Assembly: GCF_001029505.1 (NCBI RefSeq)
Contig: NZ_LEKH01000004.1
Coordinates: forward strand, 137,230 to 201,229
DNA from: Rubrobacter aplysinae
GTDB lineage: Bacteria > Actinomycetota > Rubrobacteria > Rubrobacterales > Rubrobacteraceae
Reading direction: 5' to 3'
Length of the DNA: 64,000 nt
The translations under genes and the position numbers were made by a program. Positions 1-64,000 of this stretch are shown in pieces. Within the stretch, counting starts at the first letter, position 1; every line of letters starts with the position of its first letter. The notes below the pieces were generated by a model. That model had not been told where the DNA came from and did not search any database. It was given only the letters and a program-made list of their open reading frames with translations.

Positions 1-976
1 GTACGGGTCCGGGGTCTTCGGGCGACTCCAGAGCGTGGATACGGGCCATCCGGTTCATCAGGCCCACGGTGAGGTCCCGGAAGCGGACGGTAGGATCTCC
101 CGCTTCGAACGGGTACTTGACCTCCATGTAGGGGTTCTCCCCGCACAGATCGCCCGTCATGTCCCGGGGGATGAAGATCAGGGTCCCCCCGTGCCGGGAC
201 TCCCGGGCCACCGAGATGACGCGCTTTAGCTTGCGCTCAGCTATCCTGCGGTCGAGCTCCGGCTCCAGGGGAGGCCACGCCTCGCCCAGGGACCGGAGCG
301 CCTCCTCCCGCGCCTCCTCGTGCAGCGCGACGAACTCTGCTCTTAGGCCGTGAAACTCGGCCTGCAGCCACTCCGACTCGAAGAGATCCACCTGGGAGCC
401 GGTCAGCCTGCCGGCCTCTAGCTTGCCTACGAGCTCGTGACCCTTGCGGGCCTCTATGCTGCCGGGCGCTATGACGTGGACCGTGGGGACGGGGGGCAGC
501 GCGGCGCCAACCCTTCTACCTCCGTGGGAGTCCCGCATCCAGCGCGGCCCGGTCTGTAGCAGACCCCAGATCCTGAGCCCGTCCTCCTCATCCAGCCTTA
601 CCCCGATCATGGACCGGTGGAACTCGGCGGCGACCGAGAGGCGCTTCAGCTCCCGGGCGTTGAACGGCCTCGGGTCCGGGAACTCCAGCCTGTGCAGGCC
701 GTCCGGCGGACCTCCGGACGTGTCGAAAAGCCCAGGGTCGGCGAGGATAGCCCGGAAGGCGACCTCCTGTTCCTCTTCCCGCAGGAGGCTCGCCTGGTAA
801 CAGCCCGAGAGCAGCGCCCCGAGCACCGCCTCGTCGAGACCCGGGTGCCCGGGCCCGCAATACACGCCCTCTATCGGGGTCTCTCCCCAGTTCTCCCTTA
901 CGAACCGGGTGAGGTCTCCGGGGTATGCGTGCAGCGCTTCCCCGGCGAGCGGCGAGCGGTATTCGTCTATAGACAT
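1..976 (-). CDS. DACNV sensor-domain protein, C-terminus cut by window edge
   Basis: The reading frame opens with ATG at 974-976 and is still open at base 1, so about 325 residues are visible and the C-terminus is missing. The protein begins MSIDEYRSPL and is soluble, without signal or membrane segments. About 270 residues in it carries the segment RHGGTLIFIPRD, which resembles the HGGT-L-x-x-P signature of the DACNV sensor domain, a relative of the diadenylate cyclase DisA_N fold found in bacterial signalling proteins. I infer a ligand-sensing role but cannot name the ligand or say whether it has cyclase activity. A TATACT-like -10 box for this strand lies near 1018-1024. The gene is divergent from the LarA-like gene to its right. 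The family call is from motif memory only. Confidence 0.6.
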   Translation of the reverse strand, partial: MSIDEYRSPLAGEALHAYPGDLTRFVRENWGETPIEGVYCGPGHPGLDEAVLGALLSGCYQASLLREEEQEVAFRAILADPGLFDTSGGPPDGLHRLEFPDPRPFNARELKRLSVAAEFHRSMIGVRLDEEDGLRIWGLLQTGPRWMRDSHGGRRVGAALPPVPTVHVIAPGSIEARKGHELVGKLEAGRLTGSQVDLFESEWLQAEFHGLRAEFVALHEEAREEALRSLGEAWPPLEPELDRRIAERKLKRVISVARESRHGGTLIFIPRDMTGDLCGENPYMEVKYPFEAGDPTVRFRDLTVGLMNRMARIHALESPEDPGPV

Positions 977-1065
977 TCTGCCTCTCTGCCTCCTGCTCGG
1001 CTCTCTCCGGTCGCGCCGAGTATAACCCGGCCCGCCGGAGGTTCGGGTGCCACCTCGAGCCGGTT

Positions 1066-1094
1066 TTGACACCCGTTTGGGGTTCAAATACTAT
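1066..1094 (+). promoter_or_regulatory. sigma70-type promoter for the LarA-like gene
   Basis: TTGACA at 1066-1071, a 17-bp spacer and TACTAT at 1089-1094 match the housekeeping consensus. The box ends about 80 bp before the ATG of the downstream gene, which also has a GGGAGG ribosome site. Confidence 0.55.
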
Positions 1095-1173
1095 CAATGG
1101 GCGACGGCGCGGGCCGTCTCCGGGACGGACGAGCCCCGGCGGATGACGGGGTTTCAAAAGGGAGGTAGCTAGG

Positions 1174-2763
1174 ATGAGCCAAGAGCAAACCGGAGGCGGG
1201 CGGATCATAACCCTGGACCGGAATAGCCCGCCGATGATGTTCAACGCGGGGGACGGGTTTCACTACGAGAAGCTCCCGGAAGGGACACGGGTGGTGTATC
1301 CGAAAGACCCCGTGCCCCCGCTCGAAGACCCGAACGCCGCCATCGAGCGGGCGCTCCTGGAGCCGCTGGGGATGGAGCCGCTGCACGAGCTCCTCTACCC
1401 CGGCATGAAGTTGACCATCGTCTTCGACGACGTGTCCTGTCCGCTGCCGCCGATGAAGCCGCCGGACAACCGTCAGCTCGTCATAGAGAAGGTTCTCGAG
1501 AAGGCCTCCGCGAAGGGTGTCGAGGATATAAACCTGATCGCGGCTCTCGGGCTGCACCGGCGCATGACTGAGAAAGAGCTGCGCTGGGCGCTGGGGAAGA
1601 AGATCATGTCCGGCTACTACCCCGAACGCCTGTACAACTACGACGCCGAGGACCCGGAAGGCAACACGGTCATCGGGCACACCGAGCGCGGCGAGGAGAT
1701 CCGCATCAGCCGCCGGGCCGCGGAGAGCGATCTCGTCGTGTACGTGAACATCAACCTCGTAACCATGAACGGCGGCCACAAGTCGGTCCACACCGGCATC
1801 TCGCCGTACTCCTCCATCCGGCACCACCACAACGCCGAGACACTGAGCAACGCCCGCTCGCTGATGGACCCGCCGAACTCGGCGCTGCACGGGTCGGTGA
1901 ACCGGATGGGAGAGATACTGGAGGAGCAGGTCAAGGTCTTCCACATCGAGACGACCCTGAACAACGAGGCCTTTCCGGGAGCGTTCGACTTCCTCTCCAA
2001 GCCAGAGCCCGAGTGGGGGCCCATTACGAAGGCGAACTTTCTGGCGAACCACAAGGCGACGCAGCTAATGCCGCGAGCCGCCGCCCGCAAGGTCTTCCAG
2101 TCTATCGTCGCCCCGCACGCGATGACCAGCGTGCAGGCCGGGGCCACCGACCCGGTCCACGAGGAGACGATGGGGCACCTGCACCATCAGCAGGTCGTGC
2201 GGGTCGAGGGGCAGTCCGACGTGCTGCTGCTCGGCGTGCCCTACGTCGGGCCGTACAACGTGAACTCCATAATGAACCCGATCCTGGTCCACAACTACGT
2301 GCTCGGCTACCTGTTCAACCTCTACAAGGGCAAGCCGCTCGTGCGGGAGGGCGGGGTCATCATAGCCACCCACCCCGTGCCGAACGAGTTCGACGACAAG
2401 GCCCACCCGAGCTATCGGCTCTTCTTCGAGGAGGTTCTGGCCGAGACGACCGACCCGCACGAGGCTGAGCGGCGCTTCGAGAAGGATTACATATACGACC
2501 CCTGGTACAGGACGCTGTACCGCAACGCCTACGCGTACCACGGCTGGCACCCGTTCACGACCTGGCAGTGGGGGACCCACGCCCTGGACCACCTCGGCGG
2601 CGTGGTCTTCGTGGGCGGCGATCCCTACACGACCTCGCGCATGGGCTACAAGCGGGCCGACACCATCCGGGAGGCGCTTGCCATGTCCGAGGACAAGGTC
2701 GGTAGCTCGCCGAGCATTACCTACATGCACATACCGCCGCTGTTTCTGGCCGAGGTGGTCTGA
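1174..2763 (+). CDS. LarA-family (DUF2088) lactate racemase-like protein
   Basis: A 529-residue cytoplasmic protein with ATG start behind GGGAGG. It carries the LarA hallmarks: an LHRRMTEKEL segment at residues 127-136 (equivalent of the THRPMT-E-E-L motif with a nickel-pincer/catalytic His) and GGHKSVHTG at 200-208 (equivalent of the GG-x-K segment whose Lys holds the pyridinium thioacid cofactor). LarA enzymes racemize lactate and other alpha-hydroxy acids with a nickel pincer nucleotide made by LarB, LarC and LarE, none of which is in this window. The protein is about 100 residues longer than typical LarA, and the region after residue 300 is less recognisable, so the substrate is probably not lactate. 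It stands alone behind its own promoter; the next gene follows after 72 bp. Confidence 0.75.
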   Translation: MSQEQTGGGRIITLDRNSPPMMFNAGDGFHYEKLPEGTRVVYPKDPVPPLEDPNAAIERALLEPLGMEPLHELLYPGMKLTIVFDDVSCPLPPMKPPDNRQLVIEKVLEKASAKGVEDINLIAALGLHRRMTEKELRWALGKKIMSGYYPERLYNYDAEDPEGNTVIGHTERGEEIRISRRAAESDLVVYVNINLVTMNGGHKSVHTGISPYSSIRHHHNAETLSNARSLMDPPNSALHGSVNRMGEILEEQVKVFHIETTLNNEAFPGAFDFLSKPEPEWGPITKANFLANHKATQLMPRAAARKVFQSIVAPHAMTSVQAGATDPVHEETMGHLHHQQVVRVEGQSDVLLLGVPYVGPYNVNSIMNPILVHNYVLGYLFNLYKGKPLVREGGVIIATHPVPNEFDDKAHPSYRLFFEEVLAETTDPHEAERRFEKDYIYDPWYRTLYRNAYAYHGWHPFTTWQWGTHALDHLGGVVFVGGDPYTTSRMGYKRADTIREALAMSEDKVGSSPSITYMHIPPLFLAEVV

Positions 2764-2835
2764 CCGGATTCGCGGCGTGGTTGGGGACGGTTCACAGCGG
2801 GTATCCCTGAGTCAGACGAGACCGAGGAGGAACAG

Positions 2836-3144
2836 GTGAGCGTACGGGATCAGGAACGCAAGGAGCGCCAGGCCATACAGCGGGCGAATCAGGTCGAGCG
2901 CAGGATCCGGGAGCGGGAGCGCCAGGCCGACAAGCGTTCTGAGGAGGTCATAAGGAGGATCGAGAAGGGCGACACGACCCCGCGTGAGCTGCCCGGCAAG
3001 AGGGAGGACTCCGTCGGATCCATCGGCAACATGGGCTCCATGCAGAGCATGGGCTCTCTGGAGAGCGCGGACTACCTGGAAGTCTCCGAGGGTTCGGAAG
3101 TTTCCGAAGGTCCGGAGGATTCGGGAAACTCGGAGGATTCGTAA
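2836..3144 (+). CDS. Small charged coiled-coil hypothetical protein
   Basis: A 102-residue protein with GTG start behind GAGGAGG (spacing about 5). The first 60 residues are almost continuous charged helix (many Arg, Glu, Gln and Lys), likely coiled coil. The last 40 residues are low-complexity: the GSM-rich segment GSIGNMGSMQSMGS, then repeated SEGSEVSEG and GNSEDS units with an acidic end. No domain is recognised. It follows the LarA-like gene on the same strand and may be co-transcribed. The repetitive tail is encoded by imperfect short DNA repeats (3085-3145), which suggests slippage-prone growth. Function unknown. Confidence 0.6.
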   Translation: MSVRDQERKERQAIQRANQVERRIRERERQADKRSEEVIRRIEKGDTTPRELPGKREDSVGSIGNMGSMQSMGSLESADYLEVSEGSEVSEGPEDSGNSEDS

Positions 3145-3230
3145 GAAGCTGCGGGGTCTCGTACCTGGCTCCTGGCCCCTGGGCCGCGACCGGTTGTTTT
3201 TAGCGACGTAGACCAATACCCTGCGGGGTC

Positions 3231-4028
3231 ATGCTGTATAGAGGAAAGACGGCGCTCGTTACCGGAGGCTCTTCCGGGATAGGGTTGGAGTTCGCGCGGG
3301 CCCTGGCCGGTCGTGGCGCGAGCCTCGTGCTGGTTGCGCGTTCGGAGGAGCGGCTGCGGTGTGCCGCCGCCGGGATCGAGTCCGAGTACGGCGTGGGCGT
3401 GGAGACTATGGCCGCCGACCTTTCGGAGAAGGCATCGGTTGTGAGGGTCGGCGACGCCCTGGCGGGCCGGGAGCCCGGCGTGCTCGTGAACAACGCCGGC
3501 AACGGGCACTACGGGCGTTTCGTCGAGGGGCCGGGGGCCGAGGAGGTGTGGGACGAGGTCTCGCTGAACGTGGCCTCTGCGGCGGCGCTCACCCGGGCGT
3601 TGTTGCCGGGCATGATCCGGCGCGGAGAGGGGGCCGTGATCAACCTCTCCTCCACGGCCGCGTTCCAGCCCGTTCCCTACATGGCGGCCTATGGCGCGGG
3701 CAAGGCGTTCATGCTCTCCTTCTCCGAGGCACTCTGGGCCGAGTGCCGGGGGACCGGGGTCCGGGTGATGGCCGTGTGCCCCGGAGCCGTGGAGACCGGG
3801 TTCTGGTCGGACTGGGGAGGCAGAGACCCCCGCAGATACAACTACCTGACCGGGATAAGCCGCCCGGAGCAGATCGCCGAGGCCGGTCTCTCGGCCCTCG
3901 ACTCCGGCAAGGTATCGTTCGTGCCCGGCGTCAGGGACCGGATACTGGCGCGCTCAATAGCCCTCGCGCCCAGGCCTTTCGTCGCCCGCGCCTCGGAGTG
4001 GGTGAACCGCCTCAAGCCCGGCCGCTGA
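3231..4028 (+). CDS. Short-chain dehydrogenase/reductase (DltE/COG0300 type)
   Basis: A 265-residue classical SDR. It has the dinucleotide-binding TGGSSGIG at residues 11-18, the NNAG motif at 87-90, a catalytic Ser in NLSSTAAF (about 140) and the Y154-x3-K158 pair in YGAGKAF. The VARSEERL segment after beta-2 favours NADP(H). Length and the PGAVETGFW segment fit the COG0300 group of broad-specificity ketone/aldehyde reductases. The substrate cannot be read from sequence. ATG start; the ribosome site is weak (GCGGGG). Downstream, after 60 bp, comes a membrane protein on the same strand. Confidence 0.85.
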   Translation: MLYRGKTALVTGGSSGIGLEFARALAGRGASLVLVARSEERLRCAAAGIESEYGVGVETMAADLSEKASVVRVGDALAGREPGVLVNNAGNGHYGRFVEGPGAEEVWDEVSLNVASAAALTRALLPGMIRRGEGAVINLSSTAAFQPVPYMAAYGAGKAFMLSFSEALWAECRGTGVRVMAVCPGAVETGFWSDWGGRDPRRYNYLTGISRPEQIAEAGLSALDSGKVSFVPGVRDRILARSIALAPRPFVARASEWVNRLKPGR

Positions 4029-4089
4029 GACCCGGCGAGGGCGGGCCGGTTCGTCCCGGAGGCCGCCTGGAGGTTAGTATGAACGGAGT

Positions 4090-4704
4090 ATGGGAAAGCA
4101 CGCGCTCCGTTTTAGAGGTGAGGGTGGGCAGCCTGGGGCCGGGACGCCGCTGGCCGCAACGCTCGGCGCGGTGCTCAACCCCTTCCTCCTCTTTACCGCG
4201 CTCTTCGCGGGAACGGCCTTCTCCTCCGCCGGTTCGTGGGAGGCCGCCGGATACGTGGCCGTCGAGATAGTCGCGGTGGTGGCGCTGGTGGCTTACCTGC
4301 TAGTACTGAAGAGCAGGAACGACTCCGGCTTCTGGTTGCCCGTACGGGAGGAGCGGCTGGTGCCGGCGCTGGTTCTGCTGATGCTCGGAGCCACCACGGT
4401 CGTTTTGCTGACCCTGCTCGACGCCCCCGCGGAGCTGGTGAGGCTGACCGTGGGGATGCTCGCCACGGCGTCGCTCGTGACGGCGCTGGTGGCCTGGATC
4501 AAGGCCAGCGCCCACGTCGCGGTCGCGTGTCACTGCGCCGTCGCCGGGGTGGCGGGCCTCGGGCTGGCGGGAGCCGTATTCGCGTTGGTGGTGCCCGCCG
4601 TTATGTGGGCCAGGGTGGCCGAGCGGGCGCACACGCCGGCCGAGGTAGCATTTGGCGCGCTTGCCGGTACCGTAATCGCCGCCGCCGGCGTGCTTGTGCT
4701 CTGA
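4090..4704 (+). CDS. PAP2-like integral membrane protein, degenerate active site
   Basis: A 204-residue protein with about five or six hydrophobic segments. The C-terminal half resembles the phosphatidic acid phosphatase type 2 fold: ASAHVA in place of the PSGH motif, then R-x5-H-x3-E in ARVAERAHTPAE in place of R-x5-H-x3-D. I cannot find the upstream K-x6-RP motif, so catalysis is doubtful. The start is uncertain. A GGAGG at 4070-4074 sits 4 nt ahead of an ATG at 4079 that is out of frame and stops at 4270, whereas the ATG at 4090 that fits the membrane-protein frame has this Shine-Dalgarno too far upstream. Either the 4090 start is real, or a frameshift separates the true N-terminus. Confidence 0.65.
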   Translation: MGKHALRFRGEGGQPGAGTPLAATLGAVLNPFLLFTALFAGTAFSSAGSWEAAGYVAVEIVAVVALVAYLLVLKSRNDSGFWLPVREERLVPALVLLMLGATTVVLLTLLDAPAELVRLTVGMLATASLVTALVAWIKASAHVAVACHCAVAGVAGLGLAGAVFALVVPAVMWARVAERAHTPAEVAFGALAGTVIAAAGVLVL

Positions 4705-4729
4705 GCCGCCCCGGTGCGTGCGGGGCTCT

Positions 4730-5779
4730 CTAGGAAGCCCGCGCCGTCTCGCGGTCGGAGGCGAGCTCCGTGAGCCCCAACGCCTCCGCTAGCCGCTCGT
4801 AGGAGCGGAGACGCTCGGCGTGATCGTAGACGGCTGTGGTTACCATGATCTCGTCCGCCGAGGTCTTCTCCGCGAGGTCCTCTAGTTGCTGCCGCACGCT
4901 CTCGGGACCGCCGACGATCTGGTTGGCCCGGTGGGCCTCGGCGATCCTGCGCTCCGCGCCGCTGTACTCGCGGGCCAGCGCATCCTTGGGGCTCGGGAGC
5001 GGGGTGGGCCTGCCGTAGTTCATGCCGATCCACACGACCTCCATCGAGGAGGCGAGCCTCCGGGCGCTCTCGTCGTCCTCGGCGCAGATCACGGACGCCG
5101 CCACGATCCCCGATGGGTTCTCGAAGCTCTGCGATGGCGCGAAGGAGTCCCGGTAGGCCAGCATCGGTCCCTCCGGGTCTCCGGGCCCGAAGTGCGAGGC
5201 GAAGGCGTAGCCCAGGCCCATCTCTCCGGCGGCGCGCGCGGAGTAGCCGCTTGAGCCCAGAAGCCAGATCGGGGGCAGATCCACGTCGTCCGGCATCGCC
5301 CTCACGTTACGGAGGCGGTGATCCTCCGGGAAGCCGGGCTCTTGGCCGGCGAAGGCGAGCAGGTGGCTGAACTGCTCGGGGAACTCCTGGCCCTCGCCGG
5401 AGCGCCGGAGCGCCTGGGCCGTGACCGGGTCGGTGCCCGGCGCGCGCCCGATGCCGAGGTCTATGCGGCCCGGGTGCAGTGCTTCTAGCATCCGGAACGT
5501 CTCCGCGACCCGCAGCGGCGCGTGGTTCGGGAGCATGATCCCGCCGGACCCAACCCGCAGGCGCGAGGTCTCGGCGGCGACGCGCCCGATCATGACCTCG
5601 GGTGCGGAGCTTGCGACGTTCGGCAGGCCGTGGTGCTCGGCGAGCCAGTACCGTTCGTAGCCGAGCCGGTCGGCCAGCCGCGCGAGATCCAGCGTGTTCT
5701 CCAGCGTCTGTGTGGCACCGACCCCCTCGCTGACCGGCGAGAGGTCTAGTACGGAAACCTTGAAGTTCATGTCTTTCAT
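4730..5779 (-). CDS. LLM-class flavin-dependent oxidoreductase (MsnO8-like)
   Basis: A 349-residue luciferase-like monooxygenase family protein. The start ATG at 5777-5779 is chosen because AAGAGGAG lies about 9 nt upstream and the protein then begins directly with the first beta strand (KVSVLDLSPVSEG). Family features: the WLAEHHGLPN segment, GGIMLPNHAPL, and GRIDLGIGRAPGTDP, which match the bacterial luciferase-like group that uses FMN or F420. Enzymes of this type oxidise small organic molecules, and the substrate is unknown. The gene converges on the PAP2-like gene (25 bp apart) and lies downstream of the acetate symporter terminator, so it is probably its own transcript. Confidence 0.85.
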   Translation of the reverse strand: MKDMNFKVSVLDLSPVSEGVGATQTLENTLDLARLADRLGYERYWLAEHHGLPNVASSAPEVMIGRVAAETSRLRVGSGGIMLPNHAPLRVAETFRMLEALHPGRIDLGIGRAPGTDPVTAQALRRSGEGQEFPEQFSHLLAFAGQEPGFPEDHRLRNVRAMPDDVDLPPIWLLGSSGYSARAAGEMGLGYAFASHFGPGDPEGPMLAYRDSFAPSQSFENPSGIVAASVICAEDDESARRLASSMEVVWIGMNYGRPTPLPSPKDALAREYSGAERRIAEAHRANQIVGGPESVRQQLEDLAEKTSADEIMVTTAVYDHAERLRSYERLAEALGLTELASDRETARAS

Positions 5780-5907
5780 ATCTCGAAACTCCTCTTGAGC
5801 GCCTCGGAAAGCCTCCGTGCTCCTCCGGTGCGCCCCGTGTAGCCTGAAATCCCGCACAGTCTAACGCCGGCAGGCGGGTGTCAGACCGAGAAGAACGCGA
5901 AGAAGAG

Positions 5908-5944
5908 CAAAAAGAGGCCCCGTCAGAATATGCGCGGGGCCTCT
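5908..5944 (-). terminator. Rho-independent terminator after actP
   Basis: Perfect 10-bp stem (5913-5922 with 5935-5944, AGAGGCCCCG and its complement), a 12-nt loop, and a run of five A on the + strand at 5909-5913, which reads as a U-tract on the minus strand. It lies 34 bp past the symporter stop codon. Confidence 0.85.
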
Positions 5945-5977
5945 CGGAGTACGGTCGTGCGGTTATTGCCAGGCTTG

Positions 5978-7576
5978 CTAGGCGCGGCTCTCCTCCTGCT
6001 CGCCCTCCCGGCGGGAGTTTTCGAGTTCCTCCTCGAGCGTGGAGAAGCCGGTATTGGCGCGGACGTAGATCTCCTCGTAGTTGGCCTGCCGGCCCTCGCG
6101 CTCCTCTTCCTCGGTGCTCTTGCCACCGAGCAGGGTGCCGACGAAGCAGCCGAGGAAGCCGAGCGGCACCGAGAAGACGGCCGGTGGCTCCTCCAGCGGG
6201 TAGATCGCAGCGTCACCCAGGATGTTCGGCGAGAGGAAGGTTAGCCCGACCGAGGCCACGAAGCCGGTGAGCATGCCCGTGATCGCGCCGATCGTGTTGA
6301 ACCTTCTCCAGAAGATGGTAAGCAGGATAACGGGCACATTCGCGCTGGCGGCAACACCGAACGCCAGCGCCACCAGGAACGCCACGTTTAGGTCCTGGAA
6401 TGCCAGAGCCAGGAGGATGGAGCCAACGGCGACCGCTCCCGAGGCTATCCGGGCGGCCCGGAACTGCTCCTGCTCCGACGCCTCGCCGTTGCGGAAGATG
6501 TTGTTGTAGACGTCGTGGGCGAACGCCCCGGAGGCGCTTATGACGAGACCCGCGACCACCGCGACGATGGTCGCAAACGCCACCGCCGAGATAAAGCCGA
6601 GGAACGCCGGACCGCCGATCACGCCCGCAAGCTGGGGCGCGGCAACGTTGCCCGAGGGGTCCTGGGAGGTGATGGTCTGCTGCCCGACCAGGAGCGTGGC
6701 GCCGTAGCCGACTATCGGGGTCAGGAGGTAGAAGCCGCCGATGATCCAGGTGGCGGTCACTATAGAGGAGCGGGCCGTCTTGGCGTCCGGGACGGTGAGG
6801 AACCGGATCAGGATGTGCGGCAGGCCCGCCGTGCCGAGCACCAGCGCCAGGAACAGGGAGACCGTGTCCAGACCCGAGCCGAAGCTCTCCGGCGCGGGCG
6901 GAATTACCATGTTCTGCGGCGTGCTCGCCTGCACCTCGTTCAGGATCGAGAATGGGTTGAAGCTGAACTGCGCCAGCACCGCGATGGTGAGCACCAGGGT
7001 CGCCAGGATCAGCAGCCCGGCCTTGACGATCTGGATCCAGGTCGTCGCGATCATGCCGCCGAGCACCACGTACACCGTCATCAGGACGCCGACGAGGATA
7101 ATCGCCATCGTGGGCGGTATGAACGGCAAGAGCAGCCCGATCAGGGCGCCCGCCCCGACGAGCTGGGCGATCATGTAGAACGTGCTGATCATGATAGTGT
7201 TCAGCGCCGACGCCGCCCTCACTCCGCGCGCGTTGAAGCGGGCGGCGAGCATGTCGGCCAGCGTGTACTTGCCGAGGTTCCGCATCGGCTCGGCGACCAG
7301 CAAGAGGACCGTCAGGTACGCCACCAGGAAGCCGACCGAAAGGTAGAACCCGGCGAACCCTTCGAGCGCGATGGCCCCCGCGATACCCAGGAAAGAGGCC
7401 GCCGAGAGATAGTCACCCGAGATGGCGAGGCCGTTCTGCCAGCCTTTGATCTGGCCTCCCGCAACGTAGTGGCTGCTCGCGCCCGTGTTCCGCTTCGCGG
7501 CGAAGTAGGTTATTATCAGGGTCAGCGCGATAACGCCTATAAAGAATGATACGGCGATAATATCGTCGGTACTCAA
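5978..7576 (-). CDS. actP: Cation/acetate symporter (sodium:solute symporter family)
   Basis: A 532-residue integral membrane protein with about 13 transmembrane helices and the SSSF-family layout. N-terminal ASSHYVAGGQIKGWQNGLAISG and the GDYLSAASFLGI segment are typical of ActP, which imports acetate and other short monocarboxylates with sodium or protons. The C-terminus is a charged cytoplasmic tail rich in Glu and Arg. The partner DUF485 gene lies 6 bp upstream on the same strand, the standard yjcH-actP arrangement, and a strong terminator follows. Acetate import fits the many acyl-CoA enzymes elsewhere in the window, although no acetyl-CoA synthetase is visible here. Confidence 0.9.
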   Translation of the reverse strand: MSTDDIIAVSFFIGVIALTLIITYFAAKRNTGASSHYVAGGQIKGWQNGLAISGDYLSAASFLGIAGAIALEGFAGFYLSVGFLVAYLTVLLLVAEPMRNLGKYTLADMLAARFNARGVRAASALNTIMISTFYMIAQLVGAGALIGLLLPFIPPTMAIILVGVLMTVYVVLGGMIATTWIQIVKAGLLILATLVLTIAVLAQFSFNPFSILNEVQASTPQNMVIPPAPESFGSGLDTVSLFLALVLGTAGLPHILIRFLTVPDAKTARSSIVTATWIIGGFYLLTPIVGYGATLLVGQQTITSQDPSGNVAAPQLAGVIGGPAFLGFISAVAFATIVAVVAGLVISASGAFAHDVYNNIFRNGEASEQEQFRAARIASGAVAVGSILLALAFQDLNVAFLVALAFGVAASANVPVILLTIFWRRFNTIGAITGMLTGFVASVGLTFLSPNILGDAAIYPLEEPPAVFSVPLGFLGCFVGTLLGGKSTEEEEREGRQANYEEIYVRANTGFSTLEEELENSRREGEQEESRA

Positions 7577-7582
7577 AGCTCT

Positions 7583-7915
7583 CTAACCCTCCTCTCGCTT
7601 CTCACCCAGGTCCGAAGCCGCCTCCTCGCGCACCCGCTCCACGACCTCATCCCACTTATTGGCCCGGCTCACGTACAGGTGCAGCAGCGTCCAGGTCATG
7701 ACGAACTGCGCTAGGGCATAGATCCAGGCCAGACTCAGGGCCCCGATCACCTGCACGTTTAGAACCGTCGTGAACCCGGCCAACACGGGTAGCCCCATGT
7801 AAAAGACGAAGAAGAAGATGGTCGCCGGTATGATAAATACCTTCTTCTTTTGCATTAAGTCCTGGAATGCGCTCGTCTGCGCAACCCGGGACCAGTACTC
7901 GCCCCTCTCCTCCAT
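7583..7915 (-). CDS. DUF485 membrane protein (YjcH-like partner of ActP)
   Basis: A 110-residue protein with two transmembrane helices (roughly residues 27-48 and 60-82) and a charged C-terminus. The start ATG at 7913-7915 has GGAAAGG upstream and gives the usual length of about 100 residues. DUF485 proteins are encoded next to acetate/monocarboxylate symporters and are thought to assist or modulate them. The gene ends 6 bp before the actP ATG, so the two are almost certainly one operon with DUF485 first. Confidence 0.88.
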   Translation of the reverse strand: MEERGEYWSRVAQTSAFQDLMQKKKVFIIPATIFFFVFYMGLPVLAGFTTVLNVQVIGALSLAWIYALAQFVMTWTLLHLYVSRANKWDEVVERVREEAASDLGEKREEG

Positions 7916-8050
7916 AAACCTTTCCTTTCCCCGTTTGCCGCTTCCCCGGAAGCTAGAGCGGCACCAGCGTAACATACTTGCCGGCGTATGAAGAGCCGAG
8001 TATCTCGTGCAAAGGTGTGGATACTGGCGCGGGCCCGAGCCACGAAACGT

Positions 8051-8084
8051 GGAGAGGCGCTAACCGGGATGGCTACGCCTCTCC
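8051..8084 (-). terminator. Hairpin terminator after the selenocysteine formate dehydrogenase
   Basis: Perfect 9-bp stem GGAGAGGCG (8051-8059) with CGCCTCTCC (8076-8084). A short inner pairing TAACC/GGCTA sits inside the loop. It lies 32 bp past the stop codon at 8116. Only a weak U-run follows on the minus strand, so its efficiency is uncertain. Confidence 0.6.
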
Positions 8085-8115
8085 AAAAGATTCCAACTAC
8101 AGTTAAACAAGCCTT

Positions 8116-10317
8116 CTACGTGGCGGGCTCTACCTTTACCGCGCAGGCCTTTAGCTCGGCAGTGCCGGACTGTGGGTCGAGGGCGTTGATGGTCAGGACG
8201 TTGGTTGCGACCTGATCCGGGAAGCTACAGCCCATGAACACGAGGCCGCTCCGCACCCGGTCGGTTACGCGAACCCTGACCTCCGGTACCGTGCCCCGGC
8301 GGGAGCTTACGCGGGCGAGGCCGCCGTCCTCGAGGCCGAGTCTCTCGGCATCCTCCTCGGAGAGCTCCAAAAGCTCTTCTCCATCTTTGACCTTCTTGTA
8401 GCTCTGGGTCATCGTGCCCGTGTTGTAGAAGGCGAGGCGGCGGCCCGTGGTGAGCTGGAACGGGTACTCCTCATCCGGCTGCTCCACCGGACCCTCGTAG
8501 TCTACCGGGTGGAACGGGGCCCGCTTCTCCACCTCGTCCGCCCAGAGCTCGGAATGCAGGAACTTCGTGCCGCCGTTCGTGCCGAAGCGTGGATGTTCCC
8601 TGACCGCCGTCCCGGTGTCGTCGCCGGAGGTCTCGGTCTCGCCGACTAGCTGCTCAACGGGCGGGTTGTCGGCTATCTCCTCTAAGCTGCCGTCGCGGCA
8701 GGGCCACTGTATGCCGCCGTACTCGGCGATGCGGTCGTAGCTCACGCCGGCGAAGTTCGGGGCCAGGCGCCGGACCTCGTTCCAGATGTCCTCGGCGGTC
8801 TCGTACTCCCAGCCCGCGCCCAGGCGGTTTGCGACGTCGGTGAGTATCCACTCGTCGGGTCGGGCCTCTCCGGGCGGGTTCGTGACCCGGTGCCCGCGCT
8901 GGATGCGGCGCTCGCTGTTCACGAAGGTGCCCTCGGTCTCGGCCCAGCTTGCCGCGGCGGGGAGCACCACGTCCGCCATGCTGCCGGTCTTGGTGAGGAA
9001 AATATCCTGTACCACGAGGAAGTCCAAACTGCCGAATAGCTCTTCGTGATGGTTCTCGTTGGCGTCGGACTGTACCGGGTTCTCCCCGATCACGTACATG
9101 CACCGCAGCTCGCCGGCCTCTATCGACTCCATCATCTGGGCCTGGTTCTTGCCGATCCTGTCCGGTAGTGGCGTTCCCCAGACCTCCTCGAAGAGCTCGG
9201 CGGCCTCGGCGTCGTCCCAGTTCCAGCCGCCGACCAGGCGGTTCGGGATCGCGCCCATATCGCCGCCGCCCTGCACGTTGTTCTGGCCGCGCAGCGGGTT
9301 CAGGCCCGAGCCGTACTTACCGACGTGGCCGGTCAGGAGTCCGAGCCCTATCAGGGCGAAGACCGCCTCGGCCCCGTTGTGGTGCTCGGTGATGCCGAGC
9401 GTCCAGTTCAGCGTCGCCCGCTCCGCCGTGGCGTACATGCGGGCCACCTCGCGGATGTCATCCGCCGGAACACCGGTCACGCTCTCGGCGTACTCGGGCG
9501 TGTAGCCCGCGACCTTCTCCTTGTACGCCTCGAAGTTCTCCGTGGCGCGCTCGACGAACTCGGTGTTCTCCAGGCCTTCGTCGATGATGACGTTGGCCAT
9601 CGAGTTGGCCAGGCAGATGTCGGTGCCGACGTTGACCGGCAGCCACTTGTCGGCTTTCTTCGTCTGATCTATGCGCCTCGGGTCCACGACGACCATCTTC
9701 GCGCCGTTCTTAATGCCGCGCCGCATGTGGTTGTAGATGATGGGGTGGCACTCCATCGTGTTGCTACCCCAGCAGATTATTAGGTCTGTATTCTCGAACT
9801 CCTCGTAAGAGGTAGTCGCCCCGCCCGCTCCAAACGTAGCCACCAGACCGGTGACGCTGGCGGCGTGTCAGGCGCGGTTGCAACTGTCTACGTTGCTGAC
9901 CCCTAGCACCTGCCTCACGAACTTGCCGGTGAGGTAGTTGAGCTCGTTGGTCGAGCGCGAGGAGGAGAAAACCCCGAAGGCGTCGCCGCCGCTTTCGGCT
10001 TTGATCTCGGACATCTTGCTCGCCACGAGATCCAGCGCCTCCTCCCACGAGGCGGGCACGAGATCCCCGTCCTTTCGTATCAGCGGATGGGTCAACCGCC
10101 CCTCACTGTACACGTGACGCCAGCCCTCGCGGCCCTTGATGCACGCCTCACCCTTGCTCGAAGGATTGTCCGCTTTGCCCGCGACCTTGCTTATGACGCC
10201 GTCCTCGATCGTAACGCTCAACCCGCAACCGACGGCGCAGAAACCGCAGATCGTGCTTAACTCCCGCGTGGCCCCGCCGCTGCCGTCAGCCTTCTGTACC
10301 TCTGTCGCTGTCACCAA
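8116..10317 (-). CDS. fdhF: Selenocysteine formate dehydrogenase, molybdopterin subunit
   Basis: A 733-residue selenoprotein if the TGA at 9868-9870 is read through as selenocysteine (residue 150). N-terminal [4Fe-4S] ligands are C24, C27, C31 and C59 (CGFCAVGC, then GEACIKG). The segment around the TGA, SCNRA-U-HAASVTGLVATFG, is the FdhF active-site motif. The molybdopterin domains follow (LIICWGSNTMECHP; VLPAAASWAETEGTFVNSERR; the C-terminal dinucleotide-binding domain). Length fits E. coli FdhF (715). It oxidises formate to CO2 in the cytoplasm. The visible start is TTG at 10315-10317 with AAGGGG 8 nt upstream; GTG at 10312-10314 is an alternative. No partner electron-transfer gene is adjacent. 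It is divergent from the OFA transporter. Confidence 0.93.
9838..9870 (-). promoter_or_regulatory. bSECIS element of the first formate dehydrogenase
   Basis: Reading the minus strand from the UGA at 9870-9868, 18 nt are followed by GGUCU (9849-9845). That loop is closed by CACC (9853-9850) with GGUG (9844-9841), and after a GU bulge by AGC (9858-9856) with GCU (9840-9838). The E. coli fdhF element has the same loop sequence at, as I recall it, the same distance from its UGA. This supports readthrough by SelB-bound selenocysteinyl-tRNA. Confidence 0.85.
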
Positions 10318-10532
10318 TCAACTCACCCCTTACTGGTACTCTCCACACTCTCCAAAAACCCCTTGAAGACCTATCATCCCTATTGTAACCCGAGCATCTT
10401 ATATACCGGCAACACGAACCAGACACAAACCGGGCTCCAGGCACTTTTACTGAGTCGACGGCCGTAAAGCCTCCCGCCTCCGTGTCTCTTGGTCGGTCGC
10501 CCCCACTGATTTATCGTTATACAGTCTGCTTT

Positions 10533-10561
10533 TTGACGGACAGTTTGCACGCGGTTAATAT
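10533..10561 (+). promoter_or_regulatory. Consensus promoter for the OFA transporter
   Basis: TTGACG at 10533-10538, a 17-bp spacer and TAATAT at 10556-10561 form a near-consensus housekeeping promoter. It lies about 45 bp upstream of the transporter ATG in the 291-bp divergent gap shared with fdhF. Confidence 0.7.
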
Positions 10562-10608
10562 ACGCCGCGTCGGATAGGGGTTTAAAAGGAAGGACGTACA
10601 TCAGGGGT

Positions 10609-12024
10609 ATGGCTAACGGTTTCTTTTCCAAGGAGCGGATAACCGTAGGGGGCGACTACAACCGGTGGGTAATACCGCCGGCGGCTCTGGCGGTGCATCT
10701 ATCCATAGGGCAGGTATACGCTTTCAGCGTCTTCAACGAGCCGCTTTCGCGGATAATCGGGGTGACGGAGCAGGCGCCGCAGGACTGGAGCCTGGCTACG
10801 CTGGGTTGGATCTTCAGCATCTCTATTCTGGTTCTCGGGCTTACGGCGTTTATCGGCGGGGCGTGGCTGGAGAAGGTCGGTCCGCGGACCACGATGTTCG
10901 CGGCTGCCTGTTCGTTCGGCGGCGGGTTCCTGGTCTCCGCGCTCGGCGTGGTTACGCACCAGCTCTGGTTGCTCTACTTCGGGTATGGTGTGCTCGGCGG
11001 TATCGGGCTCGGGCTGGCGTACGTGTCGCCGGTGTCGGCGCTTATCAAATGGTTCCCCGACCGCCGGGGTATGGCGACCGGCATGGCTATCATGGGCTTC
11101 GGCGGTGGCGCTCTCATAGGCGCGCCGCTGGCGGTTGCGCTGATGAACTTCTTTAGCAGCCAGAACTCGGTCGGCGTCGCGCCGACGTTCGTGGTGATGG
11201 GTTTGATCTACTTCGCCTCGATGACGCTCGGTGCCCTGACCATCCGGGTTCCGTCCGCGGACTGGAAGCCGGCCGGGTGGGAGCCGCCCGCAGCCTCGGA
11301 GCAGAGCGGCATGATCGCCACCAACGACGTGCACATAAACACGGCGCTCAAGACGCCGCAGTTCTGGCTCCTGTGGGCGGTGCTATGTCTGAACGTCACC
11401 GCCGGTATCGGGGTGCTCGGACAGGCCGCCGTCATGATCCAGGAGACCTTTGGCGGGGCCATCACGGCTGCTGCCGCCGCGGGGTTCGTTAGCCTACTGA
11501 GCATATTCAACATGCTCGGGCGCTTTCTGTGGTCCACGGCTTCGGACTACATAGGCCGCAAGAACACGTACCTCATCTTCTTCGGGCTGGGCGCCTTACT
11601 GTACGTGTCGGTCCCGATAGTCGGCAGCAGCATCGGAAGCCTGTTCCTGTTCGTGGCGGCTTTCTGCATCATCCTGACCATGTACGGCGGTGGGTTCTCC
11701 ACCATACCGGCCTACCTGGCCGACATATTCGGCACCCGGTACGTGGGCGGCATCCACGGCCGGCTCCTCACTGCGTGGTCCGCCGCGGGCATACTCGGGC
11801 CGGTGCTCGTGAACTATATCCGGGAGGCCCAGATAAACTCCGGGGTCGAGCCGGCAAACGCATACAACATAACCATGTTTATTATGGCTGGGCTTCTGGT
11901 CGTCGGCCTCATCTGTAACTCTCTGGTGAAGCCAGTGGACCCCAAGTACCACATGGACTCGGAGGAAGAGGAGCAGCGGGAGACGGTATCCAGCAGCACC
12001 AGCGGCCGTACCGCGGAAGCCTAG
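10609..12024 (+). CDS. OFA-family MFS transporter (oxalate/formate type)
   Basis: A 471-residue, 12-helix major facilitator. The early segment PPAALAVHLSIGQVYAFSVF and the LGWIFSISILVLGLTAF helix are characteristic of the oxalate:formate antiporter (OFA) group. The motif FPDRRGMATGMAIMGFGGGA lies in the helix 4-5 region and the cytoplasmic tail is acidic. In this context formate or a related small carboxylate is the likely substrate, since fdhF is divergent on the left and fdhD and formaldehyde dehydrogenase lie to the right. The specificity cannot be read from sequence. The ATG is preceded by AGGAAGGA at a longer than usual distance. A 50-residue partner gene follows 35 bp downstream. Confidence 0.88.
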   Translation: MANGFFSKERITVGGDYNRWVIPPAALAVHLSIGQVYAFSVFNEPLSRIIGVTEQAPQDWSLATLGWIFSISILVLGLTAFIGGAWLEKVGPRTTMFAAACSFGGGFLVSALGVVTHQLWLLYFGYGVLGGIGLGLAYVSPVSALIKWFPDRRGMATGMAIMGFGGGALIGAPLAVALMNFFSSQNSVGVAPTFVVMGLIYFASMTLGALTIRVPSADWKPAGWEPPAASEQSGMIATNDVHINTALKTPQFWLLWAVLCLNVTAGIGVLGQAAVMIQETFGGAITAAAAAGFVSLLSIFNMLGRFLWSTASDYIGRKNTYLIFFGLGALLYVSVPIVGSSIGSLFLFVAAFCIILTMYGGGFSTIPAYLADIFGTRYVGGIHGRLLTAWSAAGILGPVLVNYIREAQINSGVEPANAYNITMFIMAGLLVVGLICNSLVKPVDPKYHMDSEEEEQRETVSSSTSGRTAEA

Positions 12025-12059
12025 ACGGACCCTGGAGTCCCTAGAGAGGAGAGAATCCG

Positions 12060-12212
12060 GTGGCGCAAGAGCAGACGAGTCAACAGCAGGAGAGACACCC
12101 GGTGAGCAACAGTACGCCCCTGATCATACTGTTCTGGGCCTACGTGAGCATACCCCTGATCTGGGCGCTCTACAGGACCTTCGGGAACATCGCGGCCCTG
12201 TTTACGGGCTAG
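12060..12212 (+). CDS. Small single-helix subunit paired with the OFA transporter
   Basis: A 50-residue protein starting at GTG 12060-12062 behind GAGAGGAGAG. The first 20 residues are polar (VAQEQTSQQQERHPVSNSTP), followed by one hydrophobic helix of about 22 residues and the short tail FGNIAALFTG. Tiny proteins of this kind are found directly downstream of OFA transporters and are annotated as MFS transporter small subunits. The match here rests on position, size and the LFTG end. It probably sits beside the carrier in the membrane; its effect on transport is not known to me. Confidence 0.75.
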   Translation: MAQEQTSQQQERHPVSNSTPLIILFWAYVSIPLIWALYRTFGNIAALFTG

Positions 12213-12238
12213 CGCGGAGAGGGGGGAAGACGGAGGAT

Positions 12239-12261
12239 GGGCCGGCCGCAGTAGCCGGCCC
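12239..12261. terminator. Shared hairpin between the OFA operon and fdhD
   Basis: GGGCCGGC (12239-12246) pairs perfectly with GCCGGCCC (12254-12261) over a 7-nt loop. It lies 26 bp past the small-subunit stop and 5 bp before the fdhD stop, between convergent genes, so it can serve both directions. There is no long U-run. Confidence 0.55.
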
Positions 12262-12266
12262 GGCGT

Positions 12267-13139
12267 TTACCGGGGGGCTATCCTCTCATTACCGGAGTAT
12301 ACGTTGAAGCGTTCCCCGCGCAGGAAGCCCACCAGCGTCATCCCGAACTCGCGGGCCACGTCTGCGGCGAGGCTGCTGGGGGCCGAGATCGCGCACACCA
12401 CGGGCACCCCGGCGGTGAGACACTTCTGTAGTATCTCGAAACTCGACCGGCCGCTGACCATGATGATGTTCTCCGAGAGCGGCAGCCTGTTCTCGAGCAG
12501 CGCCCAGCCCACGAGCTTGTCCGTGGCGTTGTGCCGGCCCACGTCCTCCCGCAGCGCGACCAGCTCGCCGCCCGGGTCGAAGAGGGCGGCGGCGTGCAGG
12601 CCGCCCGTGGCGTCGAAGAGGCCCTGCGCCTCTCGCAGCCGGTCCGGGAGCCTGTAGATCGTCTCCGGCGAGACCTCCGGGCCGGGCGGTACCACCGGGC
12701 ACCCCCGGAGCTCTAGCTGCTCCAGGCTCGCCTTGCCGCAGACCCCGCAGGCGCTCGTGGTGTAGAAGTGACGTTCGAGCGCCGGCAGGTCATAGTCCCG
12801 GCTGCCGCCGGCGACCTCGACGTTGACGATGTTGTACTGTTGATCGGCGTCCACGTCGCGGTCCACACAGTAGCTGATCCTTCTTATCTCCGTCGGCGAG
12901 GACACGATACCCTCCCCGTACAGAAAGCCCGCCGCCAGCTCGAAGTCGTTGCCGGGCGTGCGCATGGTGACCGCCACGGTGCGGGTCTCGTCCGCGGTAA
13001 CGAGCCGGATCTCCATCGGTTCTTCCGTCGCCAGGACGTCGGACTTTAGCCTGGAACGCCCTTCCTCGACCGTGCGGATCCTCATCTTGGTCTTGCTGCC
13101 GCGCCGCGTTCTGCCCTGTGCGCCGGTCCCGATCTCCAC
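12267..13139 (-). CDS. fdhD: Formate dehydrogenase accessory sulfurtransferase FdhD
   Basis: A 290-residue FdhD protein. The conserved CGVCGK motif lies at 131-136, with C131 and C134 as the mobile cysteines that pass sulfur from a cysteine desulfurase (IscS) to the bis-MGD cofactor of formate dehydrogenase. Other family segments are TMRTPGNDFELAAGFLYGEG (58-77) and the late VGRHNATDKLVGWALL and SGRSSFEILQK. The first 15 residues are an Arg-rich extension. It lies between the two selenocysteine formate dehydrogenases and presumably serves both. It is separated from the formaldehyde dehydrogenase upstream by a terminator, so it has its own promoter in the gap 13140-13250. Confidence 0.96.
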   Translation of the reverse strand: MEIGTGAQGRTRRGSKTKMRIRTVEEGRSRLKSDVLATEEPMEIRLVTADETRTVAVTMRTPGNDFELAAGFLYGEGIVSSPTEIRRISYCVDRDVDADQQYNIVNVEVAGGSRDYDLPALERHFYTTSACGVCGKASLEQLELRGCPVVPPGPEVSPETIYRLPDRLREAQGLFDATGGLHAAALFDPGGELVALREDVGRHNATDKLVGWALLENRLPLSENIIMVSGRSSFEILQKCLTAGVPVVCAISAPSSLAADVAREFGMTLVGFLRGERFNVYSGNERIAPR

Positions 13140-13251
13140 CGCCTACCGCTCCTTCCGCTCGACGCTAGATACGGTCCACCCTATCGAACACGACTAATTG
13201 TAACCCCTGCCGGCCGGATGCCCGCCCGGCTAACACGGCCACACGAGCACG

Positions 13252-13281
13252 AAAAAGGAGGCCGGTCTGAAACCAGCCTCC
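13252..13281 (-). terminator. Rho-independent terminator after formaldehyde dehydrogenase
   Basis: GGAGGC (13257-13262) pairs with GCCTCC (13276-13281), and an inner GGT (13264-13266) pairs with ACC (13272-13274). Five A at 13252-13256 give a U-tract on the minus strand. It lies 26 bp beyond the stop of the gene it serves. Confidence 0.85.
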
Positions 13282-13307
13282 CTGGATACCCCGAGCCGTC
13301 TCCGCGT

Positions 13308-14519
13308 TTAGGAGATCATGCCGTGCGGGTCGAGGACGAACTTCTTGGCCACGCCGGAGTCGAACTGCTGGTAGCCGTCGGGGGCCTGATCCAGCGGTAG
13401 CACGGTGGCGTTGACCGCCTTGGCGATCTGGGCCTTGTCGTGCAGGATGCTCATCATCAGGCCGCGGTTGTACATCATCACGGGGCACTGGCCGGTGTGG
13501 AAAGAGTGGCTCTTCGCCCAGCCGAGGCCGAGGCGTACCTTGAGCGTGCCTTCCTCGGCGTCCGGGTCCGGCGCGCCCGGGTCGCCGGTCACGTACAGCC
13601 CCGGGATGCCGAGCTCACCGCCGGCGCGGGTGATGCTCATGATGTCGTTCAGTACCGTGGCGGGCTGCTCTTCTGCGTCCGCGCCGTGGCCGCGGGCCTC
13701 GAAGCCGACGGCGTCTACCGCGGAGTCCACCTCCGGGGTGCCCAGGATCTGCTCGATCATGTCTCCCGGTGAGCCCTGGGTCAGGTCAACGGTCTCGCAG
13801 CCGAAGGACCGGGCCTGCTCAAGGCGCTCGGGGATCATGTCGCCCACGATCACGACCGACGCGCCGAGTAGCTGGGCCGAGTGCGCCGCCGCGAGGCCGA
13901 CCGGACCCGCGCCCGCGACGTACACGGTCGAGCCGGTGGTCACGCCGGCCTTGTAGCAGCCGTGGTAGCCGGTCGGGAAGATGTCGCTGAGCATGGTGAG
14001 GTCCAGGATCTTCTCCAGCGCCTGATCCCGATCCGGAAACGGCAGCAGGTTGAAGTCCGCGAACGGGACCATCACGTAGTCGGCCTGACCGCCGGTCCAG
14101 CCGCCCATGTCAACGTAGCCGTAGGCCGAGCCAGCCCTCGCCGGGTTAACGTTCAGACAGATCCCCGTCTGGCGCTCCTTGCAGTTCCTACAGCGCCCGC
14201 AGGCGATGTTGAAGGGGACCGAGCAAATGTCGCCCTCCTTGATGAACTGTACGTCCTCGCCGGCCTCGACGACCTCGCCCGTGATCTCGTGTCCCAACGT
14301 CTGCCCGACCGGAGCGGTCGTCCGCCCGCGAACCATGTGCTGGTCCGAGCCGCAGATGTTGGTGGAGACTATCTTGAGTATCACGCCGTGCGGCGCCTTC
14401 TGGGTCCTCATGCCCATCGTGCTGGCTACGTCTTCCGGTACCTCTAACTTCGGGTAACCGATGTCCTCTACCGCCGTCTGCAGTGGACCCTTGTAGACGA
14501 CGCACCTGTTGTCAGCCAT
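13308..14519 (-). CDS. fdhA: Glutathione-independent formaldehyde dehydrogenase (zinc, NAD)
   Basis: A 403-residue zinc alcohol dehydrogenase-family enzyme closely resembling Pseudomonas putida FdhA. It oxidises formaldehyde to formate with bound NAD and needs no thiol cofactor. Catalytic zinc ligands are C56 (NICGSDQH) and H77-E78 (LGHEITGE). Structural zinc cysteines are C107, C110, C113 and C121. These lie 10 residues later than in the Pseudomonas enzyme. The Rossmann motif is GAGPVGLAAA. The segment AYGYVDMGGWTGGQADY is diagnostic for this subgroup. Its product is the substrate of both nearby formate dehydrogenases. It is transcribed away from the second formate dehydrogenase operon across a 530-bp gap and ends at a strong terminator. 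Confidence 0.93.
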   Translation of the reverse strand: MADNRCVVYKGPLQTAVEDIGYPKLEVPEDVASTMGMRTQKAPHGVILKIVSTNICGSDQHMVRGRTTAPVGQTLGHEITGEVVEAGEDVQFIKEGDICSVPFNIACGRCRNCKERQTGICLNVNPARAGSAYGYVDMGGWTGGQADYVMVPFADFNLLPFPDRDQALEKILDLTMLSDIFPTGYHGCYKAGVTTGSTVYVAGAGPVGLAAAHSAQLLGASVVIVGDMIPERLEQARSFGCETVDLTQGSPGDMIEQILGTPEVDSAVDAVGFEARGHGADAEEQPATVLNDIMSITRAGGELGIPGLYVTGDPGAPDPDAEEGTLKVRLGLGWAKSHSFHTGQCPVMMYNRGLMMSILHDKAQIAKAVNATVLPLDQAPDGYQQFDSGVAKKFVLDPHGMIS

Positions 14520-15052
14520 AAGCCCTTTCCCGTCCTATCCGTCCTAGATTGGGATTCTCGCTCATCCCGCCCGGAATAAGCATCCCGGACCCTTACTAGT
14601 AGACCCGCTAAAAGTCTCCTGGCCGTCCAGATATCCTCCTTCTATTCCTATACCCCTGGCCGTGTATACACGACGATATAACCATAGCAAAAGGCGTGTG
14701 CCCGCACAATCCATACGGAGTTTCCGAAATAAAAATCTGGATTATAGTGACGAATAACGGTCCGCATTGTAGTGTAGGGTCAGATAGCCAGAGGTCCCGT
14801 GAGCGCGGGGCGAGCCTCCGTCTCCAGGGTCCCGCCGGGCTGCACGGTAGCCGGTGTTTCCGGTGCTTGGATGAGCCTGGACAAGGTCGGCGGGGGGTTT
14901 AGCGGTCCTTGTGAAAGGCTAGAATCTAATGCGGAGGTCCAGGGCGCTGTGTGGAGCCTCTGGAGCCGTTACTTGGAGGCGGGGTCACGCGAAGGACTCG
15001 AAGGGGAGCTCGTACCCGGAAAATCCCCGGGAAAGCCGAGAAAGGAACTGGA
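14520..15052. other. 533-bp divergent gap and long leader of the formate dehydrogenase operon
   Basis: No convincing gene. It holds a perfect 12-bp palindrome CGTGTATACACG at 14661-14672 and a possible promoter with TATAGT near 14744-14750. If that promoter is used, the mRNA carries a 5' leader of roughly 300 nt rich in G+C and local hairpins, for example AGCCGG/CCGGTGCT near 14850 and CCCGG/CCCGGG near 15015. A leader this long is unusual here and could be a cofactor- or metal-responsive element, but I could not match it to a known riboswitch or to a selC tRNA. Confidence 0.5.
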
Positions 15053-18000
15053 TTGTTTCTAAAAGTCACGGAAGAGGAAGGGCTCTGGAAGAAGATCAAG
15101 AGCCACGTCGGCGTCAAGGTCGAGCATCCGGTAAGCTCCCAGACGCGGGAGCTCGGCCCGCGCATCCACGATGAGGGCGTGCAGAAGACCGAGAGCGTGT
15201 GCCCGTACTGCGCCGTCGGCTGCTCGACGCTCGTGTACCACCGCGACGGACGCATCATGGATATAGAGGGAAATCCCGACAGCCCCATAAACGCCGGGAC
15301 CCTGTGCCCCAAGGGCTCTGCCTCGCTCGGGATGCACGTCTCGCCCCACCGCTGGACCACCGTCAAGTATCGTAGGCCGTACTCCTCGGAGTGGGAAGAG
15401 CTCCCGCTGGAAGAGGCGATGGACATGATCGCCGCCCGCGTAAAGAAGGCCCGCGACGAGAACTGGCAGGAGGCCCAGGAGAGCGGCGAGCCGCTAAACC
15501 GCACGATGAGCATGGCCTCCATCGGCGGTGCGGCGATAGATAACGAGGAGAACTATCTAATAACCAAGCTGTTTCATAGCTTAGGGATGGTGCGGATTAC
15601 GAATCAGGCCCGAATATGACACTCTTCCACGGTGTCCGGTCTGGGCATCACGTACGGCAGGGGCGGGGCGACCACCTCCCTCAACGACCTGCAGAACTCT
15701 GACTGTGTACTGATAGAGGGCTCGAACATGGCCGAGGCCCACCCGGTCGGGTTCCGGCATCCCATGATCGCCAAGGAGAACGGGGCCAAGATCATCCACG
15801 TCGACCCGCGCTTCACGCGTACCTCGGCGATGGCGGACATCTACGCTCCCATAAGGCCCGGCACGGACATAGCCTTCCTCGGCGGCCTCATAAGCTACGT
15901 AATAGAGAACGAGCGGTACTTCGAGGAGTACGTAAGGGAGTACACCAACGCCCCGACCCTCATAACGGAAGACTACGAGGATATGGACGCCTCCGGCATC
16001 TTCGCCGGCTGGAACTCCGAGACGGGCAAGTACGACGAGAACTACTGGCGCTACGAGGGGATGCCGGTCACGCCGGCCGTCGGCGGCAGCGAGGAGGCGC
16101 TGACCGGCGAGGCGTTCACCGACCGCGTGGCGAGCTACGCCGAGAAGGACGGATTCCCCGAAGACGAGATGCTGCAGCACCCGCGCTCGGTGTTCCAGAT
16201 CCTCAAGCGCCACTACGAGAAGTACACCCCGGAGATGGTCGAGCGGATCACGGGCTGCCCGAAAGAGGCGTTCCTGAAGGTGGCCGAGACCATCTGCGAG
16301 AACTCTGGGCGCGACAAGACCACGGCGCTGTGCTACTCGGTCGGCTGGACCCACCACTCCAAGGGCTCGCAGCTGATCCGCACCGCCGCCATTTTGCAGC
16401 TCCTGCTCGGCAACATCGGGCGTCCCGGCGGCGGAATCCTGGCGTTGCGCGGCCACGCCACCATCCAGGGCTCGACCGACATAGCGACGCTTTACGACCT
16501 CTTGCCCGGCTACGTCGCCATGCCCGACGCCAACCGGGGCCACGAGACCTGGGAGGACTACGTTCAGGGAGAAGCGGCCCAGACCGGATGGTGGTCGGAG
16601 TTCCCGGCCTACGCGACGAGCATAATGAAGGCGTGGTACGGAGACGCCGCCCACTCCGGCAACGGCTACCTCTACGAGCACTTCCCGCGGCTGAACGGGG
16701 ATCACTCCTACTATCCCACGATCATGGACATGAAGAGCGGGAGCGTGAAGGGCTGCTTCGTGTTCGGGCAGAACTTCGCCGTTGGCGGCCCGCACGGAAA
16801 GCTCGCCCGGGACGCGATCCGCAATCTGGACTGGTTCGTCGTCCTCGACGCCTACCCGATAGAGACGAGCGAGGCGTGGAAGCTCGACGACGTGGATCCC
16901 GCCGAGGTCGGCACCGAGGTCTTCGCCATCCCCTCGGCGCTCGTGGCCGAGAAAGAGGGGAGCTTCACCCAGACCCAGCGCATGGTGCAGTGGCACGACA
17001 AGTCCGTGGACCCGCCGGACGACGCCAAGAGCGACGCCTGGTTCGTCTACAATCTCGGCCGGCGGCTAAAGGACCTTTACGCCGACTCCGGCGAGGAGCG
17101 CGACGACCTGATCCGGGCCATGACCTGGGACTACGGCGACGCCGACGGGGACGGCGAGCCCGAGCTCGAGGAAGTCTTGAAGGAGATCAACGGCTACAAG
17201 GTCTCCGACGGCGCGCCGCTAAACACGTTCCTGGAGCTGGAAGACGATGGATCTACTGCCTGTGGGGCCTGGATCTACTCGGGCGTATTCGCCGACGGTG
17301 TGAACCAGGCCCGCCGCCGCGAGACGGGTGAGTATCCCCACCTCGAATGGGGCTGGGCGTGGCCCGCAAACCGCCGCATCATCTACAATCGCGCCTCCGC
17401 CGACCCCAGGGGCAGGCCCTGGTCCGAGGAGAAGAAGCTCGTGTGGTGGGACGAGGAAGAGGAGAAGTGGACCGGCTACGACGTGCCCGACTTCCAGGCC
17501 ACAAAGCACCCGGACTACCGCCCGGACGTGGAGGCCCGGGGTCTCGAAGCCCTGCCCGGCAACGGGCCGTTCATCCTGAACGCCGACGGCAAGGGCTGGC
17601 TGTTTGCCCCGACCGGCCTCAAGGACGGGCCGCTGCCGGCCCACTACGAGCCGCTGGAGTCGCCGGTAAAGAATCTCCTCTACGAGCAGCAGTACGATCC
17701 CGTGGTCAAGCGCTTCGAGCGGCCGGATAACCCGTACAACACGCCAGAGAACCCCATGTACCCTTACGTCATCACGACGTACCGGCTTACCGAGCATCAT
17801 ACGACGGGCGCGATGTCGCGCTGGATCCCGTGGCTAAACGAGCTCCAGCCGGAGTCATTCTGTGAGATCTCGGCCGAGCTAGCCGGGGAGAAGGGTGTGG
17901 AGAACACCGACTGGGTTACGCTCTCCACGACCCGCGGTAAGGTCCACACCCGGGCGCTCGTCACCGACCGCATCCCGGTGTACGAGTTCGAGGGCAAGAG

Positions 18001-18163
18001 GCTCCACACCATCGGCCTGCCGTATCACTTCGGCCCGAACGGACCGTCGGACCTGCAGAAATCCGACATCGCGAACGACCTGATGCCGGTAAGCCTGGAG
18101 CCGAACGTCTCCATCCACGAGGCCAAAGCGTTCTCCTGCAACCTAGAGAAGGGGAAGGTGTGA
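15053..18163 (+). CDS. fdnG: Formate dehydrogenase alpha subunit (FdnG/FdoG type), selenocysteine
   Basis: A selenoprotein of about 1036 residues. The TGA at 15617-15619 encodes selenocysteine (residue 189) in NQARI-U-HSSTVSGLGITYG, the FdnG/FdoG motif. [4Fe-4S] ligands are C50, C53, C57 and C85 (CPYCAVGC, then GTLCPKG). The large insertions after residue 350 match the formate dehydrogenase-N/O alpha type (E. coli 1015-1016). The chosen start is TTG at 15053 with AAAGGA 7 nt upstream; the frame is open back to GTG 14951. Neither start gives a hydrophobic Tat signal, so the catalytic subunit probably faces the cytoplasm, unlike E. coli FdnG. It is followed, with overlapping codons, by an unknown protein, the Fe-S beta subunit and an NrfD subunit. 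Confidence 0.93.
15617..15649 (+). promoter_or_regulatory. bSECIS element of the second formate dehydrogenase
   Basis: After the UGA at 15617-15619 come 18 nt, then the loop GGUCU (15638-15642). The closing stem is GUGUCC (15632-15637) with GGGCAU (15643-15648), six pairs including two G-U. Loop sequence and UGA-to-loop distance are identical to the first formate dehydrogenase in this window, while the stem sequences differ, which argues for selection on structure. Confidence 0.85.
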
Positions 18164-18543
18164 GCGATCCGAGAGAAGGAGTGAGCCGCGATCCCCACAT
18201 AGCGGAGGCCGGGGGCCGCGCCGCCAACACGGGGCCGGATACCATACCGGGCAGCGCGACCGCCAGTTCCCAGACGAGCCGCCGGGAGTCCATGCACGGA
18301 CGGCTCATGGAGCTCGCGGTGTGGCTCTCCGAGCATCCAAAGGAGGCGCGAAAAAACCTCAAGGCCATCCGCCGGGGCAACCCCATAGATCCCGGGGTGT
18401 ACTACAACTCCGGGCTGCGCATGATCGAGCGCCTGTACCGCCCGCAGCACGTGGCGCTCGGCAACAAGATGCTCCGAATCTCCACCGACCCCGCCGCTCC
18501 CGTCGAGGAGATCCGGCGCAAGGTACTAGAAGGGAAGCGATAG
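18160..18543 (+). CDS. Uncharacterised protein inside the formate dehydrogenase operon
   Basis: A 127-residue protein whose GTG start overlaps the alpha-subunit stop by 4 bp, with AGGGGAAGG upstream. Its own stop overlaps the beta-subunit GTG by 1 bp (TAGTG), so translation of alpha, this protein and beta is tightly coupled. Residues 1-40 are polar and probably disordered. Residues 45-127 are predicted helical and basic (ARKNLKAIRRGNPIDPG; YYNSGLRMIERLYRPQHVAL). There are no cysteines, signal or membrane segment. I do not recognise a family. Position suggests an assembly factor, linker or extra subunit specific to this type of formate dehydrogenase; that is inference. Confidence 0.85.
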   Translation: MSDPREGVSRDPHIAEAGGRAANTGPDTIPGSATASSQTSRRESMHGRLMELAVWLSEHPKEARKNLKAIRRGNPIDPGVYYNSGLRMIERLYRPQHVALGNKMLRISTDPAAPVEEIRRKVLEGKR

Positions 18544-19379
18544 TGGCGACGGGATTCCTGACCGACACGACCGTCTGCATCGGCTGCAAGGCCTGCGAGG
18601 TCGCCTGTAAGCAGTGGAACCAGCTACCCGCCGACGGCTACGAGTTTACCGGCGACTCCTACGACAACACCAAGCAGCTCTCCGGCACCACCTGGCGCCA
18701 CGTCGCCTTCGTCGAGAACCCCAAAAAGAAGAAGCTGACCGGCGACGTTGACCTCACCGCGCTGGCCGAGGACGTGCGTGAAGAGCTGCCCGGCGGCGCG
18801 GAGCTCGACGGCCTCGGGCGCTGGACGTTCATGAGCGACGTGTGCAAGCACTGTGTGGAGGCTCCCTGCCAGCAGGCGTGTCCGACGGGTGCGATCATCC
18901 GCAACGAGTTCGACAACGTCTTTATCCAGCCCGACGTCTGCAACGGCTGCGGCTACTGCGTCCCCGCCTGTCCCTACGGCGTCATTACCTCGGTGCCGCA
19001 CGACGGCCGCGCCTTCAAGTGCACCCTTTGCTACGACCGGCAGAAGGACGGCCTCGAACCGGCCTGCGCAAAGGCCTGCCCGACCAACTCCATCATGTTC
19101 GGCGAGGTCGAGGAGTTGCAGAAGCTCGCCGACGAGCGCGTCGAGGCGCTCAAGGCAAAGGGCTACACGGAGGCCTACGTCTACGGCACCCCCGAGGTCG
19201 GCGGCACGGGCGGCATCGGCGGCAACAACTCCAAGTTCATTCTCATGGACGAGCCGGAGACCTACAACCTGCCGCGCCACCCCTACATGCCTCACGACAA
19301 GGTCGCGCCGGCCGTCGCCGCCAGCGCCGTCGCTGCCGGGGTGCTATCCGCCGTCGTCGCGTTCGCGTTCAGAAAGTAG
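18543..19379 (+). CDS. fdnH: Formate dehydrogenase beta subunit, four-cluster ferredoxin
   Basis: A 278-residue electron-transfer subunit starting at GTG 18543, which overlaps the preceding stop. Four cysteine groups bind [4Fe-4S] clusters: CIGCKACEVACKQWN near the N-terminus, CKHCVEAPCQQACP, CNGCGYCVPACP, and CTLCYDRQKDG with a later CAKACP. This is the HybA/FdnH/DmsB layout. One hydrophobic helix near the C-terminus (AAGVLSAVVAFAF) ends in Arg-Lys and would anchor the subunit to the membrane, as in FdnH. It passes electrons from the alpha subunit to the NrfD-type membrane subunit encoded 7 bp downstream. Confidence 0.93.
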   Translation: MATGFLTDTTVCIGCKACEVACKQWNQLPADGYEFTGDSYDNTKQLSGTTWRHVAFVENPKKKKLTGDVDLTALAEDVREELPGGAELDGLGRWTFMSDVCKHCVEAPCQQACPTGAIIRNEFDNVFIQPDVCNGCGYCVPACPYGVITSVPHDGRAFKCTLCYDRQKDGLEPACAKACPTNSIMFGEVEELQKLADERVEALKAKGYTEAYVYGTPEVGGTGGIGGNNSKFILMDEPETYNLPRHPYMPHDKVAPAVAASAVAAGVLSAVVAFAFRK

Positions 19380-19386
19380 GGGAGAG

Positions 19387-20463
19387 ATGAGCGACGCCAC
19401 GCAGGATACGCTTGGATTGCAGGGCGAGCCCGGCCGCAACGGCAGTAGCGCCGAGACCTCTCACCACACCAAGGAGGACGAGAAGCGCCAGCAAAAAGAG
19501 TCCGGCTACTACGGTATCCCCCCGATAAAGAAGCCGCACTGGACGTGGCAGGTGCCGCTGTACCTGTGGCTCGGCGGGATTGGCGCGGGGTCGCATCTCA
19601 TTGCGACGCTGGTGCGATTCATGAAGGACGGAGACCCGGCGCTGCTGCGGGCGAGCCGGTACACGACGCTCGTGACCATGATCCTCTCGCCGATACTCCT
19701 GATCTGGGACCTCGGGCGTCCGGAGCGTTTCCTGAACATGCTGCGCATCGTCAAGCTGCGCTCCCCGATGTCCACCGGGAGCTGGTCCATCTCCATCTTC
19801 GGTGCCATGAGCGGGCTCATAGCCACCCATCAGGCCGCCGAAGATGGTCTGCTCGGGCGAGATAACCTCGTCGCGCGCGCCGCGAAGCGGTTCATCCCGG
19901 ATCGGGTACTCACGGTAGTAACGTTGCCGTTCGGGCTGTACGTCGGGGCTTACACGGGGATACTCCTCATAGCTACCAGCGTGCCGATGTGGGCGAAGAA
20001 CTGGATGCTCATGGGTCCGACGTTCCTCTCCTCGGGTTTCTCCAACGCTCTCTCTGCGATGTCCCTGATCCTGAACCTCGGACGCTGGGGCGAGCACAGA
20101 ACCCACTCCATGCTCCGCCGGGCCGAGAAGGCCACGCTCGTTATCGAGGCCGCGCTCGTGCTCGGCTCGCTCTACAAGATGGGCCGCTGGGGGAGCCCGC
20201 TGCGCTCCCGGAGGCTCGCGCCAACGTTCTTCGGCGGCTCGCTGCTGGGAGGCATACTGGTGCCGTTCGCGCTGCTCTCCGGTCTATTCGGCGAGCAGAG
20301 CCGCAAGAAATCCATGCTCGCCTCGGCCCTGGTGCTCGTCGGTGGCCTGCTCTTCCGCTTCGACATGGTGCTGGGCGGCAAGATGTCCGCCGACGACCCC
20401 GAGGCGACCTTTACCTTCGCCCAGCCGGAGAGAGACTCCGGGGAGCGAGGGACGACGCCGTAG
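19387..20463 (+). CDS. nrfD: NrfD/PsrC-type membrane subunit of formate dehydrogenase
   Basis: A 358-residue protein with a polar N-terminal 50 residues followed by about eight transmembrane helices. The segments PLYLWLGGIGAGSHL, IWDLGRPERFLNML and SPMSTGSWSISIFG are NrfD/PsrC hallmarks (quinone-interacting membrane subunit without heme). It replaces the cytochrome b gamma subunit (FdnI) of enterobacterial formate dehydrogenase-N, so electrons from formate probably go to menaquinone through a heme-free path. ATG start with GGGGAGAG upstream, 7 bp after the beta stop. It is the last gene of the operon and converges on the cupin gene 15 bp away. Confidence 0.9.
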   Translation: MSDATQDTLGLQGEPGRNGSSAETSHHTKEDEKRQQKESGYYGIPPIKKPHWTWQVPLYLWLGGIGAGSHLIATLVRFMKDGDPALLRASRYTTLVTMILSPILLIWDLGRPERFLNMLRIVKLRSPMSTGSWSISIFGAMSGLIATHQAAEDGLLGRDNLVARAAKRFIPDRVLTVVTLPFGLYVGAYTGILLIATSVPMWAKNWMLMGPTFLSSGFSNALSAMSLILNLGRWGEHRTHSMLRRAEKATLVIEAALVLGSLYKMGRWGSPLRSRRLAPTFFGGSLLGGILVPFALLSGLFGEQSRKKSMLASALVLVGGLLFRFDMVLGGKMSADDPEATFTFAQPERDSGERGTTP

Positions 20464-20478
20464 ACTCCGGGGCGGCTC

Positions 20479-20871
20479 CTACGAGAGGTAATCCTCGTCC
20501 GCCACGGGCTCCTGCCACTGCGTCGCGCCGTCGGATTCTAACGCCGGGCTGACGGCGACATGCACCATGAAGGTGTCGGGGGCCGCGCCGTGCCAGTGTC
20601 TCTCGTTCGGGGCGATGTAGACGGTGTCGCCGGTGTTTATCCGCTGCACCCCTTCGCCCTCTCTCTGGGCGCGGCCGGTGCCGGTTACTATGTAGAGGAA
20701 CTGACCCTCCGGATGGGTGTGCCAGTTGGTGCGGGCGCCGGGCTCGAACAGCACCCGGAGCATCGCCGCTCCGGGTTGGGGGATCGACGTTCCGTCCATC
20801 CAGACGGTGCCGGTGAACCACTCCTCCGGGCCGCGGCGGGTCTCCGTGTCTGCCGGTGAGATCACCCTCAT
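20479..20871 (-). CDS. Single-domain cupin protein
   Basis: A 130-residue conserved beta-barrel protein. Metal-binding cupin motif 1 is visible as GARTNWHTHPEGQFLYIVTG, with two His and a Glu/Gln position, and motif 2 as PNERHWHGAA with a third His. Proteins of this size commonly bind a divalent metal and act as small isomerases, dioxygenases or sugar/quinone-handling enzymes. The close resemblance to cupins linked with carboxymuconolactone decarboxylase suggests aromatic or lactone chemistry, but the reaction is not predictable. It stands alone between the formate dehydrogenase operon and the TetR-MFS pair. Confidence 0.8.
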   Translation of the reverse strand: MRVISPADTETRRGPEEWFTGTVWMDGTSIPQPGAAMLRVLFEPGARTNWHTHPEGQFLYIVTGTGRAQREGEGVQRINTGDTVYIAPNERHWHGAAPDTFMVHVAVSPALESDGATQWQEPVADEDYLS

Positions 20872-20959
20872 ACAGCCTCCTCGTAGTCGATTATGAGCGC
20901 GATTCTAAATGAGGATGAATGAGGAGACATGAAGAGACGTCGGTGGCGTTCCGGTGTGT

Positions 20960-22141
20960 CTAACGAGGCCGTACGATCACGGTCAGCGCCGCTATGGCGC
21001 CGCAGATCAGGAACACCGTCTGGTAGCCGAAGGCCCCGGCTATGAGGCCCATCGAGGCCGGAGCCAGCACGCTGCCGACGGCCAGGGCTATCAGGGCGGC
21101 GCTGAAGCCCGCCGAGGGGCCTTCCGGGAAGACCCGCGAGCTCCATACGGCGAGCAGGGCGCTGATCATCATTACGTAGGCGCCGAACAGGGCCGCCGAG
21201 AGGATCGCCGCCGCCAACGAGCCCGGAGCGACGCCCAGAAGCACGGTCGAGAGGGCGGCCGAGAGCAGGATCACGGCCAGCACCCTCCTCAGTCCGAGCC
21301 TGTTTATGGCGTCGCCCGTGAAGAACCCCGCCACGCCCGCCGCGCCGAGCACCACGAACATCAGCGGTCCGAGCGGGGCTCCCAGCGGCAGCGTGAGATC
21401 CCCGTTGCGCGAGACGTGGTCCACGGCGAAGGAGTAGTAGACCGAGCTGACCACGCCGAAGGACGTGGCCACGACGAACAACGGTACCGCATCCCCCCGG
21501 AAGAGCCAGCGCACCCCTGTAAGGCCCGCCTCCTCTCCTCCGTCCGGGCGCCCGTTACCGGAGGGCAAGACGGCCGCATTGCAGACCAGCGCCACCACCG
21601 CCACGACGGAGAATGCCACCCATCCGATGCGCCAGCCGTCGCCGGTGACTAGGGCCGTAACGCCGGCGCCGGCTATCCCGAAAGTCGTGCCCGTGCTGAC
21701 CACGGAGAGCACCCGGGCTCGGAGGGCGGGCTGCACCGCGCGCTCGGCCGCGTCGTTGTAGGGCGACCACACCCACCCCGCGCTGCTCGCGGCGAGCGCC
21801 ACCCCCGCCGCGAGCACCAGCGCGTTCGGTGAAAGGGCTATGAGCATCATCCCCAAGGCGGCGGAGATGGCGCCCGCGACCACCGGTAGCCGGGGCCCTA
21901 GCCGTGTTGCTATCGCACCAACGGCGAATAGCGCCGCGAGGTGTCCCGCGTAGCCCCCGCTGGCGATCAGGCCCGCGACCCCGGTGGAGATCCCGAACTC
22001 CTCCCGCATCCACGGCAGGAACAGACCGTACCCGTTGCGCGCCGGACCGAAGGCCACGGCGGTCGCCAGGGCACCGGCGATGGCGAGCCGGGCGCTGGCG
22101 GGCCTCACGGCGCCGGACTCCCCGGGCTTCGCCTCACCCAA
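20960..22141 (-). CDS. MFS transporter (YbfB/CynX-like)
   Basis: A 393-residue 12-helix major facilitator. The N-terminus GPARNGYGLFLPWMREEFGI and the short loops resemble the YbfB/YjiJ and cyanate-transporter-like group. An extended loop between helices 6 and 7 (about residues 200-215) is Gly- and Glu-rich. Its start overlaps the end of the TetR gene by 8 bp, so both are one transcript and translationally coupled. The palindromic operator upstream of tetR indicates that this exporter or importer is induced by the TetR ligand. Substrate unknown. Confidence 0.82.
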   Translation of the reverse strand: MGEAKPGESGAVRPASARLAIAGALATAVAFGPARNGYGLFLPWMREEFGISTGVAGLIASGGYAGHLAALFAVGAIATRLGPRLPVVAGAISAALGMMLIALSPNALVLAAGVALAASSAGWVWSPYNDAAERAVQPALRARVLSVVSTGTTFGIAGAGVTALVTGDGWRIGWVAFSVVAVVALVCNAAVLPSGNGRPDGGEEAGLTGVRWLFRGDAVPLFVVATSFGVVSSVYYSFAVDHVSRNGDLTLPLGAPLGPLMFVVLGAAGVAGFFTGDAINRLGLRRVLAVILLSAALSTVLLGVAPGSLAAAILSAALFGAYVMMISALLAVWSSRVFPEGPSAGFSAALIALAVGSVLAPASMGLIAGAFGYQTVFLICGAIAALTVIVRPR

Positions 22142-22715
22142 GCCGAGGGCCCGGCCTATCCTCTATTAACGACTCCGCCAGGAGCCGCGCCCGGCCGATG
22201 CCTCGTTCGTCTCCCTCCAGCGCGCCGGTAACGTAGGCGCCTTCCAGAATGAAAAACAGGTGCTCCGCCAGCTCTCCGGGCTCCTCGGAGCCAAGACCCG
22301 AGACGAGATCGGCGAGGAGCCCGCGTACCCCCGCCTTATGCCTCTCGACCACGGTCCTGCCGGGATGCTCCCTGTCGGGAAGCTCCGCGGAGAAGTTTAC
22401 AAAGCCGCAGCCTCTTAGCCTCCCGGAGACGAGCCAATCGCGGTAGGCGTCGAAGACGGCCAGCAGCCGCTCCTCCGGCGTCTCGTATCGTTCCAGCGCC
22501 TCATCCAGGTACTCCCACCAGCGCCGGTCCCTCTCCTCGAGGTAGGCTGCCACGAGCTCGTCCTTGGAGCCGAAGTGCGCGTAGAGGGTCATCTTCGTCA
22601 CCCCGGCATGCCCGGCGATTGCCTCTATGCCGCTGGCCCTGATCCCCTCCTCGTAGAAAAGCTCCCCGGCGGCCGCGATGAGCCGTCTGTGCGTATCCTC
22701 TGCTCTCTGGCCCAT
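22134..22715 (-). CDS. TetR-family repressor
   Basis: A 193-residue regulator. The N-terminal helix-turn-helix (about residues 8-55) contains GIRASGIEAIAGHAGVTKMTLYAHFGSKDEL, written here only to residue landmarks: IEAIAGHAGV and TLYAHFGSKDEL. The C-terminal ligand domain includes GCGFVNFSAELPDREHP, a segment common in the YcdC/AcrR-like group with a TetR_C domain. It controls the overlapping MFS gene and, by its own operator at 22724-22743, itself. ATG start. Confidence 0.88.
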   Translation of the reverse strand: MGQRAEDTHRRLIAAAGELFYEEGIRASGIEAIAGHAGVTKMTLYAHFGSKDELVAAYLEERDRRWWEYLDEALERYETPEERLLAVFDAYRDWLVSGRLRGCGFVNFSAELPDREHPGRTVVERHKAGVRGLLADLVSGLGSEEPGELAEHLFFILEGAYVTGALEGDERGIGRARLLAESLIEDRPGPRLG

Positions 22716-22723
22716 GACCCGAG

Positions 22724-22743
22724 TATACTGACCGGTAAATATA
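22724..22743. promoter_or_regulatory. 20-bp palindromic operator of the TetR-MFS operon
   Basis: TATACTGACC (22724-22733) faces GGTAAATATA (22734-22743). The half-sites agree at 8 of 10 positions, TATA-y-T-k-ACC. It begins 9 bp upstream of the tetR start codon in a locally AT-rich patch that also holds the likely -10 region. The arrangement is typical of TetR autorepression. Confidence 0.65.
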
Positions 22744-22789
22744 TAATCAAGATAGAATGGGCCATGCCGGGGGCGGGTTTCCGGGGTCG

Positions 22790-23617
22790 CTACCGGCGGT
22801 GGAGGCCGACGTGTATGCGGCGGGAGTCCTCGTAGTCTCGGACGGCGTCCCAGAGCTTACCCTCGGGGACGGTCTCGTGCCAGCGGTCGGTGCGGTATCC
22901 GTAGCGGCGTTTCAAGAGGCGTACGGAGGCGTCGGTGTAGCGCCGGGACCAGAGCAGCCTGGAGGTCCGGTCGGGCTGGCGGGGCAGGAGGCCGAGCCGG
23001 CTCTCGCGCCACCAGGTGATGTCCGGGAGGGAGGCGGCGTCGAGATCCCCGGCGAGCAGCAGGTTCGTCTCCCACTCCACGCGCAGCGCGTTCATCTCGA
23101 AGGTATCCGGCAGGGTACTGAGCGGGCCGAGCTCGAAGGCGTCCCCGGCCTCGAAGCCGAAGGTGCGCTCGAAGCGCCTTTTCAGGCTGCCCTCTCCGAG
23201 GCCCTCGTAGCGGGCCCGGAGCGCGAGCATTTGCTCGTCGGGGTAGGCCCGCAGGCCGCCGAGCGTGGGGTGCAGGGGATCCAGGCCGGCTTTCTCCAGC
23301 CTCCGGGCGGCCCGGGAGTAGGAGTGGGCGCTCAACGCCATCCACACCGCGTACCCGGCGGTGGAGATCGCCGCCCCGAGCGCCATCGTCCAGTAGAAGG
23401 CGGTGGGCGGCACCATGACGCCCTGGCCCTCTATGTAGCGCGGCCCGAAGAGGTTGTAGAAGAGCACCACGCCAGTCATCAGGGCTATGAAGGCCGTAAA
23501 ACCGACCGCCGCGAACGACCCCAGACGCCGCAACGGCGGGGCGCAGGCGGAGGCGAGCGACTCCCAGTGCTCCCGTTCCTCCTCGATGCCCGGGGGCTCT
23601 GTACGCAATCGGTCCAT
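22790..23617 (-). CDS. Hypothetical protein with two membrane helices
   Basis: A 275-residue protein. Two hydrophobic segments lie at about residues 33-57 (GFTAFIALMTGVVLFYNLFG) and 71-94. The remaining 180 residues are a soluble, Arg- and Glu-rich, mostly helical domain with many Trp and Leu. No catalytic motif, signal or known domain is recognised. A long open frame runs antisense through the whole gene on the + strand, a composition effect. It is divergent from the LCP gene and separated by 75 bp from the tetR operator. Function unknown. Confidence 0.65.
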   Translation of the reverse strand: MDRLRTEPPGIEEEREHWESLASACAPPLRRLGSFAAVGFTAFIALMTGVVLFYNLFGPRYIEGQGVMVPPTAFYWTMALGAAISTAGYAVWMALSAHSYSRAARRLEKAGLDPLHPTLGGLRAYPDEQMLALRARYEGLGEGSLKRRFERTFGFEAGDAFELGPLSTLPDTFEMNALRVEWETNLLLAGDLDAASLPDITWWRESRLGLLPRQPDRTSRLLWSRRYTDASVRLLKRRYGYRTDRWHETVPEGKLWDAVRDYEDSRRIHVGLHRR

Positions 23618-23731
23618 AGCGTCGGATTATATAGGCTACTACCGCTTCCCGGATGGGTGAGATATTACCCCTCGAATCGTCTCGTACTAGATAAGTTAGA
23701 TAAAGGTCGTCAACTGTGCTTTCATTCCGGC

Positions 23732-24616
23732 GTGCAGCACGAGAGAAGAGGAAGCTTTGAGACCCGGCGCCGCCCCGCTCATGGACGGGGCCGCGGAGGG
23801 TACTCGGGATACCGGGGTTATCGCCGGAGGCCCTATCGTGGGAGGATTTTCGCCGCCGTACTAGTCGCGCTGTTGGCGCTGCTGGCGTTGTACCTGATCT
23901 TCCCGTTCGGGACGCAGCGGGCCGTGCTCCTCGGTAGTGACGCCCGGGCCGACGAGGCTTCGCGGTCGGACACTATACTCGTGACCGCCGCCGGCTGGCA
24001 CGACGGGATGCTCGCCGTGCCCCGCGACACCCTGCTGGAGATACCGGGCGTGGGAGAGGACAAGGTGAACGCCGCCTTCGCAAGCGGAGGGCCGGATCTC
24101 ACGGTCCAGACGCTGGAAGGTTTCCTGGACCGCCGCATAGACAACTACCTCGTGATCAAGTTCGATGGTGTTGGCGACATCGTGGACGCCATGGGCGGCG
24201 TGACCATAAACGTCGAGCAGCAGATAGACCCCGTGGAGGCCGGCGGACCTGCTATATCGCCGGGCGAGCAGACCCTGAACGGTGAGGAGGCCCTGACCTA
24301 CGTCCGGTACAGGGGAGGGCCAACCGCAGACATAGGACGCGCCGGACGCCAGCAGGAGTTCATGCAGGCCGTTATGAGCCAGGCTTTATCTCCGGCCAAC
24401 CTGCCCAGGATGCCCGCCACCGCGGCCGCCATCCTGCGCAACGTGGACACGAACATGAACCCCCTGGAGGCGGCGAGATTCCTCGTACAACTCAAGCTCG
24501 CCGGCGAGAGACAGACGGCCACGTATCCCGGCACGCCACAGTACATAAACGGTATCTCATACTGGGTACCGGACAAAGCCTCCGGCGAACAGGTAATGCG
24601 AGACACCATAGGATAG
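23732..24616 (+). CDS. LytR-CpsA-Psr (LCP) family cell-wall ligase
   Basis: A protein of about 294 residues. The N-terminal 45 residues are Arg/Gly/Tyr-rich and cytoplasmic, one transmembrane helix follows (FAAVLVALLALLALYLIF), and then the extracellular LCP domain. Pyrophosphate and metal-binding residues are visible: LGSDARADEASRSDTI, VPRDT, the long DAMGGVTINV strand, and YVRYRGGPTADIGRAGRQQ. LCP enzymes move lipid-linked teichoic acid, arabinogalactan or capsule polymers onto peptidoglycan. The start is uncertain: GTG 23732 is in frame but has no good ribosome site, while AGAGGA at 23744-23750 has no in-frame start behind it. Short for the family, with no C-terminal LytR_C domain. Confidence 0.85.
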   Translation: MQHERRGSFETRRRPAHGRGRGGYSGYRGYRRRPYRGRIFAAVLVALLALLALYLIFPFGTQRAVLLGSDARADEASRSDTILVTAAGWHDGMLAVPRDTLLEIPGVGEDKVNAAFASGGPDLTVQTLEGFLDRRIDNYLVIKFDGVGDIVDAMGGVTINVEQQIDPVEAGGPAISPGEQTLNGEEALTYVRYRGGPTADIGRAGRQQEFMQAVMSQALSPANLPRMPATAAAILRNVDTNMNPLEAARFLVQLKLAGERQTATYPGTPQYINGISYWVPDKASGEQVMRDTIG

Positions 24617-24635
24617 AGGAGGGCCGGCTACGGGA

Positions 24636-25346
24636 CTACGCGGCCTCTTCCCGGGCTAGCTCCCGCTGGCGGCATATGAGCCGGTCGAGCCAGGAGAGGT
24701 CTCTGGCTTCGGTGGAGCCTGTTTCACTCTGGGTCAGGGCGCGCTCGGCGTTTACGTACCAGTTCAGGGCCTCCCGGTGGTGTCCGAGGCGGCGGTTGAG
24801 CTCCCCGACGAGGTAGGTGGTGACGGAGAGCTCGCGGTCGTCGAGGGGCTCGTCGTCCAGGGCCCGGATGTAGTAGCGGATCGCCCGTAGCTGGAAGGTG
24901 CTCTCGAAGGGCTGCTCGCGCTCGGCGCGGCACACCCACGAGCCCCGCAGGCACAGGTCTCCGAGCTCCTTGTAGTCGTAGCTGCGCTCCTTGCCGCAGA
25001 GGTCGGCGGCGTGGAAGGCGAGCCAGGATGGTTGGGCGGCGCGGAAGACCTTCAAAAGGCCGTCCTCCCGGAGTAGCTCCCGCAGCTCCTCGCGCTCGTC
25101 GGAGAGGAGGGTTATCTCCGCGAAGTCCTCGGCCGCGGCGAACGAGCAGGCCGGGCACAGGGTGACGCTGTTGTTCAGGCCGTTCTGGATCAGGCGCGCC
25201 GCGTCCGAGCGGCGTCCCGGAAACCCCGGAAACCTGGGACATAGGTCGGAGTCGCGGCCGACGGTGACGTAGGTGGAGGCGGAGGGCTGGCGGAACACGT
25301 AGCTACAGACGGGGCACTGAGCGTAGGCTCGTCTTACCTCTCCCAT
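24636..25346 (-). CDS. DUF2225 protein (zinc-binding, TPR-like)
   Basis: A 236-residue cytoplasmic protein. Two CxxC pairs (C11/C14 in CPVC and C64/C67 in CPACSF) would bind zinc, and a RDSDLCPRFPG segment lies between them, which is the DUF2225 signature. The C-terminal half is helical with TPR-like hairpins (LGDLCLRGSWVCR; LVGELNRRLGHHREALNWYV). DUF2225 proteins are widespread in Firmicutes and Actinobacteria; no biochemical role is established to my knowledge. The gene converges on the LCP gene with 19 bp between stops. Confidence 0.82.
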   Translation of the reverse strand: MGEVRRAYAQCPVCSYVFRQPSASTYVTVGRDSDLCPRFPGFPGRRSDAARLIQNGLNNSVTLCPACSFAAAEDFAEITLLSDEREELRELLREDGLLKVFRAAQPSWLAFHAADLCGKERSYDYKELGDLCLRGSWVCRAEREQPFESTFQLRAIRYYIRALDDEPLDDRELSVTTYLVGELNRRLGHHREALNWYVNAERALTQSETGSTEARDLSWLDRLICRQRELAREEAA

Positions 25347-25509
25347 CTTCGCCCTCTCTAGCGTCTTACGGTATCAGCCCCGGAGACCCCGTAACCAGCG
25401 AGCAGGTCCGGAGGCTTCTTCCGGGCCTCTGGAAACCGGATCGGGATTGAGTCTACCATACCCCCCGCAGACCCCGACCGCCGCCGCGGACGGCGGCAGG
25501 AGGCTTCTA

Positions 25510-25728
25510 TTGCAAGAGATACAGCACGGAAAACAGCCGGGAAAGAGCGACTCCGAGGTTGCCCTGGACCTCATGCGCCTGGTGCTGGAGCAGGCCGGGG
25601 GCCGCCGGCTCTCTCCGACCCGCACCCTCGCCCTGTACCACCTGTGCAAGGAGGCCGTCGCCTACAGCCCGGAAGGCGAGGTCTCGTCCGACTACCTGGA
25701 AGACGGCCTTAAGAGGCTGCTGCAGTAG
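25510..25728 (+). CDS. Small helical hypothetical protein
   Basis: A 72-residue protein. TTG at 25510-25512 is chosen as start because GGAGG lies 7 nt upstream; the frame is open further back to 25447, but that extension is Pro/Ala-rich. Three predicted helices (SEVALDLMRLVLEQAGG; TRTLALYHLCKEAVAY; SSDYLEDGLKRLLQ) with conserved-looking hydrophobic spacing suggest a compact helical domain. No family recognised. It lies in a 500-bp stretch between DUF2225 and the LexA-like gene. Confidence 0.55.
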   Translation: MQEIQHGKQPGKSDSEVALDLMRLVLEQAGGRRLSPTRTLALYHLCKEAVAYSPEGEVSSDYLEDGLKRLLQ

Positions 25729-25857
25729 ACTATCCAAAGTACACCGGAAACCCTGCGGCACCGGCTGCGTACCCGGAGGCTTCACGAATCGAGAGACAGA
25801 CCGAGACATGAACCGAGAGACCGATTATGAGCCGAGGGCTTGGGGAGGCTGGATACA

Positions 25858-26481
25858 GTGCGCATGGCGGAGCGGGTCGGATTCGAAGAGAGGAAGGCGC
25901 TGCGTTTTATCGCGCGCCGGGAGGAGCGGGGCGACCCTTCTCCCGGTGTGAGGGAGATCGGCTGCGCGGTCGGGTTGGAGAGCGTGCGGGAGGTCCAGGA
26001 GGTCCTCAGCCGTTTGGACGGGGAAGGGTATCTGCTCCGGGACTCGGGCTGGCGGAGGATGCTGGAGCTCACCGAGCGCGGCTGGAGGATCGCGCGGGGT
26101 CCCGAAGGAGCTTACGACTCCGGGGAGCCGGCGGAGCATATGGATTATATGGAAGGGGATGGGCTGCTCCAATCCCCGGACGGCGCGCGGCGGCGCATAC
26201 TGCGCCCGGAGCCTGAGAGCCTGATGCGGGCCGGCATGTCCGGCGACGAGCTCGTGGTGATCGAGGAGGGCACGAAGCCCGGGGAGGGGGAGATGGTGGC
26301 CGCGCTCGTGGGAGGGGAGATCGTGTTGAGGAGGATCCACCGCGGAGAAGAGGCCGTGAGCCTGCTCCCGGTGTGCGATATTCCCGCGGACCCCAACGAC
26401 GCCCCTGCACCCGGACCGCCGCTCCCGGCCCCGGAAGCCCGGATACAGGGCCGGGTCGTGTACGTGATCCGGCCTCTCTAG
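25858..26481 (+). CDS. LexA-like repressor lacking the catalytic lysine
   Basis: A 207-residue LexA paralogue. The N-terminal winged helix is clearly LexA type (KALRFIARREERG, then SPGVREIGCAVGL at 28-40, LSRLDGEGYLLRD at 50-62). The C-terminal S24 domain aligns through ESLMRAGMSGDELVVI, which keeps the nucleophile (S121), and MVAALVGGEIVLRRI, where the catalytic Lys of LexA is Arg (R158). I see no Ala-Gly cleavage site in the linker 78-105. It is therefore probably not a classic self-cleaving SOS repressor. The start is GTG 25858 with GGGGAGG 9 nt upstream; ATG 25864 is an alternative. It converges on the DUF3037/HipA-like pair 21 bp downstream. Confidence 0.8.
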   Translation: MRMAERVGFEERKALRFIARREERGDPSPGVREIGCAVGLESVREVQEVLSRLDGEGYLLRDSGWRRMLELTERGWRIARGPEGAYDSGEPAEHMDYMEGDGLLQSPDGARRRILRPEPESLMRAGMSGDELVVIEEGTKPGEGEMVAALVGGEIVLRRIHRGEEAVSLLPVCDIPADPNDAPAPGPPLPAPEARIQGRVVYVIRPL

Positions 26482-26502
26482 ATAGGACGGAAGAGAGCCG
26501 GG

Positions 26503-26901
26503 CTACTCCCGCCCCGGTCTGTAGACCATCTCCCGCATTAGACGTTCTAGCTCCTCGTCCGGGTCCTCGCACAGCCCGGTGTGTACCGGCGAGGGTTGTA
26601 TGACCGTGGAGCGCGGAGCGACGACCCGCCCGAAACGCTCCCGGCGCGGCAGGCTCCCGAGCGTCCCTGCCGGCTCTCCTCCGGCGCAGACCCGGCGGAC
26701 GGCTTCCAGGTGCTCGTCTACCGCCGCCGCGTCCAGCTCCGGGTCCAGGGCGCGCAGCCGCTCGCGGTCCAGGTGGACGCGGGCCTCCAGAAAGCGTCTG
26801 TGGGGGCAGTAGAGGACCACGCCGGCGTTCATGGCCTCGCCGCGCTCCACCCGGGGCACGACGCGGAGCACGGCGTACTCGTAGGGATCATAATGGGTCA
26901 T
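26503..26901 (-). CDS. DUF3037 protein
   Basis: A 132-residue soluble protein beginning MTHYDPYEYAVLRVVPRVERGE, of which the segment AVLRVVPRVERGEAMNAGVV is the DUF3037 signature. An Arg-rich middle and VYRPGRE end follow. DUF3037 genes are commonly found beside HipA-like kinase genes, as here: its ATG overlaps the end of the upstream kinase gene by 4 bp, so the two are co-translated. The biochemical role is unknown; a partner or antitoxin-like function for the kinase is inference. Confidence 0.85.
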   Translation of the reverse strand: MTHYDPYEYAVLRVVPRVERGEAMNAGVVLYCPHRRFLEARVHLDRERLRALDPELDAAAVDEHLEAVRRVCAGGEPAGTLGSLPRRERFGRVVAPRSTVIQPSPVHTGLCEDPDEELERLMREMVYRPGRE

Positions 26902-27734
26902 AGGCGCTGCTCACGCATCTCCTCACGCATCTCCTCACGCGTCTCCTCCAGCGCGCGGACCCACTCCCTCGGCCCTTCGAGCCGGGACGAGAGGTACTCC
27001 AGATACGCCGCGCGCACCTCTGCGGCGTCCGCGAAGCCGGCCTCCCCCGCGAGCCACTCGTCGGGGATGAGATCCAGCACCTCCCCGAGGGTGCCGGGAG
27101 CCAGCTTCGGGGCGAGCTCGGCGTCAGCCTCCCGTATATCCGCCGCCTGCGGCAACAGGACGTGCTCGCGGGCGGCGGCGAAAGGCCGCTTGCTGGCCCT
27201 CCTCCAGTCAGACCAGCTGTGATGGAAGTACAGCGCGGCGCCGTGGTCTATGAGCCAGACGTTCCCGTGCCACAGGAGCAGGTTGGTGTTGTGGGCGGTG
27301 CGGTCCACGTTCGTCACCAGGGCGTCGAACCACACGATGCGGGCGGCGAGCGCCGGGTCCAGGGTCCGGGCCAGCGGGTCGAAGCCAAACGCCCCGGGCA
27401 GGTAGTCCAGGGCAAGGTTCAGGCCCGCGCTCCAGCGCACGAGATCCTGTATCTCGGCGTCGGGCTCGGTGCGGGCGAGCTCGGCGTCCAGGTCCACGAA
27501 GACCAGCTCCGGGACCGGGAGGCTGAGCGTGCGCGCGATCTCTCCCGCTACCAACTCCGCTACGAGAGCCTTGCGGCCCTGACCCGCGCCCCGGAACTTG
27601 AGCACGTAGGTGCCGAGGTCGTCGGCCTCCACTATCGCCGGCAGGGACCCGCCCTCCCGCAGCGGCGTGACGTACCTGGTCGCCCGGACCTCCCTGAGAT
27701 CTCTCGTGTCCTCCGTCATGCCACGCGCAAGCAT
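26898..27734 (-). CDS. HipA-like Ser/Thr kinase-fold protein (HipA_2)
   Basis: A 278-residue protein with the HipA_2 kinase fold. It has a beta-rich N-lobe (YVLKFRGAGQGRKALVAELV, with the ATP-binding Lys), the catalytic-loop-like segment ALVTNVDRTAHNTNLL (Asp and Asn) and the metal-binding VWLIDHGAALYFHH (Asp). It is shorter than HipA (440) and lacks the N-terminal HipA_N subdomain. The C-terminus ends in tandem EEMR repeats encoded by three near-identical 12-bp DNA units (26903-26945). ATG 27734 is used; GGAGGAGG lies 16 nt upstream, farther than normal, and ATG 27719 is an alternative. Downstream DUF3037 overlaps by 4 bp. Target and cellular role are unknown. Confidence 0.82.
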   Translation of the reverse strand: MLARGMTEDTRDLREVRATRYVTPLREGGSLPAIVEADDLGTYVLKFRGAGQGRKALVAELVAGEIARTLSLPVPELVFVDLDAELARTEPDAEIQDLVRWSAGLNLALDYLPGAFGFDPLARTLDPALAARIVWFDALVTNVDRTAHNTNLLLWHGNVWLIDHGAALYFHHSWSDWRRASKRPFAAAREHVLLPQAADIREADAELAPKLAPGTLGEVLDLIPDEWLAGEAGFADAAEVRAAYLEYLSSRLEGPREWVRALEETREEMREEMREQRL

Positions 27735-27904
27735 ACCGCAAAGCGTCCGGTCCTCCTCCCGGGAGCCGGAGCTGCCCGGTTACGGCGACTTGGGTTATCC
27801 TGTGGGTCTCGCAGTTACCCGGCATTTGGTATCACTGAGACCAAGAGGTTCGGTAGGCGGGGTGTAGAGGGGTGTAGAGGGTGTTTTAGAAGGGTGGTGG
27901 CTTG

Positions 27905-28837
27905 ATGGGCATGAGGGGTGTGGCGGGTGAGACCGTTAAGGGAGCGTCGGGCTCGTCCAAGGTCGGCGTGTACGGGCGGTGGCTCGCGCGGCGGGCGTCA
28001 CGGGGTCTGGGAGGCTTTGCCCCGCACGGCTGGCTCGGGCTGGCGCTCATCGCCGTGATGTGGCCCCTGAACTGGGGGCTCGGCATAGACGGTCTGCGCA
28101 CCCACATACTGTTCTTCCCGCTGTGGCTCGGGTACGCGCTGGTGCTGGACGCCCTGGTGCTCAGGCGGCGCGGCACCTCGCTAATAACCCGCTCGGCCAG
28201 GGGGTTCGCGCTGCTTTATCTGGCCTCGATGCCGGGCTGGTGGCTCTTCGAGCTAATAAACTGGCGCACGGAGAACTGGAGCTACTCGGCCCGAGATCAG
28301 TTCGGGAACCTAGAGTACTTCCTGTTCGCCACGCTGTGCTTCTCGACCGTCATGGCGGCGGTCTTCGGGAGCGCGGAGCTCGTACGCTCGACGCGCTGGA
28401 TCGAGCGCCTGCGCAACGGCCCGAGCATCGGCTCGGAGCGCGCCTGGGCCAGGACGATGCCCTTTGTCGGGGTGGCGGCGCTGGTGCTGATCATGATCTG
28501 GCCGAACTACTTCTACCCGCTGGTGTGGGGGACGGCGTTCTTCCTGATCGAGCCCCTGAACTACCGGCTCGGCAAGCCGACCTTGCTCGCCCCGCTCTCC
28601 CGTGGCGACTGGCGGCCCTTCGTGGCGCTCGCGCTGGGGGCTCTTTTGTGCGGCTTCTTCTGGGAGATGTGGAACTTCTACGCCGCGCCCAAGTGGTTCT
28701 ACGACACCCCGGGCGTGAACTTCTTGCACGTCTTCGAGATGCCGATTCTGGGGTACATCGGGTACCTGCCGTTCGCCCTCGAGCTGTACGCGCTGGCGAA
28801 CCTGATCCTGCCGCGACCACCGGCTCTCAAGCTGTAG
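27905..28837 (+). CDS. Polytopic membrane protein of unknown function
   Basis: A protein of 310 residues with a basic cytoplasmic N-terminus of about 40 residues and eight or so transmembrane helices rich in Trp, Phe and Tyr (for example WLGLALIAVMWPLNWGL and FFLIEPLNYRLG). The C-terminal segment PILGYIGYLPFALELYALAN is conserved in a family of actinobacterial and deltaproteobacterial membrane proteins without assigned function. ATG 27905 is preferred (AAGGGTGG upstream); TTG 27902 is in frame directly before it. The end overlaps the convergent CoA-transferase gene by 11 bp. Confidence 0.7.
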   Translation: MGMRGVAGETVKGASGSSKVGVYGRWLARRASRGLGGFAPHGWLGLALIAVMWPLNWGLGIDGLRTHILFFPLWLGYALVLDALVLRRRGTSLITRSARGFALLYLASMPGWWLFELINWRTENWSYSARDQFGNLEYFLFATLCFSTVMAAVFGSAELVRSTRWIERLRNGPSIGSERAWARTMPFVGVAALVLIMIWPNYFYPLVWGTAFFLIEPLNYRLGKPTLLAPLSRGDWRPFVALALGALLCGFFWEMWNFYAAPKWFYDTPGVNFLHVFEMPILGYIGYLPFALELYALANLILPRPPALKL

Positions 28838-29702
28838 GGTGTCCGGGAGGAGCCTCGCGCAGGGCCACTATCGGGAGCCCGCGCGCCGCGGCCCACTCTT
28901 CCCACCAGTGGGCCGGATGCTCCGCGAAGACGGCTTCTAGCCCGCCGCGATCCGCCTTCTCCAGCCCGAGCTCGGAGAGTAGCTTTCCCAGAAAGTGTTT
29001 CTCCAGGGCGGCGACCGCGATCCAGCCCTCAGAGGCTCGGTACAGCCCGTAGCCCGCCGTCTCGCCCCCGAGCACGCCTCCGGGGGAGGTGAGCCCGTGG
29101 ACGAGCGGTTCCGCGAAAGCCTCCGCCGCCTCCGAGAGCGCGACCTCCGAGTAGCCCGGCCCCAGGCCTCGCTCCCTACCGAGCAGTAGCCCGAGCGCCG
29201 CGCTCACGGCCCGCTCGGCCCCGGCGAGGTCGGCGGTCAGGGTGCGCGGCAGGTCCGGCGGCGAGAGCAGGCCCCAACCGGCGAGATAGGTCAGGTCGTG
29301 GCCCGGCTCGTCGGCTCTTGGGGAAGGGTTGCCAACGATCGCGACCTGCGAAAGCCGGGGATATTCCGCGTGCAGCTCCTCCCAGGATAGCCCCAGACGG
29401 GCGAGTGAGGCCGGGCGGCTGGAGGTGAGGAGCAGGTCCGCGCCATCCAGAAGCGTGGCAAGCTCCTCGCGGCCACCGGCGGCTTTGAGATCCAGCCGCC
29501 GCACCTCCTGACCCGAAGCGAGAGATTCGTACCACGCCGGGCTGAAGTGAGCCAGAGGGTCGCCGCCCGACGGCTCGACCTTCGTCACCGTGGCGCCGAA
29601 AGCGCGCAGCCTGGACGCCGCGGCCGGTCCCGGCACGTTCACCGCGAGGGTGACCACGCCGATCCCCGAGAGCGGGGCGGGCTCTGCCACTCCTTCTGGC
29701 AC
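28827..29702 (-). CDS. Short CaiB/BaiF-type CoA-transferase
   Basis: A 291-residue class III CoA-transferase-like protein. The N-terminal Rossmann-type segment AASRLRAFGATVTKVEPSGGDP and the later LDLKAAGGREELATLLDGAD and LLTSSRPASLARLGLSWEEL are typical. The catalytic Asp region around DLTYLAGWGLLS is present in shortened form. It is about 100 residues shorter than formyl-CoA transferase or CaiB (around 400), resembling the compact AMACR-like racemase/CoA-transferase group. It lies 3 bp downstream of an SDR and thiolase in one operon, so a role in acyl-CoA activation or alpha-methylacyl-CoA handling is likely. Confidence 0.78.
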   Translation of the reverse strand: MPEGVAEPAPLSGIGVVTLAVNVPGPAAASRLRAFGATVTKVEPSGGDPLAHFSPAWYESLASGQEVRRLDLKAAGGREELATLLDGADLLLTSSRPASLARLGLSWEELHAEYPRLSQVAIVGNPSPRADEPGHDLTYLAGWGLLSPPDLPRTLTADLAGAERAVSAALGLLLGRERGLGPGYSEVALSEAAEAFAEPLVHGLTSPGGVLGGETAGYGLYRASEGWIAVAALEKHFLGKLLSELGLEKADRGGLEAVFAEHPAHWWEEWAAARGLPIVALREAPPGHPTA

Positions 29703-29705
29703 CGC

Positions 29706-30449
29706 TTACCTCGGGGCCATGCGGATCGCGCCGTCTAGCCGGATCACCTCTCCGTTCAACATCGGGTTCTCGATGATATGCGTGGCCAGTGAGGCGTACT
29801 CCTCCGGGGTGCCGAGCCTGGAGGGGAACGGCGCCTGCTTGCCCAACGACTCCTTCGCCTCCTCCGGCAGCCCGGCAAGCAGCGGCGTGTCGAAGAGGCC
29901 CGGCGCGATGGTCGCCACCCGGATACCGTGCGCGGCCAGCTCGCGCGCTATGGGTAACGTCATGCCGACGATGCCGCCTTTGGAGGCGGAGTAGGCAACC
30001 TGCCCGATCTGGCCGTCGTAGGCCGCGACGCTCGCGGTGTTCACGATGACCCCGCGCTCCCCATCCCCGCCGGAGGGCTCCCGGCGAGACATCGCCTCGG
30101 ACACGAGACGTATGGCATTGAACGTCCCGATGAGATTAACCTGCACGACCTTGGAGAAAGAGTCGAGCCCGTGCGGACCGTTCTTGCCGAGCACTTTCTC
30201 CGGCGGGCCGATTCCGGCGCAGTTGACCAGTCCGTCCGGCCCGCCGAGCTCTTCCGCCGCCTCCACCGCGCCGCGCAGGGCCTCCTCGTCCGTAACGTCG
30301 GCCTCTACGAACCGGCCGCCTTTCGGGGCCTCGCCCGCCAGGTCCGCGACCACTACCTTTGCCCCGGAAGCGGTTAGCCTCTCGGCGGTCGCCCAGCCGA
30401 GGCCCGAGCCGCCGCCGGTCACGATGAAGGTGCTGCCGTTTAGCTGCAT
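29706..30449 (-). CDS. SDR-type 3-hydroxyacyl-CoA dehydrogenase (HSD10-like)
   Basis: A 247-residue SDR starting at ATG 30447-30449. TGGGSGLG at 11-18 binds NAD, NCAG lies near residue 95, the catalytic Ser is in [10 protein letters not shown] and the YSASK pair follows. The insertion around [11 protein letters not shown] and the C-terminus [12 protein letters not shown] match type II 3-hydroxyacyl-CoA dehydrogenase (HSD17B10), which oxidises short 3-hydroxyacyl- and 2-methyl-3-hydroxyacyl-CoA. It sits 8 bp downstream of a thiolase and 3 bp upstream of the CoA-transferase, consistent with branched or short-chain acyl-CoA breakdown. Confidence 0.88.
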
Positions 30450-30457
30450 TGGATACC

Positions 30458-31600
30458 TTAGATCCTCTCTATAACGGTGGCGGTCGCCATGCCGTGCCCG
30501 ATGCACATGACCTGTAGCCCGAGCTGTCCGTCGGTGGATTCGAGCCCGGCGACCAGCTTCGCCATCAGGCCGCCGCCCGTCGCGCCCAGCGGGTGTCCGT
30601 GGGCTATGGCTCCGCCCCAGGGGTTGACCCTGTCCATGTCCGGCTTAAGCTCGTCGGCCCAGGAGAGGGCGACCGTGGCGAAGGCCTCGTTTATCTCGAT
30701 CCAGTCCAGATCGTTTATGGAGATGCCGGCCTTCTTGAGCGCGGCTCGGGTCGCCGGGATCACACCCGTAAGCTGCAGCGCCGGGTCGTCACCGACCGCC
30801 ACCCGCGAGAGGAACCGCGCCTTCGGCTTAAGCCCGTCGGCCTCGGCCCGCTCACGGTCGGCGACTAGCACGGCGGAGGCCCCGTCTGAGAGCTGACTGG
30901 CGTTTCCCGCCGTAACCACGCCGTCCTCGCGGAATACGGTATCCAGAGCCGCCATCTTCGAGGAGTCCACGCTGGGCCGGACTCCCTCGTCCACGCTCAG
31001 CTTTACCTCGTTGCCTTCCTTGTCGAGGCCGGTGGTTGGCAGGATCTCTGGCCACTCGCTTCTGCCACCCGCCCGCTGGTGACTGCTCGCCGAGAGAGAG
31101 TCCGCGTCCTCGCGGGTGATACCCCACCTGTCCGCGATCCGCTCGGCGCTCTCGCCCTGGTGTATGAGCTCCTGTTTTTCGAGCAGGTCCGGGTTCAGCT
31201 TCTCGAAGCCGCCACCGATGTCGGAGAACATCGGCGCTCTAGTCATGCTCTCCACGCCGCACCCGATAGCGTAGCTCATGTCCCCGGCGGCTATCGCCTG
31301 CGAGGCAAAGTGCACCGCCTGCTGGCTGGAGCCGCACATCCGGTTCAGCGTAACAGCCGGGACCTCGACCGGGAATCCGGCAAGCAGCACGCCGAGCCTG
31401 CCGACGTTCGCGCCCTGCTCCCCGGCCTGGGTGACGCACCCGGTCACGACATCCTCGACCTCAGTGTCGTCCAGCCCTGCGCGCTCTACGAGACCGCGCA
31501 AGGTACGGGCTAGAAGCGCATCCGGCCTCGTCTCCCGGAACGCGCCGCCCCGCTTGCCAAACGGCGTGCGCACCGCCTCCACGATCACGGCTTCGCCCAT
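30458..31600 (-). CDS. Acetyl-CoA acetyltransferase / thiolase
   Basis: A 380-residue thiolase. Nucleophile C89 lies in [12 protein letters not shown], the catalytic His in [16 protein letters not shown] and the second Cys in [10 protein letters not shown]. The GHGMA end (rather than GGGMG) and the RMCGSS context point to the degradative thiolase group used for long-chain, steroid or branched acyl-CoA. It is the first gene of an operon with the HSD10-like dehydrogenase and the CoA-transferase. It releases acetyl- or propionyl-CoA from 3-ketoacyl-CoA. Confidence 0.9.
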
Positions 31601-31652
31601 CTCGAACCTCCTCTACGCCACTTACGTACGGTTCCCCAGTACATCATTCTAA

Positions 31653-32414
31653 CTATGTTTTGAGCCGGTACCCGGTCTTGAAGATCCACCACACCGCCGT
31701 CATACAAAGGGCCAGGAAGAGGACCGTCATGCTCAGGCTCAAGCCGACGCTCACATCGGCGATCCCATAGAAACTCCAGCGGAAGCCGCTGATCAGGTAC
31801 ACGACCGGGTTGAACAGGGTTACCGTCTGCCAGAATGGCGGCAACATGTCGACGGAGTAGAAGCTGCCGCCGAGGAAGATCAACGGCGTGACTATGAGGA
31901 ACGGCACGAGCTGCAGCTTCTCGAAACCGTCGGCCCAGATCCCCAGCACGAAACCGAAGAGGCTGAAGGTCATGGCCGTGAGCAGAAGGAACGCGAGCAT
32001 CCACACGGGATGCGCGATCTCCAGCGGCACGAACAGGCTTGCGGTAGCCAGGATGATCAGGCTCAAAACGAGCGACTTGGTCGCGGCTGCTCCAACGTAA
32101 CCGAGGACGATCTCGACGTAGGATACGGGGGCCGACAGGATCTCGTATATCGTACCCGTGAACTTGGGAAAGAAGATCCCGAACGCCGCATTGGTGATGC
32201 TCTGCGTCAGCAGAGAGAGCATGATGAGGCCGGGCACGATGAATGCGCCGTAGCTGATCCCGTCTATGTTCTGTATGCGAGAGCCTATCGCCGCGCCGAA
32301 GACCACGAAATAAAGGGAGGTCGAGATGACCGGCGAGACGATGCTCTGCAGCAAAGTACGCCAGGTCCTAGCCATCTCGAACTTGTAGATCGCGCGTATC
32401 GCGTGAAAGTTCAT
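31653..32414 (-). CDS. ABC-2 type exporter permease (YadH-like)
   Basis: A 253-residue membrane protein with six transmembrane helices and the ABC2_membrane layout. The segment [22 protein letters not shown] and [20 protein letters not shown] match YadH/NodJ-like permeases, and [19 protein letters not shown] is the conserved external loop. The start overlaps the end of the ATPase gene by 4 bp. With its partner it forms a homodimeric exporter of unknown substrate. Confidence 0.9.
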
Positions 32415-33337
32415 TCTCCTTCTTTCACCAAGTCGACGAAGATCTCCTCCAGCGAACTCTGTTTCGTCTGGAGATCCTTGAACTTGACGCCCGCGCCGCC
32501 CAGGTCTGCGAGCAGAGCAGGAATGTCCGCGCGTCCCGTACCCGTGTCGTAGGTGTAGATCAACTCGCTACCATCCTCGGTAAGCTCCAACTTATAGTCG
32601 GCAAGCTCGCCTGGAATCGCTTCTAGTCTGTCGTGCAATTGTAGAGTCAGCTGCTTTTTGCCGAGCTTGCGCATCAGCTCGTCCTTGTCTTCGATCAGGA
32701 TTATCTCGCCGCCCGCGATCACGCCTATGCGGTCGGCCATCTCCTCGGCCTCGTTGATGTAGTGGGTGGTCAGGATTATGGTCACGCCGGTCTCACGCAG
32801 ACTGCGCACCATCCGCCACATGTCCCGCCTCAACTCGACGTCGACGCCCGCCGTCGGCTCGTCCAAGAAGAGGATTCGCGGCTCGTGGGAGAGGGCCTTG
32901 GCGATCATGACCCGGCGCTTCATCCCCCCGGAGAGCGTCATGATCTTGTCGTCTTTCTTGTCCCACAGCGAGAGGTCTCTGAGCACCTTCTCGATGTAAC
33001 CGGGATCGGGACGTTTACCGAAGAGCCCCCGGCTGAAAGTACAAGTGGACCAGACGGTCTCGAACGCATCGGTAGTGAGTTCCTGCGGTACGAGGCCGAT
33101 CAGGGACCTGGCCGTCCGGTATTCGGTGAGTATGTCATGGCCGTCGGCTAGAACGACCCCCTGCGTCGGATTGACGATCCCGCAGACGATGTTGATCAGG
33201 GTCGTCTTCCCGGCGCCGTTCGGGCCCAGCAGGGCAAAGATCTCCCCCTGACGGATCTCCAGGTCTACGCCCCCCAGCGCCCGGAAGCCCGAAGCGTAGG
33301 TCTTGAAGAGCCCGGATACGGAAACGATGGGTTGCAA
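32411..33337 (-). CDS. ABC exporter ATP-binding protein (YadG-like)
   Basis: A 308-residue ATPase. Walker A is GPNGAGKT (38-45), the Q-loop [14 protein letters not shown], signature LSGGMKRR, Walker [12 protein letters not shown] and the switch His in ILTTHY. The run LVPQE...LSGGMKRR and DVELRRDMW is close to E. coli YadG. A C-terminal extension of about 80 residues (from residue 228) is typical of exporters with ABC-2 permeases. First gene of a two-gene operon. Confidence 0.92.
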
Positions 33338-33922
33338 GGTCAGGCTGCCACCGCTCTCGAACGCGGAGTCTTGGCTCCGGATTTCGCTTCGGGAAACGGA
33401 TTGGAACCCGGCGCTTTCTCTATCTTCTCTGAGAGGTTGCGCGGATACAATGGCACCCTTTCGAACTGGACGACTTTCAAAGCGAGAGCAGACCCTTCAT
33501 GTCGTTCATCGATACACGAGCCACTAGCTTAGGTGCATCTAAGCTTACCGTAGCGCCGGTACTAGATGGCTTTTGGCAACTCTACATCCGTTTTGGCGAA
33601 CTCACTACGATACCGTGCCCGTGGAGGCGGTGAATGAGAGCTTGCGTAATCTCCCATCTTCCATGATCAGGGCGGTTACGGTGTCGGCTTTGGCTCCGAG
33701 GCCGGTAACGACGGAGAGAGCGCCTTTTGGCAGCTCCGCTTCTCGAAGATTTTGGCGAGCTCCAGCGCCGAGACTCTTCAGATCTTCCTCAAGTAGTGAG
33801 TGCGATACCATCATCATGAGGAGCACGATGTCGGGCGGCGGACGCTTGCTTTCAAACGGGGTTTCGGTAGACTCGGAAGCCGAGGGACGGAACTTATTGG
33901 AGCCTATCGGAAAGGGGTCGGG
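33338..33922. other. 585-bp divergent gap without a confident gene
   Basis: Local G+C is lower than in the flanks. A perfect 7-bp inverted repeat, AGCTTAG (33526-33532) and CTAAGCT (33539-33545) with a 6-nt spacer, lies about 190 bp upstream of the ABC operon and looks like an operator. A minus-strand open frame of 73 codons (33605-33826) has no ribosome site and no recognised match. It could be a fragment of a decayed gene. GAAAGGGG at 33909-33917 serves the thiolase. Confidence 0.4.
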
Positions 33923-35101
33923 ATGGCGCAGAGGGTGGTGGTGCTCGGGGCGGCCCGCACGCCGTTCGGGCGGTTCGGCGGGGCGCTGGCCCCGCTCTCC
34001 GCGCCGGAGCTAGGCGGGGCCGCTATTAGAGAGGCGGTTGACCGCTCCGGGTTGGAGGACGAGGAGATCGGGCACTCCATATTCGGTGAAGTGGTTCAGG
34101 CCGGGGTCGGCCAGATCCCCTCCCGCCAGGCCAATTATCACGCCGGGCTGCCGTTCTCACTTACGACCGAGACGCTGAACCAGGTGTGCGCTTCGGGGCT
34201 TCGGAGTGCGTCGCTGGGGGAGACCATGATCCGGGCCGGAGACTATGAGGCCGTGCTGGCCGGGGGCATGGAAAGCATGTCGAACGCACCGTATCTCCTG
34301 GAGAAGGCGCGCTGGGGGGCGAAGATGGGCGACGCCGCGATGGTCGATGCCATGATGCACGACGGCCTTCTCGACGCCTTCGAGGAGGTGAACATGATCC
34401 GCTTCGGCACCGACGGCGCTAAAAAGTACGGCCTCTCCCGCGAGGAACAGGACGAGTGGGCCTTGCGGAGCCACCAGCGCGCGGCTGCGGCTGCGGACGA
34501 GGGGCGGCTGGCAGAGGAGATCGCCGGGGTCAAGGTGCCTGGTAAGAAAGGCCAGACGGGCTACGTCGAGGCCGACGAGCCGATCCGGCGCGACACCACC
34601 CTGGAGAAGCTGGCCGCGCTGCCGCCCGTGGACGAGGGCGGGACGGTAACCGCCGGAAACGCGCCCGGGGTCACCGACGGCGCGGGGGCGCTGGTGCTGG
34701 CGAGCGATTCGTTCGCCGGGCGGCGTGGGATCGAGCCTCTGTGCAGCCTCGTGGCGCACGCCAAGGTCGCGGAGGGGCCTGCTGACCTGCTGACCGCGCC
34801 CGGAAACGCCGCCAAGGCCGCGCTCGCAAAGGCTGGCTGGGAGGCCGGGGAGCTCGATCTCGTGGAGATAAACGAGGCGTTCGCGGGGGTGGCCATACAT
34901 TCGTCGAGGATGCTCGGCGTGGACCCCGAGATAGTAAACGTGAACGGCGGAGCGCTCGCGCTCGGTCATCCTATCGGTGCCAGCGGGGCGCGGATACTTA
35001 CGACGCTCATCCACGAGCTACGACGGCGCGGTGGTGGCAGGGGACTGGCCGCGATCTGCTCCGGCGGCGGCCAGGGCGACGCCGTACTCGTAGAGGTTTA
35101 G
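33923..35101 (+). CDS. Acetyl-CoA C-acetyltransferase (biosynthetic-type thiolase)
   Basis: A 392-residue thiolase with ATG start behind GAAAGGGG. Nucleophile C89 in NQVCASGLRS, GHPIGASGARI with the catalytic His, and CSGGGQGDAV with the second Cys match the AtoB/PhaA group. The frame is open upstream but the first 41 codons lack a plausible start. It is followed 9 bp later by an acyl-CoA dehydrogenase, so both probably act in the breakdown of short acyl-CoA to acetyl-CoA. Confidence 0.92.
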   Translation: MAQRVVVLGAARTPFGRFGGALAPLSAPELGGAAIREAVDRSGLEDEEIGHSIFGEVVQAGVGQIPSRQANYHAGLPFSLTTETLNQVCASGLRSASLGETMIRAGDYEAVLAGGMESMSNAPYLLEKARWGAKMGDAAMVDAMMHDGLLDAFEEVNMIRFGTDGAKKYGLSREEQDEWALRSHQRAAAAADEGRLAEEIAGVKVPGKKGQTGYVEADEPIRRDTTLEKLAALPPVDEGGTVTAGNAPGVTDGAGALVLASDSFAGRRGIEPLCSLVAHAKVAEGPADLLTAPGNAAKAALAKAGWEAGELDLVEINEAFAGVAIHSSRMLGVDPEIVNVNGGALALGHPIGASGARILTTLIHELRRRGGGRGLAAICSGGGQGDAVLVEV

Positions 35102-35110
35102 GAGGCACGC

Positions 35111-36298
<1,188 letters not shown>

Positions 36299-36655
36299 AG
36301 ACAAGGCCAAAGCGCCACACCGCTACCCACAAGGTCCGCGAGAAGGCGTCCTGTACCATAAGCTCCGAACAAGACCAAGGCAGGGTTTGATCCACCGCCG
36401 CCCCGAGACGTAGATCGAGCAACTCGCTGCTCTCTAGCTCCTTCCGGACCCTCGCTCTCCAGCGCGATGTGTTGGTCGCTTACCCGGAAGGCTTAATGGC
36501 ATTTGCACCAGACACACTCCAGGATTACAGTGCAACAAAAGAGACATAAACCTCAGGTACGGCCCGTGGCAATCCTGCACGAAAGGAGCACGGAACGGAG
36601 TTTCTGGGAGTTGTGCTAAGCACGACGGGGTCAACAGGTAAGGTAGGAGGTTATC
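36299..36655. other. 357-bp gap with promoter of the haloperoxidase gene
   Basis: No gene is seen. A promoter candidate is TTGCAC at 36503-36508, 17 bp, TACAGT at 36526-36531. The same region has an inverted pair TTGCAC and GTGCAA (36530-36535) spanning the -35 to -10 interval, possibly an operator. The mRNA leader would be about 115 nt. AGGAGG at 36645-36650 is the ribosome site of the next gene. Confidence 0.45.
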
Positions 36656-38488
36656 GTGGGTTCACGCCGGGACAAGGCTCTGGAGATTCGCCGGGGCGCC
36701 GCGGGGATCGCCGCTTCGCGCTCGCACCCCGAGCATCGCGGCAACGGCGACGAGCAGCGTTACCGCCGCGATGTGAACAGGAATGGCACCGAGCGCAACG
36801 AGCCAAGCTACATAGGCAACTTCACCAAGTGCCTGCCGCACGACGCCGAAGGGTTCGTGCTCGACCCGCGAGACTACGAGGAGTGGGTGCGGGCCATAGA
36901 CTCCGGAGACCCCAGGGACTTCCGGGGGCTGCGTATAGGGCCGGGGCCGTTCCAGGCTCACGGGGACTTCGAGTATAAGCCGGATGGCACGCCGCAGCTA
37001 AACTGGTCGGCGAGCTATCAGGGGCTACCGGACGGTCCCGGCGTACGAGCCTGGGAGAGCCAGGGAGCGGGGCTGACCTACGACCTCGAAGGCCCGGATG
37101 CCCAGGCGGTGACCATGCCGCCCTGCCCCTCGCTTGAGAGCCAGGAGCTAATAGCCGAGATGGGCGAGGTCTACTGGCAGGCCCTGTGCCGGGACGTACC
37201 ATTCGCCAATTGGGACTCTGACTCCACGATAGATGCGGCGCGTAACTCCCTCAAGCGCCTGTGGTGGTTCCGCCGCGACCAGACGTTGAATTTGGACGGT
37301 ACGACCGACGTGCTGCCGGAGTCGCTTGCCCGCAGGCGCATCCTGAGCGAGGATGGCAGCGACGCCGTTCCTAAGGAGAAGCTCTTCCGCGGGGTCGCTC
37401 CGGGCGAGCAGGAGGGGCCATACCTCTCGCAGTTCCTGCTGATTGGCAATGGCGGGATCAACTCGGGCGACACCGCGCACACCATCTCTGACGGCATGAT
37501 CTCCTACGGCGCGCTACGCACGGATCAGCGCGTGCGGGTGGCCACCTCGGACGACTACCTGACCGATTGGGGCGAGTGGCTGGACGTCCAAAACGGCGCG
37601 GACACCAGGGGGCGCGAGAGCTACGCCTCGGGCTCCTCTGGCTACCGTTTCATCGCCACCCCACGGGATCTCGCAACGTACGTCCACTATGACGCGTTGT
37701 ACGAAGCCTACCTGAACGCCTGTCTGATCCTGCTCGGCCTGAAAGCTCCGTTCGACCCGGGACTGCCTTTCCGTGGTCCCGACTACATAGACAAGCAGCA
37801 GGGCTTCGCCCAGTTTGGCGGCCCGCACATATTGACCCTCTTGACAGAGGTAGCCACCCGGGCTCTAAAAGCGGTCCGGTACCAGAAGTTCAACGTCCAC
37901 CGGCGTCTGCGGCCAGAGGCTGTGGGCGGCTGGATGTACCAGCGCCAAAACGGTGGCCCGGTGACCCGACAACGGCTCGCCACCCTGGAGAACATGCAGA
38001 ATGCGTTCGCGGGTTCATCCGGTATAGGCTTGAGGCTCGACACCGCGAACGGGGCGAACGGCAACTGGCTCTTGCCGATGGCCTTCCCCGAGGGCTCTCC
38101 GGCGCACCCCTCCTATGGGGCCGGTCATGCAACCGTGGCTGGAGCCTGCGTCACCCTGTTGAAAGCCTGGTTCGACTCCGGCTGGGAGCTCGAGGACGGG
38201 TCCGGCAATCCTATTGCGTACGAGCCGCTCTCAGACGGCAGCGCCCTCGCCGACGTAAGCGGCACGCTCACGGCCCCTCTGACCGTCGAGGGCGAGCTGA
38301 ACAAGGTAGGCGCGAACATCGCCATCGGCCGGGACTGGGCCGGAGTCCACTACTACACGGACTACTACGAGTCCTTCAGGATGGGTGAGCAGGTGGCAGT
38401 CGGGCTACTAGAGGAGCAGAGGCTCACCTACCAGGAGAACTTCTCGCTCACCGTACCGCTCTTCGACGGGTCGGCCGTGAGGGTCTGA
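36656..38488 (+). CDS. Vanadium-dependent haloperoxidase
   Basis: A 610-residue enzyme starting at GTG behind AGGAGG. The vanadate pocket is intact: K-x7-RP in KFNVHRRLRPEA (about residue 410), PSYGAGHA (about 485) and R-x5-H-x3-D in GRDWAGVHYYTDYY (about 557-567). Both histidines needed for vanadate and acid-base catalysis are present. Length and the N-terminal segment with PSYIGNFTKCLPHDAEGFV match bacterial and algal bromoperoxidase-like enzymes, which oxidise halides with H2O2. No signal peptide is seen, so it is probably cytoplasmic. It stands alone after a 357-bp gap and meets the DUF4242/SARP operon tail to tail with 3 bp between stops. Confidence 0.93.
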   Translation: MGSRRDKALEIRRGAAGIAASRSHPEHRGNGDEQRYRRDVNRNGTERNEPSYIGNFTKCLPHDAEGFVLDPRDYEEWVRAIDSGDPRDFRGLRIGPGPFQAHGDFEYKPDGTPQLNWSASYQGLPDGPGVRAWESQGAGLTYDLEGPDAQAVTMPPCPSLESQELIAEMGEVYWQALCRDVPFANWDSDSTIDAARNSLKRLWWFRRDQTLNLDGTTDVLPESLARRRILSEDGSDAVPKEKLFRGVAPGEQEGPYLSQFLLIGNGGINSGDTAHTISDGMISYGALRTDQRVRVATSDDYLTDWGEWLDVQNGADTRGRESYASGSSGYRFIATPRDLATYVHYDALYEAYLNACLILLGLKAPFDPGLPFRGPDYIDKQQGFAQFGGPHILTLLTEVATRALKAVRYQKFNVHRRLRPEAVGGWMYQRQNGGPVTRQRLATLENMQNAFAGSSGIGLRLDTANGANGNWLLPMAFPEGSPAHPSYGAGHATVAGACVTLLKAWFDSGWELEDGSGNPIAYEPLSDGSALADVSGTLTAPLTVEGELNKVGANIAIGRDWAGVHYYTDYYESFRMGEQVAVGLLEEQRLTYQENFSLTVPLFDGSAVRV

Positions 38489-38491
38489 TCC

Positions 38492-38755
38492 CTACCGGAA
38501 CATCGAGGGTTCCAGCTCGCGCACCACCGAGCACCGGTCTATGGGGAGATCGGCCAGGCGGGCGTGCTCGTACACCAGCTCCACGCTCGGGGACTCGTAC
38601 TCGCAGTAGAGCTTGCCTTCCTCGGCGGAGTAGTAGGATCGGATCCAACGCACCCCCGGCAACTGGTCTAGAGCTTCCAGGGACTTGAGCGCGGAGGCTT
38701 CTATCTTCTCCTCCGATACCTCTCCGACCGTCCGAACCAGAATGTACTTCGGCAT
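38492..38755 (-). CDS. DUF4242 (SCO4226-like nickel-binding) protein
   Basis: An 87-residue ferredoxin-like-fold protein (MPKYILVRTVGEVSEE; WIRSYYSAEEGKLYCEYESP). DUF4242 includes Streptomyces SCO4226, reported to bind nickel. Its ATG follows the stop codon of the SARP regulator with no gap (TAG then ATG), and the ribosome site GAGAGGAGG lies within the regulator's last codons, so its translation is coupled to that of the regulator. A link between metal sensing and the regulator is inference. Confidence 0.82.
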   Translation of the reverse strand: MPKYILVRTVGEVSEEKIEASALKSLEALDQLPGVRWIRSYYSAEEGKLYCEYESPSVELVYEHARLADLPIDRCSVVRELEPSMFR

Positions 38756-41700
38756 CTAGCCTCTCCTCTCCACGATTGACGGACCTACCGTTGCCTTTTT
38801 CAACTCTTCCTCTTTCGACGCGGCTTCTTCGTGAGTGCCCCGAGCGCCTTCCACGTCTCCCAGGGTCTCGTAGGTTCTGGAGATGTCCCGGAGAGCGCCG
38901 ACTTCGCCTTCCCTGTCTCCGAGCCTCCGGCGCAGGCGCAGCGAGCGTTTCAGACAGGAGAGGGCGCTCGAATGGTGTCCGAGCTCCCCGTGACTCTCCG
39001 CCAGGCTGGTGAGAACGTAAGCCTCGGCCTGAGAGTCTCCCAGCTCCCGCATTCGCTCTATCGCCCCCTTGCTACACCGGACGGATTCCCTGAGGCGGCC
39101 CAGGCCGCGATAGACGACGCCCAGGCTGGCCAGGGCTGCCGCCGTATGCTCCGGTTCGCCGTGCTCTCCGGCGAGGTCCAGGGCCTCCTCGTAGTAACGG
39201 GCGGACTCTTCCGGGGCTCCCATCTTCCAGCGCAGACCGGCCAGGTCCATCAGGACCTTCCGTAGATGCCCGGATTCCTCCAGCCCACGATACGTCTCGG
39301 CGGCGGCTTCGTAGGCGTCTAACGCCTCTGCCGGACAATCGAGAGAGAAGTGGAGCACGGTACCGAGCAGGAATAGGGCTTCCGCTTTGCCGGAGAGATC
39401 CTCGGCCAGGCCGGAACCCTCACAGGCCCTCTGCAGGAGCCCGGCCGCCTGCCTATAGGTCTCCGCCGCGCCGGAGGCATCCCCTTCTCGTTCCAAGCAG
39501 ACGCCGACTCCTATGAGCGCGTATCCCTCGTCCCGGGTGTAGCCCGTATCCTGGGAGAGGCGGGCGGCGGCGCGGAAATGCCCGAGCGCCTCTTCCGGGG
39601 ATTCGAGGCTCAGGTAGATATTGCCGCAGTTAAGATGCCCGGTGAAATGCAGGTTCTTGACCCCGGACTTCTCTAACAGCGCCAGACCTTTGTGGTGGAG
39701 CGCGAGCGAGGCCTGGAGGTCTCCTCGCTCGCGGTGGATGTTCGCTACCTGATTTATCTTGAAAGACTCGCCGAGCTTGTCTCCCAGCTCCCTGTCGAGC
39801 TGAAGAGCTTCCTCCGCCCAGCGCAGGGCGCTCTCGTAGTCGCCCATCTTGCGATACACCTGGGTTATGTTGTTGGCGTCCCCGGACTCGGCCTGTCTAT
39901 AGCCGAGGCTGCGGTGTATCCAGAGCGCCTGCAGGTTCGCCTCCAGCGCGCCCGCGTGATCTTGGTTCCTCCAGCGCGCGTAGCCCAGCTCCCGGTGCGC
40001 CCGGGCCTCCCCGGCCATGTCGCCCAGCTCCCGGAAGATCTCCACCGCGGCCCGCCCGGACTCCGCGGCGGCTTCCGGGTTCGTGACCATGAGGATACCG
40101 ATACGCCGGATGTGGGCTTCCGCGATCTTGTCCCGGTCTCCCAGATGGTTCGCAAGCTCGAAAAGCTCCTGCACCGCCGCCGTGCGCTCTTCCCACCGAT
40201 CCAGGTGCTCGATAAGAACTTCCCGCGCGGCGAGCAGCTCGAACCGCGTCTCCCCGGAGCCTGGCACCTTCTCCGTGATCTCCAGCGCCCGGTCGTAGTC
40301 TCTTACGGCGGTCTCCCAGGTGTGGCTCCCCGCCGCCTTCCGCGCCGCCCGCACTAGGCTATCCAGCGCCGGCCGCCACTCTTCCGCCTGCACGTAGTGG
40401 TGGGCGAGCTCCGCCGGCTCGCCGTCCTCCTCTTCCAGAGCCCGCGCCACCCGGAGGTGCAGCATCCGGCGCACGGGCTCGTCTGTAGCCCCGTAGAGCG
40501 CCTGGCGCAGCTTGTCGTGCGAGAACTGGTAGCTCTGGAAGCTCTCGACGACCATGCCGGAGCCTATAAGCGGTTTTATAGTGTCGAAGATCTCGAACTC
40601 CCCGCGCCCCACGACCCGGCACAGGAGCCCGAGGTCGCAGCCGCGCCCGACGACGGCGACGACCTCCAGCAGCTCCCGAGCCTCCTCGTTCAGGCCGCCG
40701 AAGCGGGCCTGAATGAGGGAGCGCACCCCCGAGGGCAGCGCGCTCTCCTGTAACACCTCGCCCTTTAGCCCCGAGATGCGCCGCCGGTCGTCTATCTCTA
40801 CGGCCCCGGACTCTATGAGCCAGCGCAGATACTCCACGGCGTAGAACGGGTTACCCTCCGACTCCCGGTACACGAACTCCGCGAGCGGTTGCAGATCCCC
40901 GAACGACTTGCGGGACATGCGGACGAGCATCCGGGTGACGTCTTCTAGCTCGAGACGGTCCAGGCTGATCCTGTCGAGAGCCCGCCTCTCATCCAGCTTC
41001 TCCAGCCACTCCGATAACTCCGGCGCTTGTTCGCGGCGGTAGGTCAGGACCAGCATTACCTTCTCGCCGGAGATCCGCTTTGCCAGGTAGGATAGAAAGT
41101 CCAGCGTTGCGGGGTCCGCCCACTGGAGGTCGTCTATGAACAGGATCAAGCCTTCGCCCGAGGCCTCGCGCAGAAGTGTCCCCGCCAACTCCTGATACAT
41201 GCGCGCGGCGCCCTGGGGCCGGTCGGTCCAGGGGTAGTCTGGAGTCGCTTCGTGGCTCTCGGATAGCTCGGGGACCGCCTCCGCCACGCTCTCGGCTTTC
41301 CCGAGCGCATCCACTACCGGCTCCAGCGGTGGGCCAAGCTCCCGCTCGTAGCAGCGTCCCCGGAGGACGTGGACGCCCCGGGAACGGGCATAGCCCAGAA
41401 ACTCTTCCGCAAGCCTCGTCTTCCCGACCCCGGCCTCGCCCTCGACCGCGATGGTACTCCCGCTGCCGAGCAGAGCCTGCCTCAACCGTTCGGCGAGCAC
41501 CCCGTGCTCCCCGTCGCGGCCCACGAAATGTGTCCGGCTGAGGGAGTAGGGGAGTCTCAGGGGACGGCGTGGTTTGGGGTACCGCCGCAGCTCATCCACG
41601 CCCGGCACGTCCCGGGCCTCTATCTGGGATTTGAGACGTTCCAGGTCCGCCGAAGGGATGGCGCCCAGAGCCTGTCTCAGCATCCTGGAGTAGTCGCGAA

Positions 41701-42403
41701 AGGCTCTGAGAGCCAGGTTCTGCTCTCCGGCGCAGTAGTGATACAACATTAAGCGCCGGTGGATGTCTTCCCCGTACCCGTCCAGGGTCAGCGCCTGCTT
41801 GCAGGACTCTACAGCCTCGGAGTAACGGCCTTTTAGCGCCAGGCACTCGGAGAGTTCCGAACACAACGTTAGCTCGCGCTCCTTCAACCGGTCCCTGGCC
41901 TCTATCGCCCACTCCTCGTAGGGCTCCTCGGCCAGAAACTCTCCCCGCGCGTAACCGAGTGCCGCCCGGTACTCGCGGATGGCATCATCCACTCTCTCGG
42001 CCTGCCGGGCCTCGTCGGCCCGCCGTCCGTGCCGCTCGAACTCCCAGGCGTCGACCTCGCAGTCAGCATCGCTGTTGAACGAGTAACCGGGCCGCTTCTG
42101 GTGGATGTAGCTTGAGGCCGAGCCGTGCCCGAGATCCGGCTCCAGCGCCCGTCTGAGCAGGCTTACCGTTACCCGGAGGCTGCGTTCTGCGGCATCCGGG
42201 GTCAGGCCGGACCATAGAGCATCAATGATCTCGTCTCTGGAGAACACGTGTCCGGGGCGGGTCAGGAGCAGCTTCAACAACGAGCGAGTCTTCTGCCGCC
42301 CCCACTCTTTGCTACCGACGAGTTCTTCTCCACGCCGCACCCGGAACTCGCCGAACAGGTTTATCTGCAGTCCCGCTTCCCTCACCCCTGGGGCCCCAAA
42401 CAC
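38756..42403 (-). CDS. Large SARP-type regulator (OmpR-like DNA-binding, BTAD, AAA ATPase, TPR)
   Basis: A 1215-residue transcription factor of AfsR-like architecture. Residues about 12-108 form an OmpR-type winged helix (LFGEFRVRRGEELV; SLRVTVSLLRRALEPD). About 115-262 is the bacterial transcriptional activation domain. The ATPase spans about 292-560, with Walker A GEAGVGKTR (322-330) and Walker B LILFIDDLQWAD (419-430). About 700-1200 is a long run of TPR hairpins (for example GDYESALRWAEEALQLDRELG). SARPs bind direct heptamer repeats 8 bp upstream of a -10 box to activate target genes. Three such sites lie at 42.5, 46.9 and 49.8 kb. The ATPase and TPR parts probably respond to nucleotide or a partner protein. 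It is coupled to DUF4242. Confidence 0.93.
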   Translation of the reverse strand: MFGAPGVREAGLQINLFGEFRVRRGEELVGSKEWGRQKTRSLLKLLLTRPGHVFSRDEIIDALWSGLTPDAAERSLRVTVSLLRRALEPDLGHGSASSYIHQKRPGYSFNSDADCEVDAWEFERHGRRADEARQAERVDDAIREYRAALGYARGEFLAEEPYEEWAIEARDRLKERELTLCSELSECLALKGRYSEAVESCKQALTLDGYGEDIHRRLMLYHYCAGEQNLALRAFRDYSRMLRQALGAIPSADLERLKSQIEARDVPGVDELRRYPKPRRPLRLPYSLSRTHFVGRDGEHGVLAERLRQALLGSGSTIAVEGEAGVGKTRLAEEFLGYARSRGVHVLRGRCYERELGPPLEPVVDALGKAESVAEAVPELSESHEATPDYPWTDRPQGAARMYQELAGTLLREASGEGLILFIDDLQWADPATLDFLSYLAKRISGEKVMLVLTYRREQAPELSEWLEKLDERRALDRISLDRLELEDVTRMLVRMSRKSFGDLQPLAEFVYRESEGNPFYAVEYLRWLIESGAVEIDDRRRISGLKGEVLQESALPSGVRSLIQARFGGLNEEARELLEVVAVVGRGCDLGLLCRVVGRGEFEIFDTIKPLIGSGMVVESFQSYQFSHDKLRQALYGATDEPVRRMLHLRVARALEEEDGEPAELAHHYVQAEEWRPALDSLVRAARKAAGSHTWETAVRDYDRALEITEKVPGSGETRFELLAAREVLIEHLDRWEERTAAVQELFELANHLGDRDKIAEAHIRRIGILMVTNPEAAAESGRAAVEIFRELGDMAGEARAHRELGYARWRNQDHAGALEANLQALWIHRSLGYRQAESGDANNITQVYRKMGDYESALRWAEEALQLDRELGDKLGESFKINQVANIHRERGDLQASLALHHKGLALLEKSGVKNLHFTGHLNCGNIYLSLESPEEALGHFRAAARLSQDTGYTRDEGYALIGVGVCLEREGDASGAAETYRQAAGLLQRACEGSGLAEDLSGKAEALFLLGTVLHFSLDCPAEALDAYEAAAETYRGLEESGHLRKVLMDLAGLRWKMGAPEESARYYEEALDLAGEHGEPEHTAAALASLGVVYRGLGRLRESVRCSKGAIERMRELGDSQAEAYVLTSLAESHGELGHHSSALSCLKRSLRLRRRLGDREGEVGALRDISRTYETLGDVEGARGTHEEAASKEEELKKATVGPSIVERRG

Positions 42404-42848
42404 ACAGGTATTGAGACATACGTTTCAAAGAGGATCATAGCACGATAGGTAGAGTTGCCGCACCCTATGAGCGGGTGGTTTTTGGCATCCTTTTAATCGG
42501 CTACCGGAGGCTCCGGCAGCAAACCTCCCTCTCGTAACAAATGCGTAACTTCAAACGGTTAGCCTCCCGCATGGAGATGTTGGCGAGATCTGAGTAGGTA
42601 AGCGTTAGATATGCGCAAGTCCAGCCGACCGGGGCCGGGTCACCGGTGACTACCGTCGCTCCTCTATCCCACGTACGGAGGATTTCAAGACAATGAATGT
42701 GTCGTGGGAGCTAACTGACACCTGTTTCATCAGTAACGCAGTCCGTGCTTGTGTGATCGCGTGAGATGCGAAACGTTCCGCTCCTGATCGGGAGTCCCGG
42801 TAGACGCAGGCTCAGTGCCGTCACGCTGGCCGGTACGGGACCCTTGTA
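42404..42848. other. 445-bp divergent regulatory region beside the SARP gene
   Basis: It contains the SARP-type promoter at 42534-42565 and a perfect 12-bp palindrome GTCACCGGTGAC at 42639-42650. Two mini-ORFs follow on the + strand: 12 codons from ATG 42611, and 23 codons from ATG 42693 to the stop at 42762-42764, the latter with GGAG 12 nt upstream (MNVSWELTDTCFISNAV...). A minus-strand -10-like TATGAT lies near 42437-42442 for the SARP gene. Neither mini-ORF resembles a known peptide. Confidence 0.45.
42534..42565 (+). promoter_or_regulatory. SARP-type promoter A
   Basis: GTAACAA (42534-42540), 4 bp, GTAACTT (42545-42551), 8 bp, TAGCCT (42560-42565), followed by CCCG. The heptamers repeat every 11 bp, one helical turn, and the downstream copy ends 8 bp before the -10 box, the classical SARP geometry. 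It points toward the BenE-like gene, which starts 283 bp further on. Confidence 0.6.
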
Positions 42849-44084
42849 ATGCTACTGCCAGGTACGCTCCGGCGTTGGCTGCCGGCTCTCGGCACCGCGG
42901 TCCCCCTCATCATCCTGCCCATCGCCGTGTTGAGCCTTCCATTGGCCGCGGCGAAGGAGATGGGCCTGTCGGAGAGGGAGACGGCGAGCTGGATCCTGGC
43001 ACTGTACGGCCTTCCGGGCCTTTTGAGCCTGGTGCTTACCATCCGTTATCGTCAACCGCTTCTTTTAACTGGAAACTTTTTCGTGCTCATCTTTATCGTC
43101 TCCCTCGGCAGCAGTCTCAGCTACCCGGAGCTTATCGGTGCCTCTGCCTTGGCGGGCGCTTGTGTAGTGCTACTCGGCGCGCTGGGTCTCACGAGGCGTC
43201 TTGCGGACTGGATACCGGCTCCGATAGTGTTCGGTCTCCTCGCCGGTGCCGTCATGTCCTTTGTCTCGGACATCTTTGGTTTTCTGGGCGAGGCGCCGGT
43301 GCTGATCGGCGGCACCGTCCTGGCCTATTTCTTGAGCCTTCGTATACTTGGATCTCGTTTACCCGCTATCCTGCCGGCGCTCATTGCGGGTCTCGCCATC
43401 GCCGCACTAGCCGGACACCTGGGAGGGGCGTCTACACGCCCATCGTCGCCGGTGGCCGTACTCACGGTTCCAGAGTTTTCGGTGCAGGCTATCGCTACCG
43501 CCACCCCGGTACTCGTCATCATAATCACGCTCCAGTCGAATCTGCCTTCGATGGTCTTTTTGCAGAACGAGGGTTACCGTCCGCCCGAGCGTGTGGTCAA
43601 CAACGTGAGTGGGATGGGTACGCTCCTGGGATCGCTACTCGGCCCGGCCGCGGTCTCTCTTTCGCTACCGGTCACGGCACTCGTAGCCGGACCGGACGCC
43701 GGCGAGCATCAGTACCGCCAGCGGGCCGTATACCTGGCGAGTGGAGCAGTGGTACTGGTCGCGCTGCTGGCCGGCATCGCCGCGGAGATACCGGAGATCA
43801 TCCCTCTACCGCTGCTCCTTACGCTCGCAGGGTTGGCGGCGGTGGGCGTGCTGGCAAACGCGCTGCAGGAGATCACCCGCGGACCTTTGCTGCTCGGGCC
43901 TCTGTTCGCGTTTGCTATCGCTCTCTCGGATATCTCACTACTCGGCTTCGGGCCCTTTTTCTGGGCGCTCGCCATTGGCACAGGCATCTCGTTTTTGCTC
44001 GAACGAGACGAGCTGCAAGAGTTGCGCTCACCCGTGCCCGTGGCAGGGGGACGTTCAAAATCGCAGGGGGGAGCAACAAAGTGA
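42849..44084 (+). CDS. benE: BenE-like benzoate/H+ symporter
   Basis: A 411-residue membrane protein with about 12 helices. The segments AKEMGLSERETASWILALYG and RYRQPLLLTGNFFVLIF are typical of the BenE family, and the NVSGMGTLLGSLLGPAAVSL loop matches the family motif in the second half. BenE proteins import benzoate with protons; related members may carry other aromatic or organic acids, and no benzoate catabolic genes are seen here. ATG 42849 lacks a good ribosome site. It lies downstream of SARP-type promoter A. Confidence 0.82.
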   Translation: MLLPGTLRRWLPALGTAVPLIILPIAVLSLPLAAAKEMGLSERETASWILALYGLPGLLSLVLTIRYRQPLLLTGNFFVLIFIVSLGSSLSYPELIGASALAGACVVLLGALGLTRRLADWIPAPIVFGLLAGAVMSFVSDIFGFLGEAPVLIGGTVLAYFLSLRILGSRLPAILPALIAGLAIAALAGHLGGASTRPSSPVAVLTVPEFSVQAIATATPVLVIIITLQSNLPSMVFLQNEGYRPPERVVNNVSGMGTLLGSLLGPAAVSLSLPVTALVAGPDAGEHQYRQRAVYLASGAVVLVALLAGIAAEIPEIIPLPLLLTLAGLAAVGVLANALQEITRGPLLLGPLFAFAIALSDISLLGFGPFFWALAIGTGISFLLERDELQELRSPVPVAGGRSKSQGGATK

Positions 44085-44180
44085 ACTGCTGCTGTGTAGA
44101 GCAATGGCAATACTCTGATACACGCCCCGGTGGCTTCGTCGAACAACAAGCTGCGGCAATCCTGTGTCCTCACGCGGAGG

Positions 44181-44618
44181 CTATCTAGCGGCTCTTCTAT
44201 ACGAGGCTTTTCCCGGCAGCGTCGTGGCAAGCCCGAGTTCGTGGGCCAGTCTAGCTCCTGCCTCGCCGCCCAGGGCGAAGGCTATCCACTCAAGAGCGTC
44301 CCTCTGGCGATCGGTGCTGCGGGCGCGGACTCGGGCTACATTATCCAGGCGCTCGGCGAAAATCCTGCGCTCGCAGGAAGGCTCGTCGCAGAAGAACTTC
44401 CGCACCTGAACCCGTAAACGCATCGAACTCCTGGAGCACGGCAGGTCGGCCAGAGTGCGGGTGTAGAGACCATGAATGCGACGTGAAGAATGCTTGCAAA
44501 CCGGGCAAATAGCGGCGCTGCTAGTCGTTGAGGCGTGGATAGTAAAGCCTCGATCATCGAGCACGATCTCCTCTACGTGTAAACCCTCCGGCACAGCGAA
44601 GGAAGCGAAAGGTCTCAT
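44181..44618 (-). pseudogene. ISL3-family transposase remnant (N-terminal part)
   Basis: A frame of 145 residues contains the ISL3 zinc-ribbon (CPVCKHSSRRIHGLY, FFCDEPSCERRIF) and the start of the helix-turn-helix region (AFALGGEAGARLAHELGL). It then ends abruptly in ATTLPGKASYRRAAR, where a full transposase would continue for another 250-400 residues with the DDE domain. No inverted repeats were identified. Its ATG lies 2 nt after the stop of the glycosyltransferase gene and its ribosome site (AGGAGA) is inside that gene, so insertion took place at the very end of it. Confidence 0.8.
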
Positions 44619-44620
44619 GG

Positions 44621-45946
44621 CTATCTCCTATGCGTGTGAGCGGCCTGAACGAAGGCATCCACCGCCTCTCTCACCCCGTCTTCTCGCCGCAGGCGCTCTC
44701 CGAGTGCCCGGGCTCGCTCCCTCACCTCCGGTTCTTCGGCGGCCTTTATTGCCTCCGCCAGTCGCTCGGCGCAGAGCCTTTTTCGAGGAATCGGCGCGGG
44801 ACCAGCCCCAAGAGCGTGAACGCGCCTTCCCCACATCGGCTGGTCGCCTATGAAGGGGACGATGGCGGTTGGCACGCCTGCTCGCAGGGATGCCGCGGTG
44901 GTTCCCGCCCCGCCGTGATGGACCGCGACGGAGATATGCGGGAAAAGCCAGTCGTGGGGGACCTCTTCTGCCTTGAAGATCCCCTCCGGCAGATCGGGGT
45001 TGGAGAGCCCGCCCCAGCCGGTAAGCAATATCCCTCTCCTGCCGGAGAGCCTGAGCGCTTCGAGCACTACCTCGGTGGTCTCCTCGGGATCGCGCTCGTT
45101 CATAGAACCAAACCCGATGCTGACCGGTGGAGGACCGGCCGAGAGGAAGTCTTCGAGGGCTTTTGGTGGCTTGAAGTCGTCAGGCCGCTGTAGGGACCAG
45201 TAGCCGGTTACGCGCAGGTGTCCGCCCCAGTCGTGGGGCTTGGGAAGGACCTGTGGGCTGAAACCATAGAGGCAAGGGTTCCGATCTCTGACCATGGCCC
45301 CGAAGGAGTCCCGCCCACGCATGGGTGGCAGCCCGAGGATTCCTCGCCTGGCCCGGTTGGTAGTGTTCCTCAAGAGTATTAGGCTCTTCTCCGCGAGCCA
45401 GTAGGTAGAGAGGTTGTACCCGGCGCGTAAGGGTGAGCCCTCCGGTAACCACCCGGGAGCTTCGGGGAACCCCATGCAGGGTAGCTCGCGCGTGGGATGG
45501 ACGTGCTGGAGGAAGGCGGGCACGCACGGGATGCCGAGCAGTTCGGCGACGTGGTAGCCGGAGAAGAAGCCAATCGCCGAGCAGAGGATAGCGTCCGCTC
45601 CGCGACAGACCTCCAGGGCATCGGCGAAGCTTTTCTTCGCTAAAGGGTTCATGGTCGAGAGGACGTGGCGGGCGAGCAAAAGCGGATTCTGTCCAGCCTC
45701 CTCCATCTTCACCCGCCGTTTGCCGGGCTCTTCTTCGGCCAGCTGAACACCGAGTTCGCCACTGACTATCTCGTAGTAGTCGCCGAGGATTGGCTCGTAG
45801 TCCAAGCCACGAGCGCATACCTCCTGTTCGAAGTTCGTGTAAGCGGCGAAACGAACCTCGTGCCCGGCCTCCTTGAGGCCGAGGCCCAGCGCAAGGTAAG
45901 GCCAGACGTCGCCGCGGCTGCCCATCGCCAGCACCGCAACACGCAT
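44621..45946 (-). CDS. UGT-type glycosyltransferase (family 1/28, sterol/macrolide-like)
   Basis: A 441-residue GT-B enzyme. The N-terminus VLAMGSRGDVWPYLALGLGL with AGHEVRFAAYTNFEQEV is typical of UGT80-like sterol 3-beta-glucosyltransferases and of antibiotic glycosyltransferases. The donor-binding motif near the C-terminus includes HHGGAGTTAASLRAGVP and PFIGDQPMWGRRV, which bind a UDP- or TDP-sugar. It transfers a sugar to a small hydrophobic acceptor. ATG 45944-45946 overlaps the TetR stop by 1 nt (TAATG), so both are one transcript. The extreme C-terminus (QAAHTHRR) may have been altered by the adjacent IS insertion. Confidence 0.9.
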   Translation of the reverse strand: MRVAVLAMGSRGDVWPYLALGLGLKEAGHEVRFAAYTNFEQEVCARGLDYEPILGDYYEIVSGELGVQLAEEEPGKRRVKMEEAGQNPLLLARHVLSTMNPLAKKSFADALEVCRGADAILCSAIGFFSGYHVAELLGIPCVPAFLQHVHPTRELPCMGFPEAPGWLPEGSPLRAGYNLSTYWLAEKSLILLRNTTNRARRGILGLPPMRGRDSFGAMVRDRNPCLYGFSPQVLPKPHDWGGHLRVTGYWSLQRPDDFKPPKALEDFLSAGPPPVSIGFGSMNERDPEETTEVVLEALRLSGRRGILLTGWGGLSNPDLPEGIFKAEEVPHDWLFPHISVAVHHGGAGTTAASLRAGVPTAIVPFIGDQPMWGRRVHALGAGPAPIPRKRLCAERLAEAIKAAEEPEVRERARALGERLRREDGVREAVDAFVQAAHTHRR

Positions 45947-46626
45947 TAGACGTTCTCCCCGGCGCTGTCGATTCCTCGCTCCAGGATGCCGTGCATAAGG
46001 AGATCTACTACGTGTTCCTTGCGCGCTTCGACGAAACCCGGATGGTCGGGGTCGATCCCGAGCGTGCGGATCAGACCGCCTCCGAGCTGGAAAGGAAAAG
46101 CGCACAGCGCAATCATGCTTGCCGCCAACTGGGCTACGTCGACCTCCCGAAACGGTCCCCTCCGTAGATCCTCGTCGAGTACCTCGAGCCCAAAGGCACT
46201 CAGCGACTCCGCCATCCGGGCCTCGGGAGAGGAGGCGCCCTCAAGAGCGGCGTCTTCCCCAGAGGCTTCGCGCTCGACAAGGCGAACGTAGTTGGGGTTA
46301 GCTGCAAGGAAGTCCACGTAGGATCTGAGAGCGTCGGCTATTGACTCCCCAGGATCTTTCTCTTCAGCCTTAGCCCGATCCAAATCCGCCGACCGAGCCT
46401 GCTCGGCAAAGTCTCGTACCCTCTGCGCAAGTCGCTCCTTGACCGCAACGTACACGCCCTCTTTGGAACCGAAGAAGTAAGAGGGCGTGCCGCGCGAGAC
46501 GGCCGCCTCCCGCCCGATCTGCTGGAGACTCGTCATGGCGTACCCCCTCTGCGCGAACAGACTCTCCGCCGCATCGAGGACAGCAGCTTTTGTCCTGTTC
46601 GGGTCACGTACCCACTCTCGCTCCAA
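45946..46626 (-). CDS. TetR-family regulator of the glycosyltransferase
   Basis: A 226-residue TetR protein. The N-terminal HTH is clear (KAAVLDAAESLFAQRGYAM, TSLQQIGREAAVSRGTPSYFFGSKEGV, shown as landmarks). The C-terminal ligand domain is helical with LDRAKAEEKDPGESIADALR. It is translationally coupled to the glycosyltransferase gene and probably responds to that enzyme's acceptor or a related toxic small molecule. An inverted repeat lies 24 bp upstream of its start. Confidence 0.88.
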   Translation of the reverse strand: MEREWVRDPNRTKAAVLDAAESLFAQRGYAMTSLQQIGREAAVSRGTPSYFFGSKEGVYVAVKERLAQRVRDFAEQARSADLDRAKAEEKDPGESIADALRSYVDFLAANPNYVRLVEREASGEDAALEGASSPEARMAESLSAFGLEVLDEDLRRGPFREVDVAQLAASMIALCAFPFQLGGGLIRTLGIDPDHPGFVEARKEHVVDLLMHGILERGIDSAGENV

Positions 46627-46649
46627 GATTGCGCCGCCTTCCTACCAGA

Positions 46650-46665
46650 TGCTTGATAGCAAGCA
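46650..46665. promoter_or_regulatory. Inverted repeat, likely TetR operator
   Basis: TGCTTG (46650-46655), 4 bp, CAAGCA (46660-46665), a perfect 6-bp inverted repeat directly downstream of a minus-strand TATACT. A bound dimer here would block transcription of the TetR-glycosyltransferase operon. Confidence 0.55.
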
Positions 46666-46868
46666 AGTATAGACGGCCACGCAACACAGGTCGACACGGG
46701 CTCTGGGCGACTGATGTGTCCTATGTGCGCGCAGCTCTACTTACGCTTCACCTAGAGTCCGGGAGATCCACGACTTCATGGGTTGGACTGTCCGCACCAC
46801 CCGGACGGGCTTTTTCGGAGCCCTGCGCCGGTACTCCAACGGGGCGGACGGCAACGGAGCTCACTCCC

Positions 46869-46900
46869 GTAACAAAAGCGTAACCCCGGCTGGATAGTCT
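46869..46900 (+). promoter_or_regulatory. SARP-type promoter B
   Basis: GTAACAA (46869-46875), AAGC, GTAACCC (46880-46886), 8 bp, TAGTCT (46895-46900), then CCCG. Heptamers are 11 bp apart and the 8-bp gap to the -10 box is exact. The next gene starts at 46946, giving a leader of about 38 nt with AAGGAGG at the right distance. Confidence 0.7.
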
Positions 46901-46945
46901 CCCGGCAGACGAGAAACGTCAGCGAAGCAGCGAAGGAGGCGAGCC

Positions 46946-47155
46946 ATGAAAGAGAGCTGCTACTGCGGCCGGACGGGTGAGGTAGAGGACCGGGACCCGA
47001 TTCTGGACGGCAGAGGGAAGCGGGTGCTCCAGTGTCCCGAGTGTGGTCACGGGGACGATCTGTGCTGGCTATCCGAGGAGGCCGGTCGTCTGCTGTGGGA
47101 AGAGGCGATGAGCCGGCGTGGAGTAACGGCCGACGAATCGCTCCCTGCCGCCTAG
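46946..47155 (+). CDS. Small zinc-ribbon protein
   Basis: A 69-residue protein with three or four metal-binding cysteines (C5, C7 in SCYCGRTG; C30 and C33 in CPECGHGD; C40). The pattern is that of a rubredoxin/zinc-ribbon fold. It begins a cluster directly behind SARP-type promoter B, with AAGGAGG 7 nt upstream. It may act as a small redox or regulatory protein for the downstream flavoenzyme; no family name can be given. Confidence 0.7.
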   Translation: MKESCYCGRTGEVEDRDPILDGRGKRVLQCPECGHGDDLCWLSEEAGRLLWEEAMSRRGVTADESLPAA

Positions 47156-47185
47156 CGTCCCCGCCTGGGGAGAAAGGTTGGAGAG

Positions 47186-47380
47186 ATGCGCGTGGAATTT
47201 CGACGTTGGTACGAGGCCGAGGCTTTGATGAGGGATCTAACGGTACACCGGCACGAGATCCTGGCCGCCTCCGGAGAGGATGTCGAGCGCAGGATGCGGA
47301 GCCACTACACGGAGGCGGCGGCGATCCTGGTGCACGAGAAGGCTGAAAAGGCGAGCACAGAGGCCCGGCGTGGGCCTTGA
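47186..47380 (+). CDS. Small helical hypothetical protein
   Basis: A 64-residue, charged, all-helical protein (FRRWYEAEALMRDLTVHRHE; MRSHYTEAAAILVHEKAEKA). No cysteines, signal or known domain. It starts 30 bp after the zinc-ribbon stop, behind AAGG at moderate distance, and 67 bp before the flavoenzyme, so it is likely in the same transcript. Function unknown. Confidence 0.55.
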   Translation: MRVEFRRWYEAEALMRDLTVHRHEILAASGEDVERRMRSHYTEAAAILVHEKAEKASTEARRGP

Positions 47381-47447
47381 CCCACCGGCGGAACCAGAGA
47401 GAACGGCCTAGTAGACGAGAACGGCCCAATCACGGAAAGGAGAAGTC

Positions 47448-48845
47448 ATGTCGGACACCGTAACCCCAACCATAGGGGACTCGGCCATCGCGGGGCTACA
47501 GAGCGAGCTTAGAGGAGGCCTGATCCGGCGCGGCGGCGAGGGCTACGACGCCTCCCGCACGGTCTACAACGCGATGATCGACCGCCACCCGCACCTGATC
47601 GCCACCTGTAGGGATGTCGCCGACGTGATCTCCGCCGTCAACTTCGCCCGCGAACAAGGGCTGCTCCTCGCCATCCGGGGCGGCGGCCACAACGGCGGAG
47701 GACTCGGTATCTGTGACGACGGACTGGTCATAGACCTCTCGTCCATGAAGGGCGTAAGCGTAGACCCCGTGGCGCGCACCGTCCGAGCCGAGGGTGGCTG
47801 CGTCTGGGGCGACGTGGACCACGCGACCCACGCCTTCGGTCTGGCGACGCCCAGCGGCGTCATCTCCACCACCGGCGTCGGCGGCCTCACCCTGGGCGGC
47901 GGCCTCGGACACCTGACGCGCAGGTACGGCCTGACCATAGATAACCTCCTCTCCGCAGACGTGGTGCTCGCGGACGGCAGCTTCGTTACGGCCAGCGAGG
48001 AGGAGAACGAGGATCTCTTCTGGGCGCTGCGCGGCGGCGGGGGAAACTTCGGCGTCGTCACCTCGTTCCTGTTCCGGCTGCACCCCGTGAACAACATAAT
48101 CGGCGGCCCGACGCTGTGGCCGCTGGAGCAGGCCCCCGAGGTCATGTGCTGGTACCGGGACTTTATCGCCGAGGCACCGGAGGATCTCAGTGGCTTCTTC
48201 GCCTTCCTGACCGTGCCGCCCGGACCTCCGTTCCCCGAGCACCTGCACCTGAAGAAGATGTGCGGCATCGTCTGGTGCTACACCGGGCCGGAAGAAGATG
48301 CCGACGAGGTGTTCGCCCCCGTCCAGGAGGTTGGCACTCCGGCGCTGCACGGCGTACACGAAATGCCCTATCCGGCACTCCAGAGCGCCTTCGACGGGTT
48401 GTATCCGCCTGGATTGCAATGGTACTGGAAGGCGGACTTCATCAACGAGCTCTCCGACGCGGCGATCGAGGCGCACCTGGGGTACGCGGAGGTCCCGACG
48501 CTGCACTCGACCATGCACCTGTACCCGATCAACGGCGCGGCGCACCGGGTCGGAAAGAACGACACGGCGTGGAGCTACCGGGAAGCAACCTGGGGAATGG
48601 TTATCGCCGGCGTGGACCCCGAACCGGCGAACAGGGAGCTCATCATCGACTGGTCGCGGGACTACTGGGAGGCTATACACCCGCACTCCGCAGGCGGCGC
48701 CTACGTGAACATGATGATGGACGAAGGCCAGGAACGGGTCCGGGCCAGCTACCGCGACAACTATGACCGGCTGGCGGCCGTCAAGCGCGAGTACGACCCC
48801 GGAAACCTCTTCCGCGTCAACCAGAACATAGTGCCGGCGGCGTAA
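47448..48845 (+). CDS. BBE-type FAD-linked oxidoreductase
   Basis: A 465-residue enzyme of the vanillyl alcohol oxidase/PCMH superfamily. The FAD domain contains AIRGGGHNGGGLG, whose His (about residue 84) is the usual covalent FAD attachment, and GVGGLTLGGGLGHLTRRYGL. The second attachment Cys of berberine bridge enzyme is replaced by His in GLGHL, so a single covalent link is likely. The C-terminal BBE domain is present (YDPGNLFRVNQNI). Such enzymes oxidise alcohols, amines or sugars with O2, producing H2O2. Excellent ribosome site AAAGGAGA. It is part of the cluster behind SARP-type promoter B. Confidence 0.9.
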   Translation: MSDTVTPTIGDSAIAGLQSELRGGLIRRGGEGYDASRTVYNAMIDRHPHLIATCRDVADVISAVNFAREQGLLLAIRGGGHNGGGLGICDDGLVIDLSSMKGVSVDPVARTVRAEGGCVWGDVDHATHAFGLATPSGVISTTGVGGLTLGGGLGHLTRRYGLTIDNLLSADVVLADGSFVTASEEENEDLFWALRGGGGNFGVVTSFLFRLHPVNNIIGGPTLWPLEQAPEVMCWYRDFIAEAPEDLSGFFAFLTVPPGPPFPEHLHLKKMCGIVWCYTGPEEDADEVFAPVQEVGTPALHGVHEMPYPALQSAFDGLYPPGLQWYWKADFINELSDAAIEAHLGYAEVPTLHSTMHLYPINGAAHRVGKNDTAWSYREATWGMVIAGVDPEPANRELIIDWSRDYWEAIHPHSAGGAYVNMMMDEGQERVRASYRDNYDRLAAVKREYDPGNLFRVNQNIVPAA

Positions 48846-48976
48846 GCGCACAGCCGTGAGAGTCTGGAGGTAGAGGCGATAGCGCGACAGGGCTGGCTCC
48901 GGAGTGGGAGAAGGGGAGCGGAGCCAGCTAGGCCGGGATATAGGAGCAAGAAACCGGAGAGCGAAGGAGGCTGGTG

Positions 48977-49714
48977 ATGAGTACGTTCGTTTTGGTGCAT
49001 GGTGGGTTTGTCGGAGGCTGGCTGTGGGAGAAGGTGGTCCCGCTCCTGGAGGACGCCGGCCATCAGGTCGAGGCCCCGGATCTCCCCAGGCACGGCGACG
49101 ACCGGACCCCGATCCCGGAGGTCTCGTTACAAGGCTACGCGGACCGGATCTCCCAGGTGTTGGATGCCCAGCCCGAGCCGGTCGTGCTCGTCGGGCAGAG
49201 CATGGGCGGTATGGTCATCAGCCAGGCCGCCGAGCAACGTCCCGACAAGATAGCGATGCTCGTCTACGTGGGCGCGCACCTGTTGCGCGACGGCGAGTCG
49301 CTGCTTTCGGCCTCCGAGGACGACACGGAGTCGCTGGTCTTGTCGAACCTGGTGATGAACGAGGACGGGTCGTCCGCCATCGTCCGGGAGGACGCCATCA
49401 GGGAAGCCATAATGGCCGACTGCTCGGACGAAGACTTGGAGCGGGCTAAGTCCCGGTTCGAGCCTCAAGCCGTAGCCCCACTCGCCACGCCGATTACCCT
49501 TACCGAAGACAACTTCGGCCGGATACCGCGGGTGTACATCGAAACCCTCAAGGACCGGTCCATCAGCCCGTCGTTCCAGAAAGAGATGTACGAGCGGTTG
49601 CCCTGCGAGAAGGTCGTCTCCATGGACACGGGTCACTGGCCTTTCTACTCGGCTCCCGAAGAGTTGGCGAGCCACCTGAGCTCTCTGCCCGCGCGAGACA
49701 GTGTGCCCGGATAA
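48977..49714 (+). CDS. Alpha/beta hydrolase (salicylate esterase-like)
   Basis: A 245-residue alpha/beta hydrolase. The oxyanion segment is FVLVHGGFVGGWLWEKVV, the nucleophile Ser lies in VGQSMGGMV, and the catalytic His near the end is in MDTGHWPFYSAPEEL. The family (HNL/MES-like, salicylate-type) cleaves esters or cyanohydrins; the substrate is unknown. The start ATG 48977 has AAGGAGG 6 nt upstream; GTG 48974 is in frame just before. It lies 131 bp downstream of the flavoenzyme and may belong to the same cluster. Confidence 0.88.
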   Translation: MSTFVLVHGGFVGGWLWEKVVPLLEDAGHQVEAPDLPRHGDDRTPIPEVSLQGYADRISQVLDAQPEPVVLVGQSMGGMVISQAAEQRPDKIAMLVYVGAHLLRDGESLLSASEDDTESLVLSNLVMNEDGSSAIVREDAIREAIMADCSDEDLERAKSRFEPQAVAPLATPITLTEDNFGRIPRVYIETLKDRSISPSFQKEMYERLPCEKVVSMDTGHWPFYSAPEELASHLSSLPARDSVPG

Positions 49715-49821
49715 AAGGAATGTGTCCTTATTCTCGACCCCGGAAATCTGTTCTACGTGGATCACAACACCAGACCAGCCGGGTGAGGAGGATTACGGAC
49801 AAGGAAGAGACCGAATCGCCG

Positions 49822-49853
49822 GTAACAAAAGTATAAAGCCGGGCGGGTAGCTT
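49822..49853 (+). promoter_or_regulatory. SARP-type promoter C
   Basis: GTAACAA (49822-49828), AAGT, ATAAAGC (49833-49839, a degenerate second heptamer), 8 bp, TAGCTT (49848-49853), then CCCG. The geometry is the same as promoters A and B. The cupin gene begins 44 bp after the -10 box, giving a leader almost as long as that of promoter B. Confidence 0.65.
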
Positions 49854-49896
49854 CCCGTTGGAGCGTAGATTCCCCCGACACGAGAGAGGAGCGGAG

Positions 49897-50262
49897 ATGC
49901 ACCAGAGAAAGGAAGAGCTGCCCGTCACGATGGAAGACGGCGGCCTCAGCGTCCGCCTGACCGGCTGGGGCAACACGGCCGTGACCTTCATGCAGATGCC
50001 CGCGGGGGTGGACCTGACACCCGCGCTCGCCGGTCTACCAGAAGATCTCTGTCAGTGTCCGCACTGGGGATACGTCCTCGAAGGCGCGGTCCACGTCCGC
50101 TACGCGGATGGCGAGGAGGAGACTGTCGAGAGGGGCAACGTCTACTACTGGCCCGCCGGGCACACTGTGTGGTTCGACGAGGACACGAAGTACGTGGAGT
50201 TCAGCCCGGAGGCCGGGATGAGAGACGTACTGGAGCACGTCACGCACCAGTCGCACGGGTGA
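49897..50262 (+). CDS. Cupin-fold protein
   Basis: A 121-residue single-domain cupin. Motif 1 is CPHWGYVLEGAVHVRYADGEEE and motif 2 GNVYYWPAGHTVWFDED. Two of the usual metal His residues are present, with Cys (QCPHWG) near the first, so metal binding is plausible. The ATG at 49897 is chosen for GAGAGGAG 7 nt upstream and the MHQRKEELP start. It is the first gene behind SARP-type promoter C. Reaction unknown. Confidence 0.8.
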   Translation: MHQRKEELPVTMEDGGLSVRLTGWGNTAVTFMQMPAGVDLTPALAGLPEDLCQCPHWGYVLEGAVHVRYADGEEETVERGNVYYWPAGHTVWFDEDTKYVEFSPEAGMRDVLEHVTHQSHG

Positions 50263-50395
50263 TCACTCCCCGCCACCGCACTATTTTCTGGCGCGCGGTC
50301 TCGCACGGGGACCTCCTAAATTAGCGAAACGGCAAGAGCGCGGGCCCGGGGATGCTCGACAAAGGTATCTCCGGGCAGCGCGGATCACCCCCGTA

Positions 50396-50413
50396 GAGAT
50401 GCACCAGAGAAAG
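50396..50413 (+). repeat. 18-bp copy of the cupin gene start, ahead of the next hydrolase
   Basis: The 18 bases at 50396-50413 are identical to 49894-49911, which contain the cupin start codon and its first codons (MHQRK). The second copy begins a 16-codon frame, MHQRKREEHKDGTGTD, ending at 50449, across the start of the hydrolase at 50430. It may be a leader peptide or the remnant of a duplicated cupin start. Confidence 0.6.
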
Positions 50414-50429
50414 AGAGAGGAGCATAAGG

Positions 50430-51302
50430 ATGGAACGGGCACGGATTGATGGAGCGGAGCTTGAGTACGAGGTCCGGGGCGCTGGAGAGCCGGTCGTGCT
50501 GGTTCACGGCAGCATTATCGGGGACGCTTTCGCGCCGCTGTTCGCGGAGCCGGAGCTTGCGGAGCGGTATCAGCTGATCACGTACCACCGGCGCGGTTTC
50601 GCCGGGAGCACCCACCCGGATGGTCCGGTCAGTATCGAGCAGCATGCGGCCGACTGCCGTGCCCTCATGCAACACCTCGGGGTGCGGCGGGCGCACTTGG
50701 CCGGGTACTCCTACGGCGGACCGATCGTGTTGCAGCTCGCCCTCGACGCTCCGGAGATGGTGCATTCGCTCGCGCTGCTGGAGCCCGCGCTGTTCTTCGT
50801 CCCCAGCGCCGAGCAGTTCATGCAAGAGGTGGGGCCGATAGTGCAGATGTACGAGGCGGGCGACAAGAGGGGGGCGATAGACGGGTTCCAGCAGGTCGTG
50901 GTGGGTCCAGAGTACCGCAGCATGCTGGATCGCGCGCTGCCGGGAGCCTTCGAGCAGGCCGTTGTCGACGCCGATACGTTCTTCCGGAACGAACTCCCCG
51001 CTCTCGGAGAGTGGAAATTTACCCAGGAAGACGCAGCACACATCACGCAGCCGGTTCTCGCCGTGCTCGGGGGAGAAAGCCATACCCTCTCGCCGGTTCC
51101 GGTGGAGATATACGAGCTGGTACAGACGTGGTTCCCCCAGACGGAGACCTTTGTGCTGGAGGACGCCACGCACGGGCTGCAGATAATGAACCCGCGGGGA
51201 ATGGCGGCGGGATTGGCCGGGTTCTTCGCGCGCCACCCGCTGTCAGAGGACACCGAGCGCGCTCTGGGATCTGAGCCGGGCGGCAGGCAGACCGCCAGGT
51301 AA
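50430..51302 (+). CDS. Alpha/beta hydrolase
   Basis: A 290-residue alpha/beta hydrolase. The N-terminal oxyanion segment is VVLVHGSIIGDAF, the nucleophile Ser is in AGYSYGGPIVLQL, and a late His sits in EDATHGLQIMNP. A lid of about 80 residues (130-210) is Phe- and Met-rich. Hydrolases of this group act on esters, lactones or epoxides; the substrate is unknown. ATG with GAGAGGAGCATAAGG ahead of it. It follows the cupin in the promoter C cluster after a 167-bp gap. Confidence 0.88.
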   Translation: MERARIDGAELEYEVRGAGEPVVLVHGSIIGDAFAPLFAEPELAERYQLITYHRRGFAGSTHPDGPVSIEQHAADCRALMQHLGVRRAHLAGYSYGGPIVLQLALDAPEMVHSLALLEPALFFVPSAEQFMQEVGPIVQMYEAGDKRGAIDGFQQVVVGPEYRSMLDRALPGAFEQAVVDADTFFRNELPALGEWKFTQEDAAHITQPVLAVLGGESHTLSPVPVEIYELVQTWFPQTETFVLEDATHGLQIMNPRGMAAGLAGFFARHPLSEDTERALGSEPGGRQTAR

Positions 51303-51465
51303 GGCCAGGCTTCCACGCTCGGAGATGCCGCGCCGTATCTCCGTGGCGACTCGTGGCAGTCCGACCGGTGGCAGACCCGCCACACCGAAAGACCCCGTCA
51401 GTGCCGACGATCCGAAACATCCTTGCTCGGCACTAACCGGAACACCACAGAAAGGAGGAGCGGAC

Positions 51466-52551
51466 ATGACGGACACCAGGGGCGTGGCGACGACAGAGCT
51501 GGAGGTGATGGTGCGGCTCGACGAGCGTCCCGGCAACCCGGCAATCACGCCGGAGGGCAGGATGATCCTGAGCCTGCACCCGTTTCCCCATGGCGAAGCG
51601 TCGCCGTATCGCGTGGTCGAGGTGCTGCACGACGGGAGCACTGTCCCGTTCCCGAACGAGGAGTGGAGCACCGCGCCGGACAGCGAGGGCGTTGGGCTAT
51701 CCGCGGTGATCGGGGTCCAGTCCGACAGCAAGGGGGTGGTCTGGATCCTGGACATAGGCGGCGGCGAGAACCCATCCCCCAAACTGGTCGCCTGGGACAC
51801 CAGAAAGGATGAGCTGCACCGCGTCATCCACGTCCCGCCGGATGCCACCCGGTACAACTCCTTCCAGCAGGATCTCGCCATAGATGAGGCTCATGACGCC
51901 ATCTTCATTGCGGACGTATGCCACGGCGACCTCTTCGGAACCAGCGACCCGGCTATCGTGGCCGTGGACCTGGAGACGGGCAGCGTCCGGCGCGCCCTGC
52001 AGGATCACCCCAGCCTCCAGCCCGAGGAAGACGTCTCGCTGGTCATCGGAGGTCACCCGCTGCTTACCTTGAACCCCCAGGGTGAACTGGAGGAGTCCAA
52101 GATCGGGCTCGATCCTATAGTCATAGACCACCAAAACGAGTGGGTCTACTACGGTGCTCTCCACGGCAAGAGCATCTTCCGCGTCCGCGCCGCCGATCTC
52201 CTCGACGAAAGCCTCTCTGAGGAAGAGCTCGGCAGCCGGGTACAGCGTCACGGCGATAAGCCCATAAGCGACGGCATCAGCATAGACACCGCCGGTAACG
52301 TCTACGTCACCGACCTCGCGAGCAACGCGATAGGGATAACGGCCCCCGACGGCTCCTACCACATCCTGACCCGGGACGACGAGCACTGCATCTGGCCCGA
52401 CGGCATGAGCCACGGCCCGGACGGTTACCTCTACGTGACCGCCAGCCAGCTCCACCGCTCGGCCCCGCTCAATGCCGGAGAGGAGGTCTCCGAGCCACCC
52501 TTCGAGGTCCTGCGTTTCCGGCCGCTCGCGCCGGGCGCGGTAGGCCGTTGA
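51466..52551 (+). CDS. Major royal jelly/yellow-like six-bladed propeller protein
   Basis: A 361-residue protein. Repeated beta-propeller blades are visible (SDSKGVVWILDIGGG; DLAIDEAHDAIFIADV; DGISIDTAGNVYVTDLASN; GPDGYLYVTASQLH). The IWDIGxG-like and late DLASNAI segments resemble the MRJP family and SMP-30/gluconolactonase relatives, with acidic residues able to bind Ca2+ or another metal at the axis. Bacterial members may act as lactonases or dopachrome-related isomerases. Start ATG 51466 with AAAGGAGGAG 6 nt upstream. Several intergenic bases (51303-51465) separate it from the hydrolase. Confidence 0.82.
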   Translation: MTDTRGVATTELEVMVRLDERPGNPAITPEGRMILSLHPFPHGEASPYRVVEVLHDGSTVPFPNEEWSTAPDSEGVGLSAVIGVQSDSKGVVWILDIGGGENPSPKLVAWDTRKDELHRVIHVPPDATRYNSFQQDLAIDEAHDAIFIADVCHGDLFGTSDPAIVAVDLETGSVRRALQDHPSLQPEEDVSLVIGGHPLLTLNPQGELEESKIGLDPIVIDHQNEWVYYGALHGKSIFRVRAADLLDESLSEEELGSRVQRHGDKPISDGISIDTAGNVYVTDLASNAIGITAPDGSYHILTRDDEHCIWPDGMSHGPDGYLYVTASQLHRSAPLNAGEEVSEPPFEVLRFRPLAPGAVGR

Positions 52552-52636
52552 GGTGGGTCGTTGAGGTGAACCGGACCGAGCCAAGAGTATTCGGAAGCAC
52601 TCTAACGATGCACAACCAGATAGATGGGAGAGTGAA

Positions 52637-53455
52637 ATGACCATAGATAGCCCGGCGCCCGACCTGGGCGCCATCAAGGAGCGCCAGCAACAGACCTGGT
52701 CCACCGGAGACTACGCGAGGGTCGGCAACCTGCTGGTCATTATGGGCGAGAATCTGTGCGAGGCGGTGGACCTCCGCTCCGGCCAGAGGGTGCTGGACGT
52801 GGCGACCGGCAGCGGTAACACTGCGCTCTCCGCCGCCCGCCGCTTCTGCGAGACCACCGGCATAGACTACGTCCCCGAGCTTATAGAGCAGGCAAAGGAA
52901 CGTGCCTGGGCCGAACGCCTCGACGCCGCCTTCGAGGTCGGCGACGCGGAGAATCTGCCATATCCCGACGCCTCTTTCGACGCTGTGCTCTCCACGGTAG
53001 GGGTGATGTTTGTTCCGGATCAGGAGAAGTCCGCGGGCGAGATGCTCCGGGTCTGCAAGCCGGGGGGCAGGATCGGGCTCGCCAACTGGACCCCCGACGG
53101 CTTCGTCGGCAACATGTTTCGTACCGTCGGCAAGCACTTTCCGCCGCCCGGCGTCAAGCCTCCCCCGCTGTGGGGCACCGAAGAACGGCTCGGAGAGCTC
53201 TTTGGAGACGGCGTCTCGTCGCTCGACACCACCCGGCGCGCGTACGTCTTGCACTACCCGTCGGTGGCTCACTTCATAGAGCACTTCCGCTCCTACTACG
53301 GGCCGATCTACAAGGCTTTCGCCTCCCTCGATGTCACCGGGCGCGAGGCTCTTGAAAATGACCTTAAGGAGCTCATAGGTCACTGGAACGTCTCCGGCGA
53401 CAGTACGGTGGTCCTGCCCTCGGACTACCTGGAGGTGGTCGCCGTAAGGCGCTGA
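52637..53455 (+). CDS. Class I SAM-dependent methyltransferase (UbiE-like)
   Basis: A 272-residue Rossmann-fold methyltransferase. Motif I VLDVATGSGNTALSAARR binds SAM, GIDYVPELIEQAKERA is the second strand and acidic end, and GDAENLPYPDASFDAV is motif II/III of the UbiE type. The C-terminal lid is about 100 residues. Proteins like this methylate small molecules; the target is unknown. ATG with a GAGAG ribosome site. Fifth gene of the promoter C cluster. Confidence 0.88.
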   Translation: MTIDSPAPDLGAIKERQQQTWSTGDYARVGNLLVIMGENLCEAVDLRSGQRVLDVATGSGNTALSAARRFCETTGIDYVPELIEQAKERAWAERLDAAFEVGDAENLPYPDASFDAVLSTVGVMFVPDQEKSAGEMLRVCKPGGRIGLANWTPDGFVGNMFRTVGKHFPPPGVKPPPLWGTEERLGELFGDGVSSLDTTRRAYVLHYPSVAHFIEHFRSYYGPIYKAFASLDVTGREALENDLKELIGHWNVSGDSTVVLPSDYLEVVAVRR

Positions 53456-53508
53456 ATAAGCTGAATGTCATCGGGTCAGAGTCTGTACGGGAGAGGAGGT
53501 GATGGGAT

Positions 53509-53742
53509 ATGAAGCGTACTTTCCTGATGTTTACGGTGGCAGCGATCATAATGGCGATGACGGCCTTCTCCGGTTCCGCTCTCGCCCACGACGGGCACGC
53601 GGGCTGCAAGGCTTTCGGACAGAACATCGCCGGGCTTGCCACGGGACTCGGTGAAACGTTCGGGCAGACCGCGGCCGCGAACGCGCCCCTGAACGATACG
53701 GTGGAAGCCGAGCAGGCGGCCCTCTGCGAGGCGGAGTACTAG
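53509..53742 (+). CDS. Small secreted protein with two cysteines
   Basis: A 77-residue precursor. The signal peptide has a basic start (MKRTF), a hydrophobic core (LMFTVAAIIMAMTAF) and a cleavage site around SALA-HDG, leaving about 50 residues. The mature form starts HDGHAGC and ends ALCEAEY, so one disulfide is possible. The ribosome site AGGAGGTGAT is a near-perfect complement of the 16S rRNA end, which predicts strong translation. No family is known to me. It is followed by a good terminator. Confidence 0.72.
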   Translation: MKRTFLMFTVAAIIMAMTAFSGSALAHDGHAGCKAFGQNIAGLATGLGETFGQTAAANAPLNDTVEAEQAALCEAEY

Positions 53743-53748
53743 AGGCCC

Positions 53749-53786
53749 TTGCGCCCCGCTGGCCGGCAGTGGTTGGCGGGGCGCAA
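53749..53786 (+). terminator. Terminator of the small secreted protein gene
   Basis: TTGCGCCCCGC (53749-53759) pairs perfectly with GCGGGGCGCAA (53776-53786) over a 16-nt loop, followed by AAT. It lies 7 bp after the stop codon. The 11-bp stem is strong but there is no U-run. Confidence 0.6.
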
Positions 53787-53846
53787 AATGAGTCGCCGAG
53801 TCCGAGGTCCGGGCCGAGTTACCCGGCGGGATCTGGGAAACCGCCT

Positions 53847-55310
53847 TTAGACGGTCGCACCACGCACTTCGTAACGCGACTTCCCGTTCTTTTTTGCCTC
53901 GTACATCGCGGCGTCGCACGCGCTCAACAGGTCGGAAGCCCCCTGTCCGGGCACCCCGAGGGCGATGCCGATGCTGGCCGTGACGAGCATCTCTTGTCCG
54001 CCGGCCGCCAGGGGCGGGCGCAGGGCCTCCGTGACCCTCTCGGCCGCCCGGGTCGCGTCGGATACCTGCGTGACGCCTTCCAGGAGCACCGTGAACTCGT
54101 CGCCGCCGAGGCGGGCCACCGTGTCCGTGGGACGTGTACAGTCCCGCAAGCGCCGGCCCACACCGACGAGGAGCTCGTCTCCCGCCTCGTGGCCCAGGCT
54201 GTCGTTTACGCGCTTGAAGCCGTCGAGGTCGATAAAGAGCACGGCGATGCCCTTCCCCTGCCTCGAAAGGCGTGCGGTGGCATTTTCGAGGCGCTCCGAG
54301 AATAGCCTCCTGTTGGGGAGCCCGGTCAAATGATCGTGAGAAGCCTGGAACGCCAGGCGTTCTTCGAGCGTCCTGCGCTCACCGACCATGCCCGCCATGC
54401 GAACCGAGACGAGCCCGAACAGGACCACGGAGCCGCCGACCACCAGCGGCACGTCCACCGGCAGGCCGAGCGCCGTCTGGACTACGAGTATCCCGGGCGC
54501 TATGAGCATCGCGGCCAGCAAGAAAGAGAGCCGTTGCCAGCTCAACCTGGTGTCCGCGGCGGGCGGCTGCTGAGAGAGGGCGGACATCGAGGGGTGGAGA
54601 GCGGCGGCCCCGAAGAGCACCTGGTAGAGCAGCAACCCGGCGTGGGCGGCGGCAGCGATGCCACCGCCCCCGGGGATGGAGGCGCCAAAGCTTATGCTGG
54701 AGGCCAGAAAGAGGGCGAGGCTCGCGAAGATCAGATAGTGAACCGCGCGGCGTCTGTCGGGCGCGAGGAGAAAGCGCACCAGGACGGCGATCATGAGCAG
54801 GCACGCAAACAGGTAACCGTTGTACGCCAGACCTTCGAGGAGAGAGGGGACGTACGGACCCTGGAAGAAGGCCTCGACCAGGACCCAGGAGAGCATGAAA
54901 AGCCCGGTGAGCAGGATGAGCGGGTCCACGAAACGGAAGGAGTTTTTCCCCTGTACGAGCAGCAACCCGGCTATCGTGACGGCGTATGCGGCGAGGTACA
55001 ACACGTCGGCCGGCGAGGGAAAGGGATCCTTTTGCCCTGCCACGTAGGCGTGGGCGATCCAAACGAGGTCTCCGGCCACGGTCGCCAGCATCCCCAGCGC
55101 GAAGAGATGCCAGATAATGCGCCGGCCCGGCCGGTAGGCCTTGACTCCGGCGGCGATGGCCGCCACCGCACCTACACCAAAGGCGGCGCTGAAAACATCC
55201 CTGTGGATCTCTAGAGGAAGCAGGAAGTAAACGGCCGTGGCCCCGGCCCCGCACAGCACGTATAGGAGCCATGCGGGTATCCCAAAGACCTGTATAGCTC
55301 TGTTCTCCAT
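53847..55310 (-). CDS. Diguanylate cyclase with membrane-bound sensor domain
   Basis: A 487-residue protein. The first 320 residues carry about ten transmembrane helices, probably a sensor. The GGDEF domain follows (about 325-487): the catalytic GGDEF sits near residue 400 and a RxxD inhibitory site (RPTD) lies five residues before it. SHDHLTGLPNRRLFSERL starts the domain. It makes c-di-GMP, a regulator of attachment and development. ATG 55310 is used; the frame is open to 55367. The promoter lies in the 55311-55693 gap. No phosphodiesterase is seen nearby. Confidence 0.92.
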   Translation of the reverse strand: MENRAIQVFGIPAWLLYVLCGAGATAVYFLLPLEIHRDVFSAAFGVGAVAAIAAGVKAYRPGRRIIWHLFALGMLATVAGDLVWIAHAYVAGQKDPFPSPADVLYLAAYAVTIAGLLLVQGKNSFRFVDPLILLTGLFMLSWVLVEAFFQGPYVPSLLEGLAYNGYLFACLLMIAVLVRFLLAPDRRRAVHYLIFASLALFLASSISFGASIPGGGGIAAAAHAGLLLYQVLFGAAALHPSMSALSQQPPAADTRLSWQRLSFLLAAMLIAPGILVVQTALGLPVDVPLVVGGSVVLFGLVSVRMAGMVGERRTLEERLAFQASHDHLTGLPNRRLFSERLENATARLSRQGKGIAVLFIDLDGFKRVNDSLGHEAGDELLVGVGRRLRDCTRPTDTVARLGGDEFTVLLEGVTQVSDATRAAERVTEALRPPLAAGGQEMLVTASIGIALGVPGQGASDLLSACDAAMYEAKKNGKSRYEVRGATV

Positions 55311-55693
55311 AGCTTGCGTCTTCCCTAAATTCCCTATCTTCCCCCGGCCAGGAGTATCTCTTTCCACCCGGGATACTGCGGGCGTGTCCCAAGCCTCCCG
55401 CAGTATAGACTCGCCCCAGAAGGCCTCGCACGTCCCAGTATGCCTCCCCGACGGCGTAGCCGCGAGCCCAAAGGTGGCCTTTGCCCCGCCCCGGGCAGCG
55501 CGGCCCGCATACGGGCTTGTGTCCGCCGGAGGTTGCTGGCGGGTCTCCCGGCACGCCGGCCGGGATGCTCGGGTGCTTGCCTCTGTGGCGAAAATCCGCC
55601 CGTTCGGGTGGTTACGGGAGAGCCGGGATCGTCGTAAGATGTGTAGCAGATTTTATTTGCTGGACTGCGGCTGCACCGTTAGAAGGAGGGGAC
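55311..55693. other. 383-bp divergent gap
   Basis: No gene is seen. It holds promoters for the diguanylate cyclase (minus) and the DHA2 exporter (plus). A GCGGG/CCCGC hairpin lies near 55378-55403. A local AT-rich patch at 55640-55665 precedes the exporter's AAGGAGGGG ribosome site. Confidence 0.4.
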
Positions 55694-57304
55694 TTGGCGA
55701 ACATAATCCGCCAGCCGTGTGACGAAGGCGTCCTCCGTTCGGGAAAGGCCGTGGACCCGTGCTCGCCGAGCGTCGGGGTGTGGGTTCTGGTTGCGACCAT
55801 CCTCGGCTCTTCGATGGGCTTTATAGACGGCTCGGTGGTGAACGTGGCGCTGCCCGCCATCCAGCGACAGCTCGGGGCTACCGCCGTGGATGCGCAGTGG
55901 ATAGTGGAATCCTACGCTTTGTTTCTGGCGGCGCTCATCCTGGTCGGCGGTTCTCTGGGGGATCATCTTGGGCGGCGCAGGATCTTCTCCGCTGGCGTCG
56001 TTCTCTTCGCCCTGGCGTCGGTGTGGTGCGGCTTCGCCCCGAGCCCGGAGCAGCTAATAGTCGCGCGGGCTGTGCAGGGTGTCGGCGGGGCGATGCTGAT
56101 ACCGGGCTCGCTTGCGATTATCAGCGCCTCTTTCAGCGAGGAGCGCCGGGGCAAGGCGATAGGCACCTGGGCCGCGTTCTCGGGGATCACCTCGGTGCTG
56201 GGTCCGGTCTTGGGCGGCTATCTGGTCGAGACGCTGTCGTGGCGGTGGGTGTTCTTTATAAACATCCCGCTGGCGGCGGCGGTCCTGGCGATCACGCTAA
56301 CCCGGGTCCCAGAGAGCCGGGACGAGGAGGCCCGGAAGCTCGACCCGTGGGGAGCGGTCCTGGCGACTGCCGGGCTCGGCGGGCTCGTTTTCGGGCTCAT
56401 AGAGTCATCCAGCGTCGGGATGGCGGACCCTCTGGTGATCGTCTCGCTGGCCGTCGGTGCGGCGGCGCTCGTGGGGTTCGTCTTCGCGGAGCTGCGGGTC
56501 GAGGAGCCGATGATGCCTCTATACCTGTTCCGTTCGCGCAACTTTACCGGGGCCAACACGTTTACCCTGCTCCTGTACTTCGCCCTGGGCGGGGCGCTGT
56601 TCTTTCTGCCGTTCAACCTGATCCAGGTCCAGGGCTACACGGCAACGGCAGCGGGCGCGGCGTTCGTGCCCGCCATAGTGCTAATGTTCTTCCTCTCTCG
56701 CTACACCGGGGCGCTCACCGACCGCTTCGGTCCCCGGCTGCCGCTGGTGGTCGGCCCCGCGATAGCCGCCGTTGGTTTCGGGCTCTTTACGCTGCCGGGA
56801 GCGGACGCGAACTCGGGGTCCGGCTCGTACTGGACAACCTTCTTCCCGGCGGTGGTCGTGCTCGGGCTCGGGCTCTCCATACTGGTCCCGAATCTGACCA
56901 CCGTGGCGCTGAACTCGGTTACGGGACAGCACTCCGGGCTCGCGAGCGGGGTAAACAACGCCTTCTCCCGCGTCGCGTCGCTGCTCGCCATAGCCGTGCT
57001 CGGCGTCCTGATGTTCACCGTGTTCAGCGCAAGTCTCGACTCCAGGGTGGCGGATCTGGACCTATCCGGCCAACAGAGAGCCCAACTAGAGGAACGGAAG
57101 GTGGATCTCGGCGCGGCCCGGCCGCCGGAGAGCCTCTCGGCCGGGACGGCGGCCGCCGTGGAACGGGCGATCTCGGAGTCCTATGTGGCCGGGTTCCGGT
57201 GGGTGATGCTCGTCTGCGCCGGGCTCGCCCTGGCGAGCTCACTGAGCGCGGCGTTTCTCATACAGGGTAAGAAGGTACCCCTGGAGAGTCCCGGGATAGG
57301 CTGA
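55694..57304 (+). CDS. DHA2-family MFS drug exporter (EmrB/QacA type)
   Basis: A 536-residue 14-helix major facilitator. The motif D1/A region LGRRRIFSAG and C-motif GSLGDHLGRR are present, as is the family hallmark PGSLAIISASFSEERRGKAIG. MGFIDGSVVNVALPAIQ near the N-terminus is the DHA2 signature. It exports hydrophobic compounds with proton influx. TTG 55694 is chosen because AAGGAGGGG sits about 5 nt upstream and the frame upstream of it lacks a sensible start. A soluble loop of about 70 residues precedes the last helix. Confidence 0.9.
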   Translation: MANIIRQPCDEGVLRSGKAVDPCSPSVGVWVLVATILGSSMGFIDGSVVNVALPAIQRQLGATAVDAQWIVESYALFLAALILVGGSLGDHLGRRRIFSAGVVLFALASVWCGFAPSPEQLIVARAVQGVGGAMLIPGSLAIISASFSEERRGKAIGTWAAFSGITSVLGPVLGGYLVETLSWRWVFFINIPLAAAVLAITLTRVPESRDEEARKLDPWGAVLATAGLGGLVFGLIESSSVGMADPLVIVSLAVGAAALVGFVFAELRVEEPMMPLYLFRSRNFTGANTFTLLLYFALGGALFFLPFNLIQVQGYTATAAGAAFVPAIVLMFFLSRYTGALTDRFGPRLPLVVGPAIAAVGFGLFTLPGADANSGSGSYWTTFFPAVVVLGLGLSILVPNLTTVALNSVTGQHSGLASGVNNAFSRVASLLAIAVLGVLMFTVFSASLDSRVADLDLSGQQRAQLEERKVDLGAARPPESLSAGTAAAVERAISESYVAGFRWVMLVCAGLALASSLSAAFLIQGKKVPLESPGIG

Positions 57305-57572
57305 CCGGAGTCGAGAGGGTAGGATGCGCCGGGCTGACCGACCCCGGAAACCTCATCCTGAACGAGTCTGACTCTAACGACACTCGCAGCGAGGAGCTTA
57401 TACAGTAAGCCTTTTCCACACTCTTGAAGAGCCACACCAGAGCCGTGATCGTCCGCCACCTCGACCATCCGAAAGCGCGGTCCAGCTCCGGACGGGGCGG
57501 CCGGATAACCGAACGGAAGCCTGGCGGCGGCGGGGGCGTTTGCCGGGCCCGCCGTGTGGTTCAATATCCGGC

Positions 57573-58397
57573 ATGAAATTCGGAATATCTACTTTCGTTA
57601 CCGATGATGGCATAGCCCCGGCCCCGCTCGCCCGGGCTATAGAGGAGCGGGGCTTCGACTCGCTGTTCGTCGCCGAGCACACCCACATCCCGGCGAGCCG
57701 GGAGACACCCTACCCGGGCGGCGGAGACCTGCCGGACAAGTACTACAAAACCCTGGACCCATTCGTCACGCTAACCGCGGCCGCTTGCGCCACCGAGCGC
57801 CTGCTGCTCGGTACCGGCGTCGCCCTGATGATCGAGCGCGACACCATCACCACCGCGAAGGAAGTGGCGAGCCTCGACCTCGTCTCCGGCGGGCGCTTCG
57901 TGTTCGGTGTGGGCGTCGGCTGGAACCGGGAAGAGATGGCGAACCACGGCACGGATCCCGGTAGCCGGGGCAAGCTCCTGGACGAGCAGCTCCGGGCCCT
58001 GCGGGAGATATGGACGAGAGAGGAGGCCGAGTTCCACGGTGAGTACGTGGACTTTGACCCGATCTTCTCTCGACCGAAGCCCGTGCAGCAGCCGCACCCG
58101 CCGATCTACGTCGGCGGCGGCGAGGCGGCCTTCGACCGCGTCCGCGAGAACGGCGACGCCTGGCTGGCGAACGGCGTGCCGCCGGACAAGCTGGAGCCGA
58201 TGCTCGAAACGCTGCGCGAACAGACGGGCCGGGAGGTGCCGGTAACGGTGTTCGGGGCTACTGCCGAGCCGGATGCACTGGAGGGCTACCAGAGGCTAGG
58301 TGTGGAGCGCGCGCTGGTGATGCTGCCGACCCTGCCCGAGCGGGAGACCATAGAGCGCCTGGACGAACTGGCCGAGGCTACCGCCGCATTCGTGTAG
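57573..58397 (+). CDS. F420-dependent LLM-class oxidoreductase
   Basis: A 274-residue TIM-barrel luciferase-like protein of the actinobacterial F420 group (TIGR03619-like). Segments ERGFDSLFVAEHTHIPASR and GVGWNREEMANHGTDP, and late PPIYVGGGEAA, are typical. It reduces or oxidises small organic substrates with F420; the substrate is unknown. ATG 57573 is at the natural start of the family (MKFGISTFVTDDG). It lies 269 bp after the exporter and converges on the dehydrogenase gene. Confidence 0.88.
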   Translation: MKFGISTFVTDDGIAPAPLARAIEERGFDSLFVAEHTHIPASRETPYPGGGDLPDKYYKTLDPFVTLTAAACATERLLLGTGVALMIERDTITTAKEVASLDLVSGGRFVFGVGVGWNREEMANHGTDPGSRGKLLDEQLRALREIWTREEAEFHGEYVDFDPIFSRPKPVQQPHPPIYVGGGEAAFDRVRENGDAWLANGVPPDKLEPMLETLREQTGREVPVTVFGATAEPDALEGYQRLGVERALVMLPTLPERETIERLDELAEATAAFV

Positions 58398-58548
58398 CTT
58401 CTTAGAGCGGATTTAGCCCTCCTCGTCGTACTCGTGGCTTGGCGGGCGATGATGTTCTTCCGGGTCTTACAGATCATCCCGGCGCGTGCCCGAGCCCGCT
58501 CGGCCTGTCCGAGAGTGCGACCTTCGCACCTCCCGCAGTCTGCATCTT

Positions 58549-59409
58549 CTAGCTTCCGTCCCCGTAGTCGTAGAACCCGCGCCCCGTCTTGCGCCCGAGC
58601 CTGCCGGCCTTGACGTACTTGACCAGCAACGGGCTCGGCCTGAACCTCTCGCCGAGTGCGGCGTGCAGGTACTCCGTGTTCCTCAGCCGGGCGTCCAGGC
58701 CGACGAGGTCCGCCAGCTCCAGCGGCCCCATCGGGTGGTTCAGACCGAGCTTTATCGCCCGGTCTATATCCCCCGCGCTCGCTACGCCCTCCTGGAGCAT
58801 GTTCATTGCCTCGTTGCCGATGAGGCAGCTCATGCGGCTGGTGACGAAGCCGGGAAACTCCTCTACCTCGACCGTTTCCTTGCCCATTCGTTCGGCAACC
58901 AGCCGCGCCGTCTCGTAGGTGTCGTCCGAGGTGTCGAGGCCGCGGACTATCTCCACCAGCTTCATCCTCGGTACCGGGTTGAAGAAGTGCATGGCGATGC
59001 AGCGGTCCGCCCGGCCCGTGGAGGCCCCGATCTCGGTCGGGCTCATGGTCGAGGTGTTGGTGGCGAGCACCGTCTCTGGTGCGCACAGCCGGTCCAGATC
59101 GCCGAAGACCTCCAGCTTTAGCTCCATCACCTCGGGCACCGCCTCCACCACCAGGCCCGCGCCCTCCACGCACCCCGAGAGCCCGGCATGGTAGCTGAGG
59201 CGTCCGAGAGCGGCCTCCGCCTCCTCCCGCGAGAGCCGACCCTTTTCCACCTCCCGATCCAGCCTGCTACCGATGGACTCCTCCGCGGCCCGCAGCCGCT
59301 CCTCGTCCACCTCCCGCAGACCCACGGAGAACCCCCCGACGGCGGCGGACTGCGCTATGCCTTCCCCCATCGTGCCCGCCCCGACGACGGCTATCTTCTC
59401 TACCTCCAC
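58549..59409 (-). CDS. 3-hydroxybutyryl-CoA dehydrogenase (Hbd/PaaH type)
   Basis: A 286-residue NAD-dependent enzyme: GAGTMGEG near the N-terminus, the LVVEAVPEVMELK and TNTSTMSP segments, catalytic His-Glu in AMHFFNPVPRMKLVEIV and the C-terminal dimer domain with RKTGRGFYDY. GTG 59409 is taken as start since homologues begin near VEVEKIAVVGAG. ATG 59442 is in frame 33 bp upstream with no better ribosome site. It oxidises 3-hydroxyacyl-CoA in beta-oxidation or reduces acetoacetyl-CoA. It diverges from the enoyl-CoA hydratase across the palindromic operator. Confidence 0.9.
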   Translation of the reverse strand: MEVEKIAVVGAGTMGEGIAQSAAVGGFSVGLREVDEERLRAAEESIGSRLDREVEKGRLSREEAEAALGRLSYHAGLSGCVEGAGLVVEAVPEVMELKLEVFGDLDRLCAPETVLATNTSTMSPTEIGASTGRADRCIAMHFFNPVPRMKLVEIVRGLDTSDDTYETARLVAERMGKETVEVEEFPGFVTSRMSCLIGNEAMNMLQEGVASAGDIDRAIKLGLNHPMGPLELADLVGLDARLRNTEYLHAALGERFRPSPLLVKYVKAGRLGRKTGRGFYDYGDGS

Positions 59410-59492
59410 GCTCTCTCCACGCTCCTCCTTCCGCCCTGCCATGCGGGGTCAAGTATAGGTAGCCTGGAGCTGTACGGTCAATGACAAGCCAG

Positions 59493-59509
59493 TAATTGTT
59501 ATACAATTA
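59493..59509. promoter_or_regulatory. Palindromic operator between two beta-oxidation genes
   Basis: TAATTGT (59493-59499), TAT, ACAATTA (59503-59509): a perfect 7-bp inverted repeat with a 3-bp spacer. It contains the + strand -10-like TATACA (59500-59505) and lies in an AT-rich patch between the divergent dehydrogenase and enoyl-CoA hydratase genes, so it could control both. Confidence 0.65.
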
Positions 59510-59540
59510 GATCCAGCCGTGGGAGAGTAAGGGAGGGCTG

Positions 59541-60323
59541 ATGGCCGGGGGCTACGAGACCATTTCGACCGCCGTGGACGGCGGTGTCGCCACGATCACC
59601 ATAGACCGCCAAGAGGTGCGCAACGCGCTGAACGGCGGGGTCATGCGGGAGTTGCGGGCCGCGCTCGACGAGTTCCGGGACGACGAGAGCGTAGGGCTGG
59701 TGGTGTTTACCGGGGCGGGGGAGAAGGCGTTTGTGGCCGGGGCGGACATCTCGGAGCTGCGCGAAAGGACGCCTCTCGACGCGCTGTCCTCGGGGTTGCA
59801 GAGGCTGTTCGACGAGATCGAGGGCTACGAGAAGCCGACCATCGCGGCGGTAAACGGCTACGCTCTGGGCGGTGGCTGCGAGCTCGCGATGGCCTGCGAC
59901 ATCCGCATCGCCGCCGAGAGCGCGAAGTTCGGCCAGCCCGAGGTAAACCTGTCTATCATCCCCGGTGCGGGCGGGACGCAGCGTCTTAGCCGGCTCGTCG
60001 GCAAGGGCAAGGCGACCGAGCTGATCCTGACCGGCGAGGCGATAGACGCGGAGGAGGCGCACAGGATCGGGCTGGTCTCGAAAGTTGTGCCGCAGGAGGA
60101 GCTTACGAGCGCGGTGGGAGAGATGGCCTCGTCCATCCTGAAGAAAGGCCCGCTCGCCATCCGGCTGGCGAAGATAGCCGTCTCCCGGGGCGCGGAGACC
60201 GACCAGGACACGGGGATGCTCATAGAGCGGCTCGCACAGGCGGTGCTCCTCGACAGCGAAGATAAGCGGGAAGGCACGAGCGCGTTCCTCGAAAAGCGTG
60301 AGCCGGATTTCCGCGGCAGATAA
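59541..60323 (+). CDS. Enoyl-CoA hydratase/isomerase
   Basis: A 260-residue crotonase. AFVAGADISEL binds the CoA thioester and forms the oxyanion hole. The GGGCELAMACDIRIAAESAKFGQPEV segment (landmarks only: GGGCELAMACD, KFGQPEV) contains the catalytic Glu positions, and the family segment GAGGTQRLSRLVG is intact. It hydrates trans-2-enoyl-CoA to 3-hydroxyacyl-CoA. ATG behind GGGAGGG. The next gene, 57 bp downstream, oxidises that product. Confidence 0.92.
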   Translation: MAGGYETISTAVDGGVATITIDRQEVRNALNGGVMRELRAALDEFRDDESVGLVVFTGAGEKAFVAGADISELRERTPLDALSSGLQRLFDEIEGYEKPTIAAVNGYALGGGCELAMACDIRIAAESAKFGQPEVNLSIIPGAGGTQRLSRLVGKGKATELILTGEAIDAEEAHRIGLVSKVVPQEELTSAVGEMASSILKKGPLAIRLAKIAVSRGAETDQDTGMLIERLAQAVLLDSEDKREGTSAFLEKREPDFRGR

Positions 60324-60379
60324 GCGGAGCAGGTAGCCACGACCGGGCATGACCAAGCACGACCCAGGGGAGGAGGACA

Positions 60380-61252
60380 ATGCAGCCTAACGCCGACGGC
60401 GTGAGCCGGGTGCTGGTGTGTGGCGCGGGGGCGATGGGGTCCGGGATCGGGGCCGTCTTCGCCCTGGCCGGCTACGAGACCACCGTGCAGGATATAGACG
60501 AGGGCATGCTCGGCAAGGCCCACGAGGAGCTGCGCTCCCGCCTGGACCGCAACGTCGAGAAGGGCCGCATGAGCCCGCAACAGGTAGAAGACGCCTTCTC
60601 GAAGCTATCTTTCACCACGGAGATAGAGGAGCCTGCGCGCAGCGCCGACCTGGTCGTGGAGGCGATAGTCGAAAAGCTCGCCGTGAAGCGCGAGCTTTTC
60701 TCGCGGCTGGACGGGGCCGCGCCGGAGCACGCGATCCTCGCCACCAACTCCTCGACCATCGTCTCCTCGCGAGTCGCCGACGTCACGAGCCGCCCCGACC
60801 GGGTCTGTAACCTGCACTTCTTCAACCCCGCGCTCGTAATGGAGTGCGTCGAGGTGGTCCGCAACCCCGAGACCTCCGATGCCACGGTGGATACGGTCGT
60901 AGAAGTTTCGAGGCGCATTGGCAAGGAGCCGGTGATCCTTGAGCGGGAGATTTCGGGCTTCGTCGCAAACCGGATCCTGGGCGCTCTGACCGACGAGGCC
61001 GTGAGCCTGTACGAGAGCGGCGTCGCTTCCTTCGAGGATATAGACACCGCCTGCAAGAAGGCCCTCGGACATCCCATCGGCCCGTTCGCCCTGATGGACC
61101 TCACCGGCATAGATGTGAACTACTATGTCCGCACGGCCCGCTACGAGGAGACCGGCGACGAGTCCCAGAAGCCGAAGGAGAGCATCGTGGAACGCTTCGA
61201 GCGCGGCGAGTATGGCCGCAAGTCCGGTAAGGGCTGGTACGAGTACCGCTAG
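60380..61252 (+). CDS. 3-hydroxyacyl-CoA dehydrogenase
   Basis: A 290-residue HBD-type dehydrogenase: GAGAMGSGIG nucleotide site, VVEAIVEKLAVK and TNSSTIVSS loops, catalytic His-Glu in NLHFFNPALVMECVEVV and the C-terminal domain with GRKSGKGWYEY. It differs clearly from the other copy at 58.5 kb, so the two are paralogues with different acyl specificity. ATG behind GGGGAGGAGG. With the preceding hydratase it forms a two-step beta-oxidation module. Confidence 0.92.
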   Translation: MQPNADGVSRVLVCGAGAMGSGIGAVFALAGYETTVQDIDEGMLGKAHEELRSRLDRNVEKGRMSPQQVEDAFSKLSFTTEIEEPARSADLVVEAIVEKLAVKRELFSRLDGAAPEHAILATNSSTIVSSRVADVTSRPDRVCNLHFFNPALVMECVEVVRNPETSDATVDTVVEVSRRIGKEPVILEREISGFVANRILGALTDEAVSLYESGVASFEDIDTACKKALGHPIGPFALMDLTGIDVNYYVRTARYEETGDESQKPKESIVERFERGEYGRKSGKGWYEYR

Positions 61253-61312
61253 CCGGCAAGCTCCGGTACTGAAGGCGGCGTTTGGCCGGCGCGCCCGGCA
61301 TGGCCGCGGGCG

Positions 61313-61346
61313 GCGCGGGCTCCTAATCAGCGCGGGCTCCTAATCA
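61313..61346. repeat. Exact 17-bp tandem duplication at a gene end
   Basis: The unit GCGCGGGCTCCTAATCA occurs twice in direct succession (61313-61329 and 61330-61346). The second copy contains the stop codon of the minus-strand gene. The duplication lies just after the stop, so it leaves the protein unchanged. Confidence 0.9.
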
Positions 61347-63664
61347 CCCCCTGCCAGACGGTCGCTGGAGAAGGCGGCCTTGACCATCGGGTAGCTCTTC
61401 TTCTTTCTTTCGTGGTAGGCGGGCTCGTCCCAGCTCCTCCAGTCGTACTCCGCCGGTATTACCTCCGAGCCCGTTTGTCCGCCGCCGGAGCCGGCATTTA
61501 GAGCAGGATAGATCCTGAGCCCCTGGGCTGTGGTAGGCGAGATCTCTCCCTCCCGGTAGAGGTTGTCCCAGACCTCTAGCTGGCTCGGGTCGGTGAAGCC
61601 CAGCATGGTCCACGGGATGCGGATCTCCAGCACGTCGCCCCGGGCCTCGTAGTCCGAGAGGCTGTCGTACGCCGGGCTATCGGGGTCGGTTACGCCGCGG
61701 GTCATCTTCCCGACCTCGAACTCCTCGAAGGGTATGGTCTCCCCGGTGTCCGGCAGGAAGATGCCCCGGCTGAGGGCCAGCCTCCAGGGGAGGAAGGTGC
61801 CCGTGCCGGGGTCGGCGGCGTCCGGCGGCGGCTCGGGGGCTCCGGGGGTGTTTTCTAGCTGGTTACCGTAGTACCAGGTGTGGTAGTCGAAGGCGCTGTT
61901 TACGTACATCTGATCCCCGCCCGCCCCTAGCTCAAGTAGGGTCTGTGCTCCGCCGAGCGGGAAGGTGAGCCCCGGGGCCTTGTCCGCGTGCCGGGCTCCG
62001 TTCTCCAGTGTGCCGAAGCCCAGGTCCAGGGTGTCTTCTTCGAGGTCCCAGTCTCCGGTGCGCTTCTCTGCCATCAGGTACAGGTACGCCTCGTCGTGGG
62101 TGACGGAGAGGTCGAAGCCCGGGTAGGTGCTCGTGGAGACTCCTGGGGCGTCCGAGAGGCGGCCCCGGAGCCCGGAGCGCCGGTTCCAGTCCTCCGGGTC
62201 GCCGTCCAGGAAGATGCCCTCTCCCTCCTCGCCGGGGTCGTGGGAGATAATGCCGAAGTTCTGCTCGTTGGTGAGACGGTTGAGCCACATCTTGCGCCGC
62301 TCGTCGGGGATGTCGAAGTCCAGGGTGTTCCAGGTGAACTTGAACCACTCGTCGTGGAAGGCGAAGAGGAAAGCCCCGTCGTAGCCTTCCTCGCGGATGC
62401 GCCCGTGCATCCCGGAGACCAGCTCTCCTTGCTCTTCCTCCGTGTGATGACCCTGGTTCCTCCCCAGAGGCCCCCGGTGGGCCATACCCCGGGAGCTCGG
62501 CATGCCGTACTCCCCGACGACGAGCGGCATCCCCTCGTGGTACTCGCGCAGGTCGTTCAGGTATCCGGCGTAGGGGTCTATCTCGCCGTCCTCGGCCCGG
62601 TAGCTCTGGTACTCGTCCTCGTAGCGTAGGAAGTCCGGGTAGTACGGGTAGACGTGGTAGCTCGCGAAGTAGCCCGCGTCCCACTCGCCGGTCGCGCCGA
62701 GGTGGGTCGGATCCACGCTTACGAGGTCCTCCTGCTCCAGCGGCTCGCTCGGGTGCTCCAGTGGGTCTGTCGTGAGCCAGTTGGTGAAAGATACCGGGCG
62801 TTGCCAGCCGTACTCCATCTCCGCCCGGGCGAGCGTCTCCAGCCTGCGGGTGAGCCAGCTCTCGAAGGGGGAGGCGTTCTCTCCGGCGGCGAAGTATTTG
62901 CCCTCGAAAGGCTCCATGCCGCCGTTGTGGTCGTTGGTCTTCTCTACCGCGTAGGGGAACCACTCCGTGCCGACCATCCAGCCCATCACGTAGGAGGAGA
63001 CGTCGGTACGGTACGCGCCGCTGGCGTGGCCAGGGCGGGCGGGTATGCGGGCGTCGCCGTGGATCACCTTTACGGTGTCCCGGATCTCGGCGTCGAACGT
63101 CTCGGGGATGCCGTGTGAGAAGGCGTCTCTACCAGTCTCGTCCTCCCCGATTAGCTCCTCCTCTGGGGACCAGATGCCCTGGATTATCCGTATCGGCTCT
63201 TCTCCGGCCCGCTGACGCTCGGCGTTGAACTTCGAGAGCGCCGTGTAGAACTCCGGGTTCAGGATGGTGTAGATCCGCACGGCGTCCACGTTCATGTCGG
63301 CCATCTCGCCGAGCCATCGCAAATAGTCCGCTTCGGTTGGGGCGAGCTCTCCGGGGTCGTGGCCGGGTAGGGTGGCGCCGAGGTTCGCCCCGTTCCAGAA
63401 GCGGGCCTCGAAGCCCTCGCCGGTGTAGGCGGAGATGTGATCCCCCTCAACCCTCGCGGGCATGCTCACCCCGCCGTTCTCGGCGACGGGGGCTGCTGAA
63501 GAGGGGGAGAGGCCGACGAACAGCGCGTAACCGAGCCCGGCCAGACCCCCCACCAGAAAGAGGGTGACCGCGAGAAACGGGAAAATGCGGCTCAGGTTCC
63601 GGGGTCTGAGGCCGTTGCGCAGCCTGCGCCCGAGGGGATCTCTCTGTTGATAGTTCTCGAACAA
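61340..63664 (-). CDS. Membrane-anchored glycosidase-like protein
   Basis: A 774-residue protein with a cytoplasmic, Arg-rich N-terminus, one transmembrane helix (about 30-52, FPFLAVTLFLVGGLAGLGYALF shortened) and a large extracellular part. Residues about 70-470 resemble a GH2/GH5-like TIM barrel (RWLGEMADMNVDAVRIY; MGWMVGTEWFPYAV; PLVVGEYGMPSSRG, with a Glu in the nucleophile-like position). Residues about 500-740 look like a beta-sandwich of CBM9/DOMON type (LSVTHDEAYLYLMAEK; LEIRIPWTMLGFTDP). A role in exopolysaccharide trimming or synthesis is inferred. ATG 63664. The next gene to the right is divergent and could be related. Confidence 0.72.
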   Translation of the reverse strand: MFENYQQRDPLGRRLRNGLRPRNLSRIFPFLAVTLFLVGGLAGLGYALFVGLSPSSAAPVAENGGVSMPARVEGDHISAYTGEGFEARFWNGANLGATLPGHDPGELAPTEADYLRWLGEMADMNVDAVRIYTILNPEFYTALSKFNAERQRAGEEPIRIIQGIWSPEEELIGEDETGRDAFSHGIPETFDAEIRDTVKVIHGDARIPARPGHASGAYRTDVSSYVMGWMVGTEWFPYAVEKTNDHNGGMEPFEGKYFAAGENASPFESWLTRRLETLARAEMEYGWQRPVSFTNWLTTDPLEHPSEPLEQEDLVSVDPTHLGATGEWDAGYFASYHVYPYYPDFLRYEDEYQSYRAEDGEIDPYAGYLNDLREYHEGMPLVVGEYGMPSSRGMAHRGPLGRNQGHHTEEEQGELVSGMHGRIREEGYDGAFLFAFHDEWFKFTWNTLDFDIPDERRKMWLNRLTNEQNFGIISHDPGEEGEGIFLDGDPEDWNRRSGLRGRLSDAPGVSTSTYPGFDLSVTHDEAYLYLMAEKRTGDWDLEEDTLDLGFGTLENGARHADKAPGLTFPLGGAQTLLELGAGGDQMYVNSAFDYHTWYYGNQLENTPGAPEPPPDAADPGTGTFLPWRLALSRGIFLPDTGETIPFEEFEVGKMTRGVTDPDSPAYDSLSDYEARGDVLEIRIPWTMLGFTDPSQLEVWDNLYREGEISPTTAQGLRIYPALNAGSGGGQTGSEVIPAEYDWRSWDEPAYHERKKKSYPMVKAAFSSDRLAGGD

Positions 63665-63969
63665 GGGCTCTTCTCTCCCGTCTACACCAGAAGTGGATCC
63701 GGCCCGGGCGCCGCCCGGCCCACGAGACTTATCGTCCCAGTCTCCAGAAAACTCTAGCGGTGAGCCTTCTTACGCCCGCCCCGACCCCGATCTTCGCCCT
63801 CCGCCGCCGGCGTGGAATGGCTCCAACCGCAGATTCGGAAGATGGTCGGGTACGGAAGACCGGCCCGGCGGCCTCCTGCGCTATACTCGGGGCCACGGAG
63901 TTCGAGCAGCAGCAAGCACGGGATGCTCAGTGCAGTGGGATTCGCCGGATACCCGGAAAGGAGTTTCCG

Positions 63970-64000
63970 ATGGGTGACGATCAGTCGCTGGACAGGATAG
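63970..64000 (+). CDS. Start of a gene cut by the right window edge
   Basis: ATG 63970-63972 begins MGDDQSLDRI and runs off the window after ten codons. GGAAAGGAG lies 8-15 nt upstream and a TATACT box sits near 63881-63890, so the start is likely real. Nothing can be said about function; it is divergent from the glycosidase-like gene. Confidence 0.55.
   Translation, partial: MGDDQSLDRI

Follow-up and report, generated by a model that had tools for sequence, protein, structure and literature searches.

A lineage-specific small protein encoded between the alpha and beta genes of an NrfD-anchored formate dehydrogenase in Rubrobacteraceae

Respiratory formate dehydrogenases (FDHs) are usually described with three subunits, and the NrfD-anchored formate dehydrogenases are little studied. 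A three-subunit actinobacterial selenocysteine FDH with an NrfD gamma subunit (NF041513 alpha) has been described from Rhodococcus equi 103S (PMC13332983). As in the window analysed here, a stretch of 64,000 nucleotides from Rubrobacter aplysinae, the R. equi-type enzyme has its alpha, [4Fe-4S] beta and NrfD gamma subunits encoded in one operon, its alpha is of the same family, and no export signal is recognised. Unlike the group of Rubrobacteraceae enzymes that includes the one in the window (clade A, see below), it has three subunits only, with nothing between the alpha and beta genes and no X-like gene mentioned (PMC13332983), and its alpha carries, at the C-terminus, a tail missing from clade A alpha. 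Escherichia coli FDH-N (FdnGHI, PDB code 1KQF) shares with the window a selenocysteine alpha (TIGR01553) and a hydrophobic helix at the C-terminus of beta, but it exports alpha by the Tat pathway, has a four-helix, non-NrfD gamma, and has no equivalent of the small protein, here called X, that is encoded between alpha and beta in the window (general knowledge of the enzyme, and PMC13332983).

The FDH operon and the intervening gene

Judged by its genes, the operon encodes an NrfD-anchored formate dehydrogenase: alpha scores above the curated cut-offs of both NF041513 (1477 bits for the whole gene, cut-off 1400) and TIGR01553 (839.8 bits, cut-off 814.2), and the genes for beta and an NrfD gamma are adjacent (Table 1). 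The alpha gene begins at a GTG between 14951 and 15065, the exact one not being fixed; because alpha reads through an in-frame TGA, the gene must start upstream of 15632. This TGA, at which a plain list of open reading frames splits the gene, is best read as selenocysteine, since the genome contains a tRNA-Sec with anticodon tca elsewhere (G000:C5:185230-185319). One in-frame TGA is also found in most full-length relatives of alpha. No twin-arginine signal was recognised by eye in alpha. Beta matches Fer4_11 (1.8e-23), stays under the cut-off of TIGR01582, and has a C-terminal hydrophobic helix at residues 258–276. Upstream of the operon (window 10609–14519) lie genes for an MFS carboxylate transporter (NF049980, L-lactate MFS, 341 bits), for FdhD and for a formaldehyde dehydrogenase, the last of them divergent from the FDH operon, and the presence of these genes next to the operon suggests a formaldehyde/formate oxidation module.

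Table 1. Coordinates of the FDH operon and neighbouring features in the window, and of genes inserted at related loci
Feature	Position	Strand	Remarks
FdhD, sulfurtransferase for FDH maturation	12267..13139	-	NF001943, 313.6 bits, cut-off 269
Glutathione-independent formaldehyde dehydrogenase	13308..14519	-	TIGR02819, 721 bits, cut-off 637
FDH alpha, molybdopterin catalytic subunit, clade A	14951..18163	+	NF041513, TIGR01553
In-frame TGA of alpha, predicted selenocysteine	15617..15619	+	NQARIUHSSTV
Protein X	18160..18543	+	127 aa, orphan family; GTG start 18160, TAG stop 18541-18543
Core of X	residues about 42-126		N-terminus variable, disordered
FDH beta, [4Fe-4S] subunit	18543..19379	+	278 aa, 16 Cys, Fer4_11
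Clade-A loop of beta, residues about 63-92	18729..18818	+	KKLTGDVDLTALAEDVREELPGGAELDGLG
FDH gamma, NrfD-type membrane subunit	19390..20463	+	PF03916, 1.1e-26
170-aa inserted protein	L005 1035-1547; L017 about 1010-1486; similar loci		between alpha and X; L005 start overlaps alpha stop
HNH-endonuclease-like gene	L004 6743-7510		between FDH beta and gamma; PF01844, just under cut-off

The end of the alpha frame (stop TGA, 18161–18163) shares 4 bp, GTGA, with the start of X, and the GTG of beta at 18543 overlaps the stop codon of X by 1 bp; purine-rich, Shine-Dalgarno-like stretches precede the start of X (GAGAAGGGGAAGG) and that of beta (AGAAGGGAAG). A preliminary description of this DNA had placed X at 18160–18543 with the same two overlaps, and re-reading of the frames agrees with it. 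Homologues are found at 26 places, flanked by the same genes and overlapping in the same style, and pairwise dN/dS in the core of X is 0.09–0.19 for close pairs. From these comparisons, X is a real gene and more than a chance frame, and one on which purifying selection (dN/dS about 0.1–0.2) acts.

Family searches, predicted fold and charge of protein X

No paper on X was found, and the papers that concern Rubrobacter and formate dehydrogenase, as far as their accessible text goes, name both only in passing. Neither Pfam nor NCBIfam contains a family that matches X at E≤10, and there is no match in PHROGs. The preliminary description had set X apart from FdhE, FdhD and ferredoxins, in keeping with these searches, and its statement that X lacks cysteines and a membrane segment also holds, since the cysteine count is zero and the maximum 19-residue hydropathy is 0.22. 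The FdhE profile PF04216 is likewise absent from the matches of the 26 X relatives to Pfam at E≤1. PF11390 (FdsD) is unmatched by X at E≤10 and by the relatives at E≤1, a comparison of Pfam profiles and not of the folds directly, and the Pfam profiles for NarJ/TorD and NapD are unmatched by X and the 26 relatives. CxxC metal-binding motifs of the FdhE type are absent, X having no cysteine and its relatives no conserved one. Because conserved Cys or His ligands are missing, a redox or metal-binding role is disfavoured, and a redox role in particular looks unlikely. The best profile match in a sequence search of the PDB, a dehydratase of solved structure (E 0.04), is not credible.

The alignment of the 26 members (A1) contains 15 invariant columns, 12 of them in the second half (R71, P78, G79, Y81, N83, G85, M88, R91, Q96, L100, G101, and P111), and the N-terminal residues preceding the core are poorly conserved, with free variation in both sequence and length. 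AlphaFold2 run on A1 predicts a disordered N-terminus followed by an alpha-helix, a three-stranded beta-meander and a further helix (helices 34–58, 60–66 and 115–124; strands 79–83, 88–92 and 104–108), with pLDDT about 90 in the core and a pTM of 0.59. The C-terminal half had been described as helical beforehand; a helix is indeed predicted there, but beside the meander, and the half is not purely helical. A second prediction, in which X of R. marinus was joined to beta as a read-through fusion, gives the same order of elements for X, with a pLDDT of 42 for the fusion and no model for the beta part. The X model returned no Foldseek match at E≤0.001 (best E 2.0) and no credible VIA-align match (best Z 3.0), where a weak or missing fold match does not amount to evidence of a new fold. 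X is basic (pI 10.2; core 10.5), and alpha (pI 4.8, net charge –52) and beta (pI 5.0, net charge –10) are acidic.

Distribution of X and the two FDH lineages

A single-sequence search located relatives of X at 26 places in 24 of 39 Rubrobacteraceae genomes, and none in 60 other Actinomycetota. The A1 profile recovered the same 26 places from 396 actinomycetotal genomes drawn with Rubrobacteraceae included, and no relatives among the roughly 360 other Actinomycetota sampled; two matches elsewhere in this draw (E about 0.06–0.07) are at chance level. Nothing credible was obtained with the profile in 24 genomes of the class that holds some of the nearest FDH relatives. The genome searches covered Actinomycetota and also plasmids, where matches were at chance level (E at least 1) and, of two regions opened, one is unannotated and the other contains no FDH genes. 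Beyond Actinomycetota, coverage came from the plasmids and from one single-sequence pattern scan of a species-level genome collection, which detects close relatives only.

All 26 places lie between FDH alpha and beta, with the NrfD gamma gene downstream wherever the sequence extends that far. Most of them overlap alpha by 4 bp (GTGA), those of the R. marinus group by 1 bp, and the start of beta is almost always no more than about 10 bp away from the stop of X. X keeps its place beside beta even where another gene separates alpha from X (L005, L017) or beta from gamma (L004). The first of these inserted genes, found in one subgroup and several genomes, codes for a protein that contains hydrophobic stretches and matches nothing in Pfam, and the second is the HNH-endonuclease-like gene (Table 1). 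The preliminary description had asked whether the homologues always lie between alpha and beta with an NrfD gamma, and all those found are so arranged where gamma is reached; a scatter of homologues away from FDH, which it took as the contrary pattern, was not seen. Its suggestion that X may be a structural subunit or an assembly chaperone of NrfD-type FDHs is supported as regards the exclusive linkage to FDH (26/26), but not as regards generality, X being confined to one Rubrobacteraceae clade.

The alpha subunits of Rubrobacteraceae split cleanly into clade A, about 70–79% identical to the window alpha among full-length members, and lineage B, at 53–58%. FDH is present in all near-complete genomes of the family, yet FdhE (PF04216) is found in none of the 39. 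X accompanies clade A alpha in 27 of 27 cases where the contig passes the alpha stop; in the 27th (G018) X is truncated by the end of the contig, which still includes its start (VNGAREMMEQELM), and two further contigs that end within clade A alpha (G015, G024) are outside this count. No X accompanies lineage B (G002, G008, G011, G014, G019, G022, G030, and the second copy in G025), and a genome-wide search with the A1 profile found none in the genomes that have lineage B only. G025 carries both lineages, with X only beside its clade A copy, and thus offers a natural comparison, within one cell, of A with X and B without it. Its two lineages are on contigs C18 and C446 (L017, L094) of a fragmented assembly with about 3% contamination. 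A tree of 36 alphas recovers clade A as one monophyletic group (100/100; stem of 0.51 changes per site) and places lineage B apart from it, nested among other actinobacterial FDHs. In the simplest history, X was gained once along the stem of clade A, and no loss is observed; this is an argument from parsimony, not a proof.

Absence of X extends from lineage B to 19 other actinobacterial loci and to the annotated NrfD-type FDH operons of Thermomicrobium and Chelatococcus. A six-frame scan with the X profile of three FDH loci from outside the phylum (Thermomicrobium, Chelatococcus, and the unannotated locus of Indioceanicola) found none either (best E 0.17), and the small proteins encoded close to the FDH of Thermomicrobium and of Chelatococcus were rejected as relatives (E at least 0.26 within that small set). 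Given this distribution, X is a lineage-specific accessory of one FDH clade and not a general part of NrfD-type FDHs; since other enzymes of this class exist without it, X is not needed by the class as such.

Clade A subunits also differ from their relatives in what they lack. Alpha is without the C-terminal tail of about 9–71 residues that is present in relatives, and lineage B beta has an N-terminal extension, roughly 46 residues long, that clade A beta does not have and that is mostly missing in the nearest relatives of clade A too. The two absences would fit an origin of X as a broken-off piece of the enzyme, the tail or the extension having become a separate gene, and a short motif is similar by eye (YNxGTGMVDRIYxPQRVALGHRMF compared with YNIEGRETPETRPLIPLGQRYY). 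Such an origin is nevertheless very improbable: profile searches with X are not significant against the beta extensions (best E 0.56; best for lineage B 0.86) or the alpha tails (E at least 0.69), and in most of the closest relatives of clade A the beta extension is absent altogether.

Clade A beta has, in addition, an acidic loop (Table 1), conserved across the clade with the consensus GDVDLxALAxxVxExLPxxAELDxLG, at a position that is empty or nearly so in the nearest relatives and taken up by varied inserts in other actinobacteria. Because X is basic, alpha and beta are acidic, the loop is specific to clade A and the alpha tail is missing, the loop is a reasonable candidate for the docking site of X, and the alpha surface near the missing tail an alternative one.

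Possible role of X and comparison with known systems

Protein X is probably either an extra part of the clade A FDH or a dedicated assembly helper used by this enzyme only. We favour the first, and give about even chances to X being a small accessory (delta-like) subunit at the alpha–beta interface of one Sec-containing, NrfD-anchored FDH clade of Rubrobacteraceae, because X is permanently beside beta, has been co-inherited without loss, and is complementary in charge to alpha and beta. X is, in this reading, translated in step with both subunits of an enzyme that probably faces the cytoplasm, given that alpha carries no recognised export signal. We infer that X binds the enzyme and is a permanent member of the complex, most likely located at or near the alpha–beta interface, where its conserved basic core may stabilise the pair; it would carry no redox centre of its own. 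More tentatively, X may found a new family, as a fourth, interface subunit acquired once along the stem of clade A, at the same time as alpha changed rapidly and beta received its new acidic loop, and inseparable from the enzyme since.

Counting against this choice, a dedicated assembly factor would explain the gene order and the co-inheritance just as well; the NrfD-type FDHs without X and the poorly conserved N-terminus of varying length also weigh against it. An assembly factor would bind newly synthesised alpha, alone or with beta, while cofactors are inserted and the subunits pair, and then leave the finished enzyme, and we regard it as a real, if lesser, possibility. The small size of X, the position of its gene and the translational coupling all agree with it, and the basic core could bind the acidic alpha. 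PF04216 matches no Rubrobacteraceae genome (0/39, with a positive E. coli FdhE control), and without FdhE an alternative aid to maturation is conceivable. However, the lineage B genomes are also without a PF04216 match and yet have no X, so X is not a simple replacement for FdhE, and by Pfam it is unlike NarJ/TorD, NapD, FdhE and FdhD. A regulatory or targeting protein outside both assembly and the core complex, tuning activity or joining FDH to, e.g., the divergent formaldehyde dehydrogenase, would suit the setting of the operon, near FdhD in a formaldehyde-to-formate module, and the disordered N-terminus of variable length could serve as a linker. This we consider improbable, as it is the folded core of X that is conserved, and X tracks alpha and beta alone.

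The linkage to FDH also suggests what a protein family without other annotation may do. Clade A with X and lineage B without it form a natural comparison within one bacterial family, through which one can test directly how a new part is added to an old multi-subunit enzyme and what X confers (stability, oxygen tolerance or faster assembly).

Among known proteins, the assembly factors of the FdhE and NarJ/TorD classes resemble X in a possible role in maturation, but have no sequence match to it, and X, whose predicted fold has a beta-meander, is at most about half as long as they usually are. The known fold of NarJ/TorD is all-helical; the X model consists of a helix, three strands and a helix, and its structural matches are not significant (Foldseek) or reach Z≤3.0 (VIA). 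FdsD, the delta subunit of NAD-dependent FDH (PF11390), has no profile match with X, belongs to a different, soluble type of FDH, and differs in gene position. Like X, FdsD is small, has no redox centre, and is encoded within an FDH operon.

Follow-up and report, generated by a model that had tools for sequence, protein, structure and literature searches.

Three 32-bp sites in the window, i.e., the 64,000-nucleotide stretch of Rubrobacter aplysinae DNA analysed here, are probably operator-promoters of the large SARP regulator encoded next to them (Table 1). Judged from the sequences, they seem to belong to a real, local and undescribed regulon that is probably SARP-controlled. The sites, their geometry and conservation, their co-occurrence with the SARP gene and the protein family of the regulator are established in this analysis. 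What these data support, without proving it, is an AfsR-like SARP that has an operator code of its own and serves a local regulon of apparently non-antibiotic function. Literature searches reveal no paper that links a SARP to Rubrobacter in substance, or a SARP to GTAACAA.

Table 1. Sites, genes and protein segment discussed in the text, with positions in the window.
Feature	Position	Strand	Remarks
87-aa SCO4226-like protein	38492..38755	-	PF14026; directly 3' of SARP gene, zero gap
Large SARP: OmpR-type winged HTH, BTAD, AAA_16/STAND ATPase, TPR; proposed activator	38756..42403	-	Pfam Trans_reg_C, BTAD, AAA_16, TPR
Recognition helix, modelled helix 69-87 of SARP	codons 42143..42199	-	alignments and DSSP of model
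Site 1: GTAACAA-atgc-GTAACTT-caaacggt-TAGCCT-cccg	42534..42565	+	direct repeat, 8 bp, -10 TAGCCT
Site 2: GTAACAA-aagc-GTAACCC-cggctgga-TAGTCT-cccg	46869..46900	+	8 bp, -10 TAGTCT
Site 3: GTAACAA-aagt-ATAAAGC-cgggcggg-TAGCTT-cccg	49822..49853	+	second repeat degenerate; 8 bp, -10 TAGCTT
69-aa zinc-ribbon-like protein, first gene behind site 2	46946..47155	+	same-genus orthologue directly behind SARP-adjacent site
64-aa small protein	47186..47380	+	orthologue is first gene behind site in G002
FAD_binding_4 + BBE oxidoreductase, most recurrent enzyme of regulon	47448..48845	+	
Alpha/beta hydrolase	48974..49714	+	
Cupin, first gene behind site 3	49897..50262	+	
Alpha/beta hydrolase	50430..51302	+	orthologue (74%) also in G026 cluster
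MRJP/SMP-30-like beta-propeller protein	51466..52551	+	
Class I SAM methyltransferase	52637..53455	+	orthologue after FAD gene in G002, G003, G010

On re-reading, the three sites have the heptamers, the 8-bp distance and the -10 boxes that the initial annotation had given them, and the SARP gene is found next to them as described, on the (-) strand and encoding 1215 amino acyl residues. Site 1 is situated 131 bp upstream of the SARP start and faces away from the SARP gene; the nearest good start downstream of it (42849) is 283 bp off and no gene lies within 280 bp. Sites 2 and 3 are indeed close to start codons, but the 44-45 bp claimed between site and start codon have to be corrected to 45 bp (from the end of the -10 box to the ATG at 46946) and 43 bp (to the ATG at 49897), respectively. 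The CCCG following the -10 box is present in all three window sites and does not hold as a firm feature, being loosely kept in relatives. When up to three mismatches are allowed, the window contains the three sites only, whereas dinucleotide shuffles average 0.08. No Rfam family is detected between 42000 and 50500. The genome-wide scan which had been proposed as a check, a pattern search with up to two mismatches to the 32-bp pattern, finds only the three window sites in the 3.19-Mb genome, without off-target copies and with the sites just ahead of or between cluster genes; a further pattern search for GTAACAA-N4-RTAA without the -10 box finds four exact places, three of which are the window sites, and as the pattern was drawn from the sites themselves, such tests of uniqueness are partly circular and recurrence in other genomes constitutes the independent test.

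For this purpose 39 genomes of the order, all from one family (Rubrobacteraceae), are compared, and a phylum sample of 396 genomes consists of these 39 and 357 from the rest of the phylum. A SARP orthologue, 57-67% identical and of full length where the contig allows, is encoded in 10 of the 39 genomes, and sites occur in 10/10 of these versus 0/29 of the others (Fisher p 1.6e-9, phylogeny ignored). The exact pattern is present in nine of the ten SARP genomes and in no other genome among the 396 across the phylum, the 357 genomes from elsewhere in the phylum yielding no exact match. A variant site, ATAACAAAANTTTAAC-N10-TAGYCT, exists in the tenth SARP genome (G037) and with the second SARP copy of G030. 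In total, 18 sites with full geometry are found in the ten genomes; one-mismatch matches in G009, G010 (C1:2216289), G021, G025, G033 (C316), G038, and G002 (C35), from which the conserved core is absent, are not counted. Presence of SARP and site splits within four genera (g5, g7, g11, and g12) and is therefore not a marker of one clade. In 10 of 11 SARP copies a divergent site is located close upstream. In G026, about 4 kb separate the SARP gene from its nearest site. The earlier suggestion of a local, undescribed SARP regulon is thus supported by this co-occurrence and by the uniqueness of the sites in the genome, binding by the SARP being what we infer from them.

A search with RTAACAAAANNKTAAC alone, leaving out the -10 box, identifies 15 places, 14 of them in SARP genomes. 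All 14 possess TAGNYT exactly 8 bp past the second heptamer, and the fifteenth, from the SARP-less G001, is without TAGNYT at this distance. Over the 18 sites, a position within the site carries 1.34 bits of information, as against 0.20 and 0.42 bits in the 30 bp preceding and following it, respectively. Their consensus is CC-GTAACAAAAGC-GTAACGYCGG-N5-TAGCCT with an invariant CAAAA core, and the 4-bp spacer of the heptamers (AAGC) shows strong conservation as well, so that the element is better written as (C)GTAACAAAAGCGTAAC-N10-TAGCCT. Expressed as 11-bp units, the consensus is CGTAACAAAAG/CGTAACGYCGG, in the same register as the repeat units CGTT(T/C)ATCGNN of AfsR (PMC10972967). SARPs follow the rule that repeats are 11 or 22 bp apart and that the 3' repeat is 8 bp from the -10 box (PMC10936776), and the spacing expected for a large SARP, 11 (or 22) bp between repeats and 8 bp from heptamer to -10 box, is what is found here. 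The 11-bp period and the 8 bp which had been taken as SARP placement equal the published AfsR arrangement (PMC10936776).

In the SARP itself, an N-terminal winged HTH is followed by BTAD, with Trans_reg_C and BTAD both above curated cut-offs, and the C-terminal half comprises AAA_16 and several TPR families, with a Walker A motif (GEAGVGKTRL) that is invariant in seven orthologues. It is the sole BTAD (PF03704) match in the genome. Scanning the named genomes for the SARP reveals one Rubrobacteraceae locus as well as distant relatives (≤36%). An AlphaFold2 model of residues 1-280 (pLDDT 88) has its best structural match in AfsR within the transcription complex (8k60, Z 22.4, 248 residues aligned, rmsd 2.9, 29% identity), followed by EmbR (Z 20.8), and sequence searches agree on AfsR (8hvr, E 5e-13). 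TPR proteins ranked below AfsR and EmbR are discarded as they reflect the helical BTAD repeat only. As an AfsR orthologue (NCBIfam NF053617) the protein scores 123 bits versus an equivalog cut-off of 1430; it is AfsR-like, not AfsR itself.

In AfsR, the recognition helix reads bases through R92 and T88, S46 at the start of helix 1 touches the DNA backbone, and the DNA-contacting residues conserved among SARPs are Q48, W74, P79, T88, R94, and K95 (PMC10936776). Residues R77, V78, S81, L82, R84, and R85 of the SARP align with R87, T88, S91, R92, R94, and K95 of AfsR. W74 (W64) and R94 (R84) are kept, P79 (P69) is kept in most orthologues, K95 corresponds to R85 or K, and Q48 to K38. The base-reading T88 and R92, as well as the RNAP-contacting E76 and E77, are not kept: the T88 position is V78 in 10/11 orthologues (T in G033) and the R92 position is L82 in 10/11 (V in G008). 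The changes to V78 and L82 would fit the altered heptamer, but which residue sets specificity is not proven, since G033, with T78, still has a standard site. R36, aligned with AfsR S46, is replaced by G in two SARPs and no others, namely those that have variant sites (ATAACAAAANTTTAAC); coming from a single lineage and one event, this offers only a hint of a possible link between R36G and the variant sites.

The SCO4226-like companion gene is kept beside the SARP gene in 7/7 complete orthologues and in one Trueperaceae relative (SARP 36%, companion 60%), which belongs to another phylum; no GTAAC site is seen in the short upstream stretch of the Trueperaceae locus. SCO4226 of S. coelicolor binds nickel (PMC4186839), and the companion scores 15.9 versus 125 bits for the nickel-binding equivalog. 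It is a decidedly doubtful idea that SARP and companion form an old sensor module, extending from Rubrobacteraceae to Trueperaceae, in which the metal-binding companion, or its metal, gates the ATPase and which, in Rubrobacteraceae, evolved a DNA code of its own (GTAAC repeats) to control a copper-chaperone/flavoenzyme stress regulon rather than the making of antibiotics.

Site 2 is followed by the genes for the zinc ribbon, the 64-aa protein, the FAD-BBE oxidoreductase and an alpha/beta hydrolase, site 3 by those for the cupin, the second hydrolase, the propeller protein and the methyltransferase. Close orthologues (66-78%) of the FAD-BBE oxidoreductase exist only in SARP-bearing genomes, and the SARP-less G038 has a relative of this gene at 60% without a site. 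First genes behind sites in relatives encode the zinc ribbon, the 64-aa protein, the FAD enzyme, DUF1326 followed by PpoB2, SnoaL-like proteins, or several different methyltransferases; that different genes are situated behind one site argues that the site itself is selected. Pfam describes PpoB2 as copper chaperone, and no literature on DUF1326 or DUF2182 was found. Sites 1 and 2 are separated by a glycosyltransferase gene, a TetR gene and the remnant of an ISL3-type transposase (44181-44618), whereas in the same-genus G012 the SARP-adjacent site is directly ahead of the zinc ribbon, and therefore the window cluster was probably rearranged. Scanned neighbours of the SARP include oxidoreductase, hydrolases, cupin, methyltransferase and DUF1326-PpoB2, with no PKS or NRPS among the neighbouring proteins scanned. 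Our guess from the FAD-BBE, DUF1326 and PpoB2 genes is that the enzymes of the regulon might together process a small aromatic compound in a redox- or metal-linked way.

A second class of GTAAC promoters exists in this family. A conserved hairpin with a TCCCCCCTCCA loop, located between molybdopterin oxidoreductase and endonuclease-V-like genes (seen in L152 and L175), is present in 27 of the 39 genomes, SARP-less ones included. In the 20 loci examined, GTAAC half-sites occur upstream of the hairpin at 11- and 22-bp steps, and the last heptamer is 8 bp before a TAnnnT box in 18/20 by script and in a nineteenth (L172) by eye, at a background rate of 0.03. As these arrays are present in SARP-less genomes, GTAAC repeats seem to have another reader there, which would most simply be a regulator of the OmpR/PhoB type, so that repeat geometry alone does not prove SARP binding, and our confidence in the SARP as reader of the three sites has been lowered from very high to fairly good. 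Several of the uncounted matches (G010, G021, and G002 C35) coincide with the promoter of the hairpin element or are close to it. Another repeat of this genome, GTAACAAACGGGTAACAAAG at C13:20870, precedes a Ser/Thr kinase gene; it was considered as a parallel to AfsK-AfsR and rejected, as nearly all genomes of the family have the kinase and the double repeat is not conserved. In this kinase promoter, a single GTAACAA-like element seems to act as -35.

A family-wide OmpR/PhoB-type response regulator might thus read both the three sites and the hairpin-element promoter, the SARP being a mere neighbour or sharing the sites. Besides the arrays at the hairpin, the recognition of the same repeats at afsS by PhoP and AfsR in Streptomyces speaks for it (PMC10972967), and for this reason both readings could be true. 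However, the cluster sites have only two repeats, with the CAAAA core and the TAGNYT box that the hairpin arrays do not have; they vanish wherever the SARP is absent while the hairpin arrays remain, and the FAD-gene relative of G038 is without a site, all of which makes this explanation rather unlikely. The physical linkage of the sites to its gene counts against the SARP, since co-occurrence could then reflect inheritance of the whole cluster, and so do the AfsR base-reading and RNAP-contacting residues that it has not kept, the distance of 4 kb in G026 and the want of a close gene behind site 1.

If conservation were due to cluster inheritance only, the sites might be SARP-independent promoters of an ECF or housekeeping sigma factor. 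The upstream GTAACA matches TTGACA at 4/6 positions, and in a kinase promoter from the same family it appears in the manner of a -35 element, at a distance of about 18 bp. In the sites, however, GTAACA is 20 bp from the -10 box, which is too far for an unaided sigma factor and too long a spacer for sigma-A, the -10 box is TANNNT and not of the ECF CGTC type, both GTAAC copies are conserved to about the same degree, and unrelated first genes are situated behind the same site, so that such promoters are very improbable here. Chance resemblance in one window might be suspected as the window contains GTAACAA by itself three times, a number that shuffles reach in 9/100, but the full geometry recurs in ten genomes (18 sites), SARP-less genomes do not have it, and base composition predicts about 0.1 exact matches in the 396 phylum genomes; this reading is already refuted by the recurrence.

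For the SARP as activator, which we consider the probable reader, two protomers would bind the two 11-bp direct repeats (CGTAACAAAAG and CGTAACGYCGG) on one helix face at the -35 position. Once bound, the SARP might keep sigma region 4 and RNA polymerase in place at the TAGNYT -10 box, which lies 8 bp downstream, in the manner of AfsR at afsS. The ATPase/TPR half would restrain the activator until a signal, which in AfsR is ATP binding, releases it. Binding, activation and signal are what we infer here, and the regulon would be local, with hydrolases, a flavoenzyme, a methyltransferase, a cupin and small proteins in the window and, in relatives, also DUF1326-PpoB2 pairs.

Most known SARP binding sites come from antibiotic clusters of Streptomyces. 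Here, a sequence-defined SARP-type operator from a deep actinobacterial lineage is represented by 18 natural variants; the genome offers only one candidate BTAD regulator, and the target set is small, local and not an obvious antibiotic cluster. This provides a clean system for studying changes of DNA specificity among SARPs and the signal to which the ATPase/TPR half responds. The second GTAAC class is a warning against assigning regulators in Rubrobacteraceae from repeat geometry alone.

Regulators of the PhoB/PhoP type from the OmpR family also place a winged HTH on 11-bp direct repeats near the -35 region, but carry a receiver domain in place of BTAD, ATPase and TPR, and no such gene is seen beside the sites in the loci read. 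EmbR of Mycobacterium tuberculosis shares the winged HTH and BTAD fold and differs by a C-terminal FHA domain instead of ATPase and TPR. The SARP-LAL regulators PimR, SanG, and PolR are likewise large multidomain SARPs and act on direct repeats of a heptamer that are separated by 4 bp; however, their heptamer is CGGCAAG and their targets are antibiotic clusters, and the primary operator of PimR has three repeats without -35 overlap. With AfsR from S. coelicolor and the afs box of afsS, the regulator described here has in common the SARP-ATPase-TPR architecture, a modelled N-terminus that superposes, and two 11-bp direct repeats with a heptamer 8 bp from the -10 box and a poor -35. In contrast to AfsR, a global antibiotic switch with CGTT(T/C)ATCGNN repeats, it seems to employ the operator CGTAACAAAAG-CGTAACGYCGG, has V78 and L82 in place of T88 and R92, is encoded next to an SCO4226-like gene and appears to serve a local enzyme regulon.

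The hairpin element, which carries a second class of GTAAC promoter, is conserved and intergenic and was found in 27 of the 39 Rubrobacteraceae genomes compared, mostly as a single copy per genome. It opens with an array of GTAAC half-sites, set at steps of 11 or 22 bp and with 8 bp to a TAnnnT box, and continues with a stable hairpin with the C-rich loop TCCCCCCTCCA, at which a T run is often present; in the R. aplysinae genome, two such hairpins seem to stand in tandem. The element looks like a short small RNA that has a C-rich loop and an OmpR/PhoB-type promoter. The three loci searched against Rfam (L010, L023, and L152) gave no match.

Related motifs also occur at the promoter of a Ser/Thr kinase gene that is near-universal in Rubrobacteraceae. 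Upstream of this gene, GTAACAA or GTATCAAA recurs about 18 bp ahead of TATACAAT (L122-L151), a recurrence suggesting that GTAACA-like -35 elements may be common in the family.

Coordinates of the features discussed
Feature	Position	Remark
SCO4226-like protein	window 38492-38755	directly behind SARP gene
ISL3-family transposase fragment (Zn_ribbon_ISL3)	window 44181-44618	lies in the cluster, flanked by sites 1 and 2 (putative SARP operator-promoters)
DUF1326-PpoB2-like pairs of G026	L031 7846-9290 and L031 11961-13452	
Hairpin element, source-genome locus	G000:C27 near 4752 (= L175)	further loci L165-L184

In genome G026, two separate DUF1326-PpoB2-like gene pairs are each preceded by a site of their own. 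Genome G030 carries differing SARP copies on two contigs (L032 and L046), one with the standard site and the other with the variant; its assembly, with contamination at 5%, is possibly a mixed one.

The SARP gene and its SCO4226-like companion are retained as a pair in seven orthologous loci and also on a Trueperaceae contig (L052), so that retention of the pair, present in Rubrobacteraceae and Trueperaceae, spans phyla.
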